Source: Methylobacter sp. (GTDB lineage: Bacteria; Pseudomonadota; Gammaproteobacteria; Methylococcales; Methylomonadaceae). Taken from it: a DNA stretch of 64,000 nucleotides. The stretch covers positions 1 through 64,000 of the forward strand of contig JAUYMY010000007.1 of NCBI GenBank assembly GCA_030699385.1, given 5' to 3'. Below the pieces are notes generated by a model. The model was not told the origin of the DNA, ran no database searches, and worked only from the letters and a program-made list of their open reading frames with translations. Shown here in pieces: positions 1 through 64,000 of this stretch. Within the stretch, counting starts at the first letter, position 1; each line of letters starts with the position of its first letter. Made by a program: the position numbers and the translations under genes.

Positions 1-87
1 GATCCCATCCCGAACTCGGAAGTGAAACCATTTAGCGCCGATGATAGTGTGGCAGTTTGCCATGCGAAAGTAGGGAATTGCCAAGCT
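1..87 (+). rRNA. rrf: 5S ribosomal RNA, 3' part (truncated by window start)
   Basis: gatcccatcccgaactcggaagtgaaacc...gatgatagtgtggc...catgcgaaagtagggaattgcca is the typical 3' two-thirds of bacterial 5S rRNA. Confidence 0.95.
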
Positions 88-98
88 CTTAAATTAAA

Positions 99-128
99 AA
101 CCCAAGCCTCATGCTTGGGTTTTTTTTT
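99..128 (+). terminator. Rho-independent terminator of rRNA operon
   Basis: aacccaagc-ctcat-gcttgggtt followed by a T run. Confidence 0.9.
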
Positions 129-164
129 GCCTGTCGTTTCATGCTATCTAAGAGGGTGTCCAAG

Positions 165-324
165 AATAGGATTACCCACGTAAATAATTCTCTTGTCCCA
201 AGAAAATTTTAAATTTTTCCAAGAACCTATTGTTAAAATTAACGCCTATGTCATGAAGCTTATCGGTTAGTCGCTTCTTTTGACGGGCTTATTGTCGGTT
301 AATTTACGCGTGGATAATCCTGTT
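165..324. repeat. MITE-like element with ~21-bp terminal inverted repeats
   Basis: Left arm aataggattacccacgtaaat; reverse complement of right arm (302-324) aacaggattatccacgcgtaaat. Confidence 0.5.
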
Positions 325-1180
325 AAAATTTCCAAAGCAACAAAGCTTGCGGCAGACTTTCGTCAAAATCTTTAATGCCGTATTTGTTGTGCCAATATTG
401 GTATTCGATACCGATATAAATATGCTCTTGCATCCCCCAAAAATCGCCGACATCCAAGCGTAGTTGCGGTTGCGCCAAAATCTGGCCTACATAGTTGGCG
501 TTTTTTGCGCCAATAAAATCGGCAAAACCCTCTAAACTCCAGTGTGTACCTGCTACAGTGAAGGGCAATTTCCAAACAGGAGTAAGTTGCCAGGACGTGC
601 CGGAAGAGACCGGTTCTAACACATCGTGCCGCAAAAAATCGACGGAAAAGAATTTAAAGCCTGGCAAATTAAACTCGATATTGAAGCCATACAATATGAT
701 GCGGGCACCGCTACGGCTGCTGTTTAGATTTTCGCCTAAATTAACACCACCCGCTAAATTTAAGTCTTTGAAAGGGCCGAAGGCCAAATTTCCCCCGCTC
801 ATTTTGCTAAGACTTAAATAGCTGTAAAGCTCGCCGTACAGATTCACTTGCGAAGGTTCGCCGCTGTCTGAAATCAGCGTATCCATAAAAAAGAAATTGC
901 GCCCCAGCGCCCAACCGTCGGCATGAGTGAGGGTCAAAATGGAACGACTGACATCATTCGGATTGCCGGGTATTTGATAGCCGTTGCCGTGTAAATATTG
1001 AATTTCAGTGCTATGCCAATCGAATATCTTGGCCGCTGCGCTGAGCGGCCAGATGAATAGGAAAGTGCAAAGTAGTAATAGCGTGATGGGAGCGATGCCT
1101 ACATCGCGACTTGTTGTTAATCGCGACGTAGGCGTCGCTCCCACAATAGCGCTTACGGTTGTTTCCTTGGTATCAATCAT
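323..1180 (-). CDS. Outer membrane beta-barrel protein, nucleoside-specific channel (Tsx/OmpK)-like
   Basis: 285 aa; hydrophobic signal segment ITLLLLCTFLFIWPLSAAA, alternating barrel strands, C-terminal ...LPQALLLWKF ending in F. Confidence 0.65.
   Translation of the reverse strand: MIDTKETTVSAIVGATPTSRLTTSRDVGIAPITLLLLCTFLFIWPLSAAAKIFDWHSTEIQYLHGNGYQIPGNPNDVSRSILTLTHADGWALGRNFFFMDTLISDSGEPSQVNLYGELYSYLSLSKMSGGNLAFGPFKDLNLAGGVNLGENLNSSRSGARIILYGFNIEFNLPGFKFFSVDFLRHDVLEPVSSGTSWQLTPVWKLPFTVAGTHWSLEGFADFIGAKNANYVGQILAQPQLRLDVGDFWGMQEHIYIGIEYQYWHNKYGIKDFDESLPQALLLWKF
1088..1142. repeat. REP-like palindrome within the 5' end of the Tsx-like ORF
   Basis: gggagcgatgcctacatcgcga-N-tcgcgacgtaggcgtcgctccc; arms 20/22 identical. 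Confidence 0.8.
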
Positions 1181-1479
1181 TAAAATTCCTGATTATCGGT
1201 GAGTTCAGCAAGCTGACGTAGAATCTGGCGGGCTTCATCATAGCGAAGTTCGTTAATCAACTTGCGTAATTGGGCAAATAAATCGACTTGATTCGCCGCC
1301 AGATACGGTTTGAGTGTGTTCAGTAAGGTTTCAGAAATAAAGTCGCTCTCTTGAAATAAGTCGTTAAGCTCGGCGGCACTGCGTCGCAACGCTTCACTAT
1401 TGCCCTGATTGATAAGTGGTTGATGTAAGGCGCTAATAACGGCCATTGCTTGATTAAAAACGTGTCGGAATGTGCTCAA
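1180..1479 (-). CDS. Hypothetical protein
   Basis: 99-aa ORF, same strand as and adjacent to the Tsx-like ORF; no family recognised. Confidence 0.45.
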   Translation of the reverse strand: MSTFRHVFNQAMAVISALHQPLINQGNSEALRRSAAELNDLFQESDFISETLLNTLKPYLAANQVDLFAQLRKLINELRYDEARQILRQLAELTDNQEF

Positions 1480-1654
1480 TGCGCTACCTACGAGTGCATT
1501 TATAGCTTACAGCAACGCCTACGTCGTGACTAGAATCTAATCGATGTATTGAAAAGGCTTTTAGCCTTTGACAGTAAACAAAAAACCGCCGCACCATTCG
1601 AGTGCTCTCATTAGTGTGGTAACATTGCCGCCTTAGACTTTTTTATGTTGCCCA

Positions 1655-2662
1655 ATGACTCATCTCTCCCCTCCCGCCCAATTAATCGACCGCTTCGGCA
1701 GAACCGTTGATTATTTGCGGATTTCCATTACCGACCGCTGTGATTTCCGTTGTTTATATTGCATGGCTGAAGACATGACTTTCTTGCCGCGCGCGCAGAT
1801 TTTGACGCTGGAAGAGATTTATACGCTGGCGCAAGCTTTCGCCGAATTGGGCGTGAAAAAAATCAGGATCACCGGCGGCGAGCCGTTGGTTAGGAAAGGC
1901 GCGTTGGAGTTATTGCAAAACATCGGCGCTATCGACAGCCTGAATGAATTGGTGCTAACGACCAATGGCTCGCAACTTGAGGCCATGGCGGCGGCATTAA
2001 AACAGGCGGGCGTCAAGCGCATCAATATCAGCCTGGATACGCTGGATGCCGACAAGTTTAAGGCGATCACCCGAACCGGCGATTTGCAGCAAGTGCTAAG
2101 AGGCATTCAAGCCAGCAAGGTGGCCGGGTTTGAGCGGATAAAAATCAACGCGGTCATCCTGAAAGACAGAAACCATCTGGAAGTCAATGATCTGGTGCAG
2201 TTTGCGGTTGATAACGGCATCGACATCAGCTTTATCGAGGAAATGCCGTTGGGCGTCGTCGATCAACATAACCGGGCTGACGCCTATTATTCCAGCGATT
2301 TAATCAAGGCTGATTTAGCGGAAAAGTTTACTTTAATCGCCACGCCGGAAAAAACCGGTGGACCGTCAAATTATTTTAAGGTGGAGGGCACACAAACCCG
2401 CGTCGGTTTTATTTCCCCACACAGCGAAAATTTTTGCAGCACCTGCAACCGCGTGCGCCTGACCGTCGAAGGTCGCTTGCTGTTATGTCTGGGCAATGAG
2501 CATTCGGTCGATCTAAAACAAGTTATTCGCGCTAATCCCGGTGATATGACCGTACTGAAACAGGCCATTATCGACGCGATGCTGATTAAGCCGGAAAAAC
2601 ACGAATTTAACATCAACGAGCAGCCGGTCATCTTGCGTTATATGAGCATGACGGGGGGCTGA
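1655..2662 (+). CDS. moaA: GTP 3',8-cyclase MoaA
   Basis: Radical SAM CxxxCxxC (CDFRCLYC), C-terminal cluster motif CSTCNRVRLTVEGRLLLCL, terminal GG. Confidence 0.97.
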   Translation: MTHLSPPAQLIDRFGRTVDYLRISITDRCDFRCLYCMAEDMTFLPRAQILTLEEIYTLAQAFAELGVKKIRITGGEPLVRKGALELLQNIGAIDSLNELVLTTNGSQLEAMAAALKQAGVKRINISLDTLDADKFKAITRTGDLQQVLRGIQASKVAGFERIKINAVILKDRNHLEVNDLVQFAVDNGIDISFIEEMPLGVVDQHNRADAYYSSDLIKADLAEKFTLIATPEKTGGPSNYFKVEGTQTRVGFISPHSENFCSTCNRVRLTVEGRLLLCLGNEHSVDLKQVIRANPGDMTVLKQAIIDAMLIKPEKHEFNINEQPVILRYMSMTGG

Positions 2663-2666
2663 ATTT

Positions 2667-2864
2667 TAACTATCCTCCCGCCCTTAAATGGAACACGGAT
2701 GACACCGATTAGACTGATCGCCACAGATTTTTTTAACTTAACTCAAGAAGTACGAACACTACCCGTTCAAAGCTAGCTTTGAATTCCCCAGATGTCACAC
2801 CAGCGTAAAAAAATCTGTGTAAACCCGTTTGATCCGTGTCATCCGTGTTCCATTAGGGTAGTTA
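2667..2864. repeat. Family B intergenic element (AACACGGATG repeat), full-length copy
   Basis: Terminal arms taacta...aatggaacacggatgac / gtcatccgtgttccatta...tagtta and inner inverted repeat cacagattttttt / aaaaaaatctgtg. Confidence 0.7.
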
Positions 2865-2911
2865 CAACATAATCCTTTTTATCTATGAACCTTTCACCTG
2901 AGATTTAAACA

Positions 2912-4231
2912 ATGTCTTTCGCCCAACTCGGTTTAACCGAGGAACTCCTTAAAGCCGTAGCCGATCAAGGCTATGTCATACCTACGCCGGTACAACAACA
3001 GGCCATCCCGTTGATTCTTGAAGGCCGCGATGTGCTGGCCGGCGCACAAACCGGCACCGGAAAAACCGCCAGTTTTACCTTACCCTTGTTACAAAAACTG
3101 GCGGAAACCCACGACCCGCACCAAAAACCGCACCGCGTCCGTGCGCTGATTCTGGTGCCTACCCGCGAATTGGCAGCGCAGGTTTATGAAAGCGTCAAAA
3201 CCTACGGCGCACATTTGCCCTTGCATGCGGAACTGGTGGTCGGCGGTGCCAGTATCGGCATCCAGACCCGGCATTTGCGCAGGGGTTGCGACATTGTAGT
3301 GGCGACGCCGGGGCGGATTATCGACCACGTCCAGCAACGCAATATCAACCTGTCCAACGTGGAAATTTTGGTGCTGGATGAGGCGGACAGGATGCTCGAC
3401 ATGGGCTTTTTGCCCGACATTAAACAGCTAATGGCGTTGATTCCGAAAAAACGCCAGAGTCTGTTGTTTTCCGCCACCGTGCCCAATGCAATCAAAGCGC
3501 TGGCGGCGCAGTTGTTAAATAATCCGGTTGAAGTCGAAGTCGCCAAACAAAACGCCACCGCTGATAATGTGTCGGAACGAGTTTACGGCATCGACCGAGA
3601 GTACAAACGCGAATTGCTGTCCTATTTGATCGGCAGCAATAATTGGAAACAAGTGCTGGTTTTTGTGCGCACTAAACACGGCGCAGACCGCTTGGAAAAA
3701 CAGCTAATTGAAGACGGCATCCGCACCGCCGCGCTGCATGGCGACAAGACGCAAGGCGCGCGCAACAAGGCGCTGGAGCAGTTTAAAACTGGCAAGGTTG
3801 CTGTATTGGTTGCCACCGACATTGCCGCGCGTGGTTTGGATATTGACGATTTGCCGCACGTCGTGAATTTCGATGTGCCGCAAGTGCCGGAAGATTATAT
3901 TCACCGCATTGGCCGCACCGGACGCGCTGGTTTAAGCGGTGTGGCCTTGTCACTAGTCTGCCCCGAAGAAGCCTGGATGCTGGCGGAAATTGAGAAATTG
4001 CTCAAACGGCAAATCCCGCGTGTGGCCGACACCGGCTATGAGCCGGTATCGTTGAAAGTGATGGATGCGCCGAAAAAGAACACGCCGAACAAAACCACCG
4101 GCAAAAAAGATATGCGTCACACCAAAAAACCGGTTCGCGGCAAATCAACGGTGCGCGGTGAAAAACAGCCGGACAACAAACGAAGCGATACACGCGGCAA
4201 AGGACGTTCAGGTTCGAGAAGTCGGGATTAA
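2912..4231 (+). CDS. rhlE: DEAD-box ATP-dependent RNA helicase RhlE-like
   Basis: [29 protein letters not shown] motifs; basic C-terminal tail. Confidence 0.93.
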
Positions 4232-4261
4232 ATTATCGCCTGCTGTTTGCAGCTAATCGAA

Positions 4262-4325
4262 TTGTCCACGAAAGGCATGAAATTATGCTTATTTTTCGTG
4301 TTTTTTGTGATTTTCGTGGACAAAA
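4262..4325. repeat. Family A intergenic palindrome (GTCCACGAAA...TTTCGTGGAC)
   Basis: ttgtccacgaaaggcatgaaa...tttttcgtgttttttgtgattttcgtggacaa. Confidence 0.75.
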
Positions 4326-4390
4326 TATTTTTGCCTTCATTCCCTTCATGGCAATGAAATCAAGTACGCTATCCGCATTCATCCAACTTT

Positions 4391-5416
4391 ATGCACAACA
4401 TTGAAATCCCCGTCTGGCCTTATGTTTACGGACAACCTTCCGGTTCCGGCAAAATCCGCAGCTTACCGGAAGATTTTATCGTCAACGAAAACCTGTCTTT
4501 CGAGCCGTCCGGCGTGGGCGAACATGTTTTTTTGCAGATAGAAAAAAAAGGCGAAAACACCGAATTTGTTGCCCGGCAATTGGCCCGGTTTGCCAATGTC
4601 CGGCAGCGCGATGTCAGTTATGCGGGCTTAAAAGACCGTTACGCGGTCACAAGCCAATGGTTTAGCGTTTGGTTGCCGGGCAAGGCCGACCCTGATTGGA
4701 CGGCTTTTGCATCGGACGCCATCAAGGTGTTGCAGGTTGCGCGCCATGCCAGAAAACTCAAGCGCGGCGTGTTATCAGGCAACAGCTTTAAGCTGGTCAT
4801 TCGCGATTGGCAGGGCGATAAAGACAAGACCGTGCAGCAATTGGAGCAGATCAAAGCCCACGGCATCGCCAATTATTTCGGCCCGCAACGCTTCGGCAAC
4901 CAAGGCCAAAACGTCAGCAAGGCGGTGGCGATGTTTGACGGTGCAAAAGCCGGGCGGGAACAGCGCAGCCTTTATTTGTCGGCGGCACGGTCGTATCTGT
5001 TTAACCAGATTTTAGCCGCACGGATCACGCAACATAACTGGAATCAACCGCTTGCCGGTGATATGTATCAATTCGACCTGTCGCACAGTTGTTTCCACTC
5101 GGAACAGCCGGATGCCGAAATCATCCGGCGGCTGGCAACAAAAGAAATCCATCCTACCGGCGTTTTGTGGGGCCTGGGAGAGGCCGATGTATCAGCCGAT
5201 GCGCTGGCTATTGAATTGGCGGTTATCAATGCGCACGGGCAATTGGCTCAAGGCTTGATAGCCAACGGCGTTGATCGTGATCGGCGAGCATTGAGGGTGA
5301 ATGTACAGGATTTGAATTGGCAATTTGTTGATGACACGGTGCTTGAGCTTAGCTTTACGCTCCCGGCAGGAAGCTATGCTACATCAGTGTTGCGGGAAAT
5401 TATCGATAGCCAATAG
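4391..5416 (+). CDS. truD: tRNA pseudouridine(13) synthase TruD
   Basis: GLKDRYAVTSQWFS, NYFGPQRFG and NQGQ-type motifs. Confidence 0.96.
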   Translation: MHNIEIPVWPYVYGQPSGSGKIRSLPEDFIVNENLSFEPSGVGEHVFLQIEKKGENTEFVARQLARFANVRQRDVSYAGLKDRYAVTSQWFSVWLPGKADPDWTAFASDAIKVLQVARHARKLKRGVLSGNSFKLVIRDWQGDKDKTVQQLEQIKAHGIANYFGPQRFGNQGQNVSKAVAMFDGAKAGREQRSLYLSAARSYLFNQILAARITQHNWNQPLAGDMYQFDLSHSCFHSEQPDAEIIRRLATKEIHPTGVLWGLGEADVSADALAIELAVINAHGQLAQGLIANGVDRDRRALRVNVQDLNWQFVDDTVLELSFTLPAGSYATSVLREIIDSQ

Positions 5417-5511
5417 CATCAGCGGGGCGAATAAATGTTAGAAAATAAGGTTATCCCAAGGCTGAGTTGATCGTCACGATTAGTGTAGGCGTCGCCACCC
5501 AAAATAAAATC

Positions 5512-5607
5512 ATGGACTCTGTTTCGCCTAAAACATTGAGTGATGCCGCAGACAGTGCGCTGTATTTAGCCAAAGACGGCGGCAGGAATCGAGTCTGTTC
5601 GCATTAA
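5512..5607 (+). pseudogene. Remnant of a GGDEF diguanylate cyclase C-terminus
   Basis: MDSVSPKTLSDAADSALYLAKDGGRNRVCSH* matches the canonical GGDEF end 'ADxALYxAKxxGRNRV'; rest of the domain absent. Confidence 0.6.
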
Positions 5608-5632
5608 CAAGATGAATAAGTTTGCTAGGAAC

Positions 5633-6955
5633 TTAAGATTTGAAATAGCGGTCGGTTTCTTCTTTCACCACATTGGACAAAATTAACAGGCCTATCAAAT
5701 TCGGTATGGCCATCATGCCGTTCATCAGGTCGGAAAAATTCCAGACAAACTCCAAATTCATCATGGCGCCAATTAACACCACTGCGATAAACAAAATGCG
5801 ATAAACACGAATGACGCGCGCGCCAAACAAATATTCAACCGCTTTTTCGCCGTAATAATTCCAGCCAATCAGCGTGGAATAAGCAAATAGCGCTGTTGCA
5901 AGCGCCACAATCAGTTTACCGGTGACGCCCAAGGTTTCAGCAAAACTGGCGCTGGTTAATTGCCCCGCATCAACACCTTGCGTCCAGGCGTTTGCGGTCA
6001 AAATAACCAACGCCGTTATGGTACAAACCACCAAGGTGTCGATAAAAGTTTGTGTCATGCTGACCAAGGCTTGTTTGACCGGATCATTAGTACGCGCTGC
6101 TGCGGCGGCAATCGGTGCTGAACCTAAACCTGATTCATTGGAAAACACCCCGCGCGCAATACCAAAACGCATGGCGGCCGCGATAGTTGCGCCAGCAAAA
6201 CCGCCGCTAGCCGCTGCCGGCGAAAAAGCATGTTGAAAAATTAATGCGAAGGCATGAGGAATTTCGGCGGCATTGAGCACCAGTACTACCAGTGCCGAGC
6301 CGACATAGCCGATAATCATAAACGGCACCAAAATTGAGGTGAATTTACCAATGGTGCGGATACCGCCCAAAATCACCAAGGCGGTTAATACCATCAATAT
6401 AAGGCCAGTTACCCACGGTGCTATTTGGAATGTGGCCTCGAAAATTTTGGCGGTGGCGTTGGCCTGTGTCATGTTGCCGATACCAAAAGTCGCCAGCGCG
6501 GTGAACAAGGCAAAAAGCCAGCCCAGTTTCGGTAATCCGGCGCCTTTCGCCAGATAATACATAGGGCCGCCACGCATACCGTGTTCGCCTTTTTCGCGGT
6601 ATTTAACCGCCAATACCGCTTCGGCATATTTGGTGACCATGCCTACCAAGCCGGTCATCCACATCCAAAATACCGCGCCCGGCCCGCCCAGCGTAATCGC
6701 CGTGGCAACGCCGACAATATTGCCAATGCCTACGGTGGCGGCAAGTGCTGTCATCAGCGCTGCAAAATGGCTGATATCGCCTGCATGACCATGATCTTTA
6801 TGGAAAATCATCCGCAAAGCCAACGGCAATACCCGAAATTGCAAGCCTTTCAACAACACGGTCAGATAAAGCCCGGTGCCGACCAATAAAGTCAACATCG
6901 GCGGCCCCCAAACCCAACCGGACAGCGTTGCAATCAGTGTTTCAAAAAAATTCAT
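5633..6955 (-). CDS. Sodium:alanine/glycine symporter, AGCS family
   Basis: [22 protein letters not shown] and [28 protein letters not shown]. Confidence 0.93.
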
Positions 6956-7065
6956 GTTTTATCGTCTCCGTTGTTTTTAAAAATAATAGAGGATGTCCCC
7001 TATTAAATTCCCGGTCTAAAAATGGCGGTCGTATTTTGCGTTCGCCCTAAAATGGTCAGGGCAGA

Positions 7066-7383
7066 TTAATCATCCACCCATTGACCTTTAGCCGATCCAT
7101 AAACTCGAACGCCCAGTAATCCACCTGGAAACCAAAGCTGATAGTCGTCTTGGGATAGTGAGTAATGACAAATGTCAGAGCCTTCAACCTTGATGTCTGC
7201 AGGCGAAGCAGGATGGCGTCCATGCTCTTTATGGTAGGCAGCAATCGCCAGCACCACCTCATCGCAGATTTTTTGCCGCTCAGATTGCATAAGCCACATA
7301 GAGGAGGCATTGGCTAAAGCCCAAACAAATAAGCCGCAAAATAACCAAAAAATCGCCTTGCCGACTAATTTAATAGCTTTCAT
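7066..7383 (-). CDS. Hypothetical protein with N-terminal TM/signal segment
   Basis: 105 aa; overlaps the upstream ORF by ATGA, suggesting coupling. Confidence 0.5.
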   Translation of the reverse strand: MKAIKLVGKAIFWLFCGLFVWALANASSMWLMQSERQKICDEVVLAIAAYHKEHGRHPASPADIKVEGSDICHYSLSQDDYQLWFPGGLLGVRVYGSAKGQWVDD

Positions 7384-7625
7384 GAGTGAATAGTTGGCTC
7401 ACAATGAAGTTCTATTAACGAATCTATCGATGATTGAATCCATATTGGCGGCTCGGTTTTGCTGATTTCGGTGTCGCCCAGCTTTAATTCCAACGGCCCA
7501 AGCGCCGATGTCCAATTCAATTCGGCGTTGACTTGTTCTAATTGTTCCAAATGCGCCAGCAATTCCAGTAAATCCGTCTGATTAATGTTTTTTTTAAATT
7601 TTCTCATTTTTATAACACGATTCAT
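7380..7625 (-). CDS. Hypothetical protein
   Basis: 81-aa ORF coupled to the 105-aa ORF. Confidence 0.4.
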   Translation of the reverse strand: MNRVIKMRKFKKNINQTDLLELLAHLEQLEQVNAELNWTSALGPLELKLGDTEISKTEPPIWIQSSIDSLIELHCEPTIHS

Positions 7626-7655
7626 TTCCCAATTTTAGGCTTTTTAATCAGTGTG

Positions 7656-8516
7656 TTAATTAATAACCCTGCCAATCAATTCGCCCAATTTAACCGTTTT
7701 GCCCGCTTTAAACTCGGCATCCCATGCGGCTTTATCCTTGCCGAACAGGACAATAATCGTAGACCCCATATTAAACCGGCCCATTTCTTCGCCGACATTC
7801 AACGTGGGCGCATCTTCGCCATAGTGCCAGCTTTGCACATCACTGATGCTCGGCGGTGTGACCACGCCGTGCCAGACGGTTTCCACGCTGGACACGAAGA
7901 TTGCACCGACCAGAATCAAAGCCATTGGACCTATCTCGGTGTCGAAGATGGCGGCAACGCGCTCGTTTCTGGCGAATAATCCGGGTACCGAGTTAACGGT
8001 GGCGCCATTGACGCTGAACAAACGGCCGGGGATATGCACCATTTCCCGCAAGGTGCCGGTTAGCGGCATGTGCAGGCGATGATAATCTTTGGGCGACAGA
8101 TAAATGGTAGTGAATACGCCGTTGTTAAACGGTTCGGCGCGGGCGGCATCGCCGCCTAATAAGTCGGTGGCGCTAAAGCTTTTGCCTTTGGCCTGGAAAA
8201 TGTCGCCGTCGGTAATAGATCCGGCCTGGCTGACGGCGCCATCGGCCGGGCAAACAATCGCGTTTCTTTCCGTGCTGAGCGGTCTAATGCCGGGTTTTAG
8301 TGCGCGGGTGAAAAAATGGTTGAAACTCTTGTAGACATTGATGTCTGGCTCTAACGCTTCAGCCATATTAACGTCGTAATGCCTGATAATCTGCTTGATG
8401 AACAGGTTTTTAAAGGATCTGTTTTCGCAGTGAGTCAATTTACTCATCAACTGCGACAAGGCATGATGCGGCAAAATATATTGGGGCAGGGTGGTCAGGG
8501 CTTCTTTAAAATTCAT
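7656..8516 (-). CDS. psd: Phosphatidylserine decarboxylase
   Basis: YLSPKDYHRLHMPLTG and pyruvoyl-cleavage region FNMGSTIIVLFGK. Confidence 0.95.
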   Translation of the reverse strand: MNFKEALTTLPQYILPHHALSQLMSKLTHCENRSFKNLFIKQIIRHYDVNMAEALEPDINVYKSFNHFFTRALKPGIRPLSTERNAIVCPADGAVSQAGSITDGDIFQAKGKSFSATDLLGGDAARAEPFNNGVFTTIYLSPKDYHRLHMPLTGTLREMVHIPGRLFSVNGATVNSVPGLFARNERVAAIFDTEIGPMALILVGAIFVSSVETVWHGVVTPPSISDVQSWHYGEDAPTLNVGEEMGRFNMGSTIIVLFGKDKAAWDAEFKAGKTVKLGELIGRVIN

Positions 8517-8797
8517 GGCTGGTAATTGTTGGGTGTTTTGCCGCTTAGGAAATAGGCAAAGGCGATTATTTCAGCAACGGCAACATAGAGTTCATTGGGG
8601 ATTTCATCGCCTAACGGGATTTGCGCCAAAATCCGTGCCAGTTCCGGCTCGGTTTGCAGCGGTATGCCGTGTTCTTTGGCGATAGCGAGAATTTGTTCGG
8701 CGGTAAGTCCTGTGCCTTTGGCGGTGACCTTGGGCGCGTTCTTGCCGTCGTATTTTAAGGCGACGGCAAGATCGGTGGTGTAATAGGTCTTAGCCAT
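8513..8797 (-). CDS. FlhB C-terminal domain-like protein (EscU/YscU/HrcU family)
   Basis: DLAVALKYDGKNAPKVTAKGTGLTAEQI...EIPNELYVAVAEIIAFAYFL. Confidence 0.85.
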   Translation of the reverse strand: MAKTYYTTDLAVALKYDGKNAPKVTAKGTGLTAEQILAIAKEHGIPLQTEPELARILAQIPLGDEIPNELYVAVAEIIAFAYFLSGKTPNNYQP

Positions 8798-8824
8798 GAT
8801 GGCTTAACTTAGAGAAATTATTTT

Positions 8825-8893
8825 TGTCCACGAAAAGCACGAAAGACACGAAAAAGAATGTGTGTTTCGTGCTTTTTGTGTCTTTCGTGGACA
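8825..8893. repeat. Family A intergenic palindrome
   Basis: tgtccacgaaaagcacgaaagacacgaaa...tttcgtgctttttgtgtctttcgtggaca. Confidence 0.8.
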
Positions 8894-8925
8894 TTTCTCT
8901 TGATGGATTCATTGTTGGCAATAAC

Positions 8926-9315
8926 TCAAGGCAGCGTAACTAATTCCGGCGCTTGCCAATCGGGGTTTCTGTGTTCCACGACGACGGTGGTGTAAATGCC
9001 GCCGCGCACGTTAAATTCGGCGCGCACACGCATAAAATTGGGGGCGATGGCTTTGACTAGATCATCAAGGATTTCGTTGGTAATGGCTTCATGGAAGGCG
9101 CCTTGATCGCGGAATGCCCATAAATACAGTTTTAGCGCTTTAAGTTCGACGCACAGTTTTGCCGGTACGTATTCAATCTGGATGGTGGCAAAGTCCGGCT
9201 GGCCGGTTTTTGGGCATAGGCAGGTAAATTCAGGGGTATCGATGCGAATGGTGTAGTCGCGGCTTAGGTTTGGATTGTCGAAGGTTTCTAAATCTTTGCT
9301 GGGTTGAGTTGTCAT
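8926..9315 (-). CDS. queF: NADPH-dependent 7-cyano-7-deazaguanine reductase QueF (short form)
   Basis: [36 protein letters not shown]; SxRxEF region [15 protein letters not shown]. Confidence 0.95.
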
Positions 9316-9420
9316 GGTGTGCTGATAAGTGAGAGTTAAATTAAAGTCGAAACTTTAGCGTGTATCGTGAATAATAGCGGGTTATTTTAATTCAACTGTA
9401 GGGATATTCATACCAGCATC

Positions 9421-12400
9421 ATGAAACTTGAAAAAATCAAACTTTCGGGTTTTAAATCCTTTGTTGATTCAACGGTCATACCGATCAGCGGTAATTTGAC
9501 AGCGATTGTCGGGCCTAACGGCTGCGGAAAATCCAATATTATCGATGCGGTGCGCTGGGTGATGGGCGAAAGTTCGGCCAAGCATTTGCGTGGCGGCAGT
9601 ATGGCGGATGTGATTTTTAACGGCTCTTCGGGGCGAAAACCGGTCAGCACCGCGTCGGTCGAGCTGGTTTTTAATAACACTGAGGGCAAACTGGGCGGCG
9701 AATATTCGCAATACGACACCATTGCAATTAAGCGCCAGGTCAGTCGTGACGGCACTTCGGTGTTTATGCTGAACGGTTCGCGTTGCCGCCGTAAAGACAT
9801 TACCGACATCTTTTTGGGCACCGGTTTGGGTTCGCGCAGTTATGCGATTATCGAGCAGGGCACTATTTCGCGCATGGTCGAAGCCAAGCCGGATGATTTG
9901 CGCGTACATATCGAGGAAGCGGCGGGCGTGTCCAAATATAAGGAGCGCCGCAGCGAAACCGAAACCCGGATGAAACACACCCGCGAGAATCTGGAGCGGC
10001 TCGACGATTTGCGCGATGAAGTCGAAAAACAAATTAAACATTTGCAAAAACAGGCGGAAAAAGCCGAAAAATATACCGAACTTAAAAAGCGGGAGCGCCA
10101 ATTCAAGTTGGAGTTGCTGGCGATGCGCTGGAATACCTATCATCAGGCGGCCAAGCAATTGGATGAAAAATTGCAGGCGGTGGCGCACGAGCATAATCGC
10201 CTGTTTGTAGAATTGCGTGACATCGACAGCACGATTGACAGCAAACGCGCCGAGCACAAAATTCAGCAACAGCAGACCGACCGTTTTCAGGGCGATTATT
10301 ATCAAGTGGTTGCCGAGGTCGGCAGTCTTGAGCAGGCCATCAAACACAGCGAAAACAGCCGCGAACAAACGGCTGTTGAAATTAAGCGTTTGCGCGAGCA
10401 GGCCGAGCAATCGCTGGCTGAACTCGAAGCCGACATGCAGCAACTGGAAGCCATTAAGGAAGCATTGTTTGAAGCGGAAGAGGCGTTGATTGTTGCCGAA
10501 GAAAGACAGGATGAGGTGTTATCAAATCAGCAAGACGCGCAGCAACAACGCAGTGCCTGGCAGCAGCAATGGGAAACGTACCGGACGACAAGTTCACGTT
10601 ATAAAGAACAGGCGGAAGTGCAGCGGGTAAAAATCACCCAGCTGGAAAATCAGAATCGTCAGTTACAAATCCGGCTGGATAAGTTGCATGGCGAGCGCGA
10701 TGAATTGGAATCGAATGATTTGCAAGGCGAAATTGAAGCGCTCGACAGCAGCATCGAAATGATTGAAACGCAACGCGAACAACTGCAAAATCAGCTGGAG
10801 GATCTGCATCAGCAGATACGCGAACAGCGTCAGCAGATCAAGCAGGCGCATGATGCGCTGCATAGCCGCCGTTCGGACATGCACAGCGTTAAAGGCAAAA
10901 TCACTTCGCTGGAATTATTGCAGCAACATGCTATGGGCAAGGATAACAAGCAGTTAAGCGCATGGCTGGCGTCGGTCGATTTGGCGGAAAACCGACGGCT
11001 GGCCGAGTTTTTGGAAGTGCAGCCGGGCTGGGATACGGCGGTTGAAACGGTGTTGGGCAGTTATCTTGAGGCGATTTGCATCGACAGCGCCGATCAGCTT
11101 ATTCCGGGCTTGCAGCGTTTGACCGATGAATCGTTGACCTTGCTTGAAACGGGCGCTAAAACATCGGCTTATGCGGTTAACTCGGCCTGTATTAGCTTGC
11201 TGGATAAAGTAAAAGCGCCGTGGGATTTGGGTAATTTACTGGCCGGGATTTACTGTGCCGATGATAGCGATGCGGCGCGGACGTTGTCGGCGCAGTTGCA
11301 GGTTCATGAATCGGTCATCACCCCGGATGGCACTTGGTTCGGTGCTGGCTGGATCAGGATGATCCGCGCCAAAGACAGTAAAACCGGGGTGTTGCAGCGG
11401 GAAAAAGAGCTGCGTTTGTTAAAACAGCGGCAGGAAGAGTTGCACGGCGAAATTGAAGATTTTGAACAGCAGTTGGAAAATGCCGAAGCCGGTTTGAAAG
11501 AGGCGGAAAGCGCGCGCGAATCGCTACAGCAGCAGGATACTGGTTTGGGCGGTGAATTGTCGTTAAAAAGCGCTGAATTTAGCGCTCATTCGGCAAGGCT
11601 GGAACATCAGCAGCGCCGTCTGGAGCAGGTTAGTGATGATATTGACGAGATTGGCCGCGAGTTTGCCGAAAATGCTGAAACCCTCGCCGAAGTTCAGTTG
11701 GTGCAGGCGCAGGCCGAACAGATTATGGCTGAACAGGAGCAAAAAAAGCAGGATTTAGAAGCGTTAAATCAGGAACTGCAAAGCGGGCAACAGCAGATCG
11801 ATAACGCCGCTAATGAAGCCCGGCAACAGGTTTACAGCATTAAGTCGCACATTGAATCGTTGCGCTCCTCTGAAACCTTGATCGGCAAACAGCTCGACCG
11901 GTTGCGCTTGCAGCATCAGCAATCGCTTGAGCGCATTGCCGAATTGGAAAACAAGCTGAAGCAAACGCTGACGCCGATGGATGAGGAAAAAAAGCAGCTG
12001 GAACAGCGAGCTGTCGATAAGGTGCGGCTGGAATCCGGTCTGAAACAACAGCGCCAGCAACAAGAAGCGCTTGAGGCGGACATAACCCAGCTGTCCGAAC
12101 AACATGTCCGCACCCAGCGCGCGTTGGAGCAGCAAAAAGAAGCGCTGGACACGATCCGCTTTGAGTTGCAGGAAAGTAAAGTGCGCCAGCAAACCGTCAA
12201 TGAGCAGCTGAAAGAAATTGATGCCGATGTCGAACAGGTGCTACAAAGCCTGCCGGAACAGGCGGAAGAGCACAGCTGGAAAAAGACGGTGGATGATTTA
12301 TTGGCGCAAATCGAAAGATTGGGTACCATTAATTTGACCGCGATAGAGGAATACAAAGCGCAATCCGAGCGTATGGAATTTCTCAACGAACAACATGCTG

Positions 12401-12933
12401 ATTTAATTGAGGCCTTGCAAACGCTGGATAAGGCGATCAGCCAGATAGACAAAGAAAGTCGGCTGCGTTTTAAAGAAACATTCGATAAAATAAACACCGG
12501 TTTGCAGGAAAAGTTCCCTAAATTATTCGGCGGCGGTCATGCTTATTTGGAACTGACCGAAGAGGACGAACTGGAGGCGGGGGTTAATATTATCGCCCGG
12601 CCGCCCGGCAAGAAAAACAGTTCCATCCATTTGTTGTCGGGTGGCGAAAAAGCATTAACGGCGGTGGCCTTGGTGTTTTCGATTTTTGAGCTGAATCCGG
12701 CGCCGTTTTGTTTGTTGGACGAAGTCGATGCACCGCTGGATGATGCCAATGTCGGGCGGTTTTCAAAAATGGTGGAAGAAATGTCAGTAACGGTGCAGTT
12801 TTTATATATTTCTCATAATAAGGTGACGATGGAAATTGCAAAGCAGCTGGCAGGTGTTACTATGAAAGAGCCGGGCGTGTCCCGGATGGTCGCAGTTGAT
12901 ATTGAAGAAGCAGTGAGTCTGGCGGAAATCTAA
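9421..12933 (+). CDS. smc: Chromosome segregation protein SMC
   Basis: Walker A GPNGCGKSNIIDA, coiled coils and hinge, LSGGEKALTAVALVFSIF signature, DEVDAPLDDAN. Confidence 0.98.
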   Translation: MKLEKIKLSGFKSFVDSTVIPISGNLTAIVGPNGCGKSNIIDAVRWVMGESSAKHLRGGSMADVIFNGSSGRKPVSTASVELVFNNTEGKLGGEYSQYDTIAIKRQVSRDGTSVFMLNGSRCRRKDITDIFLGTGLGSRSYAIIEQGTISRMVEAKPDDLRVHIEEAAGVSKYKERRSETETRMKHTRENLERLDDLRDEVEKQIKHLQKQAEKAEKYTELKKRERQFKLELLAMRWNTYHQAAKQLDEKLQAVAHEHNRLFVELRDIDSTIDSKRAEHKIQQQQTDRFQGDYYQVVAEVGSLEQAIKHSENSREQTAVEIKRLREQAEQSLAELEADMQQLEAIKEALFEAEEALIVAEERQDEVLSNQQDAQQQRSAWQQQWETYRTTSSRYKEQAEVQRVKITQLENQNRQLQIRLDKLHGERDELESNDLQGEIEALDSSIEMIETQREQLQNQLEDLHQQIREQRQQIKQAHDALHSRRSDMHSVKGKITSLELLQQHAMGKDNKQLSAWLASVDLAENRRLAEFLEVQPGWDTAVETVLGSYLEAICIDSADQLIPGLQRLTDESLTLLETGAKTSAYAVNSACISLLDKVKAPWDLGNLLAGIYCADDSDAARTLSAQLQVHESVITPDGTWFGAGWIRMIRAKDSKTGVLQREKELRLLKQRQEELHGEIEDFEQQLENAEAGLKEAESARESLQQQDTGLGGELSLKSAEFSAHSARLEHQQRRLEQVSDDIDEIGREFAENAETLAEVQLVQAQAEQIMAEQEQKKQDLEALNQELQSGQQQIDNAANEARQQVYSIKSHIESLRSSETLIGKQLDRLRLQHQQSLERIAELENKLKQTLTPMDEEKKQLEQRAVDKVRLESGLKQQRQQQEALEADITQLSEQHVRTQRALEQQKEALDTIRFELQESKVRQQTVNEQLKEIDADVEQVLQSLPEQAEEHSWKKTVDDLLAQIERLGTINLTAIEEYKAQSERMEFLNEQHADLIEALQTLDKAISQIDKESRLRFKETFDKINTGLQEKFPKLFGGGHAYLELTEEDELEAGVNIIARPPGKKNSSIHLLSGGEKALTAVALVFSIFELNPAPFCLLDEVDAPLDDANVGRFSKMVEEMSVTVQFLYISHNKVTMEIAKQLAGVTMKEPGVSRMVAVDIEEAVSLAEI

Positions 12934-13631
12934 TGGATAAAGAAATATTAAGAATTGTAATTATCGCAACCGGTATGCTGGTCGTTCTCGGCATGTTGGC
13001 TTGGGCTTATATTAAAGATAAAAGAGCCCAGGAAGACATGGATTTTTACGATGATGAGGGCGATTATGCCGAAGAGTCGTTGGCGGCAACAGCACTGATA
13101 GATGACGATGACTTTGATATTACCCCGATAGGGGGTGATGCTACGGGTGCGCCTAATAAATCGGATCGATATTACGACGATGACGATGAAGAAGAAGAGT
13201 ATTTCGCGCCGGATGATGAGGTAGTGCCTGCACCTAGAACCGCTGTGCCGGCGATTATCCAATTCAGTATTATCACTAAAGGCGACGAGGATTTTAACGG
13301 CGTTGATTTGGTGGAAGCCTTTGACTCGGTCGGACTTGAATATGGCAGTTTAAAGATATTCGAACGTCTGGACGAAAGTCGTTTGGTTGATTACGGCGTC
13401 GCCTGCATTGTCGAGCCGGGCACTTTTCCGGATAAAGATTTGGATCAGTTTCATTGTCCAGGCATTGTATTTTTTATGCAACCCGAAGCGCTCGATGATG
13501 CGCGTGCGGTTTTTGAAGACTATATAGAAACCATTGCTGTATTGGCGAAAAAATTGGACGGCGTCATTCTTGATCACAGAAGGCAGCATTTGACCGAAGC
13601 GACTGTTGAAGCGATTCGGCAGAGTTTGTGA
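12933..13631 (+). CDS. zipA: Cell division protein ZipA
   Basis: N-terminal TM, acidic linker, C-terminal ZipA domain (FFMQPEALDDARAVFEDYIETI...); position between smc and ligA. Confidence 0.85.
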   Translation: MDKEILRIVIIATGMLVVLGMLAWAYIKDKRAQEDMDFYDDEGDYAEESLAATALIDDDDFDITPIGGDATGAPNKSDRYYDDDDEEEEYFAPDDEVVPAPRTAVPAIIQFSIITKGDEDFNGVDLVEAFDSVGLEYGSLKIFERLDESRLVDYGVACIVEPGTFPDKDLDQFHCPGIVFFMQPEALDDARAVFEDYIETIAVLAKKLDGVILDHRRQHLTEATVEAIRQSL

Positions 13632-13666
13632 TTTTGCGATTATTCAGCCTCAAATTAGCATATTGA

Positions 13667-13849
13667 TTTGAGGCTTTAAAAGAAGTTCTCAATACTGAAG
13701 TGGCTACAAAACACGACCTCAAAGAGTTAGAGCTAAAAATTGATACTCGATTCGAAAAGATTCTAGGTGAATTCACGCTGGTTAAATGGATGATTGGCTT
13801 TAATCTGGCTATTTCGGTTTCTATTTTGTTTAAACTATTCAGTTCTTAG
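13667..13849 (+). pseudogene. 5'-truncated DUF1640/CCDC90-like coiled-coil membrane protein remnant
   Basis: Open frame without start: FEALKEVLNTEVATKHDLKELELKIDTRFEKILGEFTLVKWMIGFNLAISVSILFKLFSS*. Confidence 0.55.
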
Positions 13850-13894
13850 GTTTTACCGGGTATTGTGCTGCAGGCGCCGCTTTATGTGTAAAGC

Positions 13895-15886
13895 TTGAGT
13901 TTATACCATTCACCTATTCAGATTAATCCAATGCCATCCCTCAGCAATACACAGTTAGCGCTTCTTAAACAAGCCGATGTTGAATTTGTCCATTTATCCC
14001 CCGATCTTATCGCTCAAATCGCTAAGCAATCCGATCCAAAATGGTTGGGTGATGAGCAACTGCTTGAATTTTTGCAAGTCTGCAATGCGTTGTACCGTGG
14101 CGGCGAACCGTTCATTTCTGATGCGGATTATGATTTTATTTTTCTCGCGGAACTGCAACAACGTCATCCGCAGCATCCGTATTTAGAAACGGTCGAACCG
14201 GAAGCCGGTTTTGTTGGCAAGACGGTGGCGCTGCCGGAACCGATGCTGTCAACCGAAAAATCCTACAGTAAAAGCGGCATTGAAAAATGGCTGTCCCGGC
14301 TGGAAAAAGCCGCCGAAAACTGCAATGTGGATTTTTCAAACCTGATGATTCGCGCTACGCCGAAATTGGATGGCTATGCGGCTTACGATGATGGAAAAAC
14401 GCTGTACACGCGCGGCGATGGACGCAAAGGCACCGACATCAGTCGGGTTTTCGAACGCGGCCTGAAAGTCGGCGGCAACGGCGAACGAGGGCAAGGCGCC
14501 GGTGAAATTGTGGTCAGCCAAACCTATTTCAACAGCCATCTGGCTGAATATTTTGAAAACTCCCGTAATTTTCAGGCCAGCATCATCAAAGAAAAAGAGC
14601 TGGAACGACATGCGCTGGAAGCCATACAAAATGATGCAGCGGTGTTTTTTCCATTCACCCAACTGCCTGCTTGGCAAGGCACGGCCGCCGAGGTATTAGC
14701 CGATTTTGACCGCATTATCGAAACCGTGTACACGCTGGTCGATTACGATGTGGATGGTGTGGTTTTCGAGCTGGTCGGCAATGAACAAATTAAACACTAC
14801 TTGGGTGCAACGCGGCACCATCACCGCTGGCAGATTGCTTATAAAAGCAATGTTGAAACCGCCGAAGTCATCGTGCTGAATGTCACTCCGCAAACCTCCC
14901 GTTCCGGCCGGGTCAATCCGGTTGCCGAACTGACGCCGACTAAACTCAGCGGCGCGGTGATTTCCAGAGCCACCGCCCATCATTACGGCATGGTCAAGGA
15001 ACTGGGTATCGGTGTCGGCACGTTAATTGAACTGACGCGCTCAGGTCTGGTGATACCTAAAATCGAGCGAGTCATTACTCCGGCTCCGCCGCAAATCCCG
15101 GAACAGTGCCCGAGTTGCGGTAGCGCGCTGGTTTGGGACAGTGACTACCTGTATTGCCTGAACACCACGCAATGTCCCGCACAAATTGAAAATACTATCG
15201 AGCATTTTTTCAGGACGCTGGCCAATGTCGATGGTTTTGGCGGAAAAACCGTCGAAAAGCTCCATGCGTCCGGCATCAACTCGGTTTATGCCGTTTACCA
15301 GTTGGACATGGAAAAATTGCAGGCCATGGGTTTTGGCGACAAAACCGCGCAAAACTTGCTTGATCAATTACAGCGCAGCCGCACCGAAGCTATAGAAGAC
15401 TGGCGCTTTCTGGGCGCGTTCGGCATTCACCGGATGGGTTTGGGTAATTGCGAGCGTCTGTTGCAACATCATCATTTGTTAGATATTTTCAAATTGAGCG
15501 TTGAAGACGTAATCAATATCGAAGGCTTTGCCGAGAAAACCGGCGCCGCCGTGGTCGAATGTCTGGCAAAAATCGAAGCCGATTTTATGCAAATCTACGC
15601 TCTGGGTTTTAACTTAATTCCAACGCCGTTAATTGCCGAGCAGCAACAAGCTAGCAGCCCGATTTCCGGCAAGACCATCGTTTTTACCGGCACCATGATT
15701 CACGGCAAGCGCGATGATATGAGTAAGGAAGCCAAGCGTTTGGGCGCGAAGGTAGGCGCATCGGTCAGCGGAAAGACTGATTTTCTGGTCACCGGTTCCG
15801 ATGTGGGCGCGGCAAAAACCGCGGCAGCTACCGAAAAAGGGGTGCGGGTGATCAGTGAGGAAGAGTATTTGGCCTTGTTGGGGTAG
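13895..15886 (+). CDS. ligA: NAD-dependent DNA ligase LigA (divergent)
   Basis: KLDG adenylation motif (ATPKLDGYAAY), DGVVFELVG, Cys4 zinc finger CPSCG...CLNTTQCP, HhH, C-terminal BRCT; follows smc-zipA. Start could be 13931. Confidence 0.88.
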   Translation: MSLYHSPIQINPMPSLSNTQLALLKQADVEFVHLSPDLIAQIAKQSDPKWLGDEQLLEFLQVCNALYRGGEPFISDADYDFIFLAELQQRHPQHPYLETVEPEAGFVGKTVALPEPMLSTEKSYSKSGIEKWLSRLEKAAENCNVDFSNLMIRATPKLDGYAAYDDGKTLYTRGDGRKGTDISRVFERGLKVGGNGERGQGAGEIVVSQTYFNSHLAEYFENSRNFQASIIKEKELERHALEAIQNDAAVFFPFTQLPAWQGTAAEVLADFDRIIETVYTLVDYDVDGVVFELVGNEQIKHYLGATRHHHRWQIAYKSNVETAEVIVLNVTPQTSRSGRVNPVAELTPTKLSGAVISRATAHHYGMVKELGIGVGTLIELTRSGLVIPKIERVITPAPPQIPEQCPSCGSALVWDSDYLYCLNTTQCPAQIENTIEHFFRTLANVDGFGGKTVEKLHASGINSVYAVYQLDMEKLQAMGFGDKTAQNLLDQLQRSRTEAIEDWRFLGAFGIHRMGLGNCERLLQHHHLLDIFKLSVEDVINIEGFAEKTGAAVVECLAKIEADFMQIYALGFNLIPTPLIAEQQQASSPISGKTIVFTGTMIHGKRDDMSKEAKRLGAKVGASVSGKTDFLVTGSDVGAAKTAAATEKGVRVISEEEYLALLG

Positions 15887-15887
15887 T

Positions 15888-16601
15888 TCAATTTATCGCT
15901 CTGGCGCATACCCAAACATCGACCCGGCTAACGCCGTTTTTTTTCAATACCGAAGCCAGTTCATGGACGGTTGAGCCGGTGGTCATCACATCATCCAGTA
16001 TCGCAACATGCCGGGCATGAATCGGTTTAATCACGGAAAAGGCGTTTTTCAGGTTTTTACGGCGTTTTTTTGCCGATAATTGGGTTTGATGCAGCGTGTC
16101 GCGGTGTCGGCTGCAACTGCCCAGATCCAGCGGAATATGTAATTCTTTGCTCACGGTTCGGGCGATTTCTATCGCCTGATTGAAGCCGCGTTCGCGGTAG
16201 CGGGCTTTGTGTAGCGGAACCGGGATAATCAAATCGGGCAATTCGGCGCTTTGTTTTAAATGGTCGGCCAATAGCAGGCCTAGCAGGCGGGCATTTTTAT
16301 AATGCGCATTGAATTTTAGGTTGTTGATTAAATGGCGGATGGCACCTTGATGAATGAACGACGCGTAGGTTTCATCAAAAGCGGGTTGTCCGCTGAGGCA
16401 ACGGCCGCACAGTGTCGGTGCGTTAGGCGGCATTTCCAGTAAGGCGGCGCAGCGATAGCAGCACTGATTATTTTTGGGCAAGTGTTGGTAACAGCAAGTA
16501 CAGATGTCGCGGGAATCGTAGCCGGGATTGCCGCATAAGATGCAGGTGGGCGGCAGCAGGTAATCCTGTATAATATTGATCCAGTTGTATACCATTTTCA
16601 T
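15888..16601 (-). CDS. ComF family phosphoribosyltransferase-like protein
   Basis: CILCG/CCYQHLP/CRC zinc-finger region; PVPLHKARYRERGFNQAIEIA; PRPP loop VAILDDVMTTGSTVHE. Confidence 0.93.
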   Translation of the reverse strand: MKMVYNWINIIQDYLLPPTCILCGNPGYDSRDICTCCYQHLPKNNQCCYRCAALLEMPPNAPTLCGRCLSGQPAFDETYASFIHQGAIRHLINNLKFNAHYKNARLLGLLLADHLKQSAELPDLIIPVPLHKARYRERGFNQAIEIARTVSKELHIPLDLGSCSRHRDTLHQTQLSAKKRRKNLKNAFSVIKPIHARHVAILDDVMTTGSTVHELASVLKKNGVSRVDVWVCARAIN

Positions 16602-16667
16602 TTGAACAAGTTGACCAATTTATCGGTTGTCTTTGTTTAAGACTTACAGTAACTGGAGCTTAACAGA

Positions 16668-17636
16668 ATGTCTGCAAACCCTGCAATTCGCCATGACTGG
16701 CAGTTGGACGAAGTGCAAGCGCTTTATGCCTTGCCTTTTAATGACCTGATTTTTAAGGCGCAAAGCGTACACCGCGAGCATTTCGATCCTAATGAAGTCC
16801 AAATTAGCAGTCTGTTGAGCATCAAAACCGGCTCCTGTTCCGAAGATTGCGGCTATTGTCCGCAAAGCGCGCGCTATGATTCTGATTTGACGCCCGAGGC
16901 GCTAATGCCGGTGGATAAGGTTTTGCAGGCGGCGCAATTGGCTAAAGATCAGGGCGCATCGCGTTTTTGCATGGGTGCGGCGTGGCGCCAACCTAAAGAC
17001 CGGGATGTGGAGCGGGTGGTGGAAATGGTTCAGGGCGTGAAGGCGCTAGGACTGGAAACCTGCGTTACCTTGGGCATGTTGACCGATGCGCAAACCATCC
17101 GCTTAAAAGAAGGCGGTTTGGATTATTACAACCACAATCTGGACACCTCGGAAGATTATTATTCCGAAGTCATTACTACGCGGACTTATCAGGATAGGCT
17201 GGATACGCTGGCGCGGGTCAGGGATGCCGGGATTAACGTATGTTGCGGCGGCATCGTCGGCATGGGCGAGAGCGATGTCGACCGCGCCAAGCTGCTAATC
17301 GAACTGGCGAATCTGCCTAAACATCCGGAAAGCGTGCCGGTCAATATGCTAGTGCAAGTTGAGGGCACGCCGCTGATGGGCACCGAAGCGCTGGACCCTA
17401 TTATTTTTATCCGCACCATTGCGGTAGCCCGGATCATGATGCCCGAGTCGCGGGTGCGGCTGTCGGCTGGGCGCAAAGCGATGAGCGATGAAATGCAGGC
17501 ATTGTGCTTTTTGGCCGGTGCCAATTCGATTTTTTATGGCGATAAATTGCTGACCACCGATAACCCGATGACCAACCATGATTTGGCCTTGTTTAAGCGA
17601 CTGGGCGTGTATTCCGGCGGTTCAAGTTACGCTTAA
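16668..17636 (+). CDS. bioB: Biotin synthase
   Basis: [14 protein letters not shown] radical SAM motif; [16 protein letters not shown]. Confidence 0.98.
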
Positions 17637-17653
17637 GCCTAGAAAAATAAAAC

Positions 17654-17711
17654 GTCCACGAAAAACACAAAAGGCACGAAAATTTCGTGTTTTTTCGTGC
17701 TAAGTGTGGAC
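17654..17711. repeat. Family A intergenic palindrome (within bio operon)
   Basis: gtccacgaaaaacacaaaaggcacgaaaatttcgtgttttttcgtgctaagtgtggac. Confidence 0.75.
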
Positions 17712-17727
17712 AAAAACTTTAAATCTA

Positions 17728-18897
17728 ATGACCTCCCCATTCTCAGAATTAGCAGCCAACCTCAATGATATTGCCCTGCAGGGTTTGTATCGTTCCCGGC
17801 GGATTATAGACTCCCCTCAAGGTATTAATCTGCACATTGACGGCAAGTCTGTCGTCAATTTTTGCAGTAATGATTATTTGGGGCTGGCCAATCATCCTGA
17901 TGTGGTCAGCGCGTTTAAAATCGGGGCGGATAAATACGGCGTCGGCAGCGGCTCGGCGCATTTGATTTGTGGGCATAGCGCGGCACATCATGCGTTGGAA
18001 GAAGAGCTGGCGGCGTTTACCGGACGCGACCGGGCATTGTTGTTTTCCACCGGCTACATGGCCAACATGGGCGTGATTTCGGCGTTAGTGGGGCGCGGTG
18101 ATGCGGTGTTTGAAGACCGTTTGAACCATGCTTCCTTGCTGGATGGCGGTCTGTTGTCCGCTGCGCGCTTTAAGCGTTATGCGCATGGCGATGCGCTTGA
18201 TCTGGCGGCAAAATTGGAATCAGCCGCAGGCCGCAAGCTGGTTGTGACCGATAGCACATTCAGCATGGATGGCGATTTTGCGCCGCTCGACGCATTGGCG
18301 CTTGCGGCAAAAAATCAGGGCGCCTGGTTGATGGTTGACGATGCGCACGGACTGGGCGTCATTGGCGAACACGGCGGCGGGATTGTTGAATATTTCGGCC
18401 TGGGTCAAGACGAGGTGCCGGTGTTGATGGGGACTTTGGGCAAGGGGTTTGGCACTTTTGGCGCGTTTGTGGCGGGTTCCGAGGAATTGATTGAAACCCT
18501 GATACAGAAAGCCCGTACTTATATTTATACCACGGCGTTACCGGCGGCAGTTGCCGAGGCGACGCGAACCAGCCTGAAAATCGTCATTGCTGAAAATTGG
18601 CGTCGGGATAAGCTTAAAAAACTAGCGGCGCGCTTTAGTTTAGGCGCTGAGCAAATCGGCTTGCAGCTGATGCCATCATCGTCGGCCATTCAGCCTGTTT
18701 TAATCGGCGACAGTCAAACAGCGGTGGACATCAGCAACGCTTTGTTAAATGCCGGTTTTCTGGTCAGCGCGATTCGCCCACCGACCGTGCCGCAAGGCGG
18801 CGCAAGATTGCGGGTGACTTTTTCCGCTTTGCATGAAGAGCAGCATGTCGACCGTTTGCTGGATGCACTGGACAAAGCAATGATTGGCTGTAAATGA
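17728..18897 (+). CDS. bioF: 8-amino-7-oxononanoate synthase
   Basis: [49 protein letters not shown] lysine region. Confidence 0.96.
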
Positions 18898-19673
18898 CCA
18901 AAATTTATCTGGAAACTTTCGGGCAAGGCAGGCCCATTGTGCTGGTGCATGGCTGGGCGATGCACAGCGGCATTTGGCGGGAATTTGCCCGGCAATTGGC
19001 GCTTAATTATCGGGTGATTTGTGTCGATTTGCCGGGGCACGGGCATAGCGAGGCCATCGATACTTTTACCTTGGCGAGGATCAGTGCCGAGCTGGTTAAA
19101 GCCATTCCTGAGCAAAGCTGTTGTTGGCTGGGCTGGTCGTTAGGTGCAACCGTGGCGCTGGATATGACTGCACGTTATCCTGAGCGGGTGTCTTCGCTGA
19201 TTTTGCTGGCAGGGAATCCTGCCTTTGTGGGAGCAACTCAATGGCCGGGGATGGATGTTTTGCTGCTGGATGCTTTTGCCGATCAACTAAATGAAAATTG
19301 TCAGGCGACGTTGCTGCGTTTTTTATCCTTACAGATAAAGGGTCTGCCTGGTCAGAAAGCTTGTTTAAAAAACCTTAAAACCGCCGTATTGGAATGCGCC
19401 GAGCCGGATAAAAACACTTTGCAGAGTGGCTTAGGTGTACTGAAACAAGCAGATTTGAGGCCGGTTCTGTCAGGCTTAAACATTCCTGTTTCGGTTATCT
19501 TGGGCGGCTTGGACGCTTTGGTTCCGGTAGCCGTAGGCGAAAAAATGCTGCAATTGTTGCCAAGCCTGGAACTGAATATCATCGACAGGGCAGGGCACGT
19601 ACCTTTTTTGTCGCACAGCCCGGAAACGCTGGCGATTATTAGTCAATTTATGGATAACCATGCACTTGGATAA
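18894..19673 (+). CDS. bioH: Pimeloyl-ACP methyl ester esterase BioH
   Basis: [14 protein letters not shown], nucleophile elbow [10 protein letters not shown], catalytic GHVPFLSHP-like end; between bioF and bioC. Confidence 0.93.
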
Positions 19674-20460
19674 AGCCAAAATCAGGCAGTCGTTTGCGGC
19701 TGCCTCGGTGACTTATGACGGCGTTGCGGCTTTGCAGCGCAGCGTTGGCTCGGCGCTGTTGGCTATGATAGACAGCGAAAATATGGGCGGAACTTTGCTC
19801 GATGTGGGCTGCGGCACCGGTTTTTTAACCGCGAATTTGGTAGGGCGCTTGGAAAGGGGCACGCAAAGCTTAGCCTGCACGACGCTTATCGCGCTGGACA
19901 TTGCTTTGCAGATGCTGCAAGTCACGCGGGCAAAACTGGCCGATAGGCCGAATGTCAGCTATATCTGCGCCGATGCCGAACGATTGCCGCTGGCCGGAAA
20001 AAGCGTCGATGGCGTGTGTTCCAATCTCGCATTGCAATGGTGCGTCAATCTTGAAACGGTTTTTAGCGACATGAAACGGGTGTTGAAACCGGGCGGACAG
20101 CTGGTTTTTTCGACATTCGGGCCGCAGACATTGCAGGAGTTAAAAACCGCGTGGGCAGAAGTCGACGATTTTAACCATGTCAATGAGTTTTACTCTGAAT
20201 CGCAGTTGAGGCAGTTTCTGCAGCAGGCGGGTTACGCCGAGATAACGATTGAAATCAGCATTTACCGACCCTGCTATGCGTCTGTTTTGGCGCTGATGAA
20301 AGAACTCAAGCATATCGGCGCGCATAATGTCATGGCGGGGCGCAACAAAAACATGACCGGCAAGGTGCAGATGCAACAAATGATGGCAGCTTATGAGCGG
20401 CACCGGGACGGCAGCTTTATTCCAGCGACTTTTGAGGTGATTATAGTGAGGGCAAGTTGA
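19660..20460 (+). CDS. bioC: Malonyl-ACP O-methyltransferase BioC
   Basis: SAM motif LLDVGCGTGFLT; LALQWC; overlaps bioH and bioD. Confidence 0.95.
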   Translation: MHLDKAKIRQSFAAASVTYDGVAALQRSVGSALLAMIDSENMGGTLLDVGCGTGFLTANLVGRLERGTQSLACTTLIALDIALQMLQVTRAKLADRPNVSYICADAERLPLAGKSVDGVCSNLALQWCVNLETVFSDMKRVLKPGGQLVFSTFGPQTLQELKTAWAEVDDFNHVNEFYSESQLRQFLQQAGYAEITIEISIYRPCYASVLALMKELKHIGAHNVMAGRNKNMTGKVQMQQMMAAYERHRDGSFIPATFEVIIVRAS

Positions 20461-21119
20461 TGGCAACGGGCTATTTTATAACCGGCACCGATACCAATGT
20501 CGGCAAAACCTGGGCAACGATTGCACTGATGCGTTATTTTCAAAATCAAGACCAATCGGTGGTGGGCATGAAGCCGGTTGCAGCAGGCTGTGTGATGCAG
20601 GACGGGCAGCTGAAAAATGAAGATGCTTTGTTGATACAGGCAAACGCGTCCGTGCCGATTGATTATGACTTAATTAACTCTTACGCCTACGCGTTGCCGG
20701 TGTCGCCGCATATTGCCGGGGTCGGCAATCCGGCCAACTTGGCGCACTTAGTTACCCAGTTTGAGCGCTTAAAAAATCGGGCGGACAGGGTTGTAGTTGA
20801 AGGTGCGGGCGGTTGGTACAGCCCGTTAAATGAATGGGAAGCCAACAGCGATTTGGCCGTGGCGTTGGCGCTGCCGGTTATCATGGTGGTCGCGATCAGG
20901 CTGGGTTGCATCAATCATGCACGCTTGACTTATCAGGCGATAAGGCAATCAGGCGTAGACTGCGCCGGTTGGATTGCGATGTGCACAGACCCCGATATGT
21001 TAAGCCGGGATGAAAATATAGCCGCGATAAAAACCGCTGTGAATGCGCCTTTGCTCGGCGTGTTGCCTTATCGGGAACTTGCCGATTTTGATTTTTTTTC
21101 GGCACAGCTGAAGTTATAA
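20457..21119 (+). CDS. bioD: Dethiobiotin synthetase
   Basis: YFITGTDTNVGKTWATIAL; VEGAGGWYSPLNE. Confidence 0.96.
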   Translation: MMATGYFITGTDTNVGKTWATIALMRYFQNQDQSVVGMKPVAAGCVMQDGQLKNEDALLIQANASVPIDYDLINSYAYALPVSPHIAGVGNPANLAHLVTQFERLKNRADRVVVEGAGGWYSPLNEWEANSDLAVALALPVIMVVAIRLGCINHARLTYQAIRQSGVDCAGWIAMCTDPDMLSRDENIAAIKTAVNAPLLGVLPYRELADFDFFSAQLKL

Positions 21120-21129
21120 CCGCAGCCCG

Positions 21130-22188
21130 CTAACATATCGCCACGGCAGCTTGGCCTTTGCTTTCGCGCTTGCAGGCATACATGGCTTTGTCGGCATGGT
21201 GCAGCAAGGCTTCCGCTGTAACCCCGTGTTGCGGATAGGTGGCAATGCCGATACTGATATTGGTGGTGACTGTGTTGCCCCGGTAGCTAAAACTGGTGGC
21301 CGCCAAGTTTTCTTGTATGCGTTTTGCGACCAGTTCCGCCCCTTCCAAGCCGGTGTCCGGCAACAATACGGTAAATTCGTCGCCGCCGTAGCGGGCAGCC
21401 GTGTCGCAGCCTCTTAAACAATGGCGGAAGTTGTCGGCAATGGCCTGCAACAGCAGGTTGCCGGCTTCGTGGCCGTATTGGTCATTGACGATTTTTAAGT
21501 TGTCGCAATCACCCAGCAGCACGCTGAACGTATGTTCGCCGCGCCGGGCTTGTTGCAGCTGTTTTTCCAAGTGATCCATGAAAGCCCGGCGGTTGTTCAG
21601 ATGGGTCAACTCATCGGTTTGCGCGACGGTTTTGATACGGCTGAAAGTATGATAGATGTCGTTCGACAGCATGGTGGTGATGTAACCCACCAATAACATA
21701 GGAAACAGCCAGGTCAACAGCACGCTGCTTTGGCTTAGCGAGAATAGCTCGCTGCCGGGTGCGCCGTTTTTGCCCAATAATAAATAGCAAGAACCGATTA
21801 AAACCACTTCCAACAGCGTGGTGAGTTTGCCTAGAGCCAGGGCGCTGGTGATGATGGGCAGAAAATACAGGTTAAGCAACAGACTGTCTTGGCGGCCGGT
21901 GTGCCAAACCGACCAGGTGATTAAAAAGATCATGACCCAGGTTTCTAAAGCCAGTTTCCAAACGTTGGCTTTGGCAAAGAAGTTGGCATAATGAAATAAC
22001 ATGACGAAGGAGGCGAAAGCGCAAAGGCCGCCCAGTAACAAGGTTTTAACGTCGTCTTCGATATTGCCTACCACCAGATAAAACATCATCAAGACCAGCA
22101 GCAACCATTCGATTTCCGCGATGGTGCGGGAAAAGCCAGTCAGTGCATCGGGTTCTTGATTGAGACGAAAAAAAGGTTCCTTGGTCAT
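21130..22188 (-). CDS. Membrane-associated diguanylate cyclase (GGDEF)
   Basis: Several TM segments, then DELTHLNNRRAF, RYGGDEFTVLLPDT, ADKAMYACKRESKGQAAV. Confidence 0.92.
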   Translation of the reverse strand: MTKEPFFRLNQEPDALTGFSRTIAEIEWLLLVLMMFYLVVGNIEDDVKTLLLGGLCAFASFVMLFHYANFFAKANVWKLALETWVMIFLITWSVWHTGRQDSLLLNLYFLPIITSALALGKLTTLLEVVLIGSCYLLLGKNGAPGSELFSLSQSSVLLTWLFPMLLVGYITTMLSNDIYHTFSRIKTVAQTDELTHLNNRRAFMDHLEKQLQQARRGEHTFSVLLGDCDNLKIVNDQYGHEAGNLLLQAIADNFRHCLRGCDTAARYGGDEFTVLLPDTGLEGAELVAKRIQENLAATSFSYRGNTVTTNISIGIATYPQHGVTAEALLHHADKAMYACKRESKGQAAVAIC

Positions 22189-22360
22189 GGTGATTTTCCA
22201 GGCTAGTAATGTTGGGCGGCATCTTAGCATAATAACTTAGCCGGATTGCTTTATGCACTTGGACTTTAATGTCTTTACCGGCTTTAGCTAAAAATAAAAC
22301 ATGACAGAGCCGCTCTGAAAGCCCTATTATTTTCATTTTGTAGCTACTCAGTGAAAATAG

Positions 22361-22494
22361 AAATAGAACACGGATGGCACGGATAGGACAGATTTACACA
22401 GATTTTTTAGAATGCGCGGTGCTTTTAATCAGTGACTATCCGTTTAACCCGTGTCGCCTAGAGGCGCCTACTTTTGGTATCCGTGTTCTGTTTA
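22361..22494. repeat. Family B element (AACACGGATG), with internal CGCCTA...GTAGGCG-type segment
   Basis: aaatagaacacggatggcacgga...gtgtcgcctagaggcgcctacttttggtatccgtgttctgttt. Confidence 0.7.
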
Positions 22495-22574
22495 GTTATT
22501 TTTAACAGTCCCTGAGCAATTACTTCATTTTTTCTGTTTGATTATCCGTTTAATCAACGGCACAAGGTTAATGC

Positions 22575-24419
22575 ATGTCGATACACGCCATCTCATCCGT
22601 AAAATTCATGTTAGTCGCCGGAATTCTGTTATCAGGATGCACCTCGACACGGCAAATTGTGGTTGATCATCCGTCAACGCAAGCCAGCGAATTTCAGCCT
22701 TTATCGGGCTTTCAAGCCATTGATGGCGATGATTATTATGTGCGACTGATTTCGGAATTCGATTTTAAAGGCGAGAACATCTTAAAAAGCGGCTGCGCCA
22801 ACAGGGCGCCGTCTTATGAAAAGGGCGATTTGTCCGCAGCACTTATCTATAGCGTGCGTAATGAGACGCTTAAATTTAGCCGTGAAGCGACCGGTTTTTT
22901 GTATCAGGCGACCACAGGCAAGTGCAATTTTACTTTCGATGCTAAAAAATTGTATTTAACACCGTGGATACGTCTGGACTCAGGCAAGGAAACGCTGGTC
23001 GATTATAATTTTTACACCAATGCGAATAGTGATACGGATGTGTCAAGCTTGGTCAGTGATGTCAATACCGCCAGTAATTTACTGGCGCTAACCGGTGTTG
23101 GCATGGGCGTGGCTATTGTGGGGCAGGTTGCCGGGCAATGGGTGATGAATAATCAGCAGGCACCCGCTACACCGGGGGCAGCGCATCAATCGGCCAAGCA
23201 TAGTTCGGAGACGCATTCGCTACCGATGTTCACGGATTTTTCCGGTAAGACGGGGACGCTCAATCAGACGGTGTTTAAAGTTTACGATGTGGCGGAAGGC
23301 GGCTTTAATCTATTTGGTTCAGATACTCAGCAGTTAGGGGAGTTAAAAATTTATCCCGAAATTCTGCCGTCTTTGTTGTTAAAAAACTCTGCCGAGGGTA
23401 TTCCCGATGCGCGCGATTTGTCGTTTGATGAGCTAGGTTATGCACCGATAAAATCAGTGACTGGGGATATTAATTTTCAGCAATTGCTCGAACAATCAAC
23501 GCATCCGGCCAAAGCAAATTTAAAGCCCGACTGGAATAATTATCAGGAAGTCGAGGGCGCGTGTCGAAAATTGAAGCTGGTCATGAAAGACTTGGGTTTC
23601 AACAAATTTGATCGCAATGCAGTAATTTACTATTTTCTGGCTAAAAGCGGCGACTGGAATAATTATAATCTCCCTCGGCAAAAAATAGTGGCTGCCGAAA
23701 TGCGCCCTAAAATGATAGAAAGTTATCGTGGTAAAAACTTTGCTAATTGTCTCGCAGATGATGATTATGCAGTGATGAAAGTTATGGGCTTGCCTGTTAA
23801 TACAGATGCTGATTGGGAGCAGATGGGCGCGGAGAGTCAGAAAAAAGAGCATTCGTTTACCCCATTAAAGTCGATTGAGCGGCAGTTAGTTGCTGTGTTA
23901 AAAAATCCAAATAAGGCGGAAATGGAGCGGCAGTTGTTCCCTTTGTTAAATACGGCGGCAAAGGGCGATGGCAGTGTGTTGCTGCAAAATCATTTAGGTG
24001 ACTTTGGCTTGGAATTGTTGTTGAACCCTCTGGTAACGCCTATTGTGGCTGATGTTGCCGACGCATCGATTGTTGCGACTGCGCCACCTGCGTCTATTCC
24101 GGGCGAAGGCATTGTTGTTGATGCCCGTCAATTGGCGCAAGTTTTTTCAGCGCTATCAATCAATGAGTTAAGCTGTGCGCGCCCGGTTCCTGATAGTGTG
24201 GGCAAGTTGGCGGGTAGCGCAGGGATTTTATTATTCACTACTCACGAAGGCAGTCCGCGTGCAAAAGGCGGCGCCATGGAATTTGAATTTTTCGGCGGAA
24301 AAATTACCCGCATTGCTTTTCAGTTGTCCACTTATCGGGATTTTGAGCAGGACTTGCTTGATCGTACCGAAGTCGGCGGCTGTCGGATTGATCCTTCTTT
24401 TCTCGCCAAGCTGCGCTAA
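22575..24419 (+). CDS. Predicted lipoprotein, function unknown
   Basis: 614 aa; lipobox LLSGC after short signal peptide. Confidence 0.7.
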   Translation: MSIHAISSVKFMLVAGILLSGCTSTRQIVVDHPSTQASEFQPLSGFQAIDGDDYYVRLISEFDFKGENILKSGCANRAPSYEKGDLSAALIYSVRNETLKFSREATGFLYQATTGKCNFTFDAKKLYLTPWIRLDSGKETLVDYNFYTNANSDTDVSSLVSDVNTASNLLALTGVGMGVAIVGQVAGQWVMNNQQAPATPGAAHQSAKHSSETHSLPMFTDFSGKTGTLNQTVFKVYDVAEGGFNLFGSDTQQLGELKIYPEILPSLLLKNSAEGIPDARDLSFDELGYAPIKSVTGDINFQQLLEQSTHPAKANLKPDWNNYQEVEGACRKLKLVMKDLGFNKFDRNAVIYYFLAKSGDWNNYNLPRQKIVAAEMRPKMIESYRGKNFANCLADDDYAVMKVMGLPVNTDADWEQMGAESQKKEHSFTPLKSIERQLVAVLKNPNKAEMERQLFPLLNTAAKGDGSVLLQNHLGDFGLELLLNPLVTPIVADVADASIVATAPPASIPGEGIVVDARQLAQVFSALSINELSCARPVPDSVGKLAGSAGILLFTTHEGSPRAKGGAMEFEFFGGKITRIAFQLSTYRDFEQDLLDRTEVGGCRIDPSFLAKLR

Positions 24420-24574
24420 TTTGGCTAATGAAGAAGACCAAAAAACAGTAAATTTCAGGCGGACAGGACGTCCGATTGGTCTTCAGCAAAATAAAATATG
24501 GATTTGGATGTTGATATAATCCATAATATTTTTGCGGTAAATATTAATAATAAAACACTACGAGGAGAGAAACT

Positions 24575-24973
24575 ATGGCTTTAATTACTTGGACGGCTAG
24601 TCAATATGGCACCAATGTTGGCTTTGCAGATGATGAGCATAAAATTTTGTTCGATAAACTGAATAAGCTCTATGACTTGGCAACAAGCGGAGCTGCGCGT
24701 CCTGCTATTGGTGCGCAATTAGATGATTTGATTGCATATGTCGTTGACCATTTTGCCCATGAAGAAAAAGAAATGCAGGCAAAAGGTTATGCGGGCTATG
24801 ATCGTCACAAAGAAGAGCATGTCGCTTTGTTAGGTATTTGCGGTGGCCTGCAAGCAAAATTTCACGCAGGTGAAGCAGAGGTTGACGAAAGTGTGGGGCA
24901 ATTGGTTAAGGGCTGGTTAGATAATCATATCCCTAACTTTGATATGCCTTATGCGGATGCGTTAAACAGCTGA
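24575..24973 (+). CDS. Bacteriohemerythrin
   Basis: DDEHKILF, HFAHEEKEM, HKEEHVALL, DNHIPNFDMPY: diiron hemerythrin ligand pattern. Confidence 0.95.
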   Translation: MALITWTASQYGTNVGFADDEHKILFDKLNKLYDLATSGAARPAIGAQLDDLIAYVVDHFAHEEKEMQAKGYAGYDRHKEEHVALLGICGGLQAKFHAGEAEVDESVGQLVKGWLDNHIPNFDMPYADALNS

Positions 24974-24994
24974 TCAAGTTTCAAAGCAAAAACA

Positions 24995-25035
24995 AAAGGC
25001 TTGTGAGTTTTATTGATTCACAAGCCTTTTTTTTT
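24995..25035 (+). terminator. Rho-independent terminator
   Basis: aaaggcttgtgag...ttcacaagcctttttttttt. Confidence 0.85.
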
Positions 25036-25213
25036 GCTCTCAATAAAATCAAGGAAAGGACAGCTGGTATAGATTGCGCTCATAGGTTAAAATTGAGAAG
25101 TTTATTTGTGATAATTATTAGGTAAAGGGAATAGGGACTTTGCTATGTCCTGCAATTACCAAATGATATGACGCATACAAGAGTTTTATAACTACTAACG
25201 AGGAGGCTGCTCC

Positions 25214-26368
25214 GTGAAGAAAAAAAAGCAACTGTTCGCAGGACTGATTCTAATGGCTTTAGGCCTTGGGACAGCACAGGCGGATTACACGCTCAATTTA
25301 ATGAAAGGGGTTACAAAAGTCAGTAATGACATTTATGACCTGCACATGTTGATTCTATGGATTTGTGTATTTATAGGTATCGGTGTATTCGGAACTATGT
25401 TCTATTCGATTTATCATCATCGTAAATCAAAAGGACATAAAGCGGAGCAGTTTCATGAAAATACCACTATTGAGATTATTTGGACGATTATTCCGACTTT
25501 AATTTTGATTGGCATGGCTATTCCGGCCACTAAAGCCATGATTGAATTGGATGATGTGCAAGAGTCCGAGATGTCCATTAAGGTCACTGGATATCAATGG
25601 AAATGGGAATATGAATACCTTGATAATGGTATCCATTTTTTCAGTAGTCTTGATGAGGCCAGCAATAAAGCGCGCCAGATGAATTCAGGCATAGACCCAC
25701 GCTCAGTGCCTAATTACTTGCTGAATGTTGACAAGCCATTGGTGATCCCAACTAAAAAGAAAATTCGCTTTGTATTTACTGCGGCGGACGTTATTCACTC
25801 TTGGTGGGTGCCTGATCTAGGCTGGAAAAAAGATACGATTCCTGGATTTATCAATGAATCATGGACTTCTGTCGACAAAGCAGGCACTTATCGCGGTCAA
25901 TGCACCGAGCTGTGTGGTAAAGATCATGGCTTTATGCCCATTGTGGTCATTGCCATGGATGAGCCTGATTATAATGCCTGGGTTGAACAACAAAAAGCCG
26001 CCGCGTTAGCAGAAGCGAGTTCAGCCGATAAGACGTGGTCTACTGAAGAATTAGTCGCTAAAGGACAATCTGTGTATGAAACAAATTGTGCTTCTTGCCA
26101 CATGGTTGATGGGGCAGGTTTAGCCGGAACTTTCCCCGCTATAACGAAAAGTCCAGTGGTCACTGGTGATATTGATGCCCAAGTCAACTTGATGTTGAAC
26201 GGAAAGGGCATGATGCCTGCCTTCGGAAAAATATTAAGCGCAGTTGATTTTGCAGCCGTTGTAACCTATACCCGTAATGGCCTGGGTAATTCAGTGGGTG
26301 ATTCCATTCAACCTTCAGCTATCCAGGCTCTGCAATCGGCAACACCGGCGGCAGATAAAAATGAATAA
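25214..26368 (+). CDS. coxB: Cytochrome c oxidase subunit II with fused cytochrome c domain (caa3-type)
   Basis: CuA motif GQCTELCGKDHGFMPI; C-terminal CASCH heme c motif. Confidence 0.96.
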   Translation: MKKKKQLFAGLILMALGLGTAQADYTLNLMKGVTKVSNDIYDLHMLILWICVFIGIGVFGTMFYSIYHHRKSKGHKAEQFHENTTIEIIWTIIPTLILIGMAIPATKAMIELDDVQESEMSIKVTGYQWKWEYEYLDNGIHFFSSLDEASNKARQMNSGIDPRSVPNYLLNVDKPLVIPTKKKIRFVFTAADVIHSWWVPDLGWKKDTIPGFINESWTSVDKAGTYRGQCTELCGKDHGFMPIVVIAMDEPDYNAWVEQQKAAALAEASSADKTWSTEELVAKGQSVYETNCASCHMVDGAGLAGTFPAITKSPVVTGDIDAQVNLMLNGKGMMPAFGKILSAVDFAAVVTYTRNGLGNSVGDSIQPSAIQALQSATPAADKNE

Positions 26369-26422
26369 GTCATTGCGTTGTTATCGATCTAATCTTTTTT
26401 ATAGTTTTAAGAGGTATAAATT

Positions 26423-28039
26423 ATGTCTGCTGTAGTCGCTGAACATGATGATCATCACGATCATCACGATCATGGTCCTGCTAAGGGGCTGTTAAGATGG
26501 ATTATTACCACCAACCATAAAGATATCGGTACGCTCTATTTGCTGTTTGCGTTGGCGATGTTTTTTGTTGGTGGCGCCATGGCAATGGTTATTCGTGCCG
26601 AATTGTTTGAACCGGGTATGCAGTTTGTTAATCCCCAGTTTTTTAATTCAATGACCACCATGCACGCATTGGTTATGGTATTTGGCGCGGTTATGCCGGC
26701 ATTTGTCGGCTTGGCCAATTGGATGATTCCAATGATGATTGGTGCGCCGGATATGGCATTGCCGCGCATGAATAACATGAGCTTCTGGTTGTTAGTTGCT
26801 GGTGTTTTATTATTGGCCAGCACCTTATTTATGGAAGGCGGCGCGCCTGCCAGCGGCTGGACTTTGTATCCGCCTTTGGTATTGCAAACCGGTAATGCGT
26901 TGCCTTTTGCGATTTTCTCAGTGCATTTACTGGGCATCTCGTCAATTATGGGTGCTATTAACATCGTCGCGACTATTTTTAATATGCGCGCGCCCGGCAT
27001 GACCTTAATGAAAATGCCGATGTTTGTTTGGACTTGGCTGATTACTGGCTTTTTGTTGATTGCCATCATGCCGGTTTTTGCCGGTGCGGTGACCATGTTG
27101 TTGACAGACAAGTTCTTCGACACCAGCTTTTTTGATGCAGCGGGCGGCGGCGATCCCGTTCTTTATCAGCACATTTTCTGGTTCTTTGGTCATCCTGAAG
27201 TTTATGTGATGATTCTGCCTACTTTCGGCGTAGCATCTACCATTATTCCTGTGTTTGCACGTAAGCCCTTGTTTGGTTACAGTTCAATGGTTTATGCGAC
27301 GGCGGCAATTGCCTTCTTGTCATTTATCGTTTGGGCTCACCACATGTTTACCGTGGGTATGCCGATAGCGGGTGAGTTGTATTTCATGTACGCCACCATG
27401 TTAATTGCTATTCCTACCGGAGTTAAAGTATTTAACTGGACTGCAACCATGTGGAAAGGTTCAATGACCTTTGAAACACCGATGCTGTTTTCAATTGCAT
27501 TTGTGGTTTTGTTTACCATGGGTGGTTTTACCGGTCTGATGATGGCAGTTGCGCCGGTTGATTTTCAGTATCACGATACTTATTTCATCGTTGCGCATTT
27601 TCATTACACACTGGTTCCTGCCTCTGTGTTTATATTGATGGCTGCCGGTTATTTCTGGCTGCCTAAATGGACAGGACACATGTATGACGAAAGAATCGGT
27701 CGCTTGCATTTCTGGCTGTCTGTTGTTTCAGTAAACATCCTGTTTTTCCCTCAGCATTTTTTGGGTCTTGCCGGTATGCCGCGCAGAATCCCAGATTACG
27801 CCGTGCAATTTGCTGATTGGAATATGATTTCGAGTATTGGTGGCTTTATCTTCGGAGCCAGCCAGTTGTTGTTCCTTTATGTTGTTATTAAAACTATCAA
27901 AGGCGGAACAGGCGAAAAAGTAACTGATGAAGTATGGGAAGATGCCGCTAAGCATAGCTTGGAGTGGACTTTGTCTTCGCCGCCCCCCTATCATTCTTTT
28001 ACTACACCACCTAAAGTTATCCCAACTGAGCATTTCTAG
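26423..28039 (+). CDS. coxA: Cytochrome c oxidase subunit I
   Basis: WIITTNHKDIGTLYL, HPEVYVMILPTFG, HDTYFIVAHFHYTL; His-rich N-terminus. Confidence 0.98.
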   Translation: MSAVVAEHDDHHDHHDHGPAKGLLRWIITTNHKDIGTLYLLFALAMFFVGGAMAMVIRAELFEPGMQFVNPQFFNSMTTMHALVMVFGAVMPAFVGLANWMIPMMIGAPDMALPRMNNMSFWLLVAGVLLLASTLFMEGGAPASGWTLYPPLVLQTGNALPFAIFSVHLLGISSIMGAINIVATIFNMRAPGMTLMKMPMFVWTWLITGFLLIAIMPVFAGAVTMLLTDKFFDTSFFDAAGGGDPVLYQHIFWFFGHPEVYVMILPTFGVASTIIPVFARKPLFGYSSMVYATAAIAFLSFIVWAHHMFTVGMPIAGELYFMYATMLIAIPTGVKVFNWTATMWKGSMTFETPMLFSIAFVVLFTMGGFTGLMMAVAPVDFQYHDTYFIVAHFHYTLVPASVFILMAAGYFWLPKWTGHMYDERIGRLHFWLSVVSVNILFFPQHFLGLAGMPRRIPDYAVQFADWNMISSIGGFIFGASQLLFLYVVIKTIKGGTGEKVTDEVWEDAAKHSLEWTLSSPPPYHSFTTPPKVIPTEHF

Positions 28040-28101
28040 GGTAGTTTATGCAGGTTGCTTTTACAGGCAACCTGTTTTTAGATAACGTGTCCGGTAAAAT
28101 A

Positions 28102-28200
28102 ATGAATATTAAACAAAAAAATATGTTGACTGCATTGGTTTTAATTTCAATTGCGGTCACTATTTATGTTTTTGCAGTGATTAGAGCTGTTTCTCAATGA
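28102..28200 (+). CDS. Small single-TM ORF (32 aa), cytochrome oxidase small assembly protein-like
   Basis: [36 protein letters not shown] overlap with ctaG; not in ORF track because of size. Confidence 0.65.
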
Positions 28201-28742
28201 ACGAAATTACTAAACAAAAAAACGCTAAGTTGGTGCGTATCTTAGTGTTTGTGGTATTAGGGATGTTTGGTTTTGGCTATGCCCTGGTGCCGATTTATGA
28301 CGTTTTGTGTGAAGTAACAGGGCTTAATGGAAAAGTCGAAGCATCTGCAGTTAAGGATGTCGGCTATGAAATTGATAAAAACAGAGAAATCACCGTAGAG
28401 TTTATGACTGCGCTGAATGAGGCGACAGCAATGGTGTTTCGTTCAGAAATGAAAAAATTAAAAGTTCATCCGGGCGAATATTATACGGTGAATTTTTATG
28501 CGGAAAATAAGACCGATAAAGTCATGGTTGCTCAGGCAATTCCAAGTATTTCGCCTGGGGCGGCTGCTGAGTTTTTTAAAAAAACCGAGTGTTTTTGTTT
28601 TTCAGAACAGACCTTTCAACCGCGAGAAGGCCGGACTATGCCGGTGCGTTTTGTGGTTAATCCTGACTTACCTGAAAAATATAAAACAATTACACTCGCA
28701 TATACATTTTTTGATAATACTGAAGCATCAGTAAAAAAATAA
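28197..28742 (+). CDS. ctaG: Cytochrome c oxidase assembly protein CtaG/Cox11
   Basis: [42 protein letters not shown] copper-binding region. Confidence 0.96.
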
Positions 28743-28754
28743 GAGGGGAAGTTT

Positions 28755-29618
28755 ATGTCTACAAGTGACGCTTATTACATTCCGCATAAAGCGACCTGGC
28801 CAGTGATTGGTACGGCCGGATTAGTAACAATGCTGGCTGGGTTTGCAAATTATCTAAATGGCTCATCAATTGGTCCGACACTGATGGTGTTGGGACTGAT
28901 TGTCTTTATAGTGATGCTGACTGGCTGGTTTACTTTACAGTCTGGAGAAAGCGAATCCGGCATGTACAGTAGCCAGGTCGGTATTTCTTATCGCATGGGC
29001 ATGATGTGGTTCATTTTTTCAGAAATTATGTTTTTTGCGGTTTTCTTCGGCACACTTTGGTACACCCGTAATTTATCGGTGCCTTGGTTGGGCGGAGAAG
29101 GTACAGGCGCTGCGACTAAAGAATTACTGTGGCCTACTTTTGAAGCGGTTTGGCCTACTAATGGCCCAGGTAAAGTTGGCGGTGAATTTGAATCAATGGG
29201 CGCATGGGGCTTGCCTTTTTTGAACACGTTGATTCTATTAACTAGTGGCGTATCTTGCACCTGGGCTCATCATGGTTTATTGGCTAAAAATCGTGATCAG
29301 CTGATTAAAGGTTTAGCGGTTACTGTTGGTTTAGGCTTGTTATTCGTGGCTTGCCAAGCGTTTGAATACCATGAAGCTTACACCGAAATGGGTCTAACGC
29401 TGGGTTCTGGCATTTATGGCTCGACCTTTTTCATGCTGACCGGCTTTCATGGTTTTCACGTTTGTGTGGGCGCTATTATTCTTGCTGTTGTCTTGTTTCG
29501 TAGCTGGAAAGGCCATTTCAAACCGGAAAATCATTTTGCCTTTGAAGCTGCGGCTTGGTACTGGCATTTTGTTGACGTAGTTTGGTTGGGCTTGTTTGTA
29601 TTTGTTTATGTAATTTAA
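28755..29618 (+). CDS. coxC: Cytochrome c oxidase subunit III
   Basis: MWFIFSEIMFFAVFFGTLWY; GFHGFHVCVGAI; AAAWYWHFVDVVWLGLFVFVY. Confidence 0.97.
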   Translation: MSTSDAYYIPHKATWPVIGTAGLVTMLAGFANYLNGSSIGPTLMVLGLIVFIVMLTGWFTLQSGESESGMYSSQVGISYRMGMMWFIFSEIMFFAVFFGTLWYTRNLSVPWLGGEGTGAATKELLWPTFEAVWPTNGPGKVGGEFESMGAWGLPFLNTLILLTSGVSCTWAHHGLLAKNRDQLIKGLAVTVGLGLLFVACQAFEYHEAYTEMGLTLGSGIYGSTFFMLTGFHGFHVCVGAIILAVVLFRSWKGHFKPENHFAFEAAAWYWHFVDVVWLGLFVFVYVI

Positions 29619-29635
29619 TATAAACAGCGATACCG

Positions 29636-29670
29636 AAAAAAGCGCTGTCTCACAGACAGCGCTTTTTTTT
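29636..29670 (+). terminator. Rho-independent terminator after coxC
   Basis: aaaaagcgctgtct-cac-agacagcgctttttttt. Confidence 0.9.
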
Positions 29671-29714
29671 TGTCGGAATGGTTGATTATTTTGTGGATAA
29701 TCGCAGTTTTTGCT

Positions 29715-29963
29715 TTACTTGACCGGAGCCGTTGCTGTTTGATGAATTTTGGCACCCAGTCCGTGCGGCGTGAACAGACCGGTGGCAAATGCGATAAAAA
29801 TAAAAATGAATAACACAATAGAAAGGGTAATGCGAAAAGTCAGGGCTTTGACTGTTTTTTCGGATTGTTCCGGCGTTTTATGTCCCACCAGATGAAATAG
29901 CGCGGAACCGAGGCTGATAATTATCAGGATAAAGGCGATAATAACGATGCTTTTTATAATCAT
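29715..29963 (-). CDS. DUF2909-like twin transmembrane protein
   Basis: 82 aa with two TM helices; typical location in proteobacterial cox operons. Confidence 0.7.
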   Translation of the reverse strand: MIIKSIVIIAFILIIISLGSALFHLVGHKTPEQSEKTVKALTFRITLSIVLFIFIFIAFATGLFTPHGLGAKIHQTATAPVK

Positions 29964-30043
29964 GAAGGTAGCGTGATGTTGATGAGGATTTTTGTATTCT
30001 CGGTTATTTAGCTGTTTGTGCCAATAGGATAAAGAAAAAAAGC

Positions 30044-30829
30044 ATGTTTCCCCGGATAAAGTTTAAATTCATCCCAACCTTAATTTATATCTGCCTATTG
30101 CCGGTGTTACTGGCTTTAGGCACTTGGCAGTTAGACCGTTCACAACAGAAACGGGCATTACTCGAATTGCAGCAGCAAGCGCTCGAAAGCGAAACGTTAC
30201 CGTTGGCGTCGGTTATGGAAAATAATGCAGAAACGTTGCGATACCGGCAAGTCGAGGTGGCTGGGCATTACGATGTGGCTCATCAGTTTTTGCTCGATAA
30301 TCAAATCAGCGAAGGGAAGGCCGGTTATTTTGTGTTGACGCCGTTTATTCTAAAGGGCGACAGCCAAGCGATATTAGTGAACCGGGGTTGGATTCCCGTG
30401 GCCCAAAATCGCTCAATTCTTCCTGATTTACAGATTAATCAAGCAGATGCAATGATTAGCGGTCGGATTAATAATTTTCCCAGCGTTGGTATAAAATTGG
30501 CCGGCGCCGAAATTCCAACAGCCGGTTGGCCTGCGCTAGTACAGGTGGTTGATAGCGAGGTATTGGCTAAAAAATTAGGTTATTCATTGTTTCAATTCCA
30601 ACTTGAACTGGCTAAAGAGCTTCCCGATGGCTTTAAACGGGACTGGCACGCATCAACCATCATGCAGCCAGAACAACACACAGCCTATGCATTTCAGTGG
30701 TTTGCATTGGCATTGACATTAACGATACTGTTTATTTGGTATAGCTTTCGCCGCGCCAGTTCCGGACTGGCTTGCGGCATACACACCATCCCTGGCGATA
30801 AAAACAACGATGCACAATCAAAAAAATAA
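30044..30829 (+). CDS. SURF1 family cytochrome oxidase assembly protein
   Basis: LGTWQLDRSQQKRALL; ILVNRGWIP; HTAYAFQWFALALTL. Confidence 0.94.
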   Translation: MFPRIKFKFIPTLIYICLLPVLLALGTWQLDRSQQKRALLELQQQALESETLPLASVMENNAETLRYRQVEVAGHYDVAHQFLLDNQISEGKAGYFVLTPFILKGDSQAILVNRGWIPVAQNRSILPDLQINQADAMISGRINNFPSVGIKLAGAEIPTAGWPALVQVVDSEVLAKKLGYSLFQFQLELAKELPDGFKRDWHASTIMQPEQHTAYAFQWFALALTLTILFIWYSFRRASSGLACGIHTIPGDKNNDAQSKK

Positions 30830-31406
30830 AAATCATCTATTAATTATGCTCATTTTTGGCATGTCGGTTATTCCCTTTTTGATTGCCTGGGGACTAAAAG
30901 AGCATCCCCAGCTGTTAAACGGGCAAACTAATCATGGTCAGTTAATAACGCCGCCCTTGACAACCGAACGCAGTAATTTAAGCGGATTTGATTCGTTTTC
31001 GGCGGAAAATATGTCAGAACTTTCCGGGCACTGGCTGCTGGTCAATGTCATTCCCAATGCAGACTGCAATCAAGTCTGTGTTGACGCTCTGCATAAAACC
31101 AAGCAGTTGCGGCTGATGTTAAATAAGGAATTGCCCCGTACCCGTCGCATCGTCATGGTTTTAACCGAGGTTGCACCGGAAACTGCGAGCACGTGGTGGA
31201 CAGATGACAAGACTCTCATCAGGGTTAAGCCGAATGATGCCGTTATCAAGAAAATTGCCAGCATCAGACAAGGCAATATTCCAGACGGCATGCTGCTGTT
31301 AATGGATCCGTTAGGCAATGTAATGATGCAATATGAGCCGGAATTTGATCCTTACGACGTGAAAAGTGATCTGATGCACCTGTTACGAATCTCACAAATT
31401 GGATAG
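30810..31406 (+). CDS. Predicted oxidase-assembly protein, thioredoxin-like/Sco-like with CxxxC
   Basis: 198 aa, N-terminal TM, LSGHWLLVNVIPNADCNQVC, position between surf1 and ctaA. Confidence 0.6.
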   Translation: MHNQKNKNHLLIMLIFGMSVIPFLIAWGLKEHPQLLNGQTNHGQLITPPLTTERSNLSGFDSFSAENMSELSGHWLLVNVIPNADCNQVCVDALHKTKQLRLMLNKELPRTRRIVMVLTEVAPETASTWWTDDKTLIRVKPNDAVIKKIASIRQGNIPDGMLLLMDPLGNVMMQYEPEFDPYDVKSDLMHLLRISQIG

Positions 31407-33379
31407 TGGAAAATAAAATGTTTAGAAAAATAACTCTCTTTGGCGTTGTTTTAGCCTTAATCGTTATCATCGCAGGTTCATACGTTCGCTTATCGGGTGC
31501 AGGATTCGGTTGCCCGGATTGGCCGGGCTGTTACGGGCAAGCCATCCCTTCCGATTCTGCCGACTTTACCGAGCAGGCCGCTAAGGCATTTCCTGAGCAG
31601 ATTCCAGATATTGCAAAAGCCTGGAAAGAAATGGGGCATCGCTATTTGGCTGCAACTTTGGGCCTGACTATTCTGTTATTGGCGTTGCTGTCATGGCGTC
31701 AACAACAAAATCGCTTGGCAGTCATTTCGGCGGCATTGACCTTGCTGGTTTTGGTTGTTTTGCAAGCCGCTTTAGGCATGTGGGCGGTAAAATTGCAAGT
31801 GATGCCGATTGTGGTCACGGGTCATTTATTACTTGGCATGACGACTTTTTGGTTGCTATTTTGGCTAGCTCTGCGGACAAGTCTGGCGCATTCGCCATCG
31901 CTTTCGCGTTGGAACGGCTTAACGGTGTTTGTCCGTTTTGCTATGGCAGTCCTGTTTTTAGAGATTGTGTTAGGTGGCTGGGTCAGTGCCAATTATGCCG
32001 CTTTAGCCTGTAGCGGTTTTCCGCAATGCAATGGCGTGTGGTGGCCGAAAGCCGATTATCAAGCGGCGCTGAATTTATTGAGCGGATTAAGCACCGGTTA
32101 TACCGGCGTCATCGCATTCGATGCGCAAGTTGCTGCAAATTGGCTGCATCGGGTCGGCGCTTTGGTCAGTTTTATCGTACTGACTGGCTTAATGCTAGCG
32201 GCCACCTCAGGGACTCAGCCGAAAGCGGTACGAAAAGCCGGGTTATGGTTGAGCGCGCTGTTGTTGCTACAAATCGGTTCGGCTATTATCGGCGTCAAGC
32301 TTGGCGCGCCATTATGGGCGGCAGTCGCTCATAATGCCTTTGCTGCGCTGTTAATGTTACCGCTGATTGCGATTAGTTTTTACAGTCGTCAGGCTTATGT
32401 TGAAACTTTACCGGCTGAGACGGAAGTTGTTTCGATACCGCCTGAAGTTGTTGAGCCTGAGTCGGTTTATGCGCGCCTTAAATCACAGTTAAAGCGCACC
32501 CGTTCGGGTCTTAGTGGGGTGCTGGCGCAAATTCCTATCGGTCAAAAAGAAATCGACGAGGATTTGTTGGAAGCGATTGAAGCCCAGTTATTAATGGCTG
32601 ACATAGGCGTTGATGCAACCGCGCAAATTATCAAACGTCTAACTGAAAGCGTTGAGCGGCATCAGCTTAATGATGGCGAGGCCTTAACGGCGGCATTAAA
32701 ACAAGAACTGCTGAGTATGCTGTTGCCTTGTAACCAGAATTTGCATATCCCCAAACAGGACAAACCTTTTGTAATTTTGGTTGTCGGTGTGAACGGGGCC
32801 GGTAAAACCACTACTATCGGCAAGCTGGCCAAGCGTTTGCAGACGCAAGGCCATAGCGTCATGCTGGCGGCTGGCGATACTTTTAGGGCGGCTGCGGTCG
32901 AGCAATTGCAAACTTGGGGCGAGCGCAACAACATCCATGTGGTGGCTCAGCATACCGGCGCAGATTCGGCATCGGTCATTTATGACGGCGTGCAGTCGGC
33001 GCAAGCGAAAGGCATTGATGTGCTGATTGCCGATACCGCAGGACGTTTGCAGACCAAGTCGAACCTGATGGATGAGTTGAAAAAAGTGAAACGGATTATG
33101 GGCAAACTGGATGAAACAGCGCCCCATGAAGTGCTATTAGTCTTGGATGCGGGTACCGGGCAAAATGCTTTGTCGCAGGCTAAGCTGTTTAATGAAACCG
33201 TTGCCTTGACCGGTTTGGTGTTGACCAAGCTTGATGGGACGGCAAAAGGCGGGGTGATTTTTGCGCTGGCCAAACAGTTCGGCATTCCTATTCGTTTTAT
33301 CGGCATAGGCGAAGGCATTGATGATTTGCAGGATTTTGATGCAGAAGCTTTCGTTAATGCTCTGTTTGTTAAAGATTAA
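31406..33379 (+). CDS. Fusion protein: heme A synthase (CtaA/COX15) + SRP receptor FtsY NG domain
   Basis: N-half: CPDWPGC, EMGHRYLA, VVTGHLLLGM, CSGFPQC, WLHRVGA, AVAHNAF. C-half: VVGVNGAGKTTTIGKLAKRL, AAGDTFRAAAVEQL, IADTAGRLQT, LTKLDGTAKGG. One uninterrupted frame. Confidence 0.95.
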   Translation: MENKMFRKITLFGVVLALIVIIAGSYVRLSGAGFGCPDWPGCYGQAIPSDSADFTEQAAKAFPEQIPDIAKAWKEMGHRYLAATLGLTILLLALLSWRQQQNRLAVISAALTLLVLVVLQAALGMWAVKLQVMPIVVTGHLLLGMTTFWLLFWLALRTSLAHSPSLSRWNGLTVFVRFAMAVLFLEIVLGGWVSANYAALACSGFPQCNGVWWPKADYQAALNLLSGLSTGYTGVIAFDAQVAANWLHRVGALVSFIVLTGLMLAATSGTQPKAVRKAGLWLSALLLLQIGSAIIGVKLGAPLWAAVAHNAFAALLMLPLIAISFYSRQAYVETLPAETEVVSIPPEVVEPESVYARLKSQLKRTRSGLSGVLAQIPIGQKEIDEDLLEAIEAQLLMADIGVDATAQIIKRLTESVERHQLNDGEALTAALKQELLSMLLPCNQNLHIPKQDKPFVILVVGVNGAGKTTTIGKLAKRLQTQGHSVMLAAGDTFRAAAVEQLQTWGERNNIHVVAQHTGADSASVIYDGVQSAQAKGIDVLIADTAGRLQTKSNLMDELKKVKRIMGKLDETAPHEVLLVLDAGTGQNALSQAKLFNETVALTGLVLTKLDGTAKGGVIFALAKQFGIPIRFIGIGEGIDDLQDFDAEAFVNALFVKD

Positions 33380-33387
33380 AATAAGCT

Positions 33388-34044
33388 ATGTTACAGTTCG
33401 ATCATGTCAGTATGAGATACCCCGCAGCAGGCGATGTGTTGCGTAATGTCAGTTTTCATTTAGAACGTGGCGAAATGGCGTTTCTGACCGGACATTCAGG
33501 CGCCGGAAAAAGCACGTTATTTAAATTAATTGCGGTCATTGAGCGCTGTAGTCGGGGGCAGGTTTTATTGGATGGAGAAAATCTTAACCAAGTCAAGGAT
33601 AGACGGATTCCTTTCATACGCAGAAAAGTCGGCCTGATTTTTCAGGATTACAAGTTATTACAAGACCGCACTGTTTTTGATAACGTAGCCTTGCCCTTAG
33701 TCATAGCGGGCTATGGTCATCACGAAGTGGCGCGAAGAGTGCGGGCGGCATTGGATAAAGTCGGCCTAAAAAATAAAGAAAAAAAGTACCCCGCCGTGTT
33801 GTCTGGTGGTGAACAACAGCGAGTCGGCATCGCCAGAGCCGTGGTTAACAAGCCGCCGTTAATTGTAGCCGATGAACCTACCGGTAATCTTGATCCTGAG
33901 CTTTCAGCTGAAATTATGCATTTGTTTGAGCAGTTTCAACAAGTTGGAGTCACCGTGTTGATTGCTTCGCATGATATTTCATTGATTACGCAAATGAACC
34001 ATCGGATTTTAAAACTGGATCATGGGCAACTGGTTGCGAGTTAA
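33388..34044 (+). CDS. ftsE: Cell division ATP-binding protein FtsE
   Basis: [43 protein letters not shown]. Confidence 0.97.
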
Positions 34045-35040
34045 ATGATGAAACGCGTTAATAGAAAGGAAAATAAGCAGGAGCGTTGGCAAACTAAACG
34101 AGCTGGCGGCGATTTTGTCGATAAACTTTATGCTTATCGCAATCTTCATGCACATGCTTTGTTTTCAAGTCTAGGACGTCTGGTTGCATCACGATTTTCT
34201 TCGGCAATGACCATTGTCGTTTTGGCCATTGCCATTTCACTCTCCAGCGGATTTTATATTCTAGTGGCTAACCTTCAGCAGTTGGCAGGCAATCTGGAAG
34301 CGAGTAACCAAATTTCATTGTTTCTTAAAGATGAGGTTTCAGAGGCAAGGGCGAATAAGTTTGCCGATTCTATCAGGAAAAACCCTGATATTCAGGATGT
34401 TAAACTGATTACCAAGGAGCAGGCGCTGGCAGAATTTCAAGCGTACAGCGGCTTTTCCGAAGCGGTCAAGGCATTGAAAAAAAACCCGTTACCCGCCGTG
34501 ATTCAAGTGTTGCCGAAAAACGCATTTGAAAATGAGCAAGCATTAGAGGTTTTACTGGATGATTTTAAGCGCACCGCAGAAGTTGATTTTGCCCAAATGG
34601 ATATGCAATGGGTTAAGCGCTTACAGTCCATTATGGAATTGGCGCGGCGCGGCGTTACTTTATTAAGCCTGTTGCTGGGTATTGGCGTGTTATTTATTAC
34701 CGCGAATACCATACGCTTGGAATTGCATAACCGCCGAGATGAAGTGGTTATCGCTAAATTAGTCGGTGCGACGAATGGCTTTATTTGCCGGCCATTTTTA
34801 TACAGCGGTTTTTGGATTGGTTTTTTCTCTGGTGTGATGGCGTGGTTTATTGTCACAATCATCATGTTGTTTTTGAAACAATCTGTCGAAAATCTGTCCA
34901 GACTTTATGATGACAGCTTTCATTTGCTGTTTTTGGGATTTGCCGAAACGTTGTCATTATTGTTTATTTCCTCTGTGCTGGGAATTTTGGGGTCGTGGAT
35001 AGTGCTCCATTTCCAGTTGCGACAATTAAAACCCGAGTAG
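34045..35040 (+). CDS. ftsX: Cell division protein FtsX
   Basis: Four-TM permease, FtsX extracellular domain, follows ftsE. Confidence 0.95.
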   Translation: MMKRVNRKENKQERWQTKRAGGDFVDKLYAYRNLHAHALFSSLGRLVASRFSSAMTIVVLAIAISLSSGFYILVANLQQLAGNLEASNQISLFLKDEVSEARANKFADSIRKNPDIQDVKLITKEQALAEFQAYSGFSEAVKALKKNPLPAVIQVLPKNAFENEQALEVLLDDFKRTAEVDFAQMDMQWVKRLQSIMELARRGVTLLSLLLGIGVLFITANTIRLELHNRRDEVVIAKLVGATNGFICRPFLYSGFWIGFFSGVMAWFIVTIIMLFLKQSVENLSRLYDDSFHLLFLGFAETLSLLFISSVLGILGSWIVLHFQLRQLKPE

Positions 35041-35048
35041 AAAAACTA

Positions 35049-35075
35049 TTAGCACTCTTGTTTGTAGAGTGCTAG
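35049..35075. promoter_or_regulatory. CIRCE element (HrcA operator)
   Basis: TTAGCACTC-N9(ttgtttgta)-GAGTGCTAG; matches TTAGCACTC-N9-GAGTGCTAA at 17/18 positions, 34 bp before rpoH start. Confidence 0.9.
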
Positions 35076-35109
35076 AATCCGAAAAAAACTTCAACAAGGG
35101 GAATCTTCA

Positions 35110-35967
35110 ATGAGTAATGCCTTAGCTTTACCTGTTAATTTATCGGTCGGAACATTTGATGCTTATTTAAATGTCGTCAGGCAAATGCCTAAGTTGACAA
35201 TAGAACAGGAACGCGAATTAGCCTTAAAGTTCAGAGATAGCGGCGATTTAGAAGCGGCCCGCGAATTGGTGATGACTAATTTACGTTTTGTTATTCACGT
35301 TGCCAGAGGCTACAGTGGCTATGGATTGTCCATGCCGGACATTATTCAGGAAGGTAATATTGGCCTGATGAAAGCCGTTAAGCGTTTTGACCCCGATGTT
35401 GGGGTACGTTTGGTTTCTTTCGCGGTACACTGGATTAAGGCCGAAATTCACGAGTATGTGATTAAAAATTGGGGCATCGTCAAAGTTGCCACCACCAAGG
35501 CGCAACGTAAATTGTTTTTTAATTTGCGTAAATCAAAACAGGGCTTAGGCTGGTTATCTAATGACGAGGCTGAAGCGATTGCCAAAGATCTGGATGTCGA
35601 TGTCAGTGCTGTTTATGAAATGGAAAAACGCTTGGGCAGCCGGGATTTATCGTTTGATATGCCGGTTGATGAAGTTGCCGAAGAAACCTACACCGCGCCG
35701 GCCAGCTATCTTCATCAGCATGGCACCGATCCTGCGGTACTGCTGGAAAATTCAGATTGGGTCGGTCATGAGCAGGATTTATTGGCGGACGCCATGGCTG
35801 AGTTAGACGAACGTAGCCTGGATATTCTGTCAAGCCGCTGGTTAGCGGATGAAAAAGCGACATTGCATGAACTTGCTGAACGTTATAGCGTGTCTGCTGA
35901 AAGAATCAGGCAATTGGAGCAAAATGCGATGAAAAAGTTGCGGGCGGCGGTTGAACTGGCCGCTTGA
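35110..35967 (+). CDS. rpoH: RNA polymerase sigma-32 factor RpoH
   Basis: TNLRFVIHVARGYSGYGL, DIIQEGNIGLMKAVKRFDP, RYSVSAERIRQLEQNAMKKLR. Confidence 0.97.
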   Translation: MSNALALPVNLSVGTFDAYLNVVRQMPKLTIEQERELALKFRDSGDLEAARELVMTNLRFVIHVARGYSGYGLSMPDIIQEGNIGLMKAVKRFDPDVGVRLVSFAVHWIKAEIHEYVIKNWGIVKVATTKAQRKLFFNLRKSKQGLGWLSNDEAEAIAKDLDVDVSAVYEMEKRLGSRDLSFDMPVDEVAEETYTAPASYLHQHGTDPAVLLENSDWVGHEQDLLADAMAELDERSLDILSSRWLADEKATLHELAERYSVSAERIRQLEQNAMKKLRAAVELAA

Positions 35968-36019
35968 CCTTTCGACTACTGTTCAGGGTAGGCTTTGATT
36001 TAAGGTCAGGCCTAAAAAC

Positions 36020-36055
36020 AAAAGGCTTAACAATTTAATCGTTAAGCCTTTTTTA
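36020..36055 (+). terminator. Rho-independent terminator after rpoH
   Basis: aaaaggcttaac-aatttaatc-gttaagcctttttt. Confidence 0.88.
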
Positions 36056-36076
36056 TTGCCTTACCGTTTACTCATT

Positions 36077-36313
36077 TTAATCTGCACTGAGTATATCTAA
36101 AACAGCCTGCGCCTGTTTTGCGGTTTCAATACCTAGATTAGTCAGATAGCCGCCGTCATCTTGTGAGATCAGGCCCTTTTCGAACAAACGATGGGTCGCG
36201 GCAATGGTTTCTGGTGTGGCCGTTTTATGTACTTTGATGCCTTCTTGTGTGGTTGCCAGGTTGTAGCGAGCCAGAATATTCAGTTCATCTACAATATTTT
36301 GGGTGTAGGGCAT
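36077..36313 (-). CDS. TIGR02647-like conserved small protein
   Basis: ELNILARYNLATTQEGIKVHKTATPETIAATHRLFEKGLISQDDGGYLT. Confidence 0.7.
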   Translation of the reverse strand: MPYTQNIVDELNILARYNLATTQEGIKVHKTATPETIAATHRLFEKGLISQDDGGYLTNLGIETAKQAQAVLDILSAD

Positions 36314-36361
36314 AGTAAATCCTCATAATTCATTAGTTTTAAAGCGATAGCATAATGCTAT

Positions 36362-37072
36362 TTACGTCGAAGCAGTACTTTTTTTATGCGATTTTCTTCG
36401 TGCAACAATGACACCATCACGGATTGGGTTGATAAAGGCGTCAAATTCGGGGGCATTAAAAATGAGTTGATTGTGTTCAATAATGGCCTCTGTCCAGCCG
36501 GGGAAAATATCAGTGGGATTTTCTACCGCCACCCGGCCGCGCCAAAGTACATTATCGGCAATATACAGCCCGCCTGGGCGAATCCTATCTTTAGCTAGCT
36601 GCCATATTGCTGGATAATCGCCCTTGTCGACATCGTTATAGCAGATGTCGAACAATCCCTCAGTCTGGGCAAAAACATCTTGAGCCATGCCGGCGCGAAA
36701 ATCGATTCTATCCCATAAACCGGCGGCACCGAGGTAATGTTCGGCCTTTTGCTGATTGAGAAAATCGGCATCGGTGCAAATCACTTGCCCTTTAGCGCCT
36801 ACCGCTTTGGCAAACCAATAAGCCGAATAACCATAACCACTGCCAAATTCAAATACCCGTTCGGCATTAATCATTTTGGCTTGGACTTCAAGAAAAGTCC
36901 CCGCTAAGCGGCCAATAATAGGAAAATTGTTTTTTTGTGCCAGCTCTTCCATTTCAGTCAATACCGGATGGTCAGTCTGATGCAGCAAACCGCGCAGGTA
37001 ATGTTCTATTGCCGGATTGACCGGAATCAATACGCCGGGGTTTAAAACAGTCGGGGATTTTATATCGGCCAT
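36362..37072 (-). CDS. Class I SAM-dependent O-methyltransferase (caffeoyl-CoA OMT-like)
   Basis: RVFEFGSGYGYSAYWFA; DVDKGDYPAIWQLAKDRIRPGGLYIADNVLWRGRV. Confidence 0.9.
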   Translation of the reverse strand: MADIKSPTVLNPGVLIPVNPAIEHYLRGLLHQTDHPVLTEMEELAQKNNFPIIGRLAGTFLEVQAKMINAERVFEFGSGYGYSAYWFAKAVGAKGQVICTDADFLNQQKAEHYLGAAGLWDRIDFRAGMAQDVFAQTEGLFDICYNDVDKGDYPAIWQLAKDRIRPGGLYIADNVLWRGRVAVENPTDIFPGWTEAIIEHNQLIFNAPEFDAFINPIRDGVIVARRKSHKKSTAST

Positions 37073-37127
37073 TAGCAGTTTCTCATCAATGATGGTTGTG
37101 GTGAAGCGGACGGGAGTATGCAATAAG

Positions 37128-38123
37128 TTAAAATAGCTCAATTTCATTGGCGATATTATCTTGCTCTGGAATAATCATGTTTTCATACAAAATCACCTGG
37201 TTTCTGCCATTTTCTTTCGCATAATAAAGCGCCTTGTCGGCACAATCCAATTGTGTTGTCGGCATAGAAACGCCATTTATCCGCGTTAAACCAATGCTGA
37301 CCGTGATGCGGCCTACGGTAGGGAAATGGTAATTGGCAACAGCTTCCCGGAAACGATTAAAAATAGTCATAGCCATCTTTTGGCTGGCCAAGTTCAGGAT
37401 GACCACAAATTCTTCGCCACCAAAGCGGAACAGGAAATCATTGTAACGAAAACATTTGCCCATCAGCTGGCTAAAAGTCAGCAGCACTTCGTCGCCATAT
37501 AAATGTCCGAAGTCATCATTAACCCGTTTGAAATGATCAATATCCAATATGGCAATCCACGAGCTTTCCCCTTCAGGATTATCAATGTACCTATAATGCT
37601 CGCAGACTTGTAATAATCGGACATCTAACGATTGTCGGTTAGGTAACTTGGTTAATACATCCCGTTCTTTGGTGTCATGTAATATCACTAAATTTCGATA
37701 AATTAAGCGCAGATTGTCCAATATATTTAGCCTGTTTGGGTCAAATTCACCTTCAATACGAATAGCGCGTTCAGGGCCGCTGCCCCCTCTTATAGAAAAA
37801 ATAACCCAAGTATATAACCCCGCCTCGTCTACAGCGCTAAGATGTAAATCTACTGTATGATTGAGTTTGGAAAACAGAGCGTTATAATTTTCATCGTCAT
37901 TTCTGGAAAAATCCAAGGGGAAGCGTCTGACTAATAACTCGTGAACAGTGGTTGTGTCGCCGATATTTTTTCTTTCGTGCTCATACATTTCATAAGCGCT
38001 TGCATGATCAACTCCGGGCATGTCATCGAGAATCGCTAAAAACGTATGCGTTAATGCTTGGTAATCCTGTTGTGCAGATAACTGAATAGTCCAAGAAAAA
38101 AGCTGCTGTATTGTCAAAGGCAT
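37128..38123 (-). CDS. Diguanylate cyclase (GGDEF)
   Basis: DVLTKLPNRQSL, FRFGGEEFVVILNL, ADKALYYAKENGRNQVI. Confidence 0.93.
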   Translation of the reverse strand: MPLTIQQLFSWTIQLSAQQDYQALTHTFLAILDDMPGVDHASAYEMYEHERKNIGDTTTVHELLVRRFPLDFSRNDDENYNALFSKLNHTVDLHLSAVDEAGLYTWVIFSIRGGSGPERAIRIEGEFDPNRLNILDNLRLIYRNLVILHDTKERDVLTKLPNRQSLDVRLLQVCEHYRYIDNPEGESSWIAILDIDHFKRVNDDFGHLYGDEVLLTFSQLMGKCFRYNDFLFRFGGEEFVVILNLASQKMAMTIFNRFREAVANYHFPTVGRITVSIGLTRINGVSMPTTQLDCADKALYYAKENGRNQVILYENMIIPEQDNIANEIELF

Positions 38124-38561
38124 AAGTATCTACACATCTTTATGTATTTAAAATCAATTTGTTAGTGTTGTGTAGACGGTTTTTAATAAGGATAAACACT
38201 AAGGTGAGATGAGTTTTTACTGTGCAATGCCGCCAATTTTTAGCTATAAATTACGAATAATGTTACAGCAGGGTTTATTGTCTGGCGCCGGGTTATAAAC
38301 AACTGACTGTGCAAATTAAACTAATTATTCTACGCGATCTTTTACCTTCACTCCAAACCCATTTTTTGGGGCAAAGACATGGAATCCTGGCATAAATAGG
38401 TTCAATATTTACGTCATCAACAGCCAGTCAAAAAATTAAAAATACTTTTTAAAGTGAGTATATTCGGTAAAATTGCCGGGCTGGCCGGGATTGGCAATTG
38501 CTTGCTCAGTAACCGCCAATGCGCCTGTCCCATTTTATTCAAGGCAAAAGAACAATAACCC

Positions 38562-39068
38562 ATGACAATACAAGACAAAATTGCGCAATCGATGGAAAGG
38601 CTGATGTATGGCAGTCGCTGGATATTGGCGCCGGTTTATTTCGGGCTGAGTTTGGCATTATTAGCGCTGGCGGTAAAATTCTTTCAGGAGTTTTATCATT
38701 TTTTGCCGCATATACTGGACATGGATGAATCCAGTTTGATTTTAAAAGTGCTGTCGATGATTGACCTGATTTTGGTGGGCAGTCTGATTTTGATTGTGAT
38801 GTTCAGTGGTTATGAAAATTTCGTTTCGCAATTGGACATTGCCGAAGCGACCGAAAAACTCGAATGGCTGGGCAAACACGATTACGGCTCGTTAAAAATG
38901 AAACTGGCATCATCGATTGTTGCCATTTCTTCCATCCATTTGCTGAAAGTATTTATGAACATTGAGGCCACCGATAATGGCAAGCTGATGTGGTATGTCA
39001 TCATTCATTTGACCATGGTGGTGTCCGCGCTGTTAATGGGCTATCTTGAAAAACTGAGTAAACATTAA
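38562..39068 (+). CDS. UPF0114/YqhA family membrane protein
   Basis: [72 protein letters not shown]. Confidence 0.92.
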
Positions 39069-39070
39069 TT

Positions 39071-39310
39071 ATGCGCTTAATACTCTTTGGCACCTCGGCT
39101 TGCCATCTTTGCGAACAGGCGGAAATTATCCTTCATCAATGTGTGCAGGCCGGCGCCGATTTGGTGATTGATGCTGTCGATATTGCCGAACAAACACAAT
39201 GGCAGGAACCTTATGCCTTACGCATCCCGGTTTTATATGACCCCGAAACGGGGCGCGATTTGGGTTGGCCGTTTGATGCCGCTCAGATTAAGGCCTTTTT
39301 TATTCGCTAG
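39071..39310 (+). CDS. Glutaredoxin-family protein
   Basis: FGTSACHLCEQAEIIL; LRIPVLYDPETGRDLGWPFD. Confidence 0.85.
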   Translation: MRLILFGTSACHLCEQAEIILHQCVQAGADLVIDAVDIAEQTQWQEPYALRIPVLYDPETGRDLGWPFDAAQIKAFFIR

Positions 39311-39324
39311 TTGATAGGCCTGTT

Positions 39325-39555
39325 ATGAGTCCACATCAATACATCCGTTTCGCGCTTAATCTGTCTTATGATCAATACCTTAGGGTTTATCAAGGCGTCG
39401 CAAAAAATGTGTCGGTGCTCGCCGATGACGGCAGACGCGTTGCTTTTCCGGCTGGCAGGATTCAGCCTTTTTTGACCAAGGACGGTATCAACGGCTATTT
39501 CGAGATGGAATTAACGCCCGAACATAAATTTGTCAGCATCAAAAAAATCCGTTAA
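39325..39555 (+). CDS. DUF2835-like protein
   Basis: YDQYLRVYQGVAKNVSVLADDGRRVAFPAGRIQPFLTKDGINGYFEM. Confidence 0.75.
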   Translation: MSPHQYIRFALNLSYDQYLRVYQGVAKNVSVLADDGRRVAFPAGRIQPFLTKDGINGYFEMELTPEHKFVSIKKIR

Positions 39556-39598
39556 CCAGACGCACTGTTTAACGCCTATTCCACATTGATTAATCAAC

Positions 39599-40321
39599 AT
39601 GAAAAAACTACTCAATAAAAGCTTCGTCACCAACTTTATCTCCGTCATCATCATTGCCACCGGCTATCTTTGTCCGGTGCAGCAGGATTTGGTTAAATCC
39701 ATCGGTTTTTTTGCCCTGTCGGGAGCCATTACCAATTGGTTGGCCATTTACATGCTGTTTGAGAAAGTGCCGTTTTTGTACGGCTCTGGGGTGATACCGG
39801 CACGCTTTGAAGAATTCAAGCTGTCGATTAAGCAGTTGATGATGCAGCAGTTTTTTACTGCAAAAAACATCGAGCAATTTATTGAAACCGAGGAGCAACA
39901 AGGCAAGGGCGTGTTGAATCTGGAGCCTTTATTGGCTGCGGTCGATTATGACAAGGTTTATGAAGGCTTGGTGTCGTCGATTATGGGCTCGTCTTTTGGC
40001 GGCATGTTGGCGATGATGGGCGGCGAAGAAGCGCTGGCGCCGTTAAAAGAGCCGTTTACCGAAAAAATGAAAATCACCCTGACCGAAATGGTCGAGTCCG
40101 AGCGCTTTAAAAGTGCATTAAAACAAGGTTTGGATGCGCATAAAATCGGCGGCGACATTGTCGACAAAATCGAAATCGTCATCGACAAGCGCCTGAGCGA
40201 ATTGACGCCGCAATTGGTCAAGGAAATGGTGCAGGCCATCATTCGTGAACATTTGGGTTGGCTGGTGGTTTGGGGTGGTATTTTCGGCGGCCTGATGGGC
40301 GCCTTATTTGTCTTTGCCTGA
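39599..40321 (+). CDS. DUF445 family membrane protein
   Basis: GAITNWLAIYMLFEKVPFLYGSGVIPARFEEFK; C-terminal TM WGGIFGGLMGALF. Confidence 0.9.
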   Translation: MKKLLNKSFVTNFISVIIIATGYLCPVQQDLVKSIGFFALSGAITNWLAIYMLFEKVPFLYGSGVIPARFEEFKLSIKQLMMQQFFTAKNIEQFIETEEQQGKGVLNLEPLLAAVDYDKVYEGLVSSIMGSSFGGMLAMMGGEEALAPLKEPFTEKMKITLTEMVESERFKSALKQGLDAHKIGGDIVDKIEIVIDKRLSELTPQLVKEMVQAIIREHLGWLVVWGGIFGGLMGALFVFA

Positions 40322-41097
40322 TGGAAACGATTGAGCTCGCGTTTGAGGAATTCGGCGACCCGGATCATGCCCCGCTGATTATATTGCATGGCTTTTTTGC
40401 CTCGTCGCGCAACTGGCGGCAGATTGCGCAAAAACTGGCCGGGCGCTTTCATGTTTATGTGCCGGACATGCGCAATCACGGCGCGTCGCCGCATCATCCG
40501 TTGATGGATTATCCGGCCATGACCGCTGACGTGTTGCATTTTATGGACGAGCGTGGTTTGACAACGGCCAGCCTGTTAGGGCACAGCATGGGCGGAAAAA
40601 TAGCCATGTGGCTGGCGCTCACCTTTCCGAACAGGTTGGAAAAGTTGGTGGTGGCGGACATCGCGCCGGTCAGTTACCCGCATAATTTCGATGCGACCGT
40701 GCTGGCCTTAAAAGCCTTGCCGCTGGCCGACATCAGCAACCGCAAACAGGCTGAAACGCTGTTGGCACCGGCCATTCCTGAGTTGAGTTACCGCCAGTTT
40801 TTGTTACAGAATCTTGTGTTGCAGGATGGTAAATATGTTTGGCGGGTTGATCTGGCTATTTTTCACCGGGCGGCACCCCATATCGCCGCTTTCCCTGCGA
40901 CCGGTCAGGATGCGGCTTTTACCGGTCAAGCCTTGTTTATCGCGGGCGGCGATTCAGATTACATTAAGCCAGACGACCTAAAATCGCTGTTTCCGAAGGC
41001 GGCGTTTAGCGCGATAGAAGGTGCCGGGCATTGGCTGCATGTACAGCAACCGGCGGCCTTTTTGGCACGGGTTGAAGATTTTTTTAGCGTAAAATGA
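40321..41097 (+). CDS. Alpha/beta hydrolase, YbfF-like esterase
   Basis: LHGFFASSRNWRQIA; GHSMGGKIAMWLAL; DIAPVSYPH. Confidence 0.9.
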   Translation: METIELAFEEFGDPDHAPLIILHGFFASSRNWRQIAQKLAGRFHVYVPDMRNHGASPHHPLMDYPAMTADVLHFMDERGLTTASLLGHSMGGKIAMWLALTFPNRLEKLVVADIAPVSYPHNFDATVLALKALPLADISNRKQAETLLAPAIPELSYRQFLLQNLVLQDGKYVWRVDLAIFHRAAPHIAAFPATGQDAAFTGQALFIAGGDSDYIKPDDLKSLFPKAAFSAIEGAGHWLHVQQPAAFLARVEDFFSVK

Positions 41098-41138
41098 AAA
41101 TGTGGCGGCGCTTTAAATAAGTCTGCGTAAAAAACAAA

Positions 41139-41221
41139 GTCCACGCTTAGCACGAAAGCCACGAAAGTTACGAAAGAGTCGTATGATTGCATTTTTCGTG
41201 CTTTTTGTGTTTTTCGTGGAT
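41139..41221. repeat. Family A intergenic palindrome (extended copy)
   Basis: gtccacgcttagcacgaaagccacgaaagttacgaaa...tttttcgtgctttttgtgtttttcgtggat. Confidence 0.7.
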
Positions 41222-41311
41222 AAAAAATAATAATTGCCTTTGATGCAAAGGCAGGGTCAGCCAAATGCTGCATTCAGCATTTGAATTTTTTAACTATTTG
41301 TATTATCGAGA

Positions 41312-42202
41312 ATGTCCCAAATGAATAAAAAAATAAAAAAAGCAGTTTTTCCGGTTGCGGGTTTGGGTACCCGATTTTTACCCGCCACCAAAGCCAGTCC
41401 AAAGGAAATGTTGCCGGTTGTGGACAAGCCTTTGATCCAGTATTGTGTTGAAGAGGCGGTCGCCGCCGGCGTTGATACTATTATATTTGTCACCGGCCGA
41501 ACCAAAAACGTCATCATGGATCACTTCGACAAAGCTTACGAATTGGAAAACGAGCTGACTATTCGCGGCAAAACCGGCATCTTACAAATGGTGCGGGAAA
41601 TGATGCCGGCACATGTATCGTTTGTCTTTATTCGTCAGCCCGAAGCGTTGGGCCTGGGCCATGCGGTGTTGTGCGCCAAGTCGATTGTCGGCGATGAGCC
41701 GTTCGCCGTTATCCTAGCCGATGATTTGATTGCCAATAGGGCTGGTGATGGCTGCTTGACACAAATGGTCGAGCAATACGATCAAAATCAGTGCAGCATT
41801 TTAGGCGTGGAACGGGTCAGCCCGCAGGAAACCGACAAATACGGCATCGTCAAAACCAAGGAACTATCGCCATCGGTCGGCCAAGTCGAGCTGATTGTCG
41901 AGAAACCCGCGCCCGAGCGCGCACCGTCAAACCTCGCTGTGGTCGGGCGCTATATTTTAACGCCGGCGATTTTTGACAAGATTGAAACAACAGCACGCGG
42001 TGCCGGTGGTGAGATTCAGCTAACCGATGCTATCGCAGCACTAATGACCGATGAGCAGGTGTTAGCCTACGAATTTGAAGGCAAGCGTTATGATTGCGGC
42101 TCAAAGCTCGGTTATTTGCAAGCAACCGTTGAATATGGCTTGGTTCATGACGAGTTAAAGGATGATTTCCGGGCTTATCTGAAAAATCTGATTCTTGATT
42201 AA
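41312..42202 (+). CDS. galU: UTP--glucose-1-phosphate uridylyltransferase
   Basis: [36 protein letters not shown]. Confidence 0.98.
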
Positions 42203-42300
42203 TGAAACACGGATGGCTCAGATAGGATGGATTTACACGGACTTTTTAAAATAGGCTGTGCTTTTAATCAGCCATTATCCGATCAATCAGTGTCATTTTT
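42203..42300. repeat. Family B element, partly eroded copy
   Basis: gaaacacggatggctcagataggatggatttacacgg...cttttaatca...atccgatcaatcagtgtcat; shares core with the 22.4-kb copy. Confidence 0.6.
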
Positions 42301-42306
42301 TTTAGG

Positions 42307-42744
42307 GTGACACTGATGCAATTTAAAACTGTTTTTTATCTTATCGCTATGACAATCAGCACCGCAACACCTGCTGCAGAAACCCGGCTGCCCTCCTGTC
42401 CTAACAGTCCTAACTGCGTATCCAGTCAGGCGACGGCCGACGGTCATTTTATTGCCCCCTTTAAAATCATCGGTACTGTCGAAGCGGCTTGGGCGGCATT
42501 GAAAAAGTCATTGGCCAGCCAAAATCGGACTGTCATTACCCGCGAAACTGAAGGCGCGCTTCACGCCGAGGCAACCAGCCTGCTATTTCGCTTTGTTGAC
42601 GATATTGACGTAATACTCGATAAAGCCGCTGGATTAATTCACATCCGCTCGGCATCGCGCACCGGTTATGGCGATTTTGGTGTTAACCGCAAGCGGGTTG
42701 AAATGCTTCGCGCCCAACTGCAACAAGCGCATGTGATTGAGTGA
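42307..42744 (+). CDS. DUF1499 family protein
   Basis: LPSCPNSPNCVSSQA; VDDIDVILDKAAGLIHIRSASRTGYGDFGVNRKRVE. Confidence 0.9.
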   Translation: MTLMQFKTVFYLIAMTISTATPAAETRLPSCPNSPNCVSSQATADGHFIAPFKIIGTVEAAWAALKKSLASQNRTVITRETEGALHAEATSLLFRFVDDIDVILDKAAGLIHIRSASRTGYGDFGVNRKRVEMLRAQLQQAHVIE

Positions 42745-42792
42745 CGGCTTAAGGCTGACATCTCTTTCCCGCGGTTTAAAAAAAAGGCCTAA

Positions 42793-44154
42793 ATGACCGA
42801 CTATTCTCGTTCGCTGTTTGTTTTTCGGCGCGATCTGCGTCTGTATGACAACACTGCATTGCTTTACGCTTTGCGGCTTTCGGCCCAGGTGTTGCCTTGT
42901 TTTATTTTTGATCCTCGTCAGATTGAGCCCCACCCTTATCAGAGTCAGCCCGGTTTGCAGTTTATGCTGCAGTCTATTGCTGATCTTGAGCAGCAAGTGC
43001 AGGCCGCAGGTGGTAAATTAGCGCTTTATCATGCCGCGCCGGGGCAGGTCATCAAACAGCTGGTCGAACAACATCAAATACAGGCGGTGTTTATCAACCG
43101 CGATTACACCCCGTTCAGCCGGCAACGTGATGATGAAATGGCTGCTGTGTGCCGACAATTGGGCATTGGCTTTCATGTGTTGGCTGATGCCCTGCTTAAC
43201 GAGCCGGAACAGGCGGTGAAAGGCGATAACACGCCTTATAAAGTGTTCACCGCATTTTATAATAATGCCAGACAGTTTCCGGTGGCCTTGCCGCAAGCGT
43301 TGGAGCAAGCGAATTTTTTATCGGTAGCATCGGAATTGACTCTAGCACAGCTGGGTTTATTAGCCGAACAAGCGGTAGTTAAAGGTGGTCGCCAGCAAGC
43401 GCTGGCGATAGTCGAGCAAATGAGAGACTGCGCCGATTACCAACAAATCCGCGACTTTCCTGCGCTGGACGCGACCAGTAAATTGTCCGCGCATTTAAAG
43501 TTTGGCACTTGTTCAGTGCGGGAAGTGTTTTATGCGCTGACCGAACAGCTCGGCAGCGAACATCCGCTGATCCGGCAATTGTATTGGCGTGATTTTTTTA
43601 CCCATGTCGCGTATCACTTTCCAGCCGTTTTCGGGCGTGCTTTTCTGGAAAGATTTGCAACCGTGCATTGGGATAACAACGCCGATTATTTTCAAGCCTG
43701 GTGCGCCGGTAAAACCGGCTTTCCTATCGTCGATGCCGGGATGCGTGAATTGAACGCTACCGGTTTTATGCATAACCGGGTGCGCATGATTGCCGCCTCG
43801 TTTTTGGTCAAAGACCTGCATATTGATTGGCGCTGGGGCGAGCGCTATTTTGCCCAGCATCTGGCCGATTACGATCCTTGCGTCAATAACGGCAACTGGC
43901 AATGGGCGGCCTCGACCGGCTGTGATGCGCAGCCGTATTTCAGGATTTTTAATCCCTGGCTACAGCAACTTAAATTCGATAAGGACTGCCATTATATTTA
44001 TCGCTGGCTGCCCGAACTGCAAGCTTTTGCGCCGAAAATACTGCATCAATGGGACAAAAAACACAGCGCCTGTGCTTATCCCGCGCCGATTGTTGACCAT
44101 GCCCGCGAGAGCCAACTCAGCAAAGCCCGGTTTAAGGCGACAAGTGGCGCTTAG
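42793..44154 (+). CDS. phrB: Deoxyribodipyrimidine photo-lyase
   Basis: FRRDLRLYDNTAL; LYWRDFFTHV; MRELNATGFMHNRVRMIAASFLVKDLHIDWRWGERYFAQHLADYDPCVNNGNWQWAASTGCDAQPYFRIFNP. Confidence 0.96.
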   Translation: MTDYSRSLFVFRRDLRLYDNTALLYALRLSAQVLPCFIFDPRQIEPHPYQSQPGLQFMLQSIADLEQQVQAAGGKLALYHAAPGQVIKQLVEQHQIQAVFINRDYTPFSRQRDDEMAAVCRQLGIGFHVLADALLNEPEQAVKGDNTPYKVFTAFYNNARQFPVALPQALEQANFLSVASELTLAQLGLLAEQAVVKGGRQQALAIVEQMRDCADYQQIRDFPALDATSKLSAHLKFGTCSVREVFYALTEQLGSEHPLIRQLYWRDFFTHVAYHFPAVFGRAFLERFATVHWDNNADYFQAWCAGKTGFPIVDAGMRELNATGFMHNRVRMIAASFLVKDLHIDWRWGERYFAQHLADYDPCVNNGNWQWAASTGCDAQPYFRIFNPWLQQLKFDKDCHYIYRWLPELQAFAPKILHQWDKKHSACAYPAPIVDHARESQLSKARFKATSGA

Positions 44155-45068
44155 CGTTGGTTTAAAGCGGGCTGCGATAACGCCTGATGCAAGGCCGCCG
44201 CAAGATCCTCATATTCAAATTTGAAACCCTGCGCCAGCAAGCGTTCCGGCACTACGCGCTGACTGCCCAGCAGCAGTTGCGACATTTCGCCGAGCATTAT
44301 TTTTAACACGCAGGCCGGAACCGGCAGCAGGGCAGGGCGGTTTAGGCATTGCGCCAATAGCCGGGTGAATTCGGCATTGGTCACCGGGTTTGGCGCGGTT
44401 GCGTTATAAGCGCCGTGCATCGTGGTATCGGTCATCATGGCTAAAGCGATATTAATCCAGTCCTGCCGGTGAATCCAGGACATCCACTGACGCCCATCAC
44501 CCAGTCGCCCGCCCAAGCCCAAACGAAACGGCAGCAGCATCTGCTGCAAAAAACCGCCGCCTTCGGCAATCACCAAACCGGTTCTGATTAGGCAGACCCG
44601 GACGCCGAATTGTTCGGCCTGCTTGGCAACGGCTTCCCAATCGGCGCATAACTGCTGCGAGAAGTCTTCATAGGGTGTTGCGTGTTCGCTTAATACCGTA
44701 TCGCCCTGATTGCCGTAATAGCCGATAGCGGAGCCGCTGATTAATAAATTGGGTTTAATTTCCATACGCGCAATACAGGTTATTAGCTGCTCAGTCAAAC
44801 CGATGCGGCTATCCCTGATTTCCTGTTTGCGCGCTTTGCTCCAGCGTGCTCCAACAATCGGCGCACCGGCAAGATTGATGATGACCTGATAGCGGTCTTC
44901 TGCGTTAAGCTGGCTCAGACTAGTTAACGCAGTAACGCCGGAGCCGCATAACTTGGCGACTTTATCCGGATTACGGCTTAACACCGTAACCGTATGGCCT
45001 TGTTCAATCAGGCTGTTAATCAGTGCGCCGCCAATAAAACCGGTACCGCCGGTAATTAATATGTTCAT
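44151..45068 (-). CDS. TIGR01777-type NAD-dependent epimerase/dehydratase
   Basis: MNILITGGTGFIGGALINSLIEQGHTVTVLSR; INLAGAPIVGARWSKARKQEIRDSRI. Confidence 0.93.
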   Translation of the reverse strand: MNILITGGTGFIGGALINSLIEQGHTVTVLSRNPDKVAKLCGSGVTALTSLSQLNAEDRYQVIINLAGAPIVGARWSKARKQEIRDSRIGLTEQLITCIARMEIKPNLLISGSAIGYYGNQGDTVLSEHATPYEDFSQQLCADWEAVAKQAEQFGVRVCLIRTGLVIAEGGGFLQQMLLPFRLGLGGRLGDGRQWMSWIHRQDWINIALAMMTDTTMHGAYNATAPNPVTNAEFTRLLAQCLNRPALLPVPACVLKIMLGEMSQLLLGSQRVVPERLLAQGFKFEYEDLAAALHQALSQPALNQR

Positions 45069-45219
45069 TATCGTACCCTCATAATTGTTTGCCGAGATCC
45101 GCTGGCTATCTTATCAAATTGTAACTTCCCATTAATGATAGGTAAAAAAATTATCACCACGAAGATCACAAAGACAGCCCTGACGCATGAAATAAAAATC
45201 ATAAAAAAACAAGGCGAAT

Positions 45220-45365
45220 TCAACCCATAAATGCAACACCGAGCAAATTGCCGGTATCAAGCCCGGCCATTTTACAAAACACCTCCCAAGGTGTTTTGTG
45301 GTTTAAGGCTTTTCTAGACCTATGGTTAAGCCCCGCCAAAGCTTTGTTGGCATCGGCTTGGGTCA
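45220..45365 (-). pseudogene. IS30-family transposase C-terminal remnant
   Basis: LTQADANKALAGLNHRSRKALNHKTPWEVF: C-terminal LNxRxRKxLxxxTPxEVF pattern. Confidence 0.7.
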
Positions 45366-45367
45366 AT

Positions 45368-45519
45368 ATGTCTCGCTCCCAAGCTCCAGAGGCTGTGAAA
45401 GTATTATCAAAATCACTAGAAAATGCGCTGTAAGTCATTGATTATTGGTTGTCGAAATTGGCAATTCCGCCTAATTTCAGAATACTTTCACTCTCTCTCT
45501 GGAGCTTGGGAGCGAGAAA
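45368..45519. repeat. MITE-like element with ~35-bp inverted repeats, abutting the IS30 remnant
   Basis: tctcgctcccaagctccagaggctgtgaaagtatt ... aatactttcactctctctctggagcttgggagcgaga. Confidence 0.75.
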
Positions 45520-45939
45520 CTACGGGGCAAGTAGGCCGACACCGACACAGACCGCGCCTGCCGCCACAATGGCTGTCCATCCGGATGAAGGTCGTGTCTC
45601 AACCACGGCGATACTCGGATTTCCTGGATCGTAATAGACGCTTACCTTGCGACCAACAGGAAAGACTTCCGCAAGAAGTTGTTCTTTCGCAGGAGAGTTA
45701 TCTCTTACACCAAAGGAAAACTGCCCAGAAGAGAAGTTGTCGCCGTCAACGACGTAACTGTATTTGATTTCTGCGCTAGAGCCACCGTCGTGGGGATCAA
45801 CAACGACATCGGATCTGGTTATCTCTCCTTCAGTCGATGGCCAGGAGGCAGCCTTAGCATTCATGCGGCGAAGAACAAGACCGAACAGAACCAGAAATGC
45901 GCCCAAGAGAAGAAACGTGATTCGTATGACTACCATCAT
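45520..45939 (-). CDS. DUF3592 domain membrane protein (integron cassette gene)
   Basis: Two TM segments flanking IKYSYVVDGDNFSSGQFSFG...GRKVSVYYDPGNPSIAVVE; starts 22 bp after attC 1. Confidence 0.75.
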   Translation of the reverse strand: MMVVIRITFLLLGAFLVLFGLVLRRMNAKAASWPSTEGEITRSDVVVDPHDGGSSAEIKYSYVVDGDNFSSGQFSFGVRDNSPAKEQLLAEVFPVGRKVSVYYDPGNPSIAVVETRPSSGWTAIVAAGAVCVGVGLLAP

Positions 45940-45961
45940 TTGAGTGCGCTCACTTTGCAGA

Positions 45962-46019
45962 CGCCCAACGTTTGAATTAAGGCGTGCCGTTAGGCGTCCC
46001 GCTTGAATGATAGGTTAGG
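45962..46019 (-). other. attC recombination site 1
   Basis: On minus strand: ACCTAAC ... GTTGGGC (RYYYAAC ... GTTRRRY); stop TAA of the flanking ORF lies in the core site. Confidence 0.75.
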
Positions 46020-46515
46020 TGTTGTTTCTCTTTGCAAGGGCATTCTCGATTTCGCTCAATGCATTGTATTCCTTCTTTTCGATATCAGAGCTGATCAATT
46101 CAAAGTCCTCCGGCACTGGAGTTTTAGCGTTCGGAAACTGCTGCCACTCATGAAGAGCTTTGTTATAGAGGGCTTGTTTGACGCAATAGCGAACCGCCTT
46201 TTCATGTTTTTCGTCCTGAAAGTTGTTTGCCATAGCATCTTCGCGACGCCAGCAGGCGGCAAGCAACCAGTGATGATAAGCAAACTCGTATTGGGCGGTT
46301 GTATGATACTGCCAAGCGTGCCGCTCAAGCCCGTGGTATTCAGTGTTGTTCTTGGCGGGTATTCGTGAATCGATGACATCTGGACGATGGGAGGCCCAAG
46401 GGTATTCATTGCGCATGCAGGGAAATAACGACGTAATACCTCCCGCGCCCGCAAAGTGTAGCTTCAAAAATTGATCGACAAGTGCGTCGTAATCAGGTTT
46501 CCATTCAAATTGCAT
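46015..46515 (-). CDS. Hypothetical protein (integron cassette gene)
   Basis: 166 aa; start 17 bp after attC 2, stop within attC 1. Confidence 0.65.
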   Translation of the reverse strand: MQFEWKPDYDALVDQFLKLHFAGAGGITSLFPCMRNEYPWASHRPDVIDSRIPAKNNTEYHGLERHAWQYHTTAQYEFAYHHWLLAACWRREDAMANNFQDEKHEKAVRYCVKQALYNKALHEWQQFPNAKTPVPEDFELISSDIEKKEYNALSEIENALAKRNNT

Positions 46516-46531
46516 AGCAGTAACCCACGAT

Positions 46532-46653
46532 ACCTAACGTAGAGCTAAGGGGCATGCCGCTCACGGACGCTAAACGAAGCCCCAAAGTTTGATAAATTAC
46601 AAAACTTTAAAACCGCCATGAGGCGGCACGTCCCTTTGAGCGCCATGTTAGGC
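46532..46653 (-). other. attC recombination site 2
   Basis: On minus strand GCCTAAC...L-box CTCAAAGGGACGTGCCGC paired with CTAAGGGGCATGCCGC...GTTAGGT; extra-helical base on the L'' side. Confidence 0.85.
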
Positions 46654-46896
46654 CTGCTTTAATGGCTCAGTAAATACGCACACTTTGTGTGCGACATGGG
46701 AACCCTCGATTTCCCAAAAGATATGCTGTATGTCTTTGATGCGCACGCTCTTATTGGTATCACTGAGATTCATTGAGGCACCATGAATGGCATCTCCAAT
46801 GTTCATCCCCGCAAATGGCGTACTGCTTTCGTAGGATGCAGCCACGCAAGAGCTATCATCTTGTTCATAAATTTCAAGGTGGTACTCGGTTTTCAT
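46648..46896 (-). CDS. Hypothetical protein (integron cassette gene)
   Basis: MKTEYHLEIYEQDDSS...FTEPLKQA*; stop TAA embedded in GCCTAAC of attC 2. Confidence 0.65.
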   Translation of the reverse strand: MKTEYHLEIYEQDDSSCVAASYESSTPFAGMNIGDAIHGASMNLSDTNKSVRIKDIQHIFWEIEGSHVAHKVCVFTEPLKQA

Positions 46897-46947
46897 ACAT
46901 GTTCCTTTTTGAGTTTGGTGCAACTTTGTCACTGGTTGAAAAGATAA

Positions 46948-47037
46948 GCCTAACGTAGAGCTAACTGGGCGCGGCACGGAAAGCTGAAAAAATAAAACCG
47001 CATTGTAACCGCGCTCCGGTTGAGCGCCATGTTATGC
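46948..47037 (-). other. attC recombination site 3
   Basis: + strand GCCTAACGTAGAGCTAACTGGGCGCGGC...GCGCTCCGGTTGAGCGCCATGTTATGC. Confidence 0.8.
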
Positions 47038-47048
47038 AAGCTATGCCG

Positions 47049-47423
47049 TCATAGACAAAATACTTTTTCGACCCATTCATCATGCTCAAATGGCCCGTGT
47101 ATTGATTTAAAGCAACCACGACTTTCTTCAATATTTCTGTTTAGGTCAGTGGCAACCCAGTCAACAGTACAAATGACTTTATTTGCTTCTAGGATTACAC
47201 CCTTGATGATGCCAAGGTGAAATATTTTAATGCCAGTTTGACCTCCGCCTTTCATGCGTTTGATTGCAATTCTGTCACCAGCCTTCATTTCTGATGCTTT
47301 TTTATACTGAGCGGGTTGATCATCTTCTTCCCAGCCAAGCATCCAAATACCTTGCTCAATAAATTTCTGGTCTTGATGCTCAACACCACCCCATGAAGCA
47401 CCAACAACCCAATATTTTGACAT
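47049..47423 (-). CDS. EVE/PUA-like small protein (integron cassette gene)
   Basis: MSKYWVVGASWGGVEHQDQKFIEQGIWMLGW...MKAGDRIAIKRMKGGGQTGIKIFHLGIIKGVI...VDW. Confidence 0.6.
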   Translation of the reverse strand: MSKYWVVGASWGGVEHQDQKFIEQGIWMLGWEEDDQPAQYKKASEMKAGDRIAIKRMKGGGQTGIKIFHLGIIKGVILEANKVICTVDWVATDLNRNIEESRGCFKSIHGPFEHDEWVEKVFCL

Positions 47424-47445
47424 TTACTTCTCCATTTATTTCATT

Positions 47446-47568
47446 GCATAACGCAAAGGTAAGGGGCGTGCCGCCAACGGACGCTTAGCGAAGCCGCCGA
47501 ACCCGATTAAAAAGCCAACCTTTAAAACCGCTAACGGGCGGCGCGTCCCTTTGACCGTTTTGTTAGGC
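47446..47568 (-). other. attC recombination site 4
   Basis: + strand GCATAACGCAAAGGTAAGGGGCGTGCCGCC...GGCGGCGCGTCCCTTTGACCGTTTTGTTAGGC. Confidence 0.85.
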
Positions 47569-47580
47569 CAAAAATGGATG

Positions 47581-48246
47581 TTAGACCCGGCCACTGGTAG
47601 CCCCACGCCGCAACTCTGATAGCTCTGGAATCTTTTCTAAAGAAGCGATTGACCGCTCTACTACTAGCCAGAAATAGCTCGCAACATTCAGTGTCAGAAG
47701 TAAGTCTGCGTTTGGAACCTGACCTTCTGGAACGTTCATAACTCCCTTTTCTATGAGGTGCTTGAAGGGAGCCTCATATGATGACCCGTCAAGCGTCATG
47801 CCCAGAAAGCGGCCATTATCTGTATTCCAGAAATGAGTGAATTTAGTTGTGCGCCCGTGTGCAAGTTGATTTCTTAGTTGGAACAAAATGTCCAACGTTT
47901 TCCAATCCTCGCCAATCACTTTTGGAAACTCGATGCCGTAGAGTGTCCGCAGCCACTTCTTCCAAGTGTCTAACCCTGTCGCGCGGCTCACGTCTTTCGC
48001 AATAACTTCCATCAGACGCCCCTGAAAGCCCTCATCTTGTGATGCTTTTGATGTGCACCACAGGTTGGAGAACTCTTCCAAAACTGACTCGAAGTAACAA
48101 GCGGAGGCAAGTATTGCAAAGTAGTAAATGCCTGGGTTGTGGTTTTCGCTACTGAGAGCATACTTAACAAAATCAGCGACATGTTTCGTCATGTCGCCTA
48201 GAACAACGCCGGATGCTACTGGAATGTTTTGTTTAGGTGATGTCAT
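47581..48246 (-). CDS. HEPN-like protein (integron cassette gene)
   Basis: 221 aa, helical, with LRNQLAHGR (Rx4H motif). Confidence 0.55.
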   Translation of the reverse strand: MTSPKQNIPVASGVVLGDMTKHVADFVKYALSSENHNPGIYYFAILASACYFESVLEEFSNLWCTSKASQDEGFQGRLMEVIAKDVSRATGLDTWKKWLRTLYGIEFPKVIGEDWKTLDILFQLRNQLAHGRTTKFTHFWNTDNGRFLGMTLDGSSYEAPFKHLIEKGVMNVPEGQVPNADLLLTLNVASYFWLVVERSIASLEKIPELSELRRGATSGRV

Positions 48247-48256
48247 ATTTCTGTTG

Positions 48257-48350
48257 GTCTAACGTTAAGTAGACACCTAAGTAGGTGTATATTAAATTTA
48301 AATTACCGGGGTATGGTGGTGTATAATGCCGCTTCGGTAATCTGTTAGGT
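48257..48350 (-). other. Degenerate attC (or attI-like) site 5
   Basis: GTCTAAC at 48257 and GTTAGGT at 48344 with inner attaccg/cggtaat repeat; 11 bp from the HEPN-like start codon. Confidence 0.45.
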
Positions 48351-48676
48351 TGGATTCTATGGTAATTACATTATTGATAGCAACCTTTTTATGCAAAATA
48401 CAAATACACCTCCTAAGTTCGGCAATTCTCATTATGGAATAATATATTTTAATCAAAGTGTTATAAATTAAATTTTCTGGTTTGTTTTTCATTTTACAGA
48501 ATTCTATTTTTCATAGGTTCAGTATCTATTTGATGTTATTTAAATTTCCATAATGGGAATTGCTGCTATGCCTTGCGCTAATTGTTCGCAAGCCTTGTTA
48601 TGCGCTTCTCTAGCTTGTTTTAAGGCTATTTCTGGAAAATAACATCCCTTAATGATCATGGCATGTAAAAAATAAA

Positions 48677-48725
48677 GTCCACGAAAAGCACGAAAATTTC
48701 GTGGCTTTCGTGCTTTTCGTGAACA
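48677..48725. repeat. Family A intergenic palindrome
   Basis: gtccacgaaaagcacgaaaatttcgtggctttcgtgcttttcgtgaac. Confidence 0.75.
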
Positions 48726-48871
48726 ATTTTTGGTATTTCTTTTTCAGGAAATAGCCTTATAGCTGTATCTGATAGGGGTATGGCGGTATTTTTTTTGACG
48801 GTTCAAAATATACCGTCATATATGCCGACATAACCGGTTGTCAACGTATTTTGACGTACTTCGATGGGCAA

Positions 48872-48909
48872 TAAAAAACCCGCTAAGCCTTGCGGCTTGC
48901 GGGTTTTTG
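48872..48909 (-). terminator. Rho-independent terminator downstream of tRNA-Leu
   Basis: aaaaacccgctaagccttgcggcttgcgggttttt hairpin. Confidence 0.75.
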
Positions 48910-48939
48910 TAGTTCTTTGCACGGCTCTGAACCAATGTT

Positions 48940-49026
48940 TGGTACCGAGGGCCGGAATCGAACCGGCACGATGTCACCATCACCGGATTTTGAATCCGGC
49001 GCGTCTACCAGTTCCGCCACCCCGGC
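48940..49026 (-). tRNA. tRNA-Leu (anticodon CAA), CCA encoded
   Basis: GCCGGGGTGGCGGAACTGGTAGACGCGCCGGATTCAAAATCCGG...GGTTCGATTCCGGCCCTCGGTACCA. Confidence 0.95.
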
Positions 49027-49113
49027 AAAGAACGTGCATTATAGGGAGAGTTGATTAATAATGCTACTCTTTTTTTGTTATTTTCAAAAACAACCTTAAT
49101 AATATCGTCTGCC

Positions 49114-50133
49114 ATGAGAAAAAGTGAGTTTAATTACCTATTGCCTGAAGCGCTAATTGCGCAAAAACCTTTGGCTGAACGGGATGCAAGTCGTTTGCTA
49201 TGTATGGGGAGGGGCACGGGAAAGATAGCCGATCGGCAGTTTACTGATTTCATTGAGTTGATCAATGAGACTGATTTGCTGGTTTTTAATAACACTAAGG
49301 TGATTCCGGCCCGATTGTTTGGCAACAAACAAAGCGGCGGCAAAGTTGAGATTCTTATTGAACGCATTTTGGATGAGCATCATGCCATTGCTCATGTCCG
49401 GTCGAGCAAGTCGGCGAAAGCCGGTACGTTAATAGCGCTGGATAAGGGCTATTGCTGCGAGGTGTTGGGCAGGGCGGATGATTTGTTTCAGCTGGAGTTT
49501 AAAGGTGACAGCAGTTTGCTCGGCATACTGGAGCAAATTGGTCATATTCCGTTGCCACCTTATATTACGCGTGCAGATGACGAATCTGACCTGACTCGCT
49601 ATCAGACTGTTTTTGCCAAAGAGGCGGGGGCGGTTGCCGCGCCGACTGCTGGCCTGCATTTTGATCAGGCGATGATGGACAAGCTTAAGGCCAAAGGTGT
49701 GCAAAGCGCTTTTGTGACCTTGCACGTTGGCAGCGGGACTTTTCAGCCGGTCAGGGTGGAAGATTTATCTGAACATTTAATGCACAAGGAATATTTTGCG
49801 GTGTTGCCGGAGACGGTGGCGGCGGTTCAACAGACCAGAGACAGGGGCGGGCGGGTTATTGCAATCGGGACGACGGCGGTTCGTGCGTTGGAATCGGCAT
49901 CCCGAGGCGGCCAACTGGAAGCCGGTTTTGGCGATACTGACTTGTTTATTACTCCCGGCTACTCATTTAAATCGGTCGATGCGATGCTGACTAATTTCCA
50001 TTTGCCTGAATCGACTTTGCTGATGCTGGTTTCGGCGTTTGCCGGTTATGAACACATTATGGCGGCCTACCGCCATGCTATTGATCGTTCTTACCGATTT
50101 TTCAGCTATGGTGATGCGATGTTTTTGGGTTAG
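49114..50133 (+). CDS. queA: S-adenosylmethionine:tRNA ribosyltransferase-isomerase
   Basis: [62 protein letters not shown]. Confidence 0.97.
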
Positions 50134-50315
50134 TAATTTATCATTACCGATAGATAGCATAAAATTTATCAAACCAACTTAGAAATGAGCATGAAATAAT
50201 TTGAACTGCTTGCACTCCGGCTATTGGCAACTTGCCTAAATTATTTTAATGTCTACAACCATCCCACCGCAGGCTTGGAGCTCATCGAGTCGGCGGATTT
50301 TATCCAACAACTTCT

Positions 50316-50756
50316 ATGATCACTATTATTCAACGCGTAACCTGCGCTAAAGTCACCGTCAATAGTCAGGATATTGGTAGCATTGATACCGGCATACTGG
50401 CGTTGGTTGCGGTGGAAAAGGCAGACACTGAAAAAGACGCCCAACGCTTATTGGAACGCATCCTTAATTATCGGATTTTTGCCGATAGCGACGACCGGAT
50501 GAATTTGAGTTTAAGGGATATTGACGGCGGTTTGTTGTTGGTTCCGCAATTTACGCTGGCGGCGGATACCCAAAAAGGCAACCGGCCCAGTTTTATTTCT
50601 GCGGCGCCGCCGGAGCAAGGTAAAAAGATGTTCGACTATTTGCAACAATTGGCCAAACAAACCTATTCAAAAGTTGAATTCGGCCAGTTCGGTGCCGATA
50701 TGCAAGTTGCGCTGGTCAATAACGGGCCGGTTACTTTTACGCTGAGAACCCATTAG
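50316..50756 (+). CDS. dtd: D-aminoacyl-tRNA deacylase
   Basis: DGGLLLVPQFTLAADTQKGNRPSF; GxFGADMQVALVNNGPVTF. Confidence 0.97.
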   Translation: MITIIQRVTCAKVTVNSQDIGSIDTGILALVAVEKADTEKDAQRLLERILNYRIFADSDDRMNLSLRDIDGGLLLVPQFTLAADTQKGNRPSFISAAPPEQGKKMFDYLQQLAKQTYSKVEFGQFGADMQVALVNNGPVTFTLRTH

Positions 50757-50765
50757 CAGTGGGTA

Positions 50766-50880
50766 AAATAGAACACGGATGCCAACAGTAGGCGCTTTAG
50801 GCGACGCTGATTGGGCGGATTTAGGCAAGTTGATGCATTTATTAGTTTTAACGGCGATGACCCGTCCAATCGGTACGCGA
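50766..50880. repeat. Family B element, partial copy with internal GTAGGCG segment
   Basis: aatagaacacggatgccaacagtaggcgctttaggcgacgc; matches the reverse complement of the 22.4-kb copy's right half. Confidence 0.6.
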
Positions 50881-51039
50881 TTAAAAATCATCATCATCAT
50901 CTTCTTCTTCATAAGGCTGCGCTTTTACGTTATCAGGGATTTTCGGCATGGTGGCTGAGCGCAACAGAATCAACGCGCCGCCCAACACAAACAGCAACGC
51001 GATTATAAATAATACTATCCACATTCCATCTGTCCCCAT
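50881..51039 (-). CDS. DUF2897-like small membrane protein
   Basis: Single TM, RSATMPKIPDNVKAQPYEEEDDDDDF. Confidence 0.55.
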   Translation of the reverse strand: MGTDGMWIVLFIIALLFVLGGALILLRSATMPKIPDNVKAQPYEEEDDDDDF

Positions 51040-51104
51040 TTTTGGTTTGCCTAAGCGGGTTACGGTAGAATACCCGCACACTGAATTATTTTACATACCT
51101 CACT

Positions 51105-52445
51105 ATGAAACAAGTCGAATTACTTTCCCCTGCCGGAACCCTTAAAAACATGCGCTATGCGTTTGCTTACGGCGCCGATGCCGTTTATGCAGGGCTGCCG
51201 CGCTACAGCCTTAGGGTGCGCAACAATGATTTCCTTGAAGACAATCTGGCGAAAGGTATCGCTGAAGCGCATGAACTGGGCAAAAAGTTTTTCCTGGCCA
51301 CTAATGTGATTCCGCATAATGCCAAGGTTAAAACTTTCATCAAAGATATTACCCCGGTGATTGCAATGCAGCCGGATGCGTTGATTATGGCCGATCCCGG
51401 CTTGATTATGATGACCCGCGAAGCGTGGCCAGAGATGCCTATCCATTTGTCGGTACAAGCCAATACGGTCAATTATGCCTCGGTCAATTTCTGGAAAAGC
51501 ATGGGCGTCGAGCGAGTCATTTTGTCGCGCGAATTGTCATTGGATGAAATTGAAGACATCCGCCAGCGTTGCCCCGATACCGAGCTTGAAGTATTTGTCC
51601 ACGGCGCCTTATGTATCGCTTATTCCGGGCGCTGCCTGTTGTCCGGCTATTTCAACCACCGCGACCCTAATCAGGGTACTTGCACCAATTCCTGCCGCTG
51701 GAAATACGACACGCTGCCCGCACACGAAAATGCCGAAGGCGATTATGTGCTGGACGGCGCGGCGCTGTCGATGTCTGACATCAGCAACGCCAGTTGCGGC
51801 GGTGCGGAACGCCATCCGTTGGCGGACAAGGTGTATTTTCTGGAAGAGGAGGGCCGCAAAGGCGAATTGCTGCCGGTGATGGAAGATGAAAACGGCACTT
51901 ACATCATGAATTCGAAAGACTTGCGGGCTATTGAGCATGTGCAGCGTCTGGTTGAAATCGGCGTGGACAGCCTTAAAATAGAAGGCCGCACCAAGTCGCA
52001 TTATTACGTGGCGCGTACTGCGCAAACTTACCGTCAGGCAATTGATGATGCGCTGGCAGGGCGAGCCTTCCAACCTGAACTGATTGGCGTGTTGGAAAAT
52101 TTGGCTAATCGGGGTTATACCGATGGTTTTTATCAGCGCCATCATACCCATGAACAGCAAAACTATATCACCGGTTATTCCAAAAGCCATCAGCAGCAGT
52201 TTTGCGGTGAAATCAGAAGTTATGATCCGGCAACCGGCTTAGCTACCATTGATGTTAAAAACAAGTTTTCGGTCGGCGACAAGTTGGAATTGATCCTGCC
52301 GCAAGGCAATCAGGATATTGTGATTGAGCGCATGGAAGGTATGTTCGGGCAAGACATGGAGGAGGCGTCGGGCGGCGGTTATGAAGTGAAAATACCGCTG
52401 CCTGACATTTGTGCCGATAAGGGCTTGCTAGCACGGTATACTTGA
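51105..52445 (+). CDS. yegQ: tRNA 5-hydroxyuridine modification protein YegQ (peptidase U32 family)
   Basis: ELLSPAGTLKNMRYAFAYGADAVYAG; EVFVHGALCIAYSGRCLLSGYFNHRDPNQGTCTNSCRW. Confidence 0.95.
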   Translation: MKQVELLSPAGTLKNMRYAFAYGADAVYAGLPRYSLRVRNNDFLEDNLAKGIAEAHELGKKFFLATNVIPHNAKVKTFIKDITPVIAMQPDALIMADPGLIMMTREAWPEMPIHLSVQANTVNYASVNFWKSMGVERVILSRELSLDEIEDIRQRCPDTELEVFVHGALCIAYSGRCLLSGYFNHRDPNQGTCTNSCRWKYDTLPAHENAEGDYVLDGAALSMSDISNASCGGAERHPLADKVYFLEEEGRKGELLPVMEDENGTYIMNSKDLRAIEHVQRLVEIGVDSLKIEGRTKSHYYVARTAQTYRQAIDDALAGRAFQPELIGVLENLANRGYTDGFYQRHHTHEQQNYITGYSKSHQQQFCGEIRSYDPATGLATIDVKNKFSVGDKLELILPQGNQDIVIERMEGMFGQDMEEASGGGYEVKIPLPDICADKGLLARYT

Positions 52446-52482
52446 GATTGAGCGTTCTGTGTCGGAATAGATGGGGAAAAGC

Positions 52483-53115
52483 ATGACAGATGATGAATTA
52501 AAAGCATTGGTTGCGAGTATTGTCGTTGCGCAAAAGGTAACTGATGAGCAAATGAAGCGCACGGATGAACGCATGAAGCTGACTGATGAAAAATTTGCCA
52601 GCTTGAATGAGTCGAAAAAAGCACTCGATGAACAAATAGAAAGAACGGAGGCGCAGCTGGAAAAAACCTCGCGTAAAATCAATAGGCTGGCAGAGTTGTA
52701 CGGCAACGTGTCGCAAAATCAAGGAGATGTGGCAGAAGAGTTTTTTCTGAACAGCTTGCTAAAAGATAACCATTTAGGGGCTATTCACTTTGATGATGTG
52801 GCCAGAAGCATGGAAAAACAGCGGGGTCAGATTCAGGAAGAATATGATTTGGTGATGACGAACGGTGATGCTGTAGATATTGTCGAGGTTAAATATAAAG
52901 CCCACATCAATGACCTGGACAAGCTGGACCGTAAAATAAGGCATTTTAAAAAACTATTTCCTATTTACCAGAAATACAAACAATACGGTGCGATTGCCTC
53001 ATTCCACATCAATGACGATGCAAAAAAAGAAGCCTTGAAACGGGGCTATTTTGTGTTGCAACGTAGCGGCGATTTAGTGCATACCGAAAGCAGCGATCAT
53101 TTGACGGTATTGTAG
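52483..53115 (+). CDS. Coiled-coil protein with C-terminal PD-(D/E)XK-like domain
   Basis: N-terminal TDE(Q/R)MK heptads; EEYDLVMTNGDAVDIVEVKYKAH. Confidence 0.6.
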   Translation: MTDDELKALVASIVVAQKVTDEQMKRTDERMKLTDEKFASLNESKKALDEQIERTEAQLEKTSRKINRLAELYGNVSQNQGDVAEEFFLNSLLKDNHLGAIHFDDVARSMEKQRGQIQEEYDLVMTNGDAVDIVEVKYKAHINDLDKLDRKIRHFKKLFPIYQKYKQYGAIASFHINDDAKKEALKRGYFVLQRSGDLVHTESSDHLTVL

Positions 53116-53185
53116 CGGCATCACCTAATCCTGCATCTTTTGTGTGTTGGACGTTTTTTTTGTTTCACTTTTTGATATTTAAATT

Positions 53186-53671
53186 ATGAACTTTACTACC
53201 GCTAATCTTTGCGATAGCCATTCAGATGAAGACCACTTTCAGATTGCCGAGCCACTGCTTCAAGCTTATGGCGGTCAGGCTCGTTTTTGTGGGCAAATCA
53301 CCACCATCAAGGTGTTCGAGGACGATGCTTTAATTAAAGCCGTTTTGCAGGAGAAGGTCGATAACCGGGTATTGGTTATCGATGGCGGCGGCTCCCACCG
53401 CTGTGCCTTATTGGATGCCGACTCGGCAAAACTTGCCATCGCCAATGGTTGGCAAGGCGTAGTGATTCACGGCTGTATTCGGGATTCTGCACTGATTAAT
53501 CAGCTGCCTATCGGTATCCGCGCACTGCATACGCATCCACTGAAAAGCCATAAAAAAGACCCAGGCGACCGCGATTTATTAATCACGTTTGCCGGCATCA
53601 ATTTCAAGCAAAATCATTTTTTATATGCGGATGCCGATGGAATTATCGTTTCGGAAACGCTGTTGAGTTAG
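53186..53671 (+). CDS. rraA: Ribonuclease E activity regulator RraA
   Basis: TANLCDSHSDE; VDNRVLVIDGGGSHRCALLD; GWQGVVIHGCIRDS. Confidence 0.96.
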   Translation: MNFTTANLCDSHSDEDHFQIAEPLLQAYGGQARFCGQITTIKVFEDDALIKAVLQEKVDNRVLVIDGGGSHRCALLDADSAKLAIANGWQGVVIHGCIRDSALINQLPIGIRALHTHPLKSHKKDPGDRDLLITFAGINFKQNHFLYADADGIIVSETLLS

Positions 53672-53707
53672 AATAACATCACATTAACCTAGTAAAGAAG
53701 TCAAGAT

Positions 53708-54655
53708 ATGCATATTGTACTCGCTAACCCCCGTGGATTCTGTGCCGGCGTCGACCGCGCCATTGAAATTGTCGATCAGGCCATTGAAGCTTTCGGCGCG
53801 CCCATTTACGTCCGTCACGAAGTTGTCCACAACCGTACCGTGGTTGACGGCCTTAAAGAAAAAGGCGCCATTTTTATTGAAGATTTAACCGATGTGCCGG
53901 TGGGGTCTTATTTGATTTTCAGCGCCCACGGCGTGTCCAAACAAGTGCAGCAGGAAGCTAAAGAGCGTGATTTAACGGTGTTTGATGCCACTTGTCCGCT
54001 GGTCACCAAAGTTCATTTGCAAGTCGCTAAACATGCCAAAGAAAACCGGGAAGTCATCTTGATTGGCCATGCCGGGCACCCGGAAGTTGAGGGTACCATG
54101 GGCCAATACGAAAGAAGCACCGACAACGGCGGTATTTATCTGGTGGAAACCCCGGCTGATGTTGAAAGGCTGGCGGTAAAAAATCCCGATAATCTGGCTT
54201 ATGTGACGCAAACCACCTTGTCGATGACCGACACCAAGATTATGGTCGATGCCTTACGGGCGCGCTTTAAATCGATTCAGGAACAAAAAAAGGACGATAT
54301 TTGTTACGCCACGCAAAACCGTCAGGATGCCGTTTATGAACTGGCTAAAACGGCGGATATTATCCTTGTTGTGGGCTCGCCTAACAGTTCCAATTCTAAT
54401 CGTTTGCGCGAAATTGCCGAGCAACTTGGCAAGCAATCGTATTTAATTGATACGGCAAAAGACATGCAACAAAACTGGTTTGACGGTGTTGCCGTGGTTG
54501 GCGTTACCGCCGGTGCTTCTGCCCCCGAAGTGCTGGTTCAGGAAGTCATCGATCAATTAAAACAATGGGGCAGTCAATCGACCGTTGAGATTCAAGGCAT
54601 TGAAGAAAAAGTGGTATTTTCTTTACCCAAGGAATTAAAAAAACACCTCAATTAA
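53708..54655 (+). CDS. ispH: 4-hydroxy-3-methylbut-2-enyl diphosphate reductase
   Basis: [49 protein letters not shown]. Confidence 0.98.
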
Positions 54656-54849
54656 TCCTTTCTATGTTAGGGCGGCACTACGGTGTCCGCCTTTTAATAT
54701 CGATTTATCTACGAACCCGCATTAATATAAAGACAAAAATGCAGGTTTTTATCTAAAATAGCCCCGCGACACCACCAACCTTAACAGCAATAACGGAAAA
54801 TAGGCCGTTGTTGATTGCTGAATTTATTTTAATTTTTCTGAAGATAATT

Positions 54850-55209
54850 ATGACATTTACCGCAATGGATCTTGTGGCTCAGGCCAAACAACATATTGTT
54901 GAAATTGATATTGATGCTGCCAAAAACGCCTTGGGCACCAGTCTTGTTTTGGATGTCAGAGAGCTTGCTGAATACACGAGCGGCCATTTGCCGGGTGCAT
55001 TCAACATACCGCGCGGCGTATTGGAGTTCAAGATAGGCACGCATCCCGACTTTCAGGATAAACAAGATGCCCCTATTATTGTTTATTGCCAATCCGGCGG
55101 CCGTTCGGCATTGGCCACTGAAGCATTAAATAAAATGGGTTTCAATAATGCGCTGAGCATGGCGGGCGGATTTAAGGCCTGGACTGATAGCGGCAACGAA
55201 GTCGTTTAA
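54850..55209 (+). CDS. Rhodanese-like domain protein
   Basis: VLDVRELAEYTSGHLPGAFNIPRGVLEFKIG; IIVYCQSGGRSALATEAL. Confidence 0.92.
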   Translation: MTFTAMDLVAQAKQHIVEIDIDAAKNALGTSLVLDVRELAEYTSGHLPGAFNIPRGVLEFKIGTHPDFQDKQDAPIIVYCQSGGRSALATEALNKMGFNNALSMAGGFKAWTDSGNEVV

Positions 55210-55602
55210 ATGGCTGAGTTGGAAACTATCCGGCTGGATAAGTGGCTCTGGGCGGCGCGTTTTTTTAAAACACGAAATCTAGCCGCCGAAGCCATTTCCG
55301 GCGGAAAAGTCCATGTTAACGGGCAACGCAGCAAGCCCGGCAAAGAAGTGAAAATCGGTGCCGAGCTTTCGATCAGCAAAGACAGTTATCGTTGGGAAAT
55401 CGTCATTATCGCCATCAACGGCCAGCGGCGTTCGGCCAAAGAAGCGCTCTTTCTGTATCAGGAAAGTCCTGAAAGCCTTGCCAGGCGCGAGCTGCAAATC
55501 ATACAGAATCGCGAACAGCGGGAATTATTCGATTTTAGCGGTAGGGAGCATAAGCCGAATAAAAAGGAACGGCGTTTGATTCACCAGTTTAAGCAAGGAT
55601 AA
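55210..55602 (+). CDS. hslR: Heat shock protein 15 (S4 domain)
   Basis: IRLDKWLWAARFFKTRNLAAEAISGGKVHVNGQRSKPGKEVKIG. Confidence 0.94.
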   Translation: MAELETIRLDKWLWAARFFKTRNLAAEAISGGKVHVNGQRSKPGKEVKIGAELSISKDSYRWEIVIIAINGQRRSAKEALFLYQESPESLARRELQIIQNREQRELFDFSGREHKPNKKERRLIHQFKQG

Positions 55603-55935
55603 TTACAAACAGGTAGGCGGCTTAGGCAAGCCGGCCAGTTTGCAGGCGTATTTTAACGGGCCGTCGGGAAACAAGCGATGCAGATAGCGGCTGTTGCCTT
55701 TTGCCACGCCCAGTTCTTTAGCAATCGCCTTGGTAAATACCCGTGCATTAGGCAAGTGTTTGAATTGCTGATAATAATGGCGGATAAACAAAATGATTTC
55801 CCAGTGTTCAGCACTGAGTTCGATGTTGCTTACTGCGGCCAACTGTTCAGCGACCGATTCATTCCAGTCTGACGAGTTGAGCAAGAAACCTTGGTCTGTT
55901 GTTTCAAGGCTGAAGGTCGTAGAGCTCATGTCCAT
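55603..55935 (-). CDS. tusE: TusE/DsrC-family sulfur relay protein
   Basis: HWEIILFIRHYYQQF; FPDGPLKYACKLAGLPKPPTCL with penultimate Cys. Confidence 0.94.
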   Translation of the reverse strand: MDMSSTTFSLETTDQGFLLNSSDWNESVAEQLAAVSNIELSAEHWEIILFIRHYYQQFKHLPNARVFTKAIAKELGVAKGNSRYLHRLFPDGPLKYACKLAGLPKPPTCL

Positions 55936-56216
55936 GACTGAATAAGCGGATGTTGAACAGTCAACTTAACCAGACCTGCATAATCAATCACCTCAACGCC
56001 ATGCGTTAATTCATCGGCGGCAATTCCGCGCACGGCAATATCGTCCGACAACACACACAGGCGATTACTGGCTAATTGTTGCGTTAAGTTGGCGCTTAGA
56101 CTGCTGTTTTTTAATACGCGCAGCACTGCATTTTCAAGAAAAACCGCCACATCGCCGACGCCCATGCGCTCTAAAATGGCGGTTTCAATTGGCGACTGAA
56201 AAATAAGATGCAGCAT
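55926..56216 (-). CDS. tusB: TusB/DsrH-family sulfur relay protein
   Basis: MLHLIFQSP...GDVAVFLENAVL...LCVLSDDIAVRGI...VEVIDYAGLVKLTVQH. Confidence 0.85.
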   Translation of the reverse strand: MLHLIFQSPIETAILERMGVGDVAVFLENAVLRVLKNSSLSANLTQQLASNRLCVLSDDIAVRGIAADELTHGVEVIDYAGLVKLTVQHPLIQSWT

Positions 56217-56219
56217 ATT

Positions 56220-56540
56220 TTAGCTGTTGTCCGTTAATTTAAGACCGACAATCCCGGCAACGACCAAGGTAATCGATAGTAAACGGCACCAATCCGCAGA
56301 TTCTTTAAACAGAAAAATGCCTAATACTGCCACACCCACTGCACCCATTCCCGTCCAAACTGCGTAAGCGGTTCCCAAGGGTAGGGTCTTGATTGCCAAG
56401 ACCAACAGATAAAAACTACAGCCGCCGGACACCATGGTTGCGATGCTGGGCCACAGTTTAGTAAATCCTTGATTATATTTAAGACTTAAAGCGAATACTA
56501 TTTCTGCAATGCCCGCAGAAAATAACAAAAACCACGCCAC
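56220..56540 (-). CDS. Small multidrug resistance (SMR/SugE) family transporter
   Basis: MAWFLLFSAGIAEIVFALSLKYNQGFTKLWPS; LPLGTAYAVWTGMGAVGV. Confidence 0.93.
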   Translation of the reverse strand: MAWFLLFSAGIAEIVFALSLKYNQGFTKLWPSIATMVSGGCSFYLLVLAIKTLPLGTAYAVWTGMGAVGVAVLGIFLFKESADWCRLLSITLVVAGIVGLKLTDNS

Positions 56541-56734
56541 GAATACTCCTTTCCTTTGTGCTCGAATGCCAAATATTCTACAATAGACTAAAATTTAGCG
56601 TTATTAAAAATTTCATCTATGAAAGGGTACAGCGGTATTTTTAGCTTGCAATTTAGGCTATATAGCCGTTTTTTTATTAATGCTTACTCAATCGATCATT
56701 ATCGATAGCCGCCTTAAAGATATTTAAACCGACA

Positions 56735-57457
56735 ATGAGCGACAATTCTTCTTTTTTAATCCAAAATTCAAAGCAAATTACCAGTCATTTATCCTTGCTG
56801 GTTAAAAGCAAATGTCTGCTTAGTGCGCGTTTTGGTGCGGCTAATGAATCTTATATCACTACTTTGCTGGGTGTTGACGAAAAAAATAATACGCTAATTT
56901 TAGATTACGCCAATAAAGAATATTTAAATCAGCACATAGTAAAAGCCGACAAAATCGCATTCGATACTGAATATGAGGGCATTAAAATTGCTTTTAGCGG
57001 ATCTTCGATAAAAAAAATAAGCCACAAAGGCGAGCCAGCATTTATCATGCCGATACCTAAATCACTTTATTGGATGCAGCGTAGAGAGTATTACCGGGTA
57101 AAATCGCCGCTATCAAATCCCAGTTATTGCCAATTAATAATAGAGGGTAGGGAGCCTGTTAATCTTCAGTTATATGATATTAGCCTAACCGGCTTTGCCA
57201 TGCTTAATCTGTCTAAAGAAATTTCTGATCTACTGATTCCAGGTAGGTTATTGTCAGACTGTAAACTTATACTTTCAGATAAAGAAGCGGGTCTCATCTC
57301 CTTTGAGATCTGCGCCAAATACATTATTAATCCGGACAAATTACAAAAAATACAAAAGATAGGTTGTAAATTTGTCGATATATCGCGTCCAGTTGAAGAG
57401 GCTATTCAGCGCAATATGCAGCAGATTCAGCGTAACAGCTTGCAAAAGAAAGACTGA
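56735..57457 (+). CDS. YcgR-like PilZ domain c-di-GMP-binding protein
   Basis: N-terminal YcgR-like domain; RREYYRVKSP...LYDISLTGFAML. Confidence 0.8.
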   Translation: MSDNSSFLIQNSKQITSHLSLLVKSKCLLSARFGAANESYITTLLGVDEKNNTLILDYANKEYLNQHIVKADKIAFDTEYEGIKIAFSGSSIKKISHKGEPAFIMPIPKSLYWMQRREYYRVKSPLSNPSYCQLIIEGREPVNLQLYDISLTGFAMLNLSKEISDLLIPGRLLSDCKLILSDKEAGLISFEICAKYIINPDKLQKIQKIGCKFVDISRPVEEAIQRNMQQIQRNSLQKKD

Positions 57458-57519
57458 GTTTTGCCAAATTATGTAATGACAGTGTCTAATTTAAATATAA
57501 CCCAATTGGCCCCCTATTA

Positions 57520-58236
57520 ATGAACGACATATCCTCTTATTCCGTTAAAAATTCAAAGCAAATTATCGGTTATTTGTCCTTATTAGTTAAAAGTAAATGC
57601 CTACTCAGCGCTCGTTTCGGGGCAGATGAATCTTATATTACGACCTTGCTTTATGTTAATGAAAAAAATAACGTCGTTATCCTTGATTATGGCGCTAAGG
57701 AAGAATTGAACCAGCATATACTCAAGACAAATAAAGTAATGTTCGATGCCGAATATAAGGGTATCAAGGTTTCTTTTATTGGTAGCGGAATTACCAAGAC
57801 AACCTATAAAGGCGAGTTTGCCTTTACTATACCTATCCCTAAAGTGCTTTATTGGATGGAGCGCAGAGAGTTTTACCGAGTAAAACCGCCTATCGCGGCC
57901 CCCGCTTATTGCCAGTTAATCATAGGTGATAATAAACCCGTTAACCTGAAGTTATACGATATTAGCCTTAGCGGTTTTGCTATGCTTAATTTGTCCAAGG
58001 ACATTTCTGACCTGTTGACTCCCGGTACGATTGTCCCCGAAGGCAAGCTTAAGCTTTCAGAAACAGAAGAAAGCACGGTTGCCTTTGAGGTATGTACTAA
58101 GTACGTCATTAACCTGGATAAGTCGAAAAAAATCCAAAAAATAGGTTGTAAGCTTATTAAGTTAACGCGGCCGGTTGAAAGAAATATTCAGGTTTATATG
58201 CAGCGGGTTGAACGACGAATCTTGCAAAAAGAGTGA
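57520..58236 (+). CDS. YcgR-like PilZ domain protein, tandem paralogue
   Basis: RREFYRVKPP...LYDISLSGFAML; clearly homologous over full length to the preceding ORF. Confidence 0.8.
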   Translation: MNDISSYSVKNSKQIIGYLSLLVKSKCLLSARFGADESYITTLLYVNEKNNVVILDYGAKEELNQHILKTNKVMFDAEYKGIKVSFIGSGITKTTYKGEFAFTIPIPKVLYWMERREFYRVKPPIAAPAYCQLIIGDNKPVNLKLYDISLSGFAMLNLSKDISDLLTPGTIVPEGKLKLSETEESTVAFEVCTKYVINLDKSKKIQKIGCKLIKLTRPVERNIQVYMQRVERRILQKE

Positions 58237-58321
58237 CTTGTTCGGCAGCTGGAAAGCTTCATGCAGATGAGGTTGATCTGGAACATTGTACTTAAGCATT
58301 GAACTTACCATCGAGGATTGT

Positions 58322-59260
58322 ATGAAAGCTGTAAGAATTCACAACTATGGCGACGCTAGCACGTTGAGCTATGAAGATGCGCCGATGCCAAGTATCTCAT
58401 CGAATAATGATGTGTTAATTCGGGTTATCGCTGCCTCAGTTAACCCCGTTGATTGGAAAATCAGAGAAGGATTGTTGGCGCAAATGATTCCGTACTCGCT
58501 GCCTTTGACTTTAGGATGGGATGTTTCGGGTGTTATTGAGGCTGTTGGCTCAACGTTTAGCAAATTTAAAGTCGGTGATGCTGTCTATTCGCGTCCTGAT
58601 ATTAAACGCAACGGCACCTATGCCGAATATGTAGTTATCCATGAAGATGAGGTCGCGCATAAGCCAAAGACGATATCTCATATCGAGGCTGCTGCTTTGC
58701 CTTTAGCGGGCATTACGGCCTGGGAAGCGATGTTTACGACGGCTCAACTCAAAGCGGGTCAATCAGTGTTAATTCATGCGGGGTCTGGGGGTGTCGGTTG
58801 TCTTGCCGTTCAGCTGGCAAAATCACAAGGCGCTTATGTCATTGCAACCACTTCAGGGAAAAATAGGGCTTTCGTTGAATCATTAGGGGCTGATCAGGTC
58901 ATTGATTATCGCAGCCAACGTTTTGAAGACGTTATTAGTGATGTGGATGTCGTGTTTGATACTATGGGTGGTGACGTGCAGGAGTCTTCTTGGTCAGTTT
59001 TAAAGCCCGGAGGCATTCTTGTTTCAATCATCAGTCCTCCTTCTACAGAAAAAGCAGCGGCACTTAGCGTGCGTAGTGCTTTTGTATTCATCGAACCTAA
59101 TGCGAAAATTCTTGAAGAACTTGCCGAACTGGTTGATGTTGGTAAGCTTCGCCCCATTATCGGTGCTGAATTCGCTCTTCAAGACATCGCCAAAGCACAT
59201 GCACTGAGCGAAACGGGACATACTGTTGGCAAAATAGTTTTGTACGTTGGCTTGCCTTAA
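58322..59260 (+). CDS. NADP-dependent oxidoreductase (zinc-less MDR/quinone oxidoreductase)
   Basis: MKAVRIHNYGDAS; GWDVSGVIEAVG; VLIHAGSGGVGCLAVQLAK. Confidence 0.92.
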   Translation: MKAVRIHNYGDASTLSYEDAPMPSISSNNDVLIRVIAASVNPVDWKIREGLLAQMIPYSLPLTLGWDVSGVIEAVGSTFSKFKVGDAVYSRPDIKRNGTYAEYVVIHEDEVAHKPKTISHIEAAALPLAGITAWEAMFTTAQLKAGQSVLIHAGSGGVGCLAVQLAKSQGAYVIATTSGKNRAFVESLGADQVIDYRSQRFEDVISDVDVVFDTMGGDVQESSWSVLKPGGILVSIISPPSTEKAAALSVRSAFVFIEPNAKILEELAELVDVGKLRPIIGAEFALQDIAKAHALSETGHTVGKIVLYVGLP

Positions 59261-59330
59261 AGCGACTTTCTGAAAGAAATATATTCAAAATAATTGTTCA
59301 GGAGAGGCGCAGAAAACGCCAAGCGCCATC

Positions 59331-59366
59331 ATTTTTACTGCTTTTTTTCGTGATTTTCGTCGGTTT
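59331..59366. repeat. Family A palindrome, half-site remnant
   Basis: atttttactgctttttttcgtgattttcgtcgg; resembles right arm of family A only. Confidence 0.4.
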
Positions 59367-59849
59367 TATTTATGGGTTCTTTCAGGTTTTGCGAAGCGAT
59401 GGCTGCATGTTAGATGTTATTAGTAAAAATAACACAAAAATATTTTTCTTCTTAATATCAATATGTTAATAATATGTCATTATTTTAATGAAATGTAATT
59501 GATTGATTTTATTTAATTTTTAATTGGCTAGGGTTTATTATGGGCTAATGCTGATATTAATATGAATTTCAGCTGAATGTGCTATTATCCGATCAAGAAT
59601 AAATTTATATCTAAAGATTTTCAAAAATTAAATTTTTAATGTTGTCGATCAAAAGGTATTTAAAATCAGTTCATATTGTATATATGGCATGAAATTTGTT
59701 TATTTTGAAAGTCTAATGATTATAGATGGTGTCGGTTTAGGTATTAAATTAATTTATTCTTTGTATCAACTTATTGGCATTCTTCGGTTATTATTTTTGA
59801 CTGCTAGTAAAAAACTTCGTTTAACTTCTAAATTTTTAAGGAATTCTTC

Positions 59850-60419
59850 ATGGCTAAACAACGAGTAAGCTATTATAAAAATTTATCGGCAGACTATTCT
59901 CGTCCTGATCTAGTTGCGCCCTCATTGCAGGCAGAACTTATTAGTTTGGCAGAGAAAATAGTCGCAATGAAAGAAGAGGTTTTACCTGCAATCGATGCGA
60001 CTTACACTCTCGAACAAATCGAAAAAGAAAATATCGAATGGTGGCCTACACATTGCGAAGCCTTAAGACAGGGACGAGGTGATATTTTAACGGGAGAATA
60101 TCGAGATGATCTCGTTTATTTTTGCCAAGACGGGCCTTATAAGGGCGTGGAGCAACAAAAAGAACGTGAAAAACATTGGTGGGCCCTCATCGCGCAGCCC
60201 GGCGTTACGATGTGCTGGCCGATCGTCATGTTCTTCGGAGAGCATACCTACTTTGAGTGGAAATGCGTGGATGACGAAACCAATGAAACCCTCGCCAAAG
60301 GCAATGTCACCTGGGTTCGTCGCGGAAATCGTGGTGGCTGTTATCTAAAGACAGAGCAATTAACATTCTATCGTGATGTTTTTGCTGAACAAGGATTGCT
60401 GGATTTAATTAAAACCTAA
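59850..60419 (+). CDS. NTF2/SnoaL-like hypothetical protein
   Basis: IEWWPTHCEALRQGRGDILTGEYRDDLVYFCQDGPYKGVEQQ pattern. Confidence 0.55.
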   Translation: MAKQRVSYYKNLSADYSRPDLVAPSLQAELISLAEKIVAMKEEVLPAIDATYTLEQIEKENIEWWPTHCEALRQGRGDILTGEYRDDLVYFCQDGPYKGVEQQKEREKHWWALIAQPGVTMCWPIVMFFGEHTYFEWKCVDDETNETLAKGNVTWVRRGNRGGCYLKTEQLTFYRDVFAEQGLLDLIKT

Positions 60420-60549
60420 GATCAATCTTGCCATAAATTACGAAGCAAATTTAGTAGGTATCTTTTCCGCTTCGTAGTGAATGAAAGCCTTCCATTTTGG
60501 ATGGTCTAGCTCATTGGATTTTTTATATAAAATTAAAGAGGAAATAAAA

Positions 60550-61728
60550 ATGCCCGTTATAAGTCTTAATATCATTGGTCAAAAAGATGGCTCAGTTTTT
60601 TATCCAACTCCAGAGCAAGTTAAAAACGTACAGAATACTATAATGAATAATGAGTTAGAAGTTCTCTCTTCTAATTTTCCAATTCAACTAGGCTTTGTTA
60701 ATCATACTGATCCGAAAACAGGACTCAATCAATATGATATAGCAAAGCAGGCAGTACATGACTCCTTTCCTGGTTATATCGTAGTAGCCGCTAATCAACT
60801 CGCCTATCCAACCAGTGTTTATGATTTAACGCTAAATGATGGAATTTCAGTTTTAGCTGATATTCGCATTGTCGAGTTAGCTTTAGCCGAGCCCATTCAA
60901 GATGCAATGACCACCGCATTAACGGCTGCGATTCAATCTTCATTAGGAGCGGATTACCCCGACCTTAACATTAATGTTGCCTCAACCTTGATTACCGGTA
61001 ATGTGGATATTTCGCTGCCGGAATCAAAAAATGTCAATGATTTACCGATTGATGGCGTCATCAGCGCCATGGCACGCACTTCAGCAGATGGCACCGACAA
61101 TGTGAGTTTCCATGATTTTCTATGGAGCAAAATTTTAGCGGCTACCGATGCGCAAGGCTTAAATTTACATTTAATTAATCAATACGAAAATATTGATGGA
61201 CTCCGTGGCGGTGCTGGTAATGATGTTATAGAAGGGTCTAATGGCTATGATCCTTTATTATCAGGTGATGATGGTATTGATTTTATTATCGGCGGTGGTT
61301 ACACCGATGTCGGAAATAATGTAATTTCGGGTGATAGTGGTAATGATTTATTAGTTGCTGGCGGCCACAAAACCAGCCAATTCAATCAGTTTCTTTCTAC
61401 TTTCCCAAACGCTTTCAATGTTCAATCAGAAACACTAAATTCTATTATCAATAGTGTTACCGATAATGCACCCGGTAGATCCTATAACGTTTTTTCTTTC
61501 GATACTAATAGTGGCAATGATAAAGTTTATAACTTCCATGCCGCAACTGACCAAATCCGAATTTACTCCGGGCTAAATAATTCCAATATCACTAACTTTG
61601 ATAACCTTCTCGAACATATTAGTATTTCAGGAGATAATTTGACCATCGATTTTGGTGCTGATAATTCTGTGACTTTAGTAGGCGTTGACATTGCTAGCTT
61701 AGGTGCAAGCAACGTTGCCATTGTTTAG
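60550..61728 (+). CDS. RTX-type (hemolysin-type calcium-binding repeat) protein, likely type I secreted
   Basis: LRGGAGNDVIEGSNGYDPLLSGDDGIDFIIGGG...ISGDSGNDLLVAGG nonapeptides; C-terminal DNSVTLVGVDIASLGASNVAIV. Confidence 0.75.
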   Translation: MPVISLNIIGQKDGSVFYPTPEQVKNVQNTIMNNELEVLSSNFPIQLGFVNHTDPKTGLNQYDIAKQAVHDSFPGYIVVAANQLAYPTSVYDLTLNDGISVLADIRIVELALAEPIQDAMTTALTAAIQSSLGADYPDLNINVASTLITGNVDISLPESKNVNDLPIDGVISAMARTSADGTDNVSFHDFLWSKILAATDAQGLNLHLINQYENIDGLRGGAGNDVIEGSNGYDPLLSGDDGIDFIIGGGYTDVGNNVISGDSGNDLLVAGGHKTSQFNQFLSTFPNAFNVQSETLNSIINSVTDNAPGRSYNVFSFDTNSGNDKVYNFHAATDQIRIYSGLNNSNITNFDNLLEHISISGDNLTIDFGADNSVTLVGVDIASLGASNVAIV

Positions 61729-61800
61729 TCGATATAAAGTATCTCTCTGGAAAATACTAAGTAGTAATTAAAAGTAATTTTCCTTTATAGAATGGCTCGA

Positions 61801-61918
61801 TATTCAGTAAATCAAAAAATGTAACCGCTCAACCGTATGTTAAAAATGATTGAATAGAACTCGGTAATTGCCGAGTTCTATTCCTTTTTTGCTGAGTGGT
61901 TACAAATTTTTCTGAATA
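61801..61918. repeat. Nested inverted repeat / MITE-like element containing terminator hairpin
   Basis: Outer arms tattcag...gtaaccgctca / tgagtggttac...ctgaata; inner aatagaactcgg-taatt-ccgagttctatt + T6 (61853-61890). Confidence 0.55.
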
Positions 61919-62022
61919 ATATGATATGTCGCTGTACTATATTTTATAGTTTTAGGGCAGTCTTGTTACCTGTTTAAGATATGCCACGCTTACCCATAAC
62001 CAATGATTGTTAAGGAAATTTT

Positions 62023-62628
62023 ATGCCTGCAAAAAAAATTGCCGTATTGATTGAAGAACACTTTGATGAAACTGAATATCATCGGTTCAACGAATTTTTT
62101 CCACAACAGGGTTACGAAGTCGAATATATCTCAAATCTTTGGAATCAGCCCAGTCTTACTTTTAACGGCAATGATCACACGACCGAAGTGAAAGTAATTG
62201 TTGATTTCGGAAGTGTTAAACCCACCGACTATGCGGGTGTGATTCTGATTGGGGGTTATGCAATGGATAGGCTACGTTATCAGGAAACAGTTCAACCAAA
62301 GCAAGCCAATCAAGCACCGGCGGTGATTTTTTTACGAGAAGCCGTTAAAGCTATGGATGAAGGTCTGCTTAATATCGGTACTATTTGCCATAGTTTGTGG
62401 TTGTTTTGCGCCGATACTTCATTACTCAAAGGTCGTAAAGTGACATGCGCACATAATATTATCTGCGATGTTGAAAATGCAGGTGGCATTGTAATCTATG
62501 AGGAAGGGCAAACCGTTGATAGTTATATTGATGGTAATCTGATTACGGGAAAACATCCTGGAGTCGTAGACAGCTTTATGCAAATTTTTCTGGACGAATT
62601 AAATAAGAAAGCAGCATTACAAAAGTAA
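62023..62628 (+). CDS. DJ-1/PfpI family protein
   Basis: KKIAVLIEEHFDETEYHRFNEFFPQQGYEVEYIS; GVILIGGYAMDRLR; IGTICHSLWLFCADTSLLKGRKVTCAHNI. Confidence 0.88.
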   Translation: MPAKKIAVLIEEHFDETEYHRFNEFFPQQGYEVEYISNLWNQPSLTFNGNDHTTEVKVIVDFGSVKPTDYAGVILIGGYAMDRLRYQETVQPKQANQAPAVIFLREAVKAMDEGLLNIGTICHSLWLFCADTSLLKGRKVTCAHNIICDVENAGGIVIYEEGQTVDSYIDGNLITGKHPGVVDSFMQIFLDELNKKAALQK

Positions 62629-62714
62629 GTTATTGTGATAACGTCGATGAACTGATTATTTAGTTTTTTAACCGATGATTGTTTTACAAAAAAAATAAAT
62701 ATAAGGAAAGCAAG

Positions 62715-64000
62715 ATGAATAAAGTAGATTTTGAATTTTCTGATCTCATTTCGGGATATGTATCAAGTTTTGATAAGGCTAACAATAAATTTTCGATGAA
62801 AACTGCCGATGAACGTGAGTATACCGTTAATCTTGGCGCTAATCTGTATGCTCGTTTAGAGAGAAACCTGGAAGAGCCTTGGCTTGATTGTACAGGGCAA
62901 GTATCGGAGCTCCTTAAAGAAGGGCAAATGATTATGGCTTATTGCATTTTTTATCCTCAAGGAGATGGCTTTATAATTGAAGCTAAAGTACTTGACTTTC
63001 CCGGAAGAAAGCTTGGCAAATATCGTTTTGAAGAATCAGACTGGTGGATTAAACAAGCTAAATCAATTTCAGATTTCTTTATCAATGCTCAATTTGGCGG
63101 CCCGGAAAATATTGATTATAAAAACTATCGCACTGAACTCCAATTAACAGGAAAACATAAAGGCGACTATACCCAAGAAACCGATACCATTTCACGATTA
63201 ATCTATGGGTTTGCGTCTACCTATTTACTTACCGGAGAGGATGTTTATCTGGAAGCGGCCGAAAAAGGTACCGATTATCTTCGTGAGCACATGCGTTTTT
63301 ACGATGTGGATGAAAATATCATCTATTGGTATCACGGGCTTAATGTGACCGATGGTAAAGAGCATAAAGTATTTACCTCAAGTTTCGGTGACGACTATGA
63401 CGCAATTCCTGCCTATGAACAAATTTATGCGTTAGCAGGTTCGACACAAACTTACCGCATTACGGGTGACCCACGTATCTATAAAGATATTCAAATGACC
63501 GTGGATCTATTTCAGCGGTTTTTCCTGGATAAGGAAAACGAAGGCTACTTCTCGCATATTGACCCTATTACATTGAGTCCTCATTCCGAAGGTCTCGGAA
63601 AAAATAAGGCTAAGAAAAGTTGGAATTCTGTGGGCGACCATGTACCTGCTTATCTGATTAACTTGTGCCTCGCTACCGATAATCAAGAGTATAAAAATAT
63701 GCTCAAATATTGTTCGGATGTTATTACTGACAAATTCCAAGATTATAATAATAGTCCGTTCATTCAAGAACGTTTCTTTGAAGATTGGACTGCCGATAAA
63801 GACTGGAGTTGGCAACAAGATCGTGGCCTTGCAGCACACAATTACAAAATCACCTGGAATCTCATGCGCGTTAACGGCATGTTCCCCGACCAAAAATATG
63901 TGGATTTTTCTAAAAAAATTGCCGAGGAAATGTTCAAAATTGGTGTCGATAAACAGCGTTTTGGTATCTATGACGTGCAAGAACGCACTAAGTTTGATGG
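62715..64000 (+). CDS. N-acylglucosamine 2-epimerase (AGE)-like alpha/alpha barrel protein, truncated by window end
   Basis: Manual translation open from ATG 62715 to window end: MNKVDFEFSDLISGYVSSFDKANNKF...DTISRLIYGFASTYLLTGEDVYLEAAEKGTDYLREH...GYFSHIDPITLSPHSEGLGKNKAKKSWNSVGDHVPAYLINLCLAT. Not in ORF track. Confidence 0.7.
   Translation, partial: MNKVDFEFSDLISGYVSSFDKANNKFSMKTADEREYTVNLGANLYARLERNLEEPWLDCTGQVSELLKEGQMIMAYCIFYPQGDGFIIEAKVLDFPGRKLGKYRFEESDWWIKQAKSISDFFINAQFGGPENIDYKNYRTELQLTGKHKGDYTQETDTISRLIYGFASTYLLTGEDVYLEAAEKGTDYLREHMRFYDVDENIIYWYHGLNVTDGKEHKVFTSSFGDDYDAIPAYEQIYALAGSTQTYRITGDPRIYKDIQMTVDLFQRFFLDKENEGYFSHIDPITLSPHSEGLGKNKAKKSWNSVGDHVPAYLINLCLATDNQEYKNMLKYCSDVITDKFQDYNNSPFIQERFFEDWTADKDWSWQQDRGLAAHNYKITWNLMRVNGMFPDQKYVDFSKKIAEEMFKIGVDKQRFGIYDVQERTKFD

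Follow-up and report, generated by a model that had tools for sequence, protein, structure and literature searches.

The analysed window, a stretch of 64,000 nucleotides from the methane-oxidising bacterium Methylobacter sp., contains a ctaA-ftsY fusion followed on the + strand by ftsE (33388..34044), ftsX (34045..35040, with its stop codon at 35038-35040) and, in the same direction, rpoH (35110..35967). The 285-aa product of rpoH scored 389 bits against the RpoH equivalog model TIGR02392, for which the cut-off is 323, and is therefore a member of this family of heat-shock sigma factors. The nearest named relative is Methylobacter sp. C17, whose RpoH is 99% identical. A ribosome binding site, AAGGGGA (35096..35102, + strand), was recognized from its sequence and coincides with a G-rich column of the alignment. 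As ftsX ends at 35040 and the ATG of rpoH starts at 35110, the two genes are separated by 69 bp, in agreement with a preliminary description of this DNA.

Upstream of ftsE, one 657-aa open reading frame (31406-33379, + strand) encodes a heme A synthase domain (COX15/CtaA; residues 9-318) fused to the whole of FtsY, the signal-recognition-particle receptor (residues about 379-654). We observed this fusion in six of the eight families sampled in the order, and it is split in f7 and f8; being common to six families, it is not an assembly error. In one of these six families the fusion appeared as two adjacent matches on the same contig, within a single open frame.

Between ftsX and rpoH, 8 bp after the end of ftsX, lies a CIRCE operator, the predicted binding site of HrcA (35049..35075, + strand). 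It is composed of TTAGCACTC TTGTTTGTA GAGTGCTAG, the full sequence being TTAGCACTCTTGTTTGTAGAGTGCTAG, and it agrees with the consensus inverted repeat TTAGCACTC-N9-GAGTGCTAA at 17 of 18 positions, the lone mismatch being A27 to G. The claim of a near-perfect CIRCE is thus confirmed, all the more since this is the sole CIRCE-like site of the window at up to 3 mismatches, and the mean of shuffled sequences gives a chance expectation of about 0.01 such sites per window. The one mismatch could be taken as the sign of a chance palindrome or of a functionless relic. We regard such an origin as extremely improbable, given this expectation and the fact that the site is kept in nearly all relatives, far beyond chance; in addition, G27 is found in about a third of 133 aligned sites and leaves a valid -10 hexamer (TAGAAT, see below).

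hrcA and the conservation of the rpoH operator

The proposal that HrcA controls rpoH had been made to depend beforehand on the existence of an hrcA gene in the genome. This gene was found at C40:33141-33863, with both the DNA-binding and the C-terminal Pfam domains. The preliminary description had also called for a search for other CIRCE sites, and when up to 3 mismatches are allowed, the 3.57 Mb genome contains three CIRCE-like sites in all; besides the one at rpoH, they lie at the classical targets groESL (perfect) and hrcA-grpE-dnaK (2 mismatches). With the same threshold, a reversed control pattern gave zero matches across the 3.57 Mb genome. By its operator sequence and spacing, by the presence of hrcA and by the position of the other two sites, the system resembles the HrcA/CIRCE regulon of the Bacillus subtilis type. 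It differs from the classical regulon in having rpoH as a target and in the location of the operator, which covers the -35/-10 region here but follows closely on the -10 in the classical case.

Two observations concern hrcA itself. At L003 1501-1527, a GTG in the hrcA frame falls within the 3' arm of the CIRCE that precedes hrcA and yields the longest open reading frame; the true start is probably further downstream, GTGAGTAATACG. The match of this HrcA to the C-terminal domain is about 20 residues longer than in most relatives.

The site before rpoH is strongly conserved. A CIRCE with up to 3 mismatches precedes rpoH in all 80 named Methylococcales loci (28 of them perfect), and in 79 of the 80 it lies 29-38 bp before the start codon; at these 80 loci the reversed control motif always had at least 5 mismatches. 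In a sample of 100 genomes of the order, where sites were counted up to a distance of about 130 bp from the start of the RpoH profile, CIRCE was present at rpoH in 87 of 90 HrcA-positive genomes versus 2 of 10 without detected hrcA (Fisher 4e-8), and in a class sample of 60 gammaproteobacterial genomes, with sites counted within 400 bp and genomes taken as HrcA-less when the hrcA search gave no match, it was present in 45/48 versus 2/12 (Fisher 2e-7); because the genomes are related, both Fisher values overstate independence and serve only as a guide. The losses in the order sample cluster in a few lineages. The HrcA-less genomes of the class sample are spread over 11 families. Both states occur within family f20, where G147 has hrcA and the site and G299 has neither. 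Three HrcA-positive class genomes are devoid of an rpoH CIRCE (G248, G285 and G311), and three genomes keep it without detected hrcA (G134, G063 and G234), the assemblies of G063 and G234 being incomplete or fragmented. In the HrcA-positive genome G024 (L093), 210 bp separate the upstream CIRCE from the start of the RpoH profile, compared with the usual distance of about 75 bp, which suggests an insertion between the operator and rpoH.

The operator is therefore kept in nearly all genomes that have HrcA and has mostly decayed in those that do not, and this comparison strongly indicates that HrcA reads this site. The predicted control of rpoH by HrcA is supported by this co-occurrence in both samples. 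Among 20 genomes from other classes of the phylum, 17 of them HrcA-positive, we did not detect any rpoH CIRCE with up to 3 mismatches, and a single site with 4 mismatches was found; the predicted rpoH operator is thus, as far as sampled, a trait of the Gammaproteobacteria within the phylum. The pattern extends through the class and is no local novelty; the proposed link between HrcA and rpoH holds up in the comparison of genomes. These distributions suggest that the CIRCE-rpoH wiring is the usual one in HrcA-positive gammaproteobacteria, that it is probably ancestral, and that it was lost together with HrcA in E. coli and other lineages.

This link also has a precedent, which amends the first description of it: in 2004, a CIRCE was predicted before rpoH in Geobacter sulfurreducens, at position -51 (Table 8 of PMC545781), in a study that gives groESL as the only constant HrcA target (PMC545781). 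It is the only precedent that we found in the literature searched. The operator and the gene are the same in both cases, but that prediction concerns a single deltaproteobacterial species, whereas the pattern described here extends through the Gammaproteobacteria, tends to be lost along with hrcA and includes a defined overlap with the promoter. For the class-wide pattern and the overlap, no description was found in the literature searched; an earlier prediction in a single gammaproteobacterium is possible.

Predicted promoter elements within the operator

A -35-like hexamer, TTAGCA (35049..35054, + strand), which matches TTGACA at four of six positions, lies inside the CIRCE 5' arm. After an 18-nt spacer, it is followed by an extended -10, TGC-TAGAAT (35070..35078, + strand). 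The first bases of the latter belong to the operator, whose 3' arm supplies TGCTA of TGCTAGAAT, with AAT just outside. A neutral promoter scan of the window picked exactly this combination, TTAGCA-N18-TAGAAT with TG. The 9/12 consensus match corresponds to a sigma-70 promoter of the extended -10 type, predicted from the consensus match only, and its strength is uncertain since the -35 is weak. Transcription of rpoH would start at about 35085 (+ strand), some 7 nt past the -10, so that the leader would measure about 25 nt. Immediately before CIRCE, an A-rich block, AAAAACTA (35041..35048, + strand; family consensus AAAATTA), occupies the position expected of a proximal UP element and may function as such.

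The alignment of 133 sites showed a conserved AAAATTA just upstream of the operator and a conserved A-A-T just downstream of it. The last three operator bases together with this A-A-T form TARAAT, preceded by TG, that is to say an extended -10. The T at the third base after CIRCE is found at 80 of 90 rpoH sites in the order and at 43 of 47 in the class (background 21%, p 2e-25 for the latter), and at 5 of 15 groES or hrcA CIRCE sites, which follow TTGACA-type promoters. As the T of the -10 is conserved at rpoH but not at groES/hrcA sites, the rpoH operator appears to lie inside the promoter. CIRCE is expected at, or just after, the promoter of a heat-shock gene, and here it overlaps the predicted -10. 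On this point the earlier HrcA-rpoH proposal stands in an amended form: the operator would overlap the promoter itself, which gives a mechanism.

On the reverse strand (35074-35041, -), the CIRCE stem followed by ATAGTTTTTC resembles an intrinsic terminator, whose T-run is the conserved A-rich block. Such an element might stop antisense transcription, but a role of the block as a sense-strand UP element is likelier.

The arms are also able to form a 9-bp RNA stem. This, together with the terminator-like appearance of the reverse strand, raises the question of whether the palindrome could act as an RNA hairpin that attenuates or protects the ftsEX-rpoH message, and not as an HrcA operator. We rejected this as very unlikely: the sequence of the arms is conserved beyond mere pairing, the gain in folding over shuffled sequences is only moderate (z -1.6), the stem is not followed by a T-run on the sense strand, and the site tracks the presence of hrcA.

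In most other gammaproteobacteria sampled, the same DNA contains a second type of promoter. GAACTT is found 16-17 nt before CIRCE position 8, and TC-TNA, made up of the end of the 5' arm and the beginning of the loop, provides the -10 of a sigma-E promoter, GAACTT-N16-TCTNA. With at least 5/6 matches, GAACTT occurs at that spacing at 32 of 47 class sites and 50 of 90 order sites, and almost never at other nearby spacings. The loop contains TNA in 51 of 92 sites with GAACTT versus 15 of 89 without it, as expected if sigma-E reads the loop. In a few genomes, the sigma-E-like promoter is found not at this place but some 15 bp farther upstream. In HrcA-less genomes such as G044, G056 and G072, GAACTT-N16-TCTTA is kept and the operator arms have decayed. 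The sigma-E promoter in the CIRCE DNA is probably older than the extended -10.

E. coli has the same ftsX-rpoH neighbourhood, and upstream of its rpoH we observed GAACTT-N16-TCTGA, the pattern that overlaps CIRCE in many HrcA-positive gammaproteobacteria; we take this sigma-E promoter to be P3. E. coli differs from the window by the absence of hrcA (the control of our search) and of a CIRCE before rpoH, and by an ftsX-rpoH gap of 244 bp; conversely, it is the window that lacks the sigma-E -35. Despite the frequency of the pattern in the order and in the class, and its occurrence in E. coli, it is very unlikely that the promoter under the CIRCE of the window is a sigma-E (envelope stress) promoter. 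At the -35 position the window has CGAGTA, a 2/6 match overlapping the ftsX stop codon, and GAACTT is present in none of the seven genomes of the same genus in the order sample. We therefore rejected a sigma-E promoter in the window; GAACTT has been lost in the genus as well as in the window, which leaves only HrcA and the extended -10.

Taken together, these comparisons lead us to lean, with some reserve, towards an ancestral gammaproteobacterial rpoH promoter that was three-in-one: an HrcA operator, whose 5' arm served as the -10 for sigma-E and whose 3' arm served as the -10 for sigma-70. Envelope stress or growth would bring about transcription of rpoH only when permitted by HrcA. In E. 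coli and its relatives, sigma-E would have been kept and the gate lost with hrcA, and Methylobacter would have kept the gate and lost sigma-E.

Proposed control of rpoH by HrcA

As judged from sequence and its conservation, the rpoH CIRCE very probably functions as an HrcA operator, through which a promoter serving rpoH specifically is repressed. Since operator and promoter share one stretch of DNA, an HrcA dimer sitting at 35049-35075 would mask the -35/-10 region and keep RNA polymerase out. By analogy with HrcA from other bacteria, HrcA would leave its three operators when misfolded protein draws GroE away, or when heat inactivates HrcA directly. In Campylobacter jejuni, GroE enhances HrcA binding, and both a titration model and direct heat sensing by HrcA have been discussed (PMC8533110). 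Upon release, groESL, hrcA-grpE-dnaK and rpoH would all be induced at once, and the newly made sigma-32 would then activate the remaining heat-shock genes, in a repressor-to-sigma cascade. Once GroE has recovered, HrcA would shut rpoH off again. A basal level of rpoH would come from ftsEX read-through, which could lessen the effect of repression.

In E. coli, a translational thermosensor and the turnover of sigma-32 dominate the regulation of rpoH. It is accordingly possible, though we consider it rather improbable, that HrcA binds here but only fine-tunes a gene mainly regulated by other means, namely such a thermosensor and the turnover of sigma-32 by DnaK, GroEL and FtsH. Over its first 275 nt, the predicted rpoH mRNA does fold somewhat better than shuffles (z -1.8, 5/200). 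However, a region of 116 nt comprising the leader and the start region shows no unusual structure (z 0.1), and the conservation of the operator is strong and class-wide. A strong thermosensor in the leader was rejected on the value for the 116-nt region; one within the 275-nt region, which beats the shuffles only slightly, is possible.

Textbooks describe two separate strategies of heat-shock control, one based on a repressor and CIRCE, the other, that of E. coli, on sigma-32. In contrast to this split, the arrangement described here would place the repressor above the gene of the sigma factor across the HrcA-positive gammaproteobacteria. As the pattern holds throughout these bacteria, the layout of E. 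coli looks derived, with one layer removed. The lineages that have lost hrcA thereby offer a natural experiment, in which the operator decays and the underlying promoter remains.

Follow-up and report, generated by a model that had tools for sequence, protein, structure and literature searches.

Cassette arrays that stand without an integrase gene raise the question of whether they were assembled apart from any integron or were left behind by one. The array considered here lies at 45.5-48.25 kb of the window, by which we mean the whole 64-kb stretch of DNA that was analysed, and which forms part of contig C79 of a 3.57-Mb draft genome (G000; 84 contigs, 87.8% complete). We conclude that it is very probably a small chromosomal integron whose integrase was lost in place, and that it has kept its attI site, four attC sites and five minus-strand cassettes (Table 1).

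Two covariance models, both trained only on sites outside the window to avoid circularity, were used to search for attC sites. The training set of R1 consisted solely of the attC sites of contigs C70, C22 and C29 of the same genome, and that of R2 of short attC sites of congeners plus one site from contig C69. A covariance search had been named as the check on the original prediction, and both models recover its four clear attC sites at essentially the predicted positions, with the short site at 45963-46020. All four score on the plus strand with either model, which makes the plus strand the bottom strand of attC, with the array read from the minus strand, as had been proposed; the five minus-strand ORFs are likewise present in the ORF list. 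R2 identifies no further attC in the 64 kb, and the remaining R1 matches are weak, on the reverse strand, and lie on palindromes of two of the four sites. An Rfam search returned no attC match in the array region.

The sites carry the paired R and L boxes of attC, with extra-helical bases that set their orientation. The 5' core and the R'' box of the same cassette pair perfectly in three of four cases (GCATAAC/GTTATGC, GCCTAAC/GTTAGGC and ACCTAAC/GTTAGGT) and with one mismatch in cassette 1, and the cassette boundaries are circularly consistent. Bottom-strand folding, the other proposed check, gave a divided answer: the three longer sites show the expected arm pairing, only one of them clearly beating its shuffles, and the short site taken alone shows no arms and folds weakly. 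The attC of cassette 3 has a 95% identical copy at C70:25779-25899. Similarity of attC sites to those on Methylomonas and Methylobacter plasmids makes a methane oxidiser of the Methylococcales the probable host.

Table 1. Features of the integron remnant and its flanks (window coordinates).
Feature	Position	Strand	Basis or remark
MITE-like repeat, 21-bp perfect inverted ends	45371..45517		Abuts cassette 5 stop codon; similar copies (82-85%) on other contigs
Cassette 5 ORF, 139 aa, DUF3592, attC lost	45520..45939	-	PF12158, E 3.7e-14
attC of cassette 4, short type	45963..46020	-	R1 20.3 bits (E=0.01); R2 37.9 bits (E 1.8e-7)
Cassette 4 ORF, 166 aa	46015..46515	-	ORF list; no family match
attC of cassette 3, 122-bp type	46532..46653	-	R1 67.6 bits; R2; fold
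Cassette 3 ORF, ~82 aa from ATG at 46896	46648..46896	-	ORF list; no family match
attC of cassette 2, 90-bp type	46948..47037	-	R1 91.9 bits; R2
Cassette 2 ORF, 124 aa, widespread cassette protein, possibly EVE/YTH-like	47049..47423	-	Homology; low-confidence model
attC of cassette 1, 123-bp type	47446..47568	-	R1 57.1 bits; R2
Cassette 1 ORF, 221 aa, probable HEPN protein, R-x4-H motif (RNQLAH)	47581..48246	-	RTasHEPN, E 4.2e-4
attI core (GTCTAAC on plus, i.e. GTTAGAC) and palindromic ACACCT..AGGTGT element	48257..48292	-	Homology; family conservation
Candidate array-directed promoter (inferred Pc), TTGCTA-18-TAGAAT	48354..48383	-	Blocks conserved, spacer variable
intI remnant, start codon and codons 1-9 (MQNTNTPPK)	48391..48417	+	Frame matches IntI codons 1-9
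Insert with 18-bp inverted repeats (arms 48422-48439 and 48546-48563)	48418..48571		Interrupts intI; limits approximate
Separate MITE, right of the integron remnant	48621..48759		Dozens of copies in the genome

A probable fifth attC had been placed at 48257-48350. This segment reaches only 5.4-5.7 bits with the filters off, and both models and its homology to the attI of intact integrons rule it out as an attC. In local BLAST searches of congeners, a window segment of 158-161 bp is 88% identical to sequences in G011 and G009 and 80% identical to one in G026, and all three lie directly upstream of intact integrase genes. Beginning at the core (...CTTAACGTTAG), the alignment crosses the intergenic region and enters intI. 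By homology, then, 48257-48350 is an attI, with its core at 48257-48263. The family alignment also contains a putative Pc, whose consensus-like boxes are conserved around a variable spacer.

The divergent intI reading frame of the window breaks after codon 9, at an inverted-repeat insert present as a single copy in the genome; the intact IntI of G011 has 324 aa (MPNTNTPPKLLDQVRDRIRVKHYS...). The rest of intI and a target duplication of the insert were sought and not found, and the loss could have been an insertion followed by a deletion or a deletion alone. Contig C79 encodes no IntI and the window contains no integrase ORF. The claim that no tyrosine recombinase ORF stands beside the array thus holds for the window ORFs, yet intI codons 1-9 remain. 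The complete integrons of congeners (G011:C41 and G009:C1) are like the window in attI (~88%), intI start and attC families, and differ in having an intact IntI of ~324 aa.

The array had been classed as a CALIN, which is defined operationally by at least two attC sites and no neighbouring intI (PMC9024848). In this sense the label stands, as the window array has four close attC sites by two models and no neighbouring intI, and IntegronFinder would be expected to assign it. The array also keeps an attI and the very 5' end of intI, neither of which the definition requires and both of which attI-blind tools would miss, so it is not a detached cassette cluster. Set against a complete integron, it has the attI, by homology, and an intI cut after codon 9. 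With attI and the start of intI kept and the body of IntI gone, the locus is an integron in which the integrase gene underwent deletion in situ.

From the anatomy of the locus and the occurrence of cassette 2 elsewhere, the cassettes would have been gained, while intI was still present, by IntI-mediated attI x attC recombination. Of the intI gene only codons 1-9 survive, ending at the insert, and the array, lacking IntI, would be frozen in cis. The cassette genes are probably driven by the predicted promoter in the retained attI-intI' segment. Cassette exchange may still be possible if IntI acts in trans, as the unlike first genes at orthologous integrase-less attI sites of congeners suggest.

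A very unlikely alternative is that the array is a detached CALIN, built by one-by-one insertion at a secondary site or moved as a whole by rearrangement, so that an integrase was never present there. Synteny is indeed broken at the array and repeats flank it: yfcH and queA were not found as neighbours in congeners, and an ancestral empty-site comparison is therefore impossible. A detached array would, however, have neither an attI nor the first nine intI codons, which here are rightly placed and oriented, and this largely refutes the idea. It is possible that the whole integron was relocated, before or after intI was lost.

Among the flanking sequences, window positions 45220-45370 resemble, by eye, the C-terminal end of IS30-family transposases (HKTPWEVF), with no Pfam or NCBIfam match. 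The 3' end of tRNA-Leu(CAA) (48940-49026) is duplicated 6-8 kb away in G011 (L098, C18) and G009 (C91), an island-like arrangement. A genomic island at this tRNA was not adopted for the window, where the 3' end is unduplicated.

It is very unlikely that the loss of intI is unreal, the product of faulty assembly of a complete integron at a repeat. The junction does fall at the inverted-repeat insert, in a draft of 84 contigs, but the insert is single-copy, the contig runs on to its right into tRNA-Leu and queA, and the body of intI is on no other contig. Furthermore, the near-closed genome G019 (3 contigs) has a stub attI, at least 10 attC candidates and no IntI over the cut-off; with G019 in the same state, the integrase-less stub is not merely an assembly artefact. 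That the sites are chance inverted repeats between ordinary genes is refuted. The short site by itself indeed folds no better than its shuffles, but the R1 E-values of the three longer sites (5e-21 to 4e-12), the R2 E-values of all four (≤1.8e-7) with none else in 64 kb, the occurrence of near-identical sites in many dozens of family genomes and the circularly consistent cassette limits all stand against it.

Among the cassettes, cassette 1 probably encodes a HEPN protein, by profile match and motif; no homologues were found in 201 family genomes, and a structure prediction made without homologues (pLDDT 46.5) was set aside. Cassette 2 shares 97% DNA identity with a gene in another genus (G104), where the attC core differs (window 46948-47452 versus L173:5085-5619); the same ORF with unlike attC cores implies that cassettes can exchange their attC sites. 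Relatives of its protein (77-92% aa identity) occur in Chromohalobacter, Photobacterium, Psychromonas, a Methylococcaceae MAG and a Verrucomicrobia MAG, and a 95% identical one is encoded on the conjugative Shewanella baltica plasmid pS22301. The structural model of this protein (pLDDT 55) matches modified-base readers of the EVE/YTH type (2p5d, E=1.1e-3), and the protein, which is spread over several orders, is possibly such a reader. Cassettes 3 and 4 gave no family match. The leftmost cassette, cassette 5, is without an attC of its own.

The window is not the only integron locus in this genome. The search for intI and further arrays that the original prediction had suggested yielded 15 significant R1 sites genome-wide (eight on C70, three on C79, two on C69 and one each on C22 and C29) and no IntI above the family cut-off in this 87.8% complete assembly; an intact intI could possibly lie in the missing ~12%. 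Contig C70 carries a second integron with a different attI, eight attC sites and an intI stub of ~54 codons, which is 87% identical to the IntI of G022 and G031 and ends at a repeat element (C70:22967-23037). A third remnant, on C69, has a frameshifted long-type IntI, readable from residue ~173 onward and divergent from at least three attC sites (L020:4870-6208 and 6676-7647). The three intI genes of C79, C70 and C69 are each broken differently.

Contig C70 also carries a gene for an OXA-198-family class D beta-lactamase (L017:12745-13542) beside its last detected, partial attC. The product is 89% identical in amino acids to OXA-198 on Pseudomonas and Citrobacter plasmids, and the gene may be an environmental relative of a clinical carbapenemase cassette. 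Two kinds of repeat are associated with attC loci in this genome. A REPIN-like repeat of ~105 bp with GTAG heads lies inside attC half-sites (L018:97-210 and 1553-1661 on C22, and C70:28568-28671); of the four genome copies most like it, three lie at attC sites, by target preference or by chance. A palindromic repeat of ~70 bp, with only a handful of genome copies, lies beside three attC loci (C70:22967-23037, where it abuts the intI stub, L019:9136-9206 and L018:1-27).

Across the family, a probe consisting of attI and intI codons 1-9 matched 39 of 237 genomes, often at two or three loci per genome. IntI is uninterrupted at nine of the 43 loci examined, damaged at two (L212 and L219), and reduced to a stub beside attI at 32. 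Recognisable IntI sequence ends by about residue 40 in 29 of these 32 stubs, and L213, L217 and L220 keep further pieces. By their right flanks the stub loci represent 27 contexts, and no intact congener integron was found that shares a right flank with a stub. On a tree of 37 modules, the presence or absence of the IntI body requires at least eight changes, and well supported branches force four of these, which indicates repeated loss of intI. Mean majority conservation, with one representative per context, is 0.84 at the attI core, 0.94 at the -35-like block, 0.85 at the -10-like block and 0.65 in the spacer. It falls from 0.84 at intI codons 1-9 to 0.53 at codons 10-22, a fall partly built in by the end of the probe at codon 9, just as loci without attI are invisible to it; the choice of probe affects neither where the junctions lie beyond codon 9 nor the contrast inside the probe. 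On the simplest reading, erosion would have spared a promoter that it pays to retain.

Orthologous copies of one stub locus occur in G001, G009, G011 and G021, with right flanks 84-90% identical over ~900-1500 bp and an intI junction common to all copies. Among G001, G009 and G011, the first 330 bp to the right of the attI core are 71-83% identical, and to the left of the core the sequences are only 26-38% alike, which is the level of shuffled sequences (means 29-32, maximum 41). The unlike ORFs start 13-22 bp from the attI core, and attC sites were detected in only some of the first-gene neighbours. Another locus, with weaker data, gives 64% on the right (first 330 bp) and 29% on the left between G003 and G005. 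Because the intI junction is common to all copies, the change of first genes came later than the loss of the integrase. The exact change at the attI core points to an IntI that acts in trans; homologous replacement is also possible.

The element in the window is itself of a kind already known, and the interesting part is the pattern across the family. CALINs were about as numerous as complete integrons in one survey (PMC9024848), integrase pseudogenes made up about one third of intI genes in another (PMC2426708), and IntI activity is costly (PMC3510236). Xanthomonas has lost intI repeatedly, and its CALINs can be mobilised in trans (PMC12444791). Those integrons, with inactivated or deleted intI, are like the present ones in being chromosomal and in their repeated loss across a genus; they differ in that the Xanthomonas platform has a single position, beside ilvD, whereas attI modules here occur at many places, several per genome. 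The delta-attI gene cassettes of mobile integrons (PMC12901181) likewise involve attI-type sites outside the usual intI-attI arrangement, but in those a partial attI serves as the cassette's recombination site, whereas here attI stays at the head of the array. In the open-licence PMC articles searched we found no description of attI being kept time and again, at many places, beside a short intI stub, or of unlike first genes at an orthologous stub.

The origins of CALINs are mostly inferred, and here the route can be read in one locus, in which attI was kept and the integrase was cut at its start. Since this attI family is recognisable by sequence, it can be asked whether integrase-less platforms are dead fossils or are loaded in trans, and whether their promoter is under selection. 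One answer, which we offer tentatively and hold to be rather doubtful, is that integrase-free attI platforms, each with an array-directed promoter and a short intI stub, form a recurrent and selectively maintained class, several per genome, that would capture and swap cassettes through IntI acting in trans, so that integrases are shared and arrays distributed. The question matters for the persistence and movement of cassette reservoirs, in a genome whose C70 integron has an OXA-198-like gene. The survey suggests that orphaned attI sites are common in the family, and recombinases from other loci may still supply them with cassettes.
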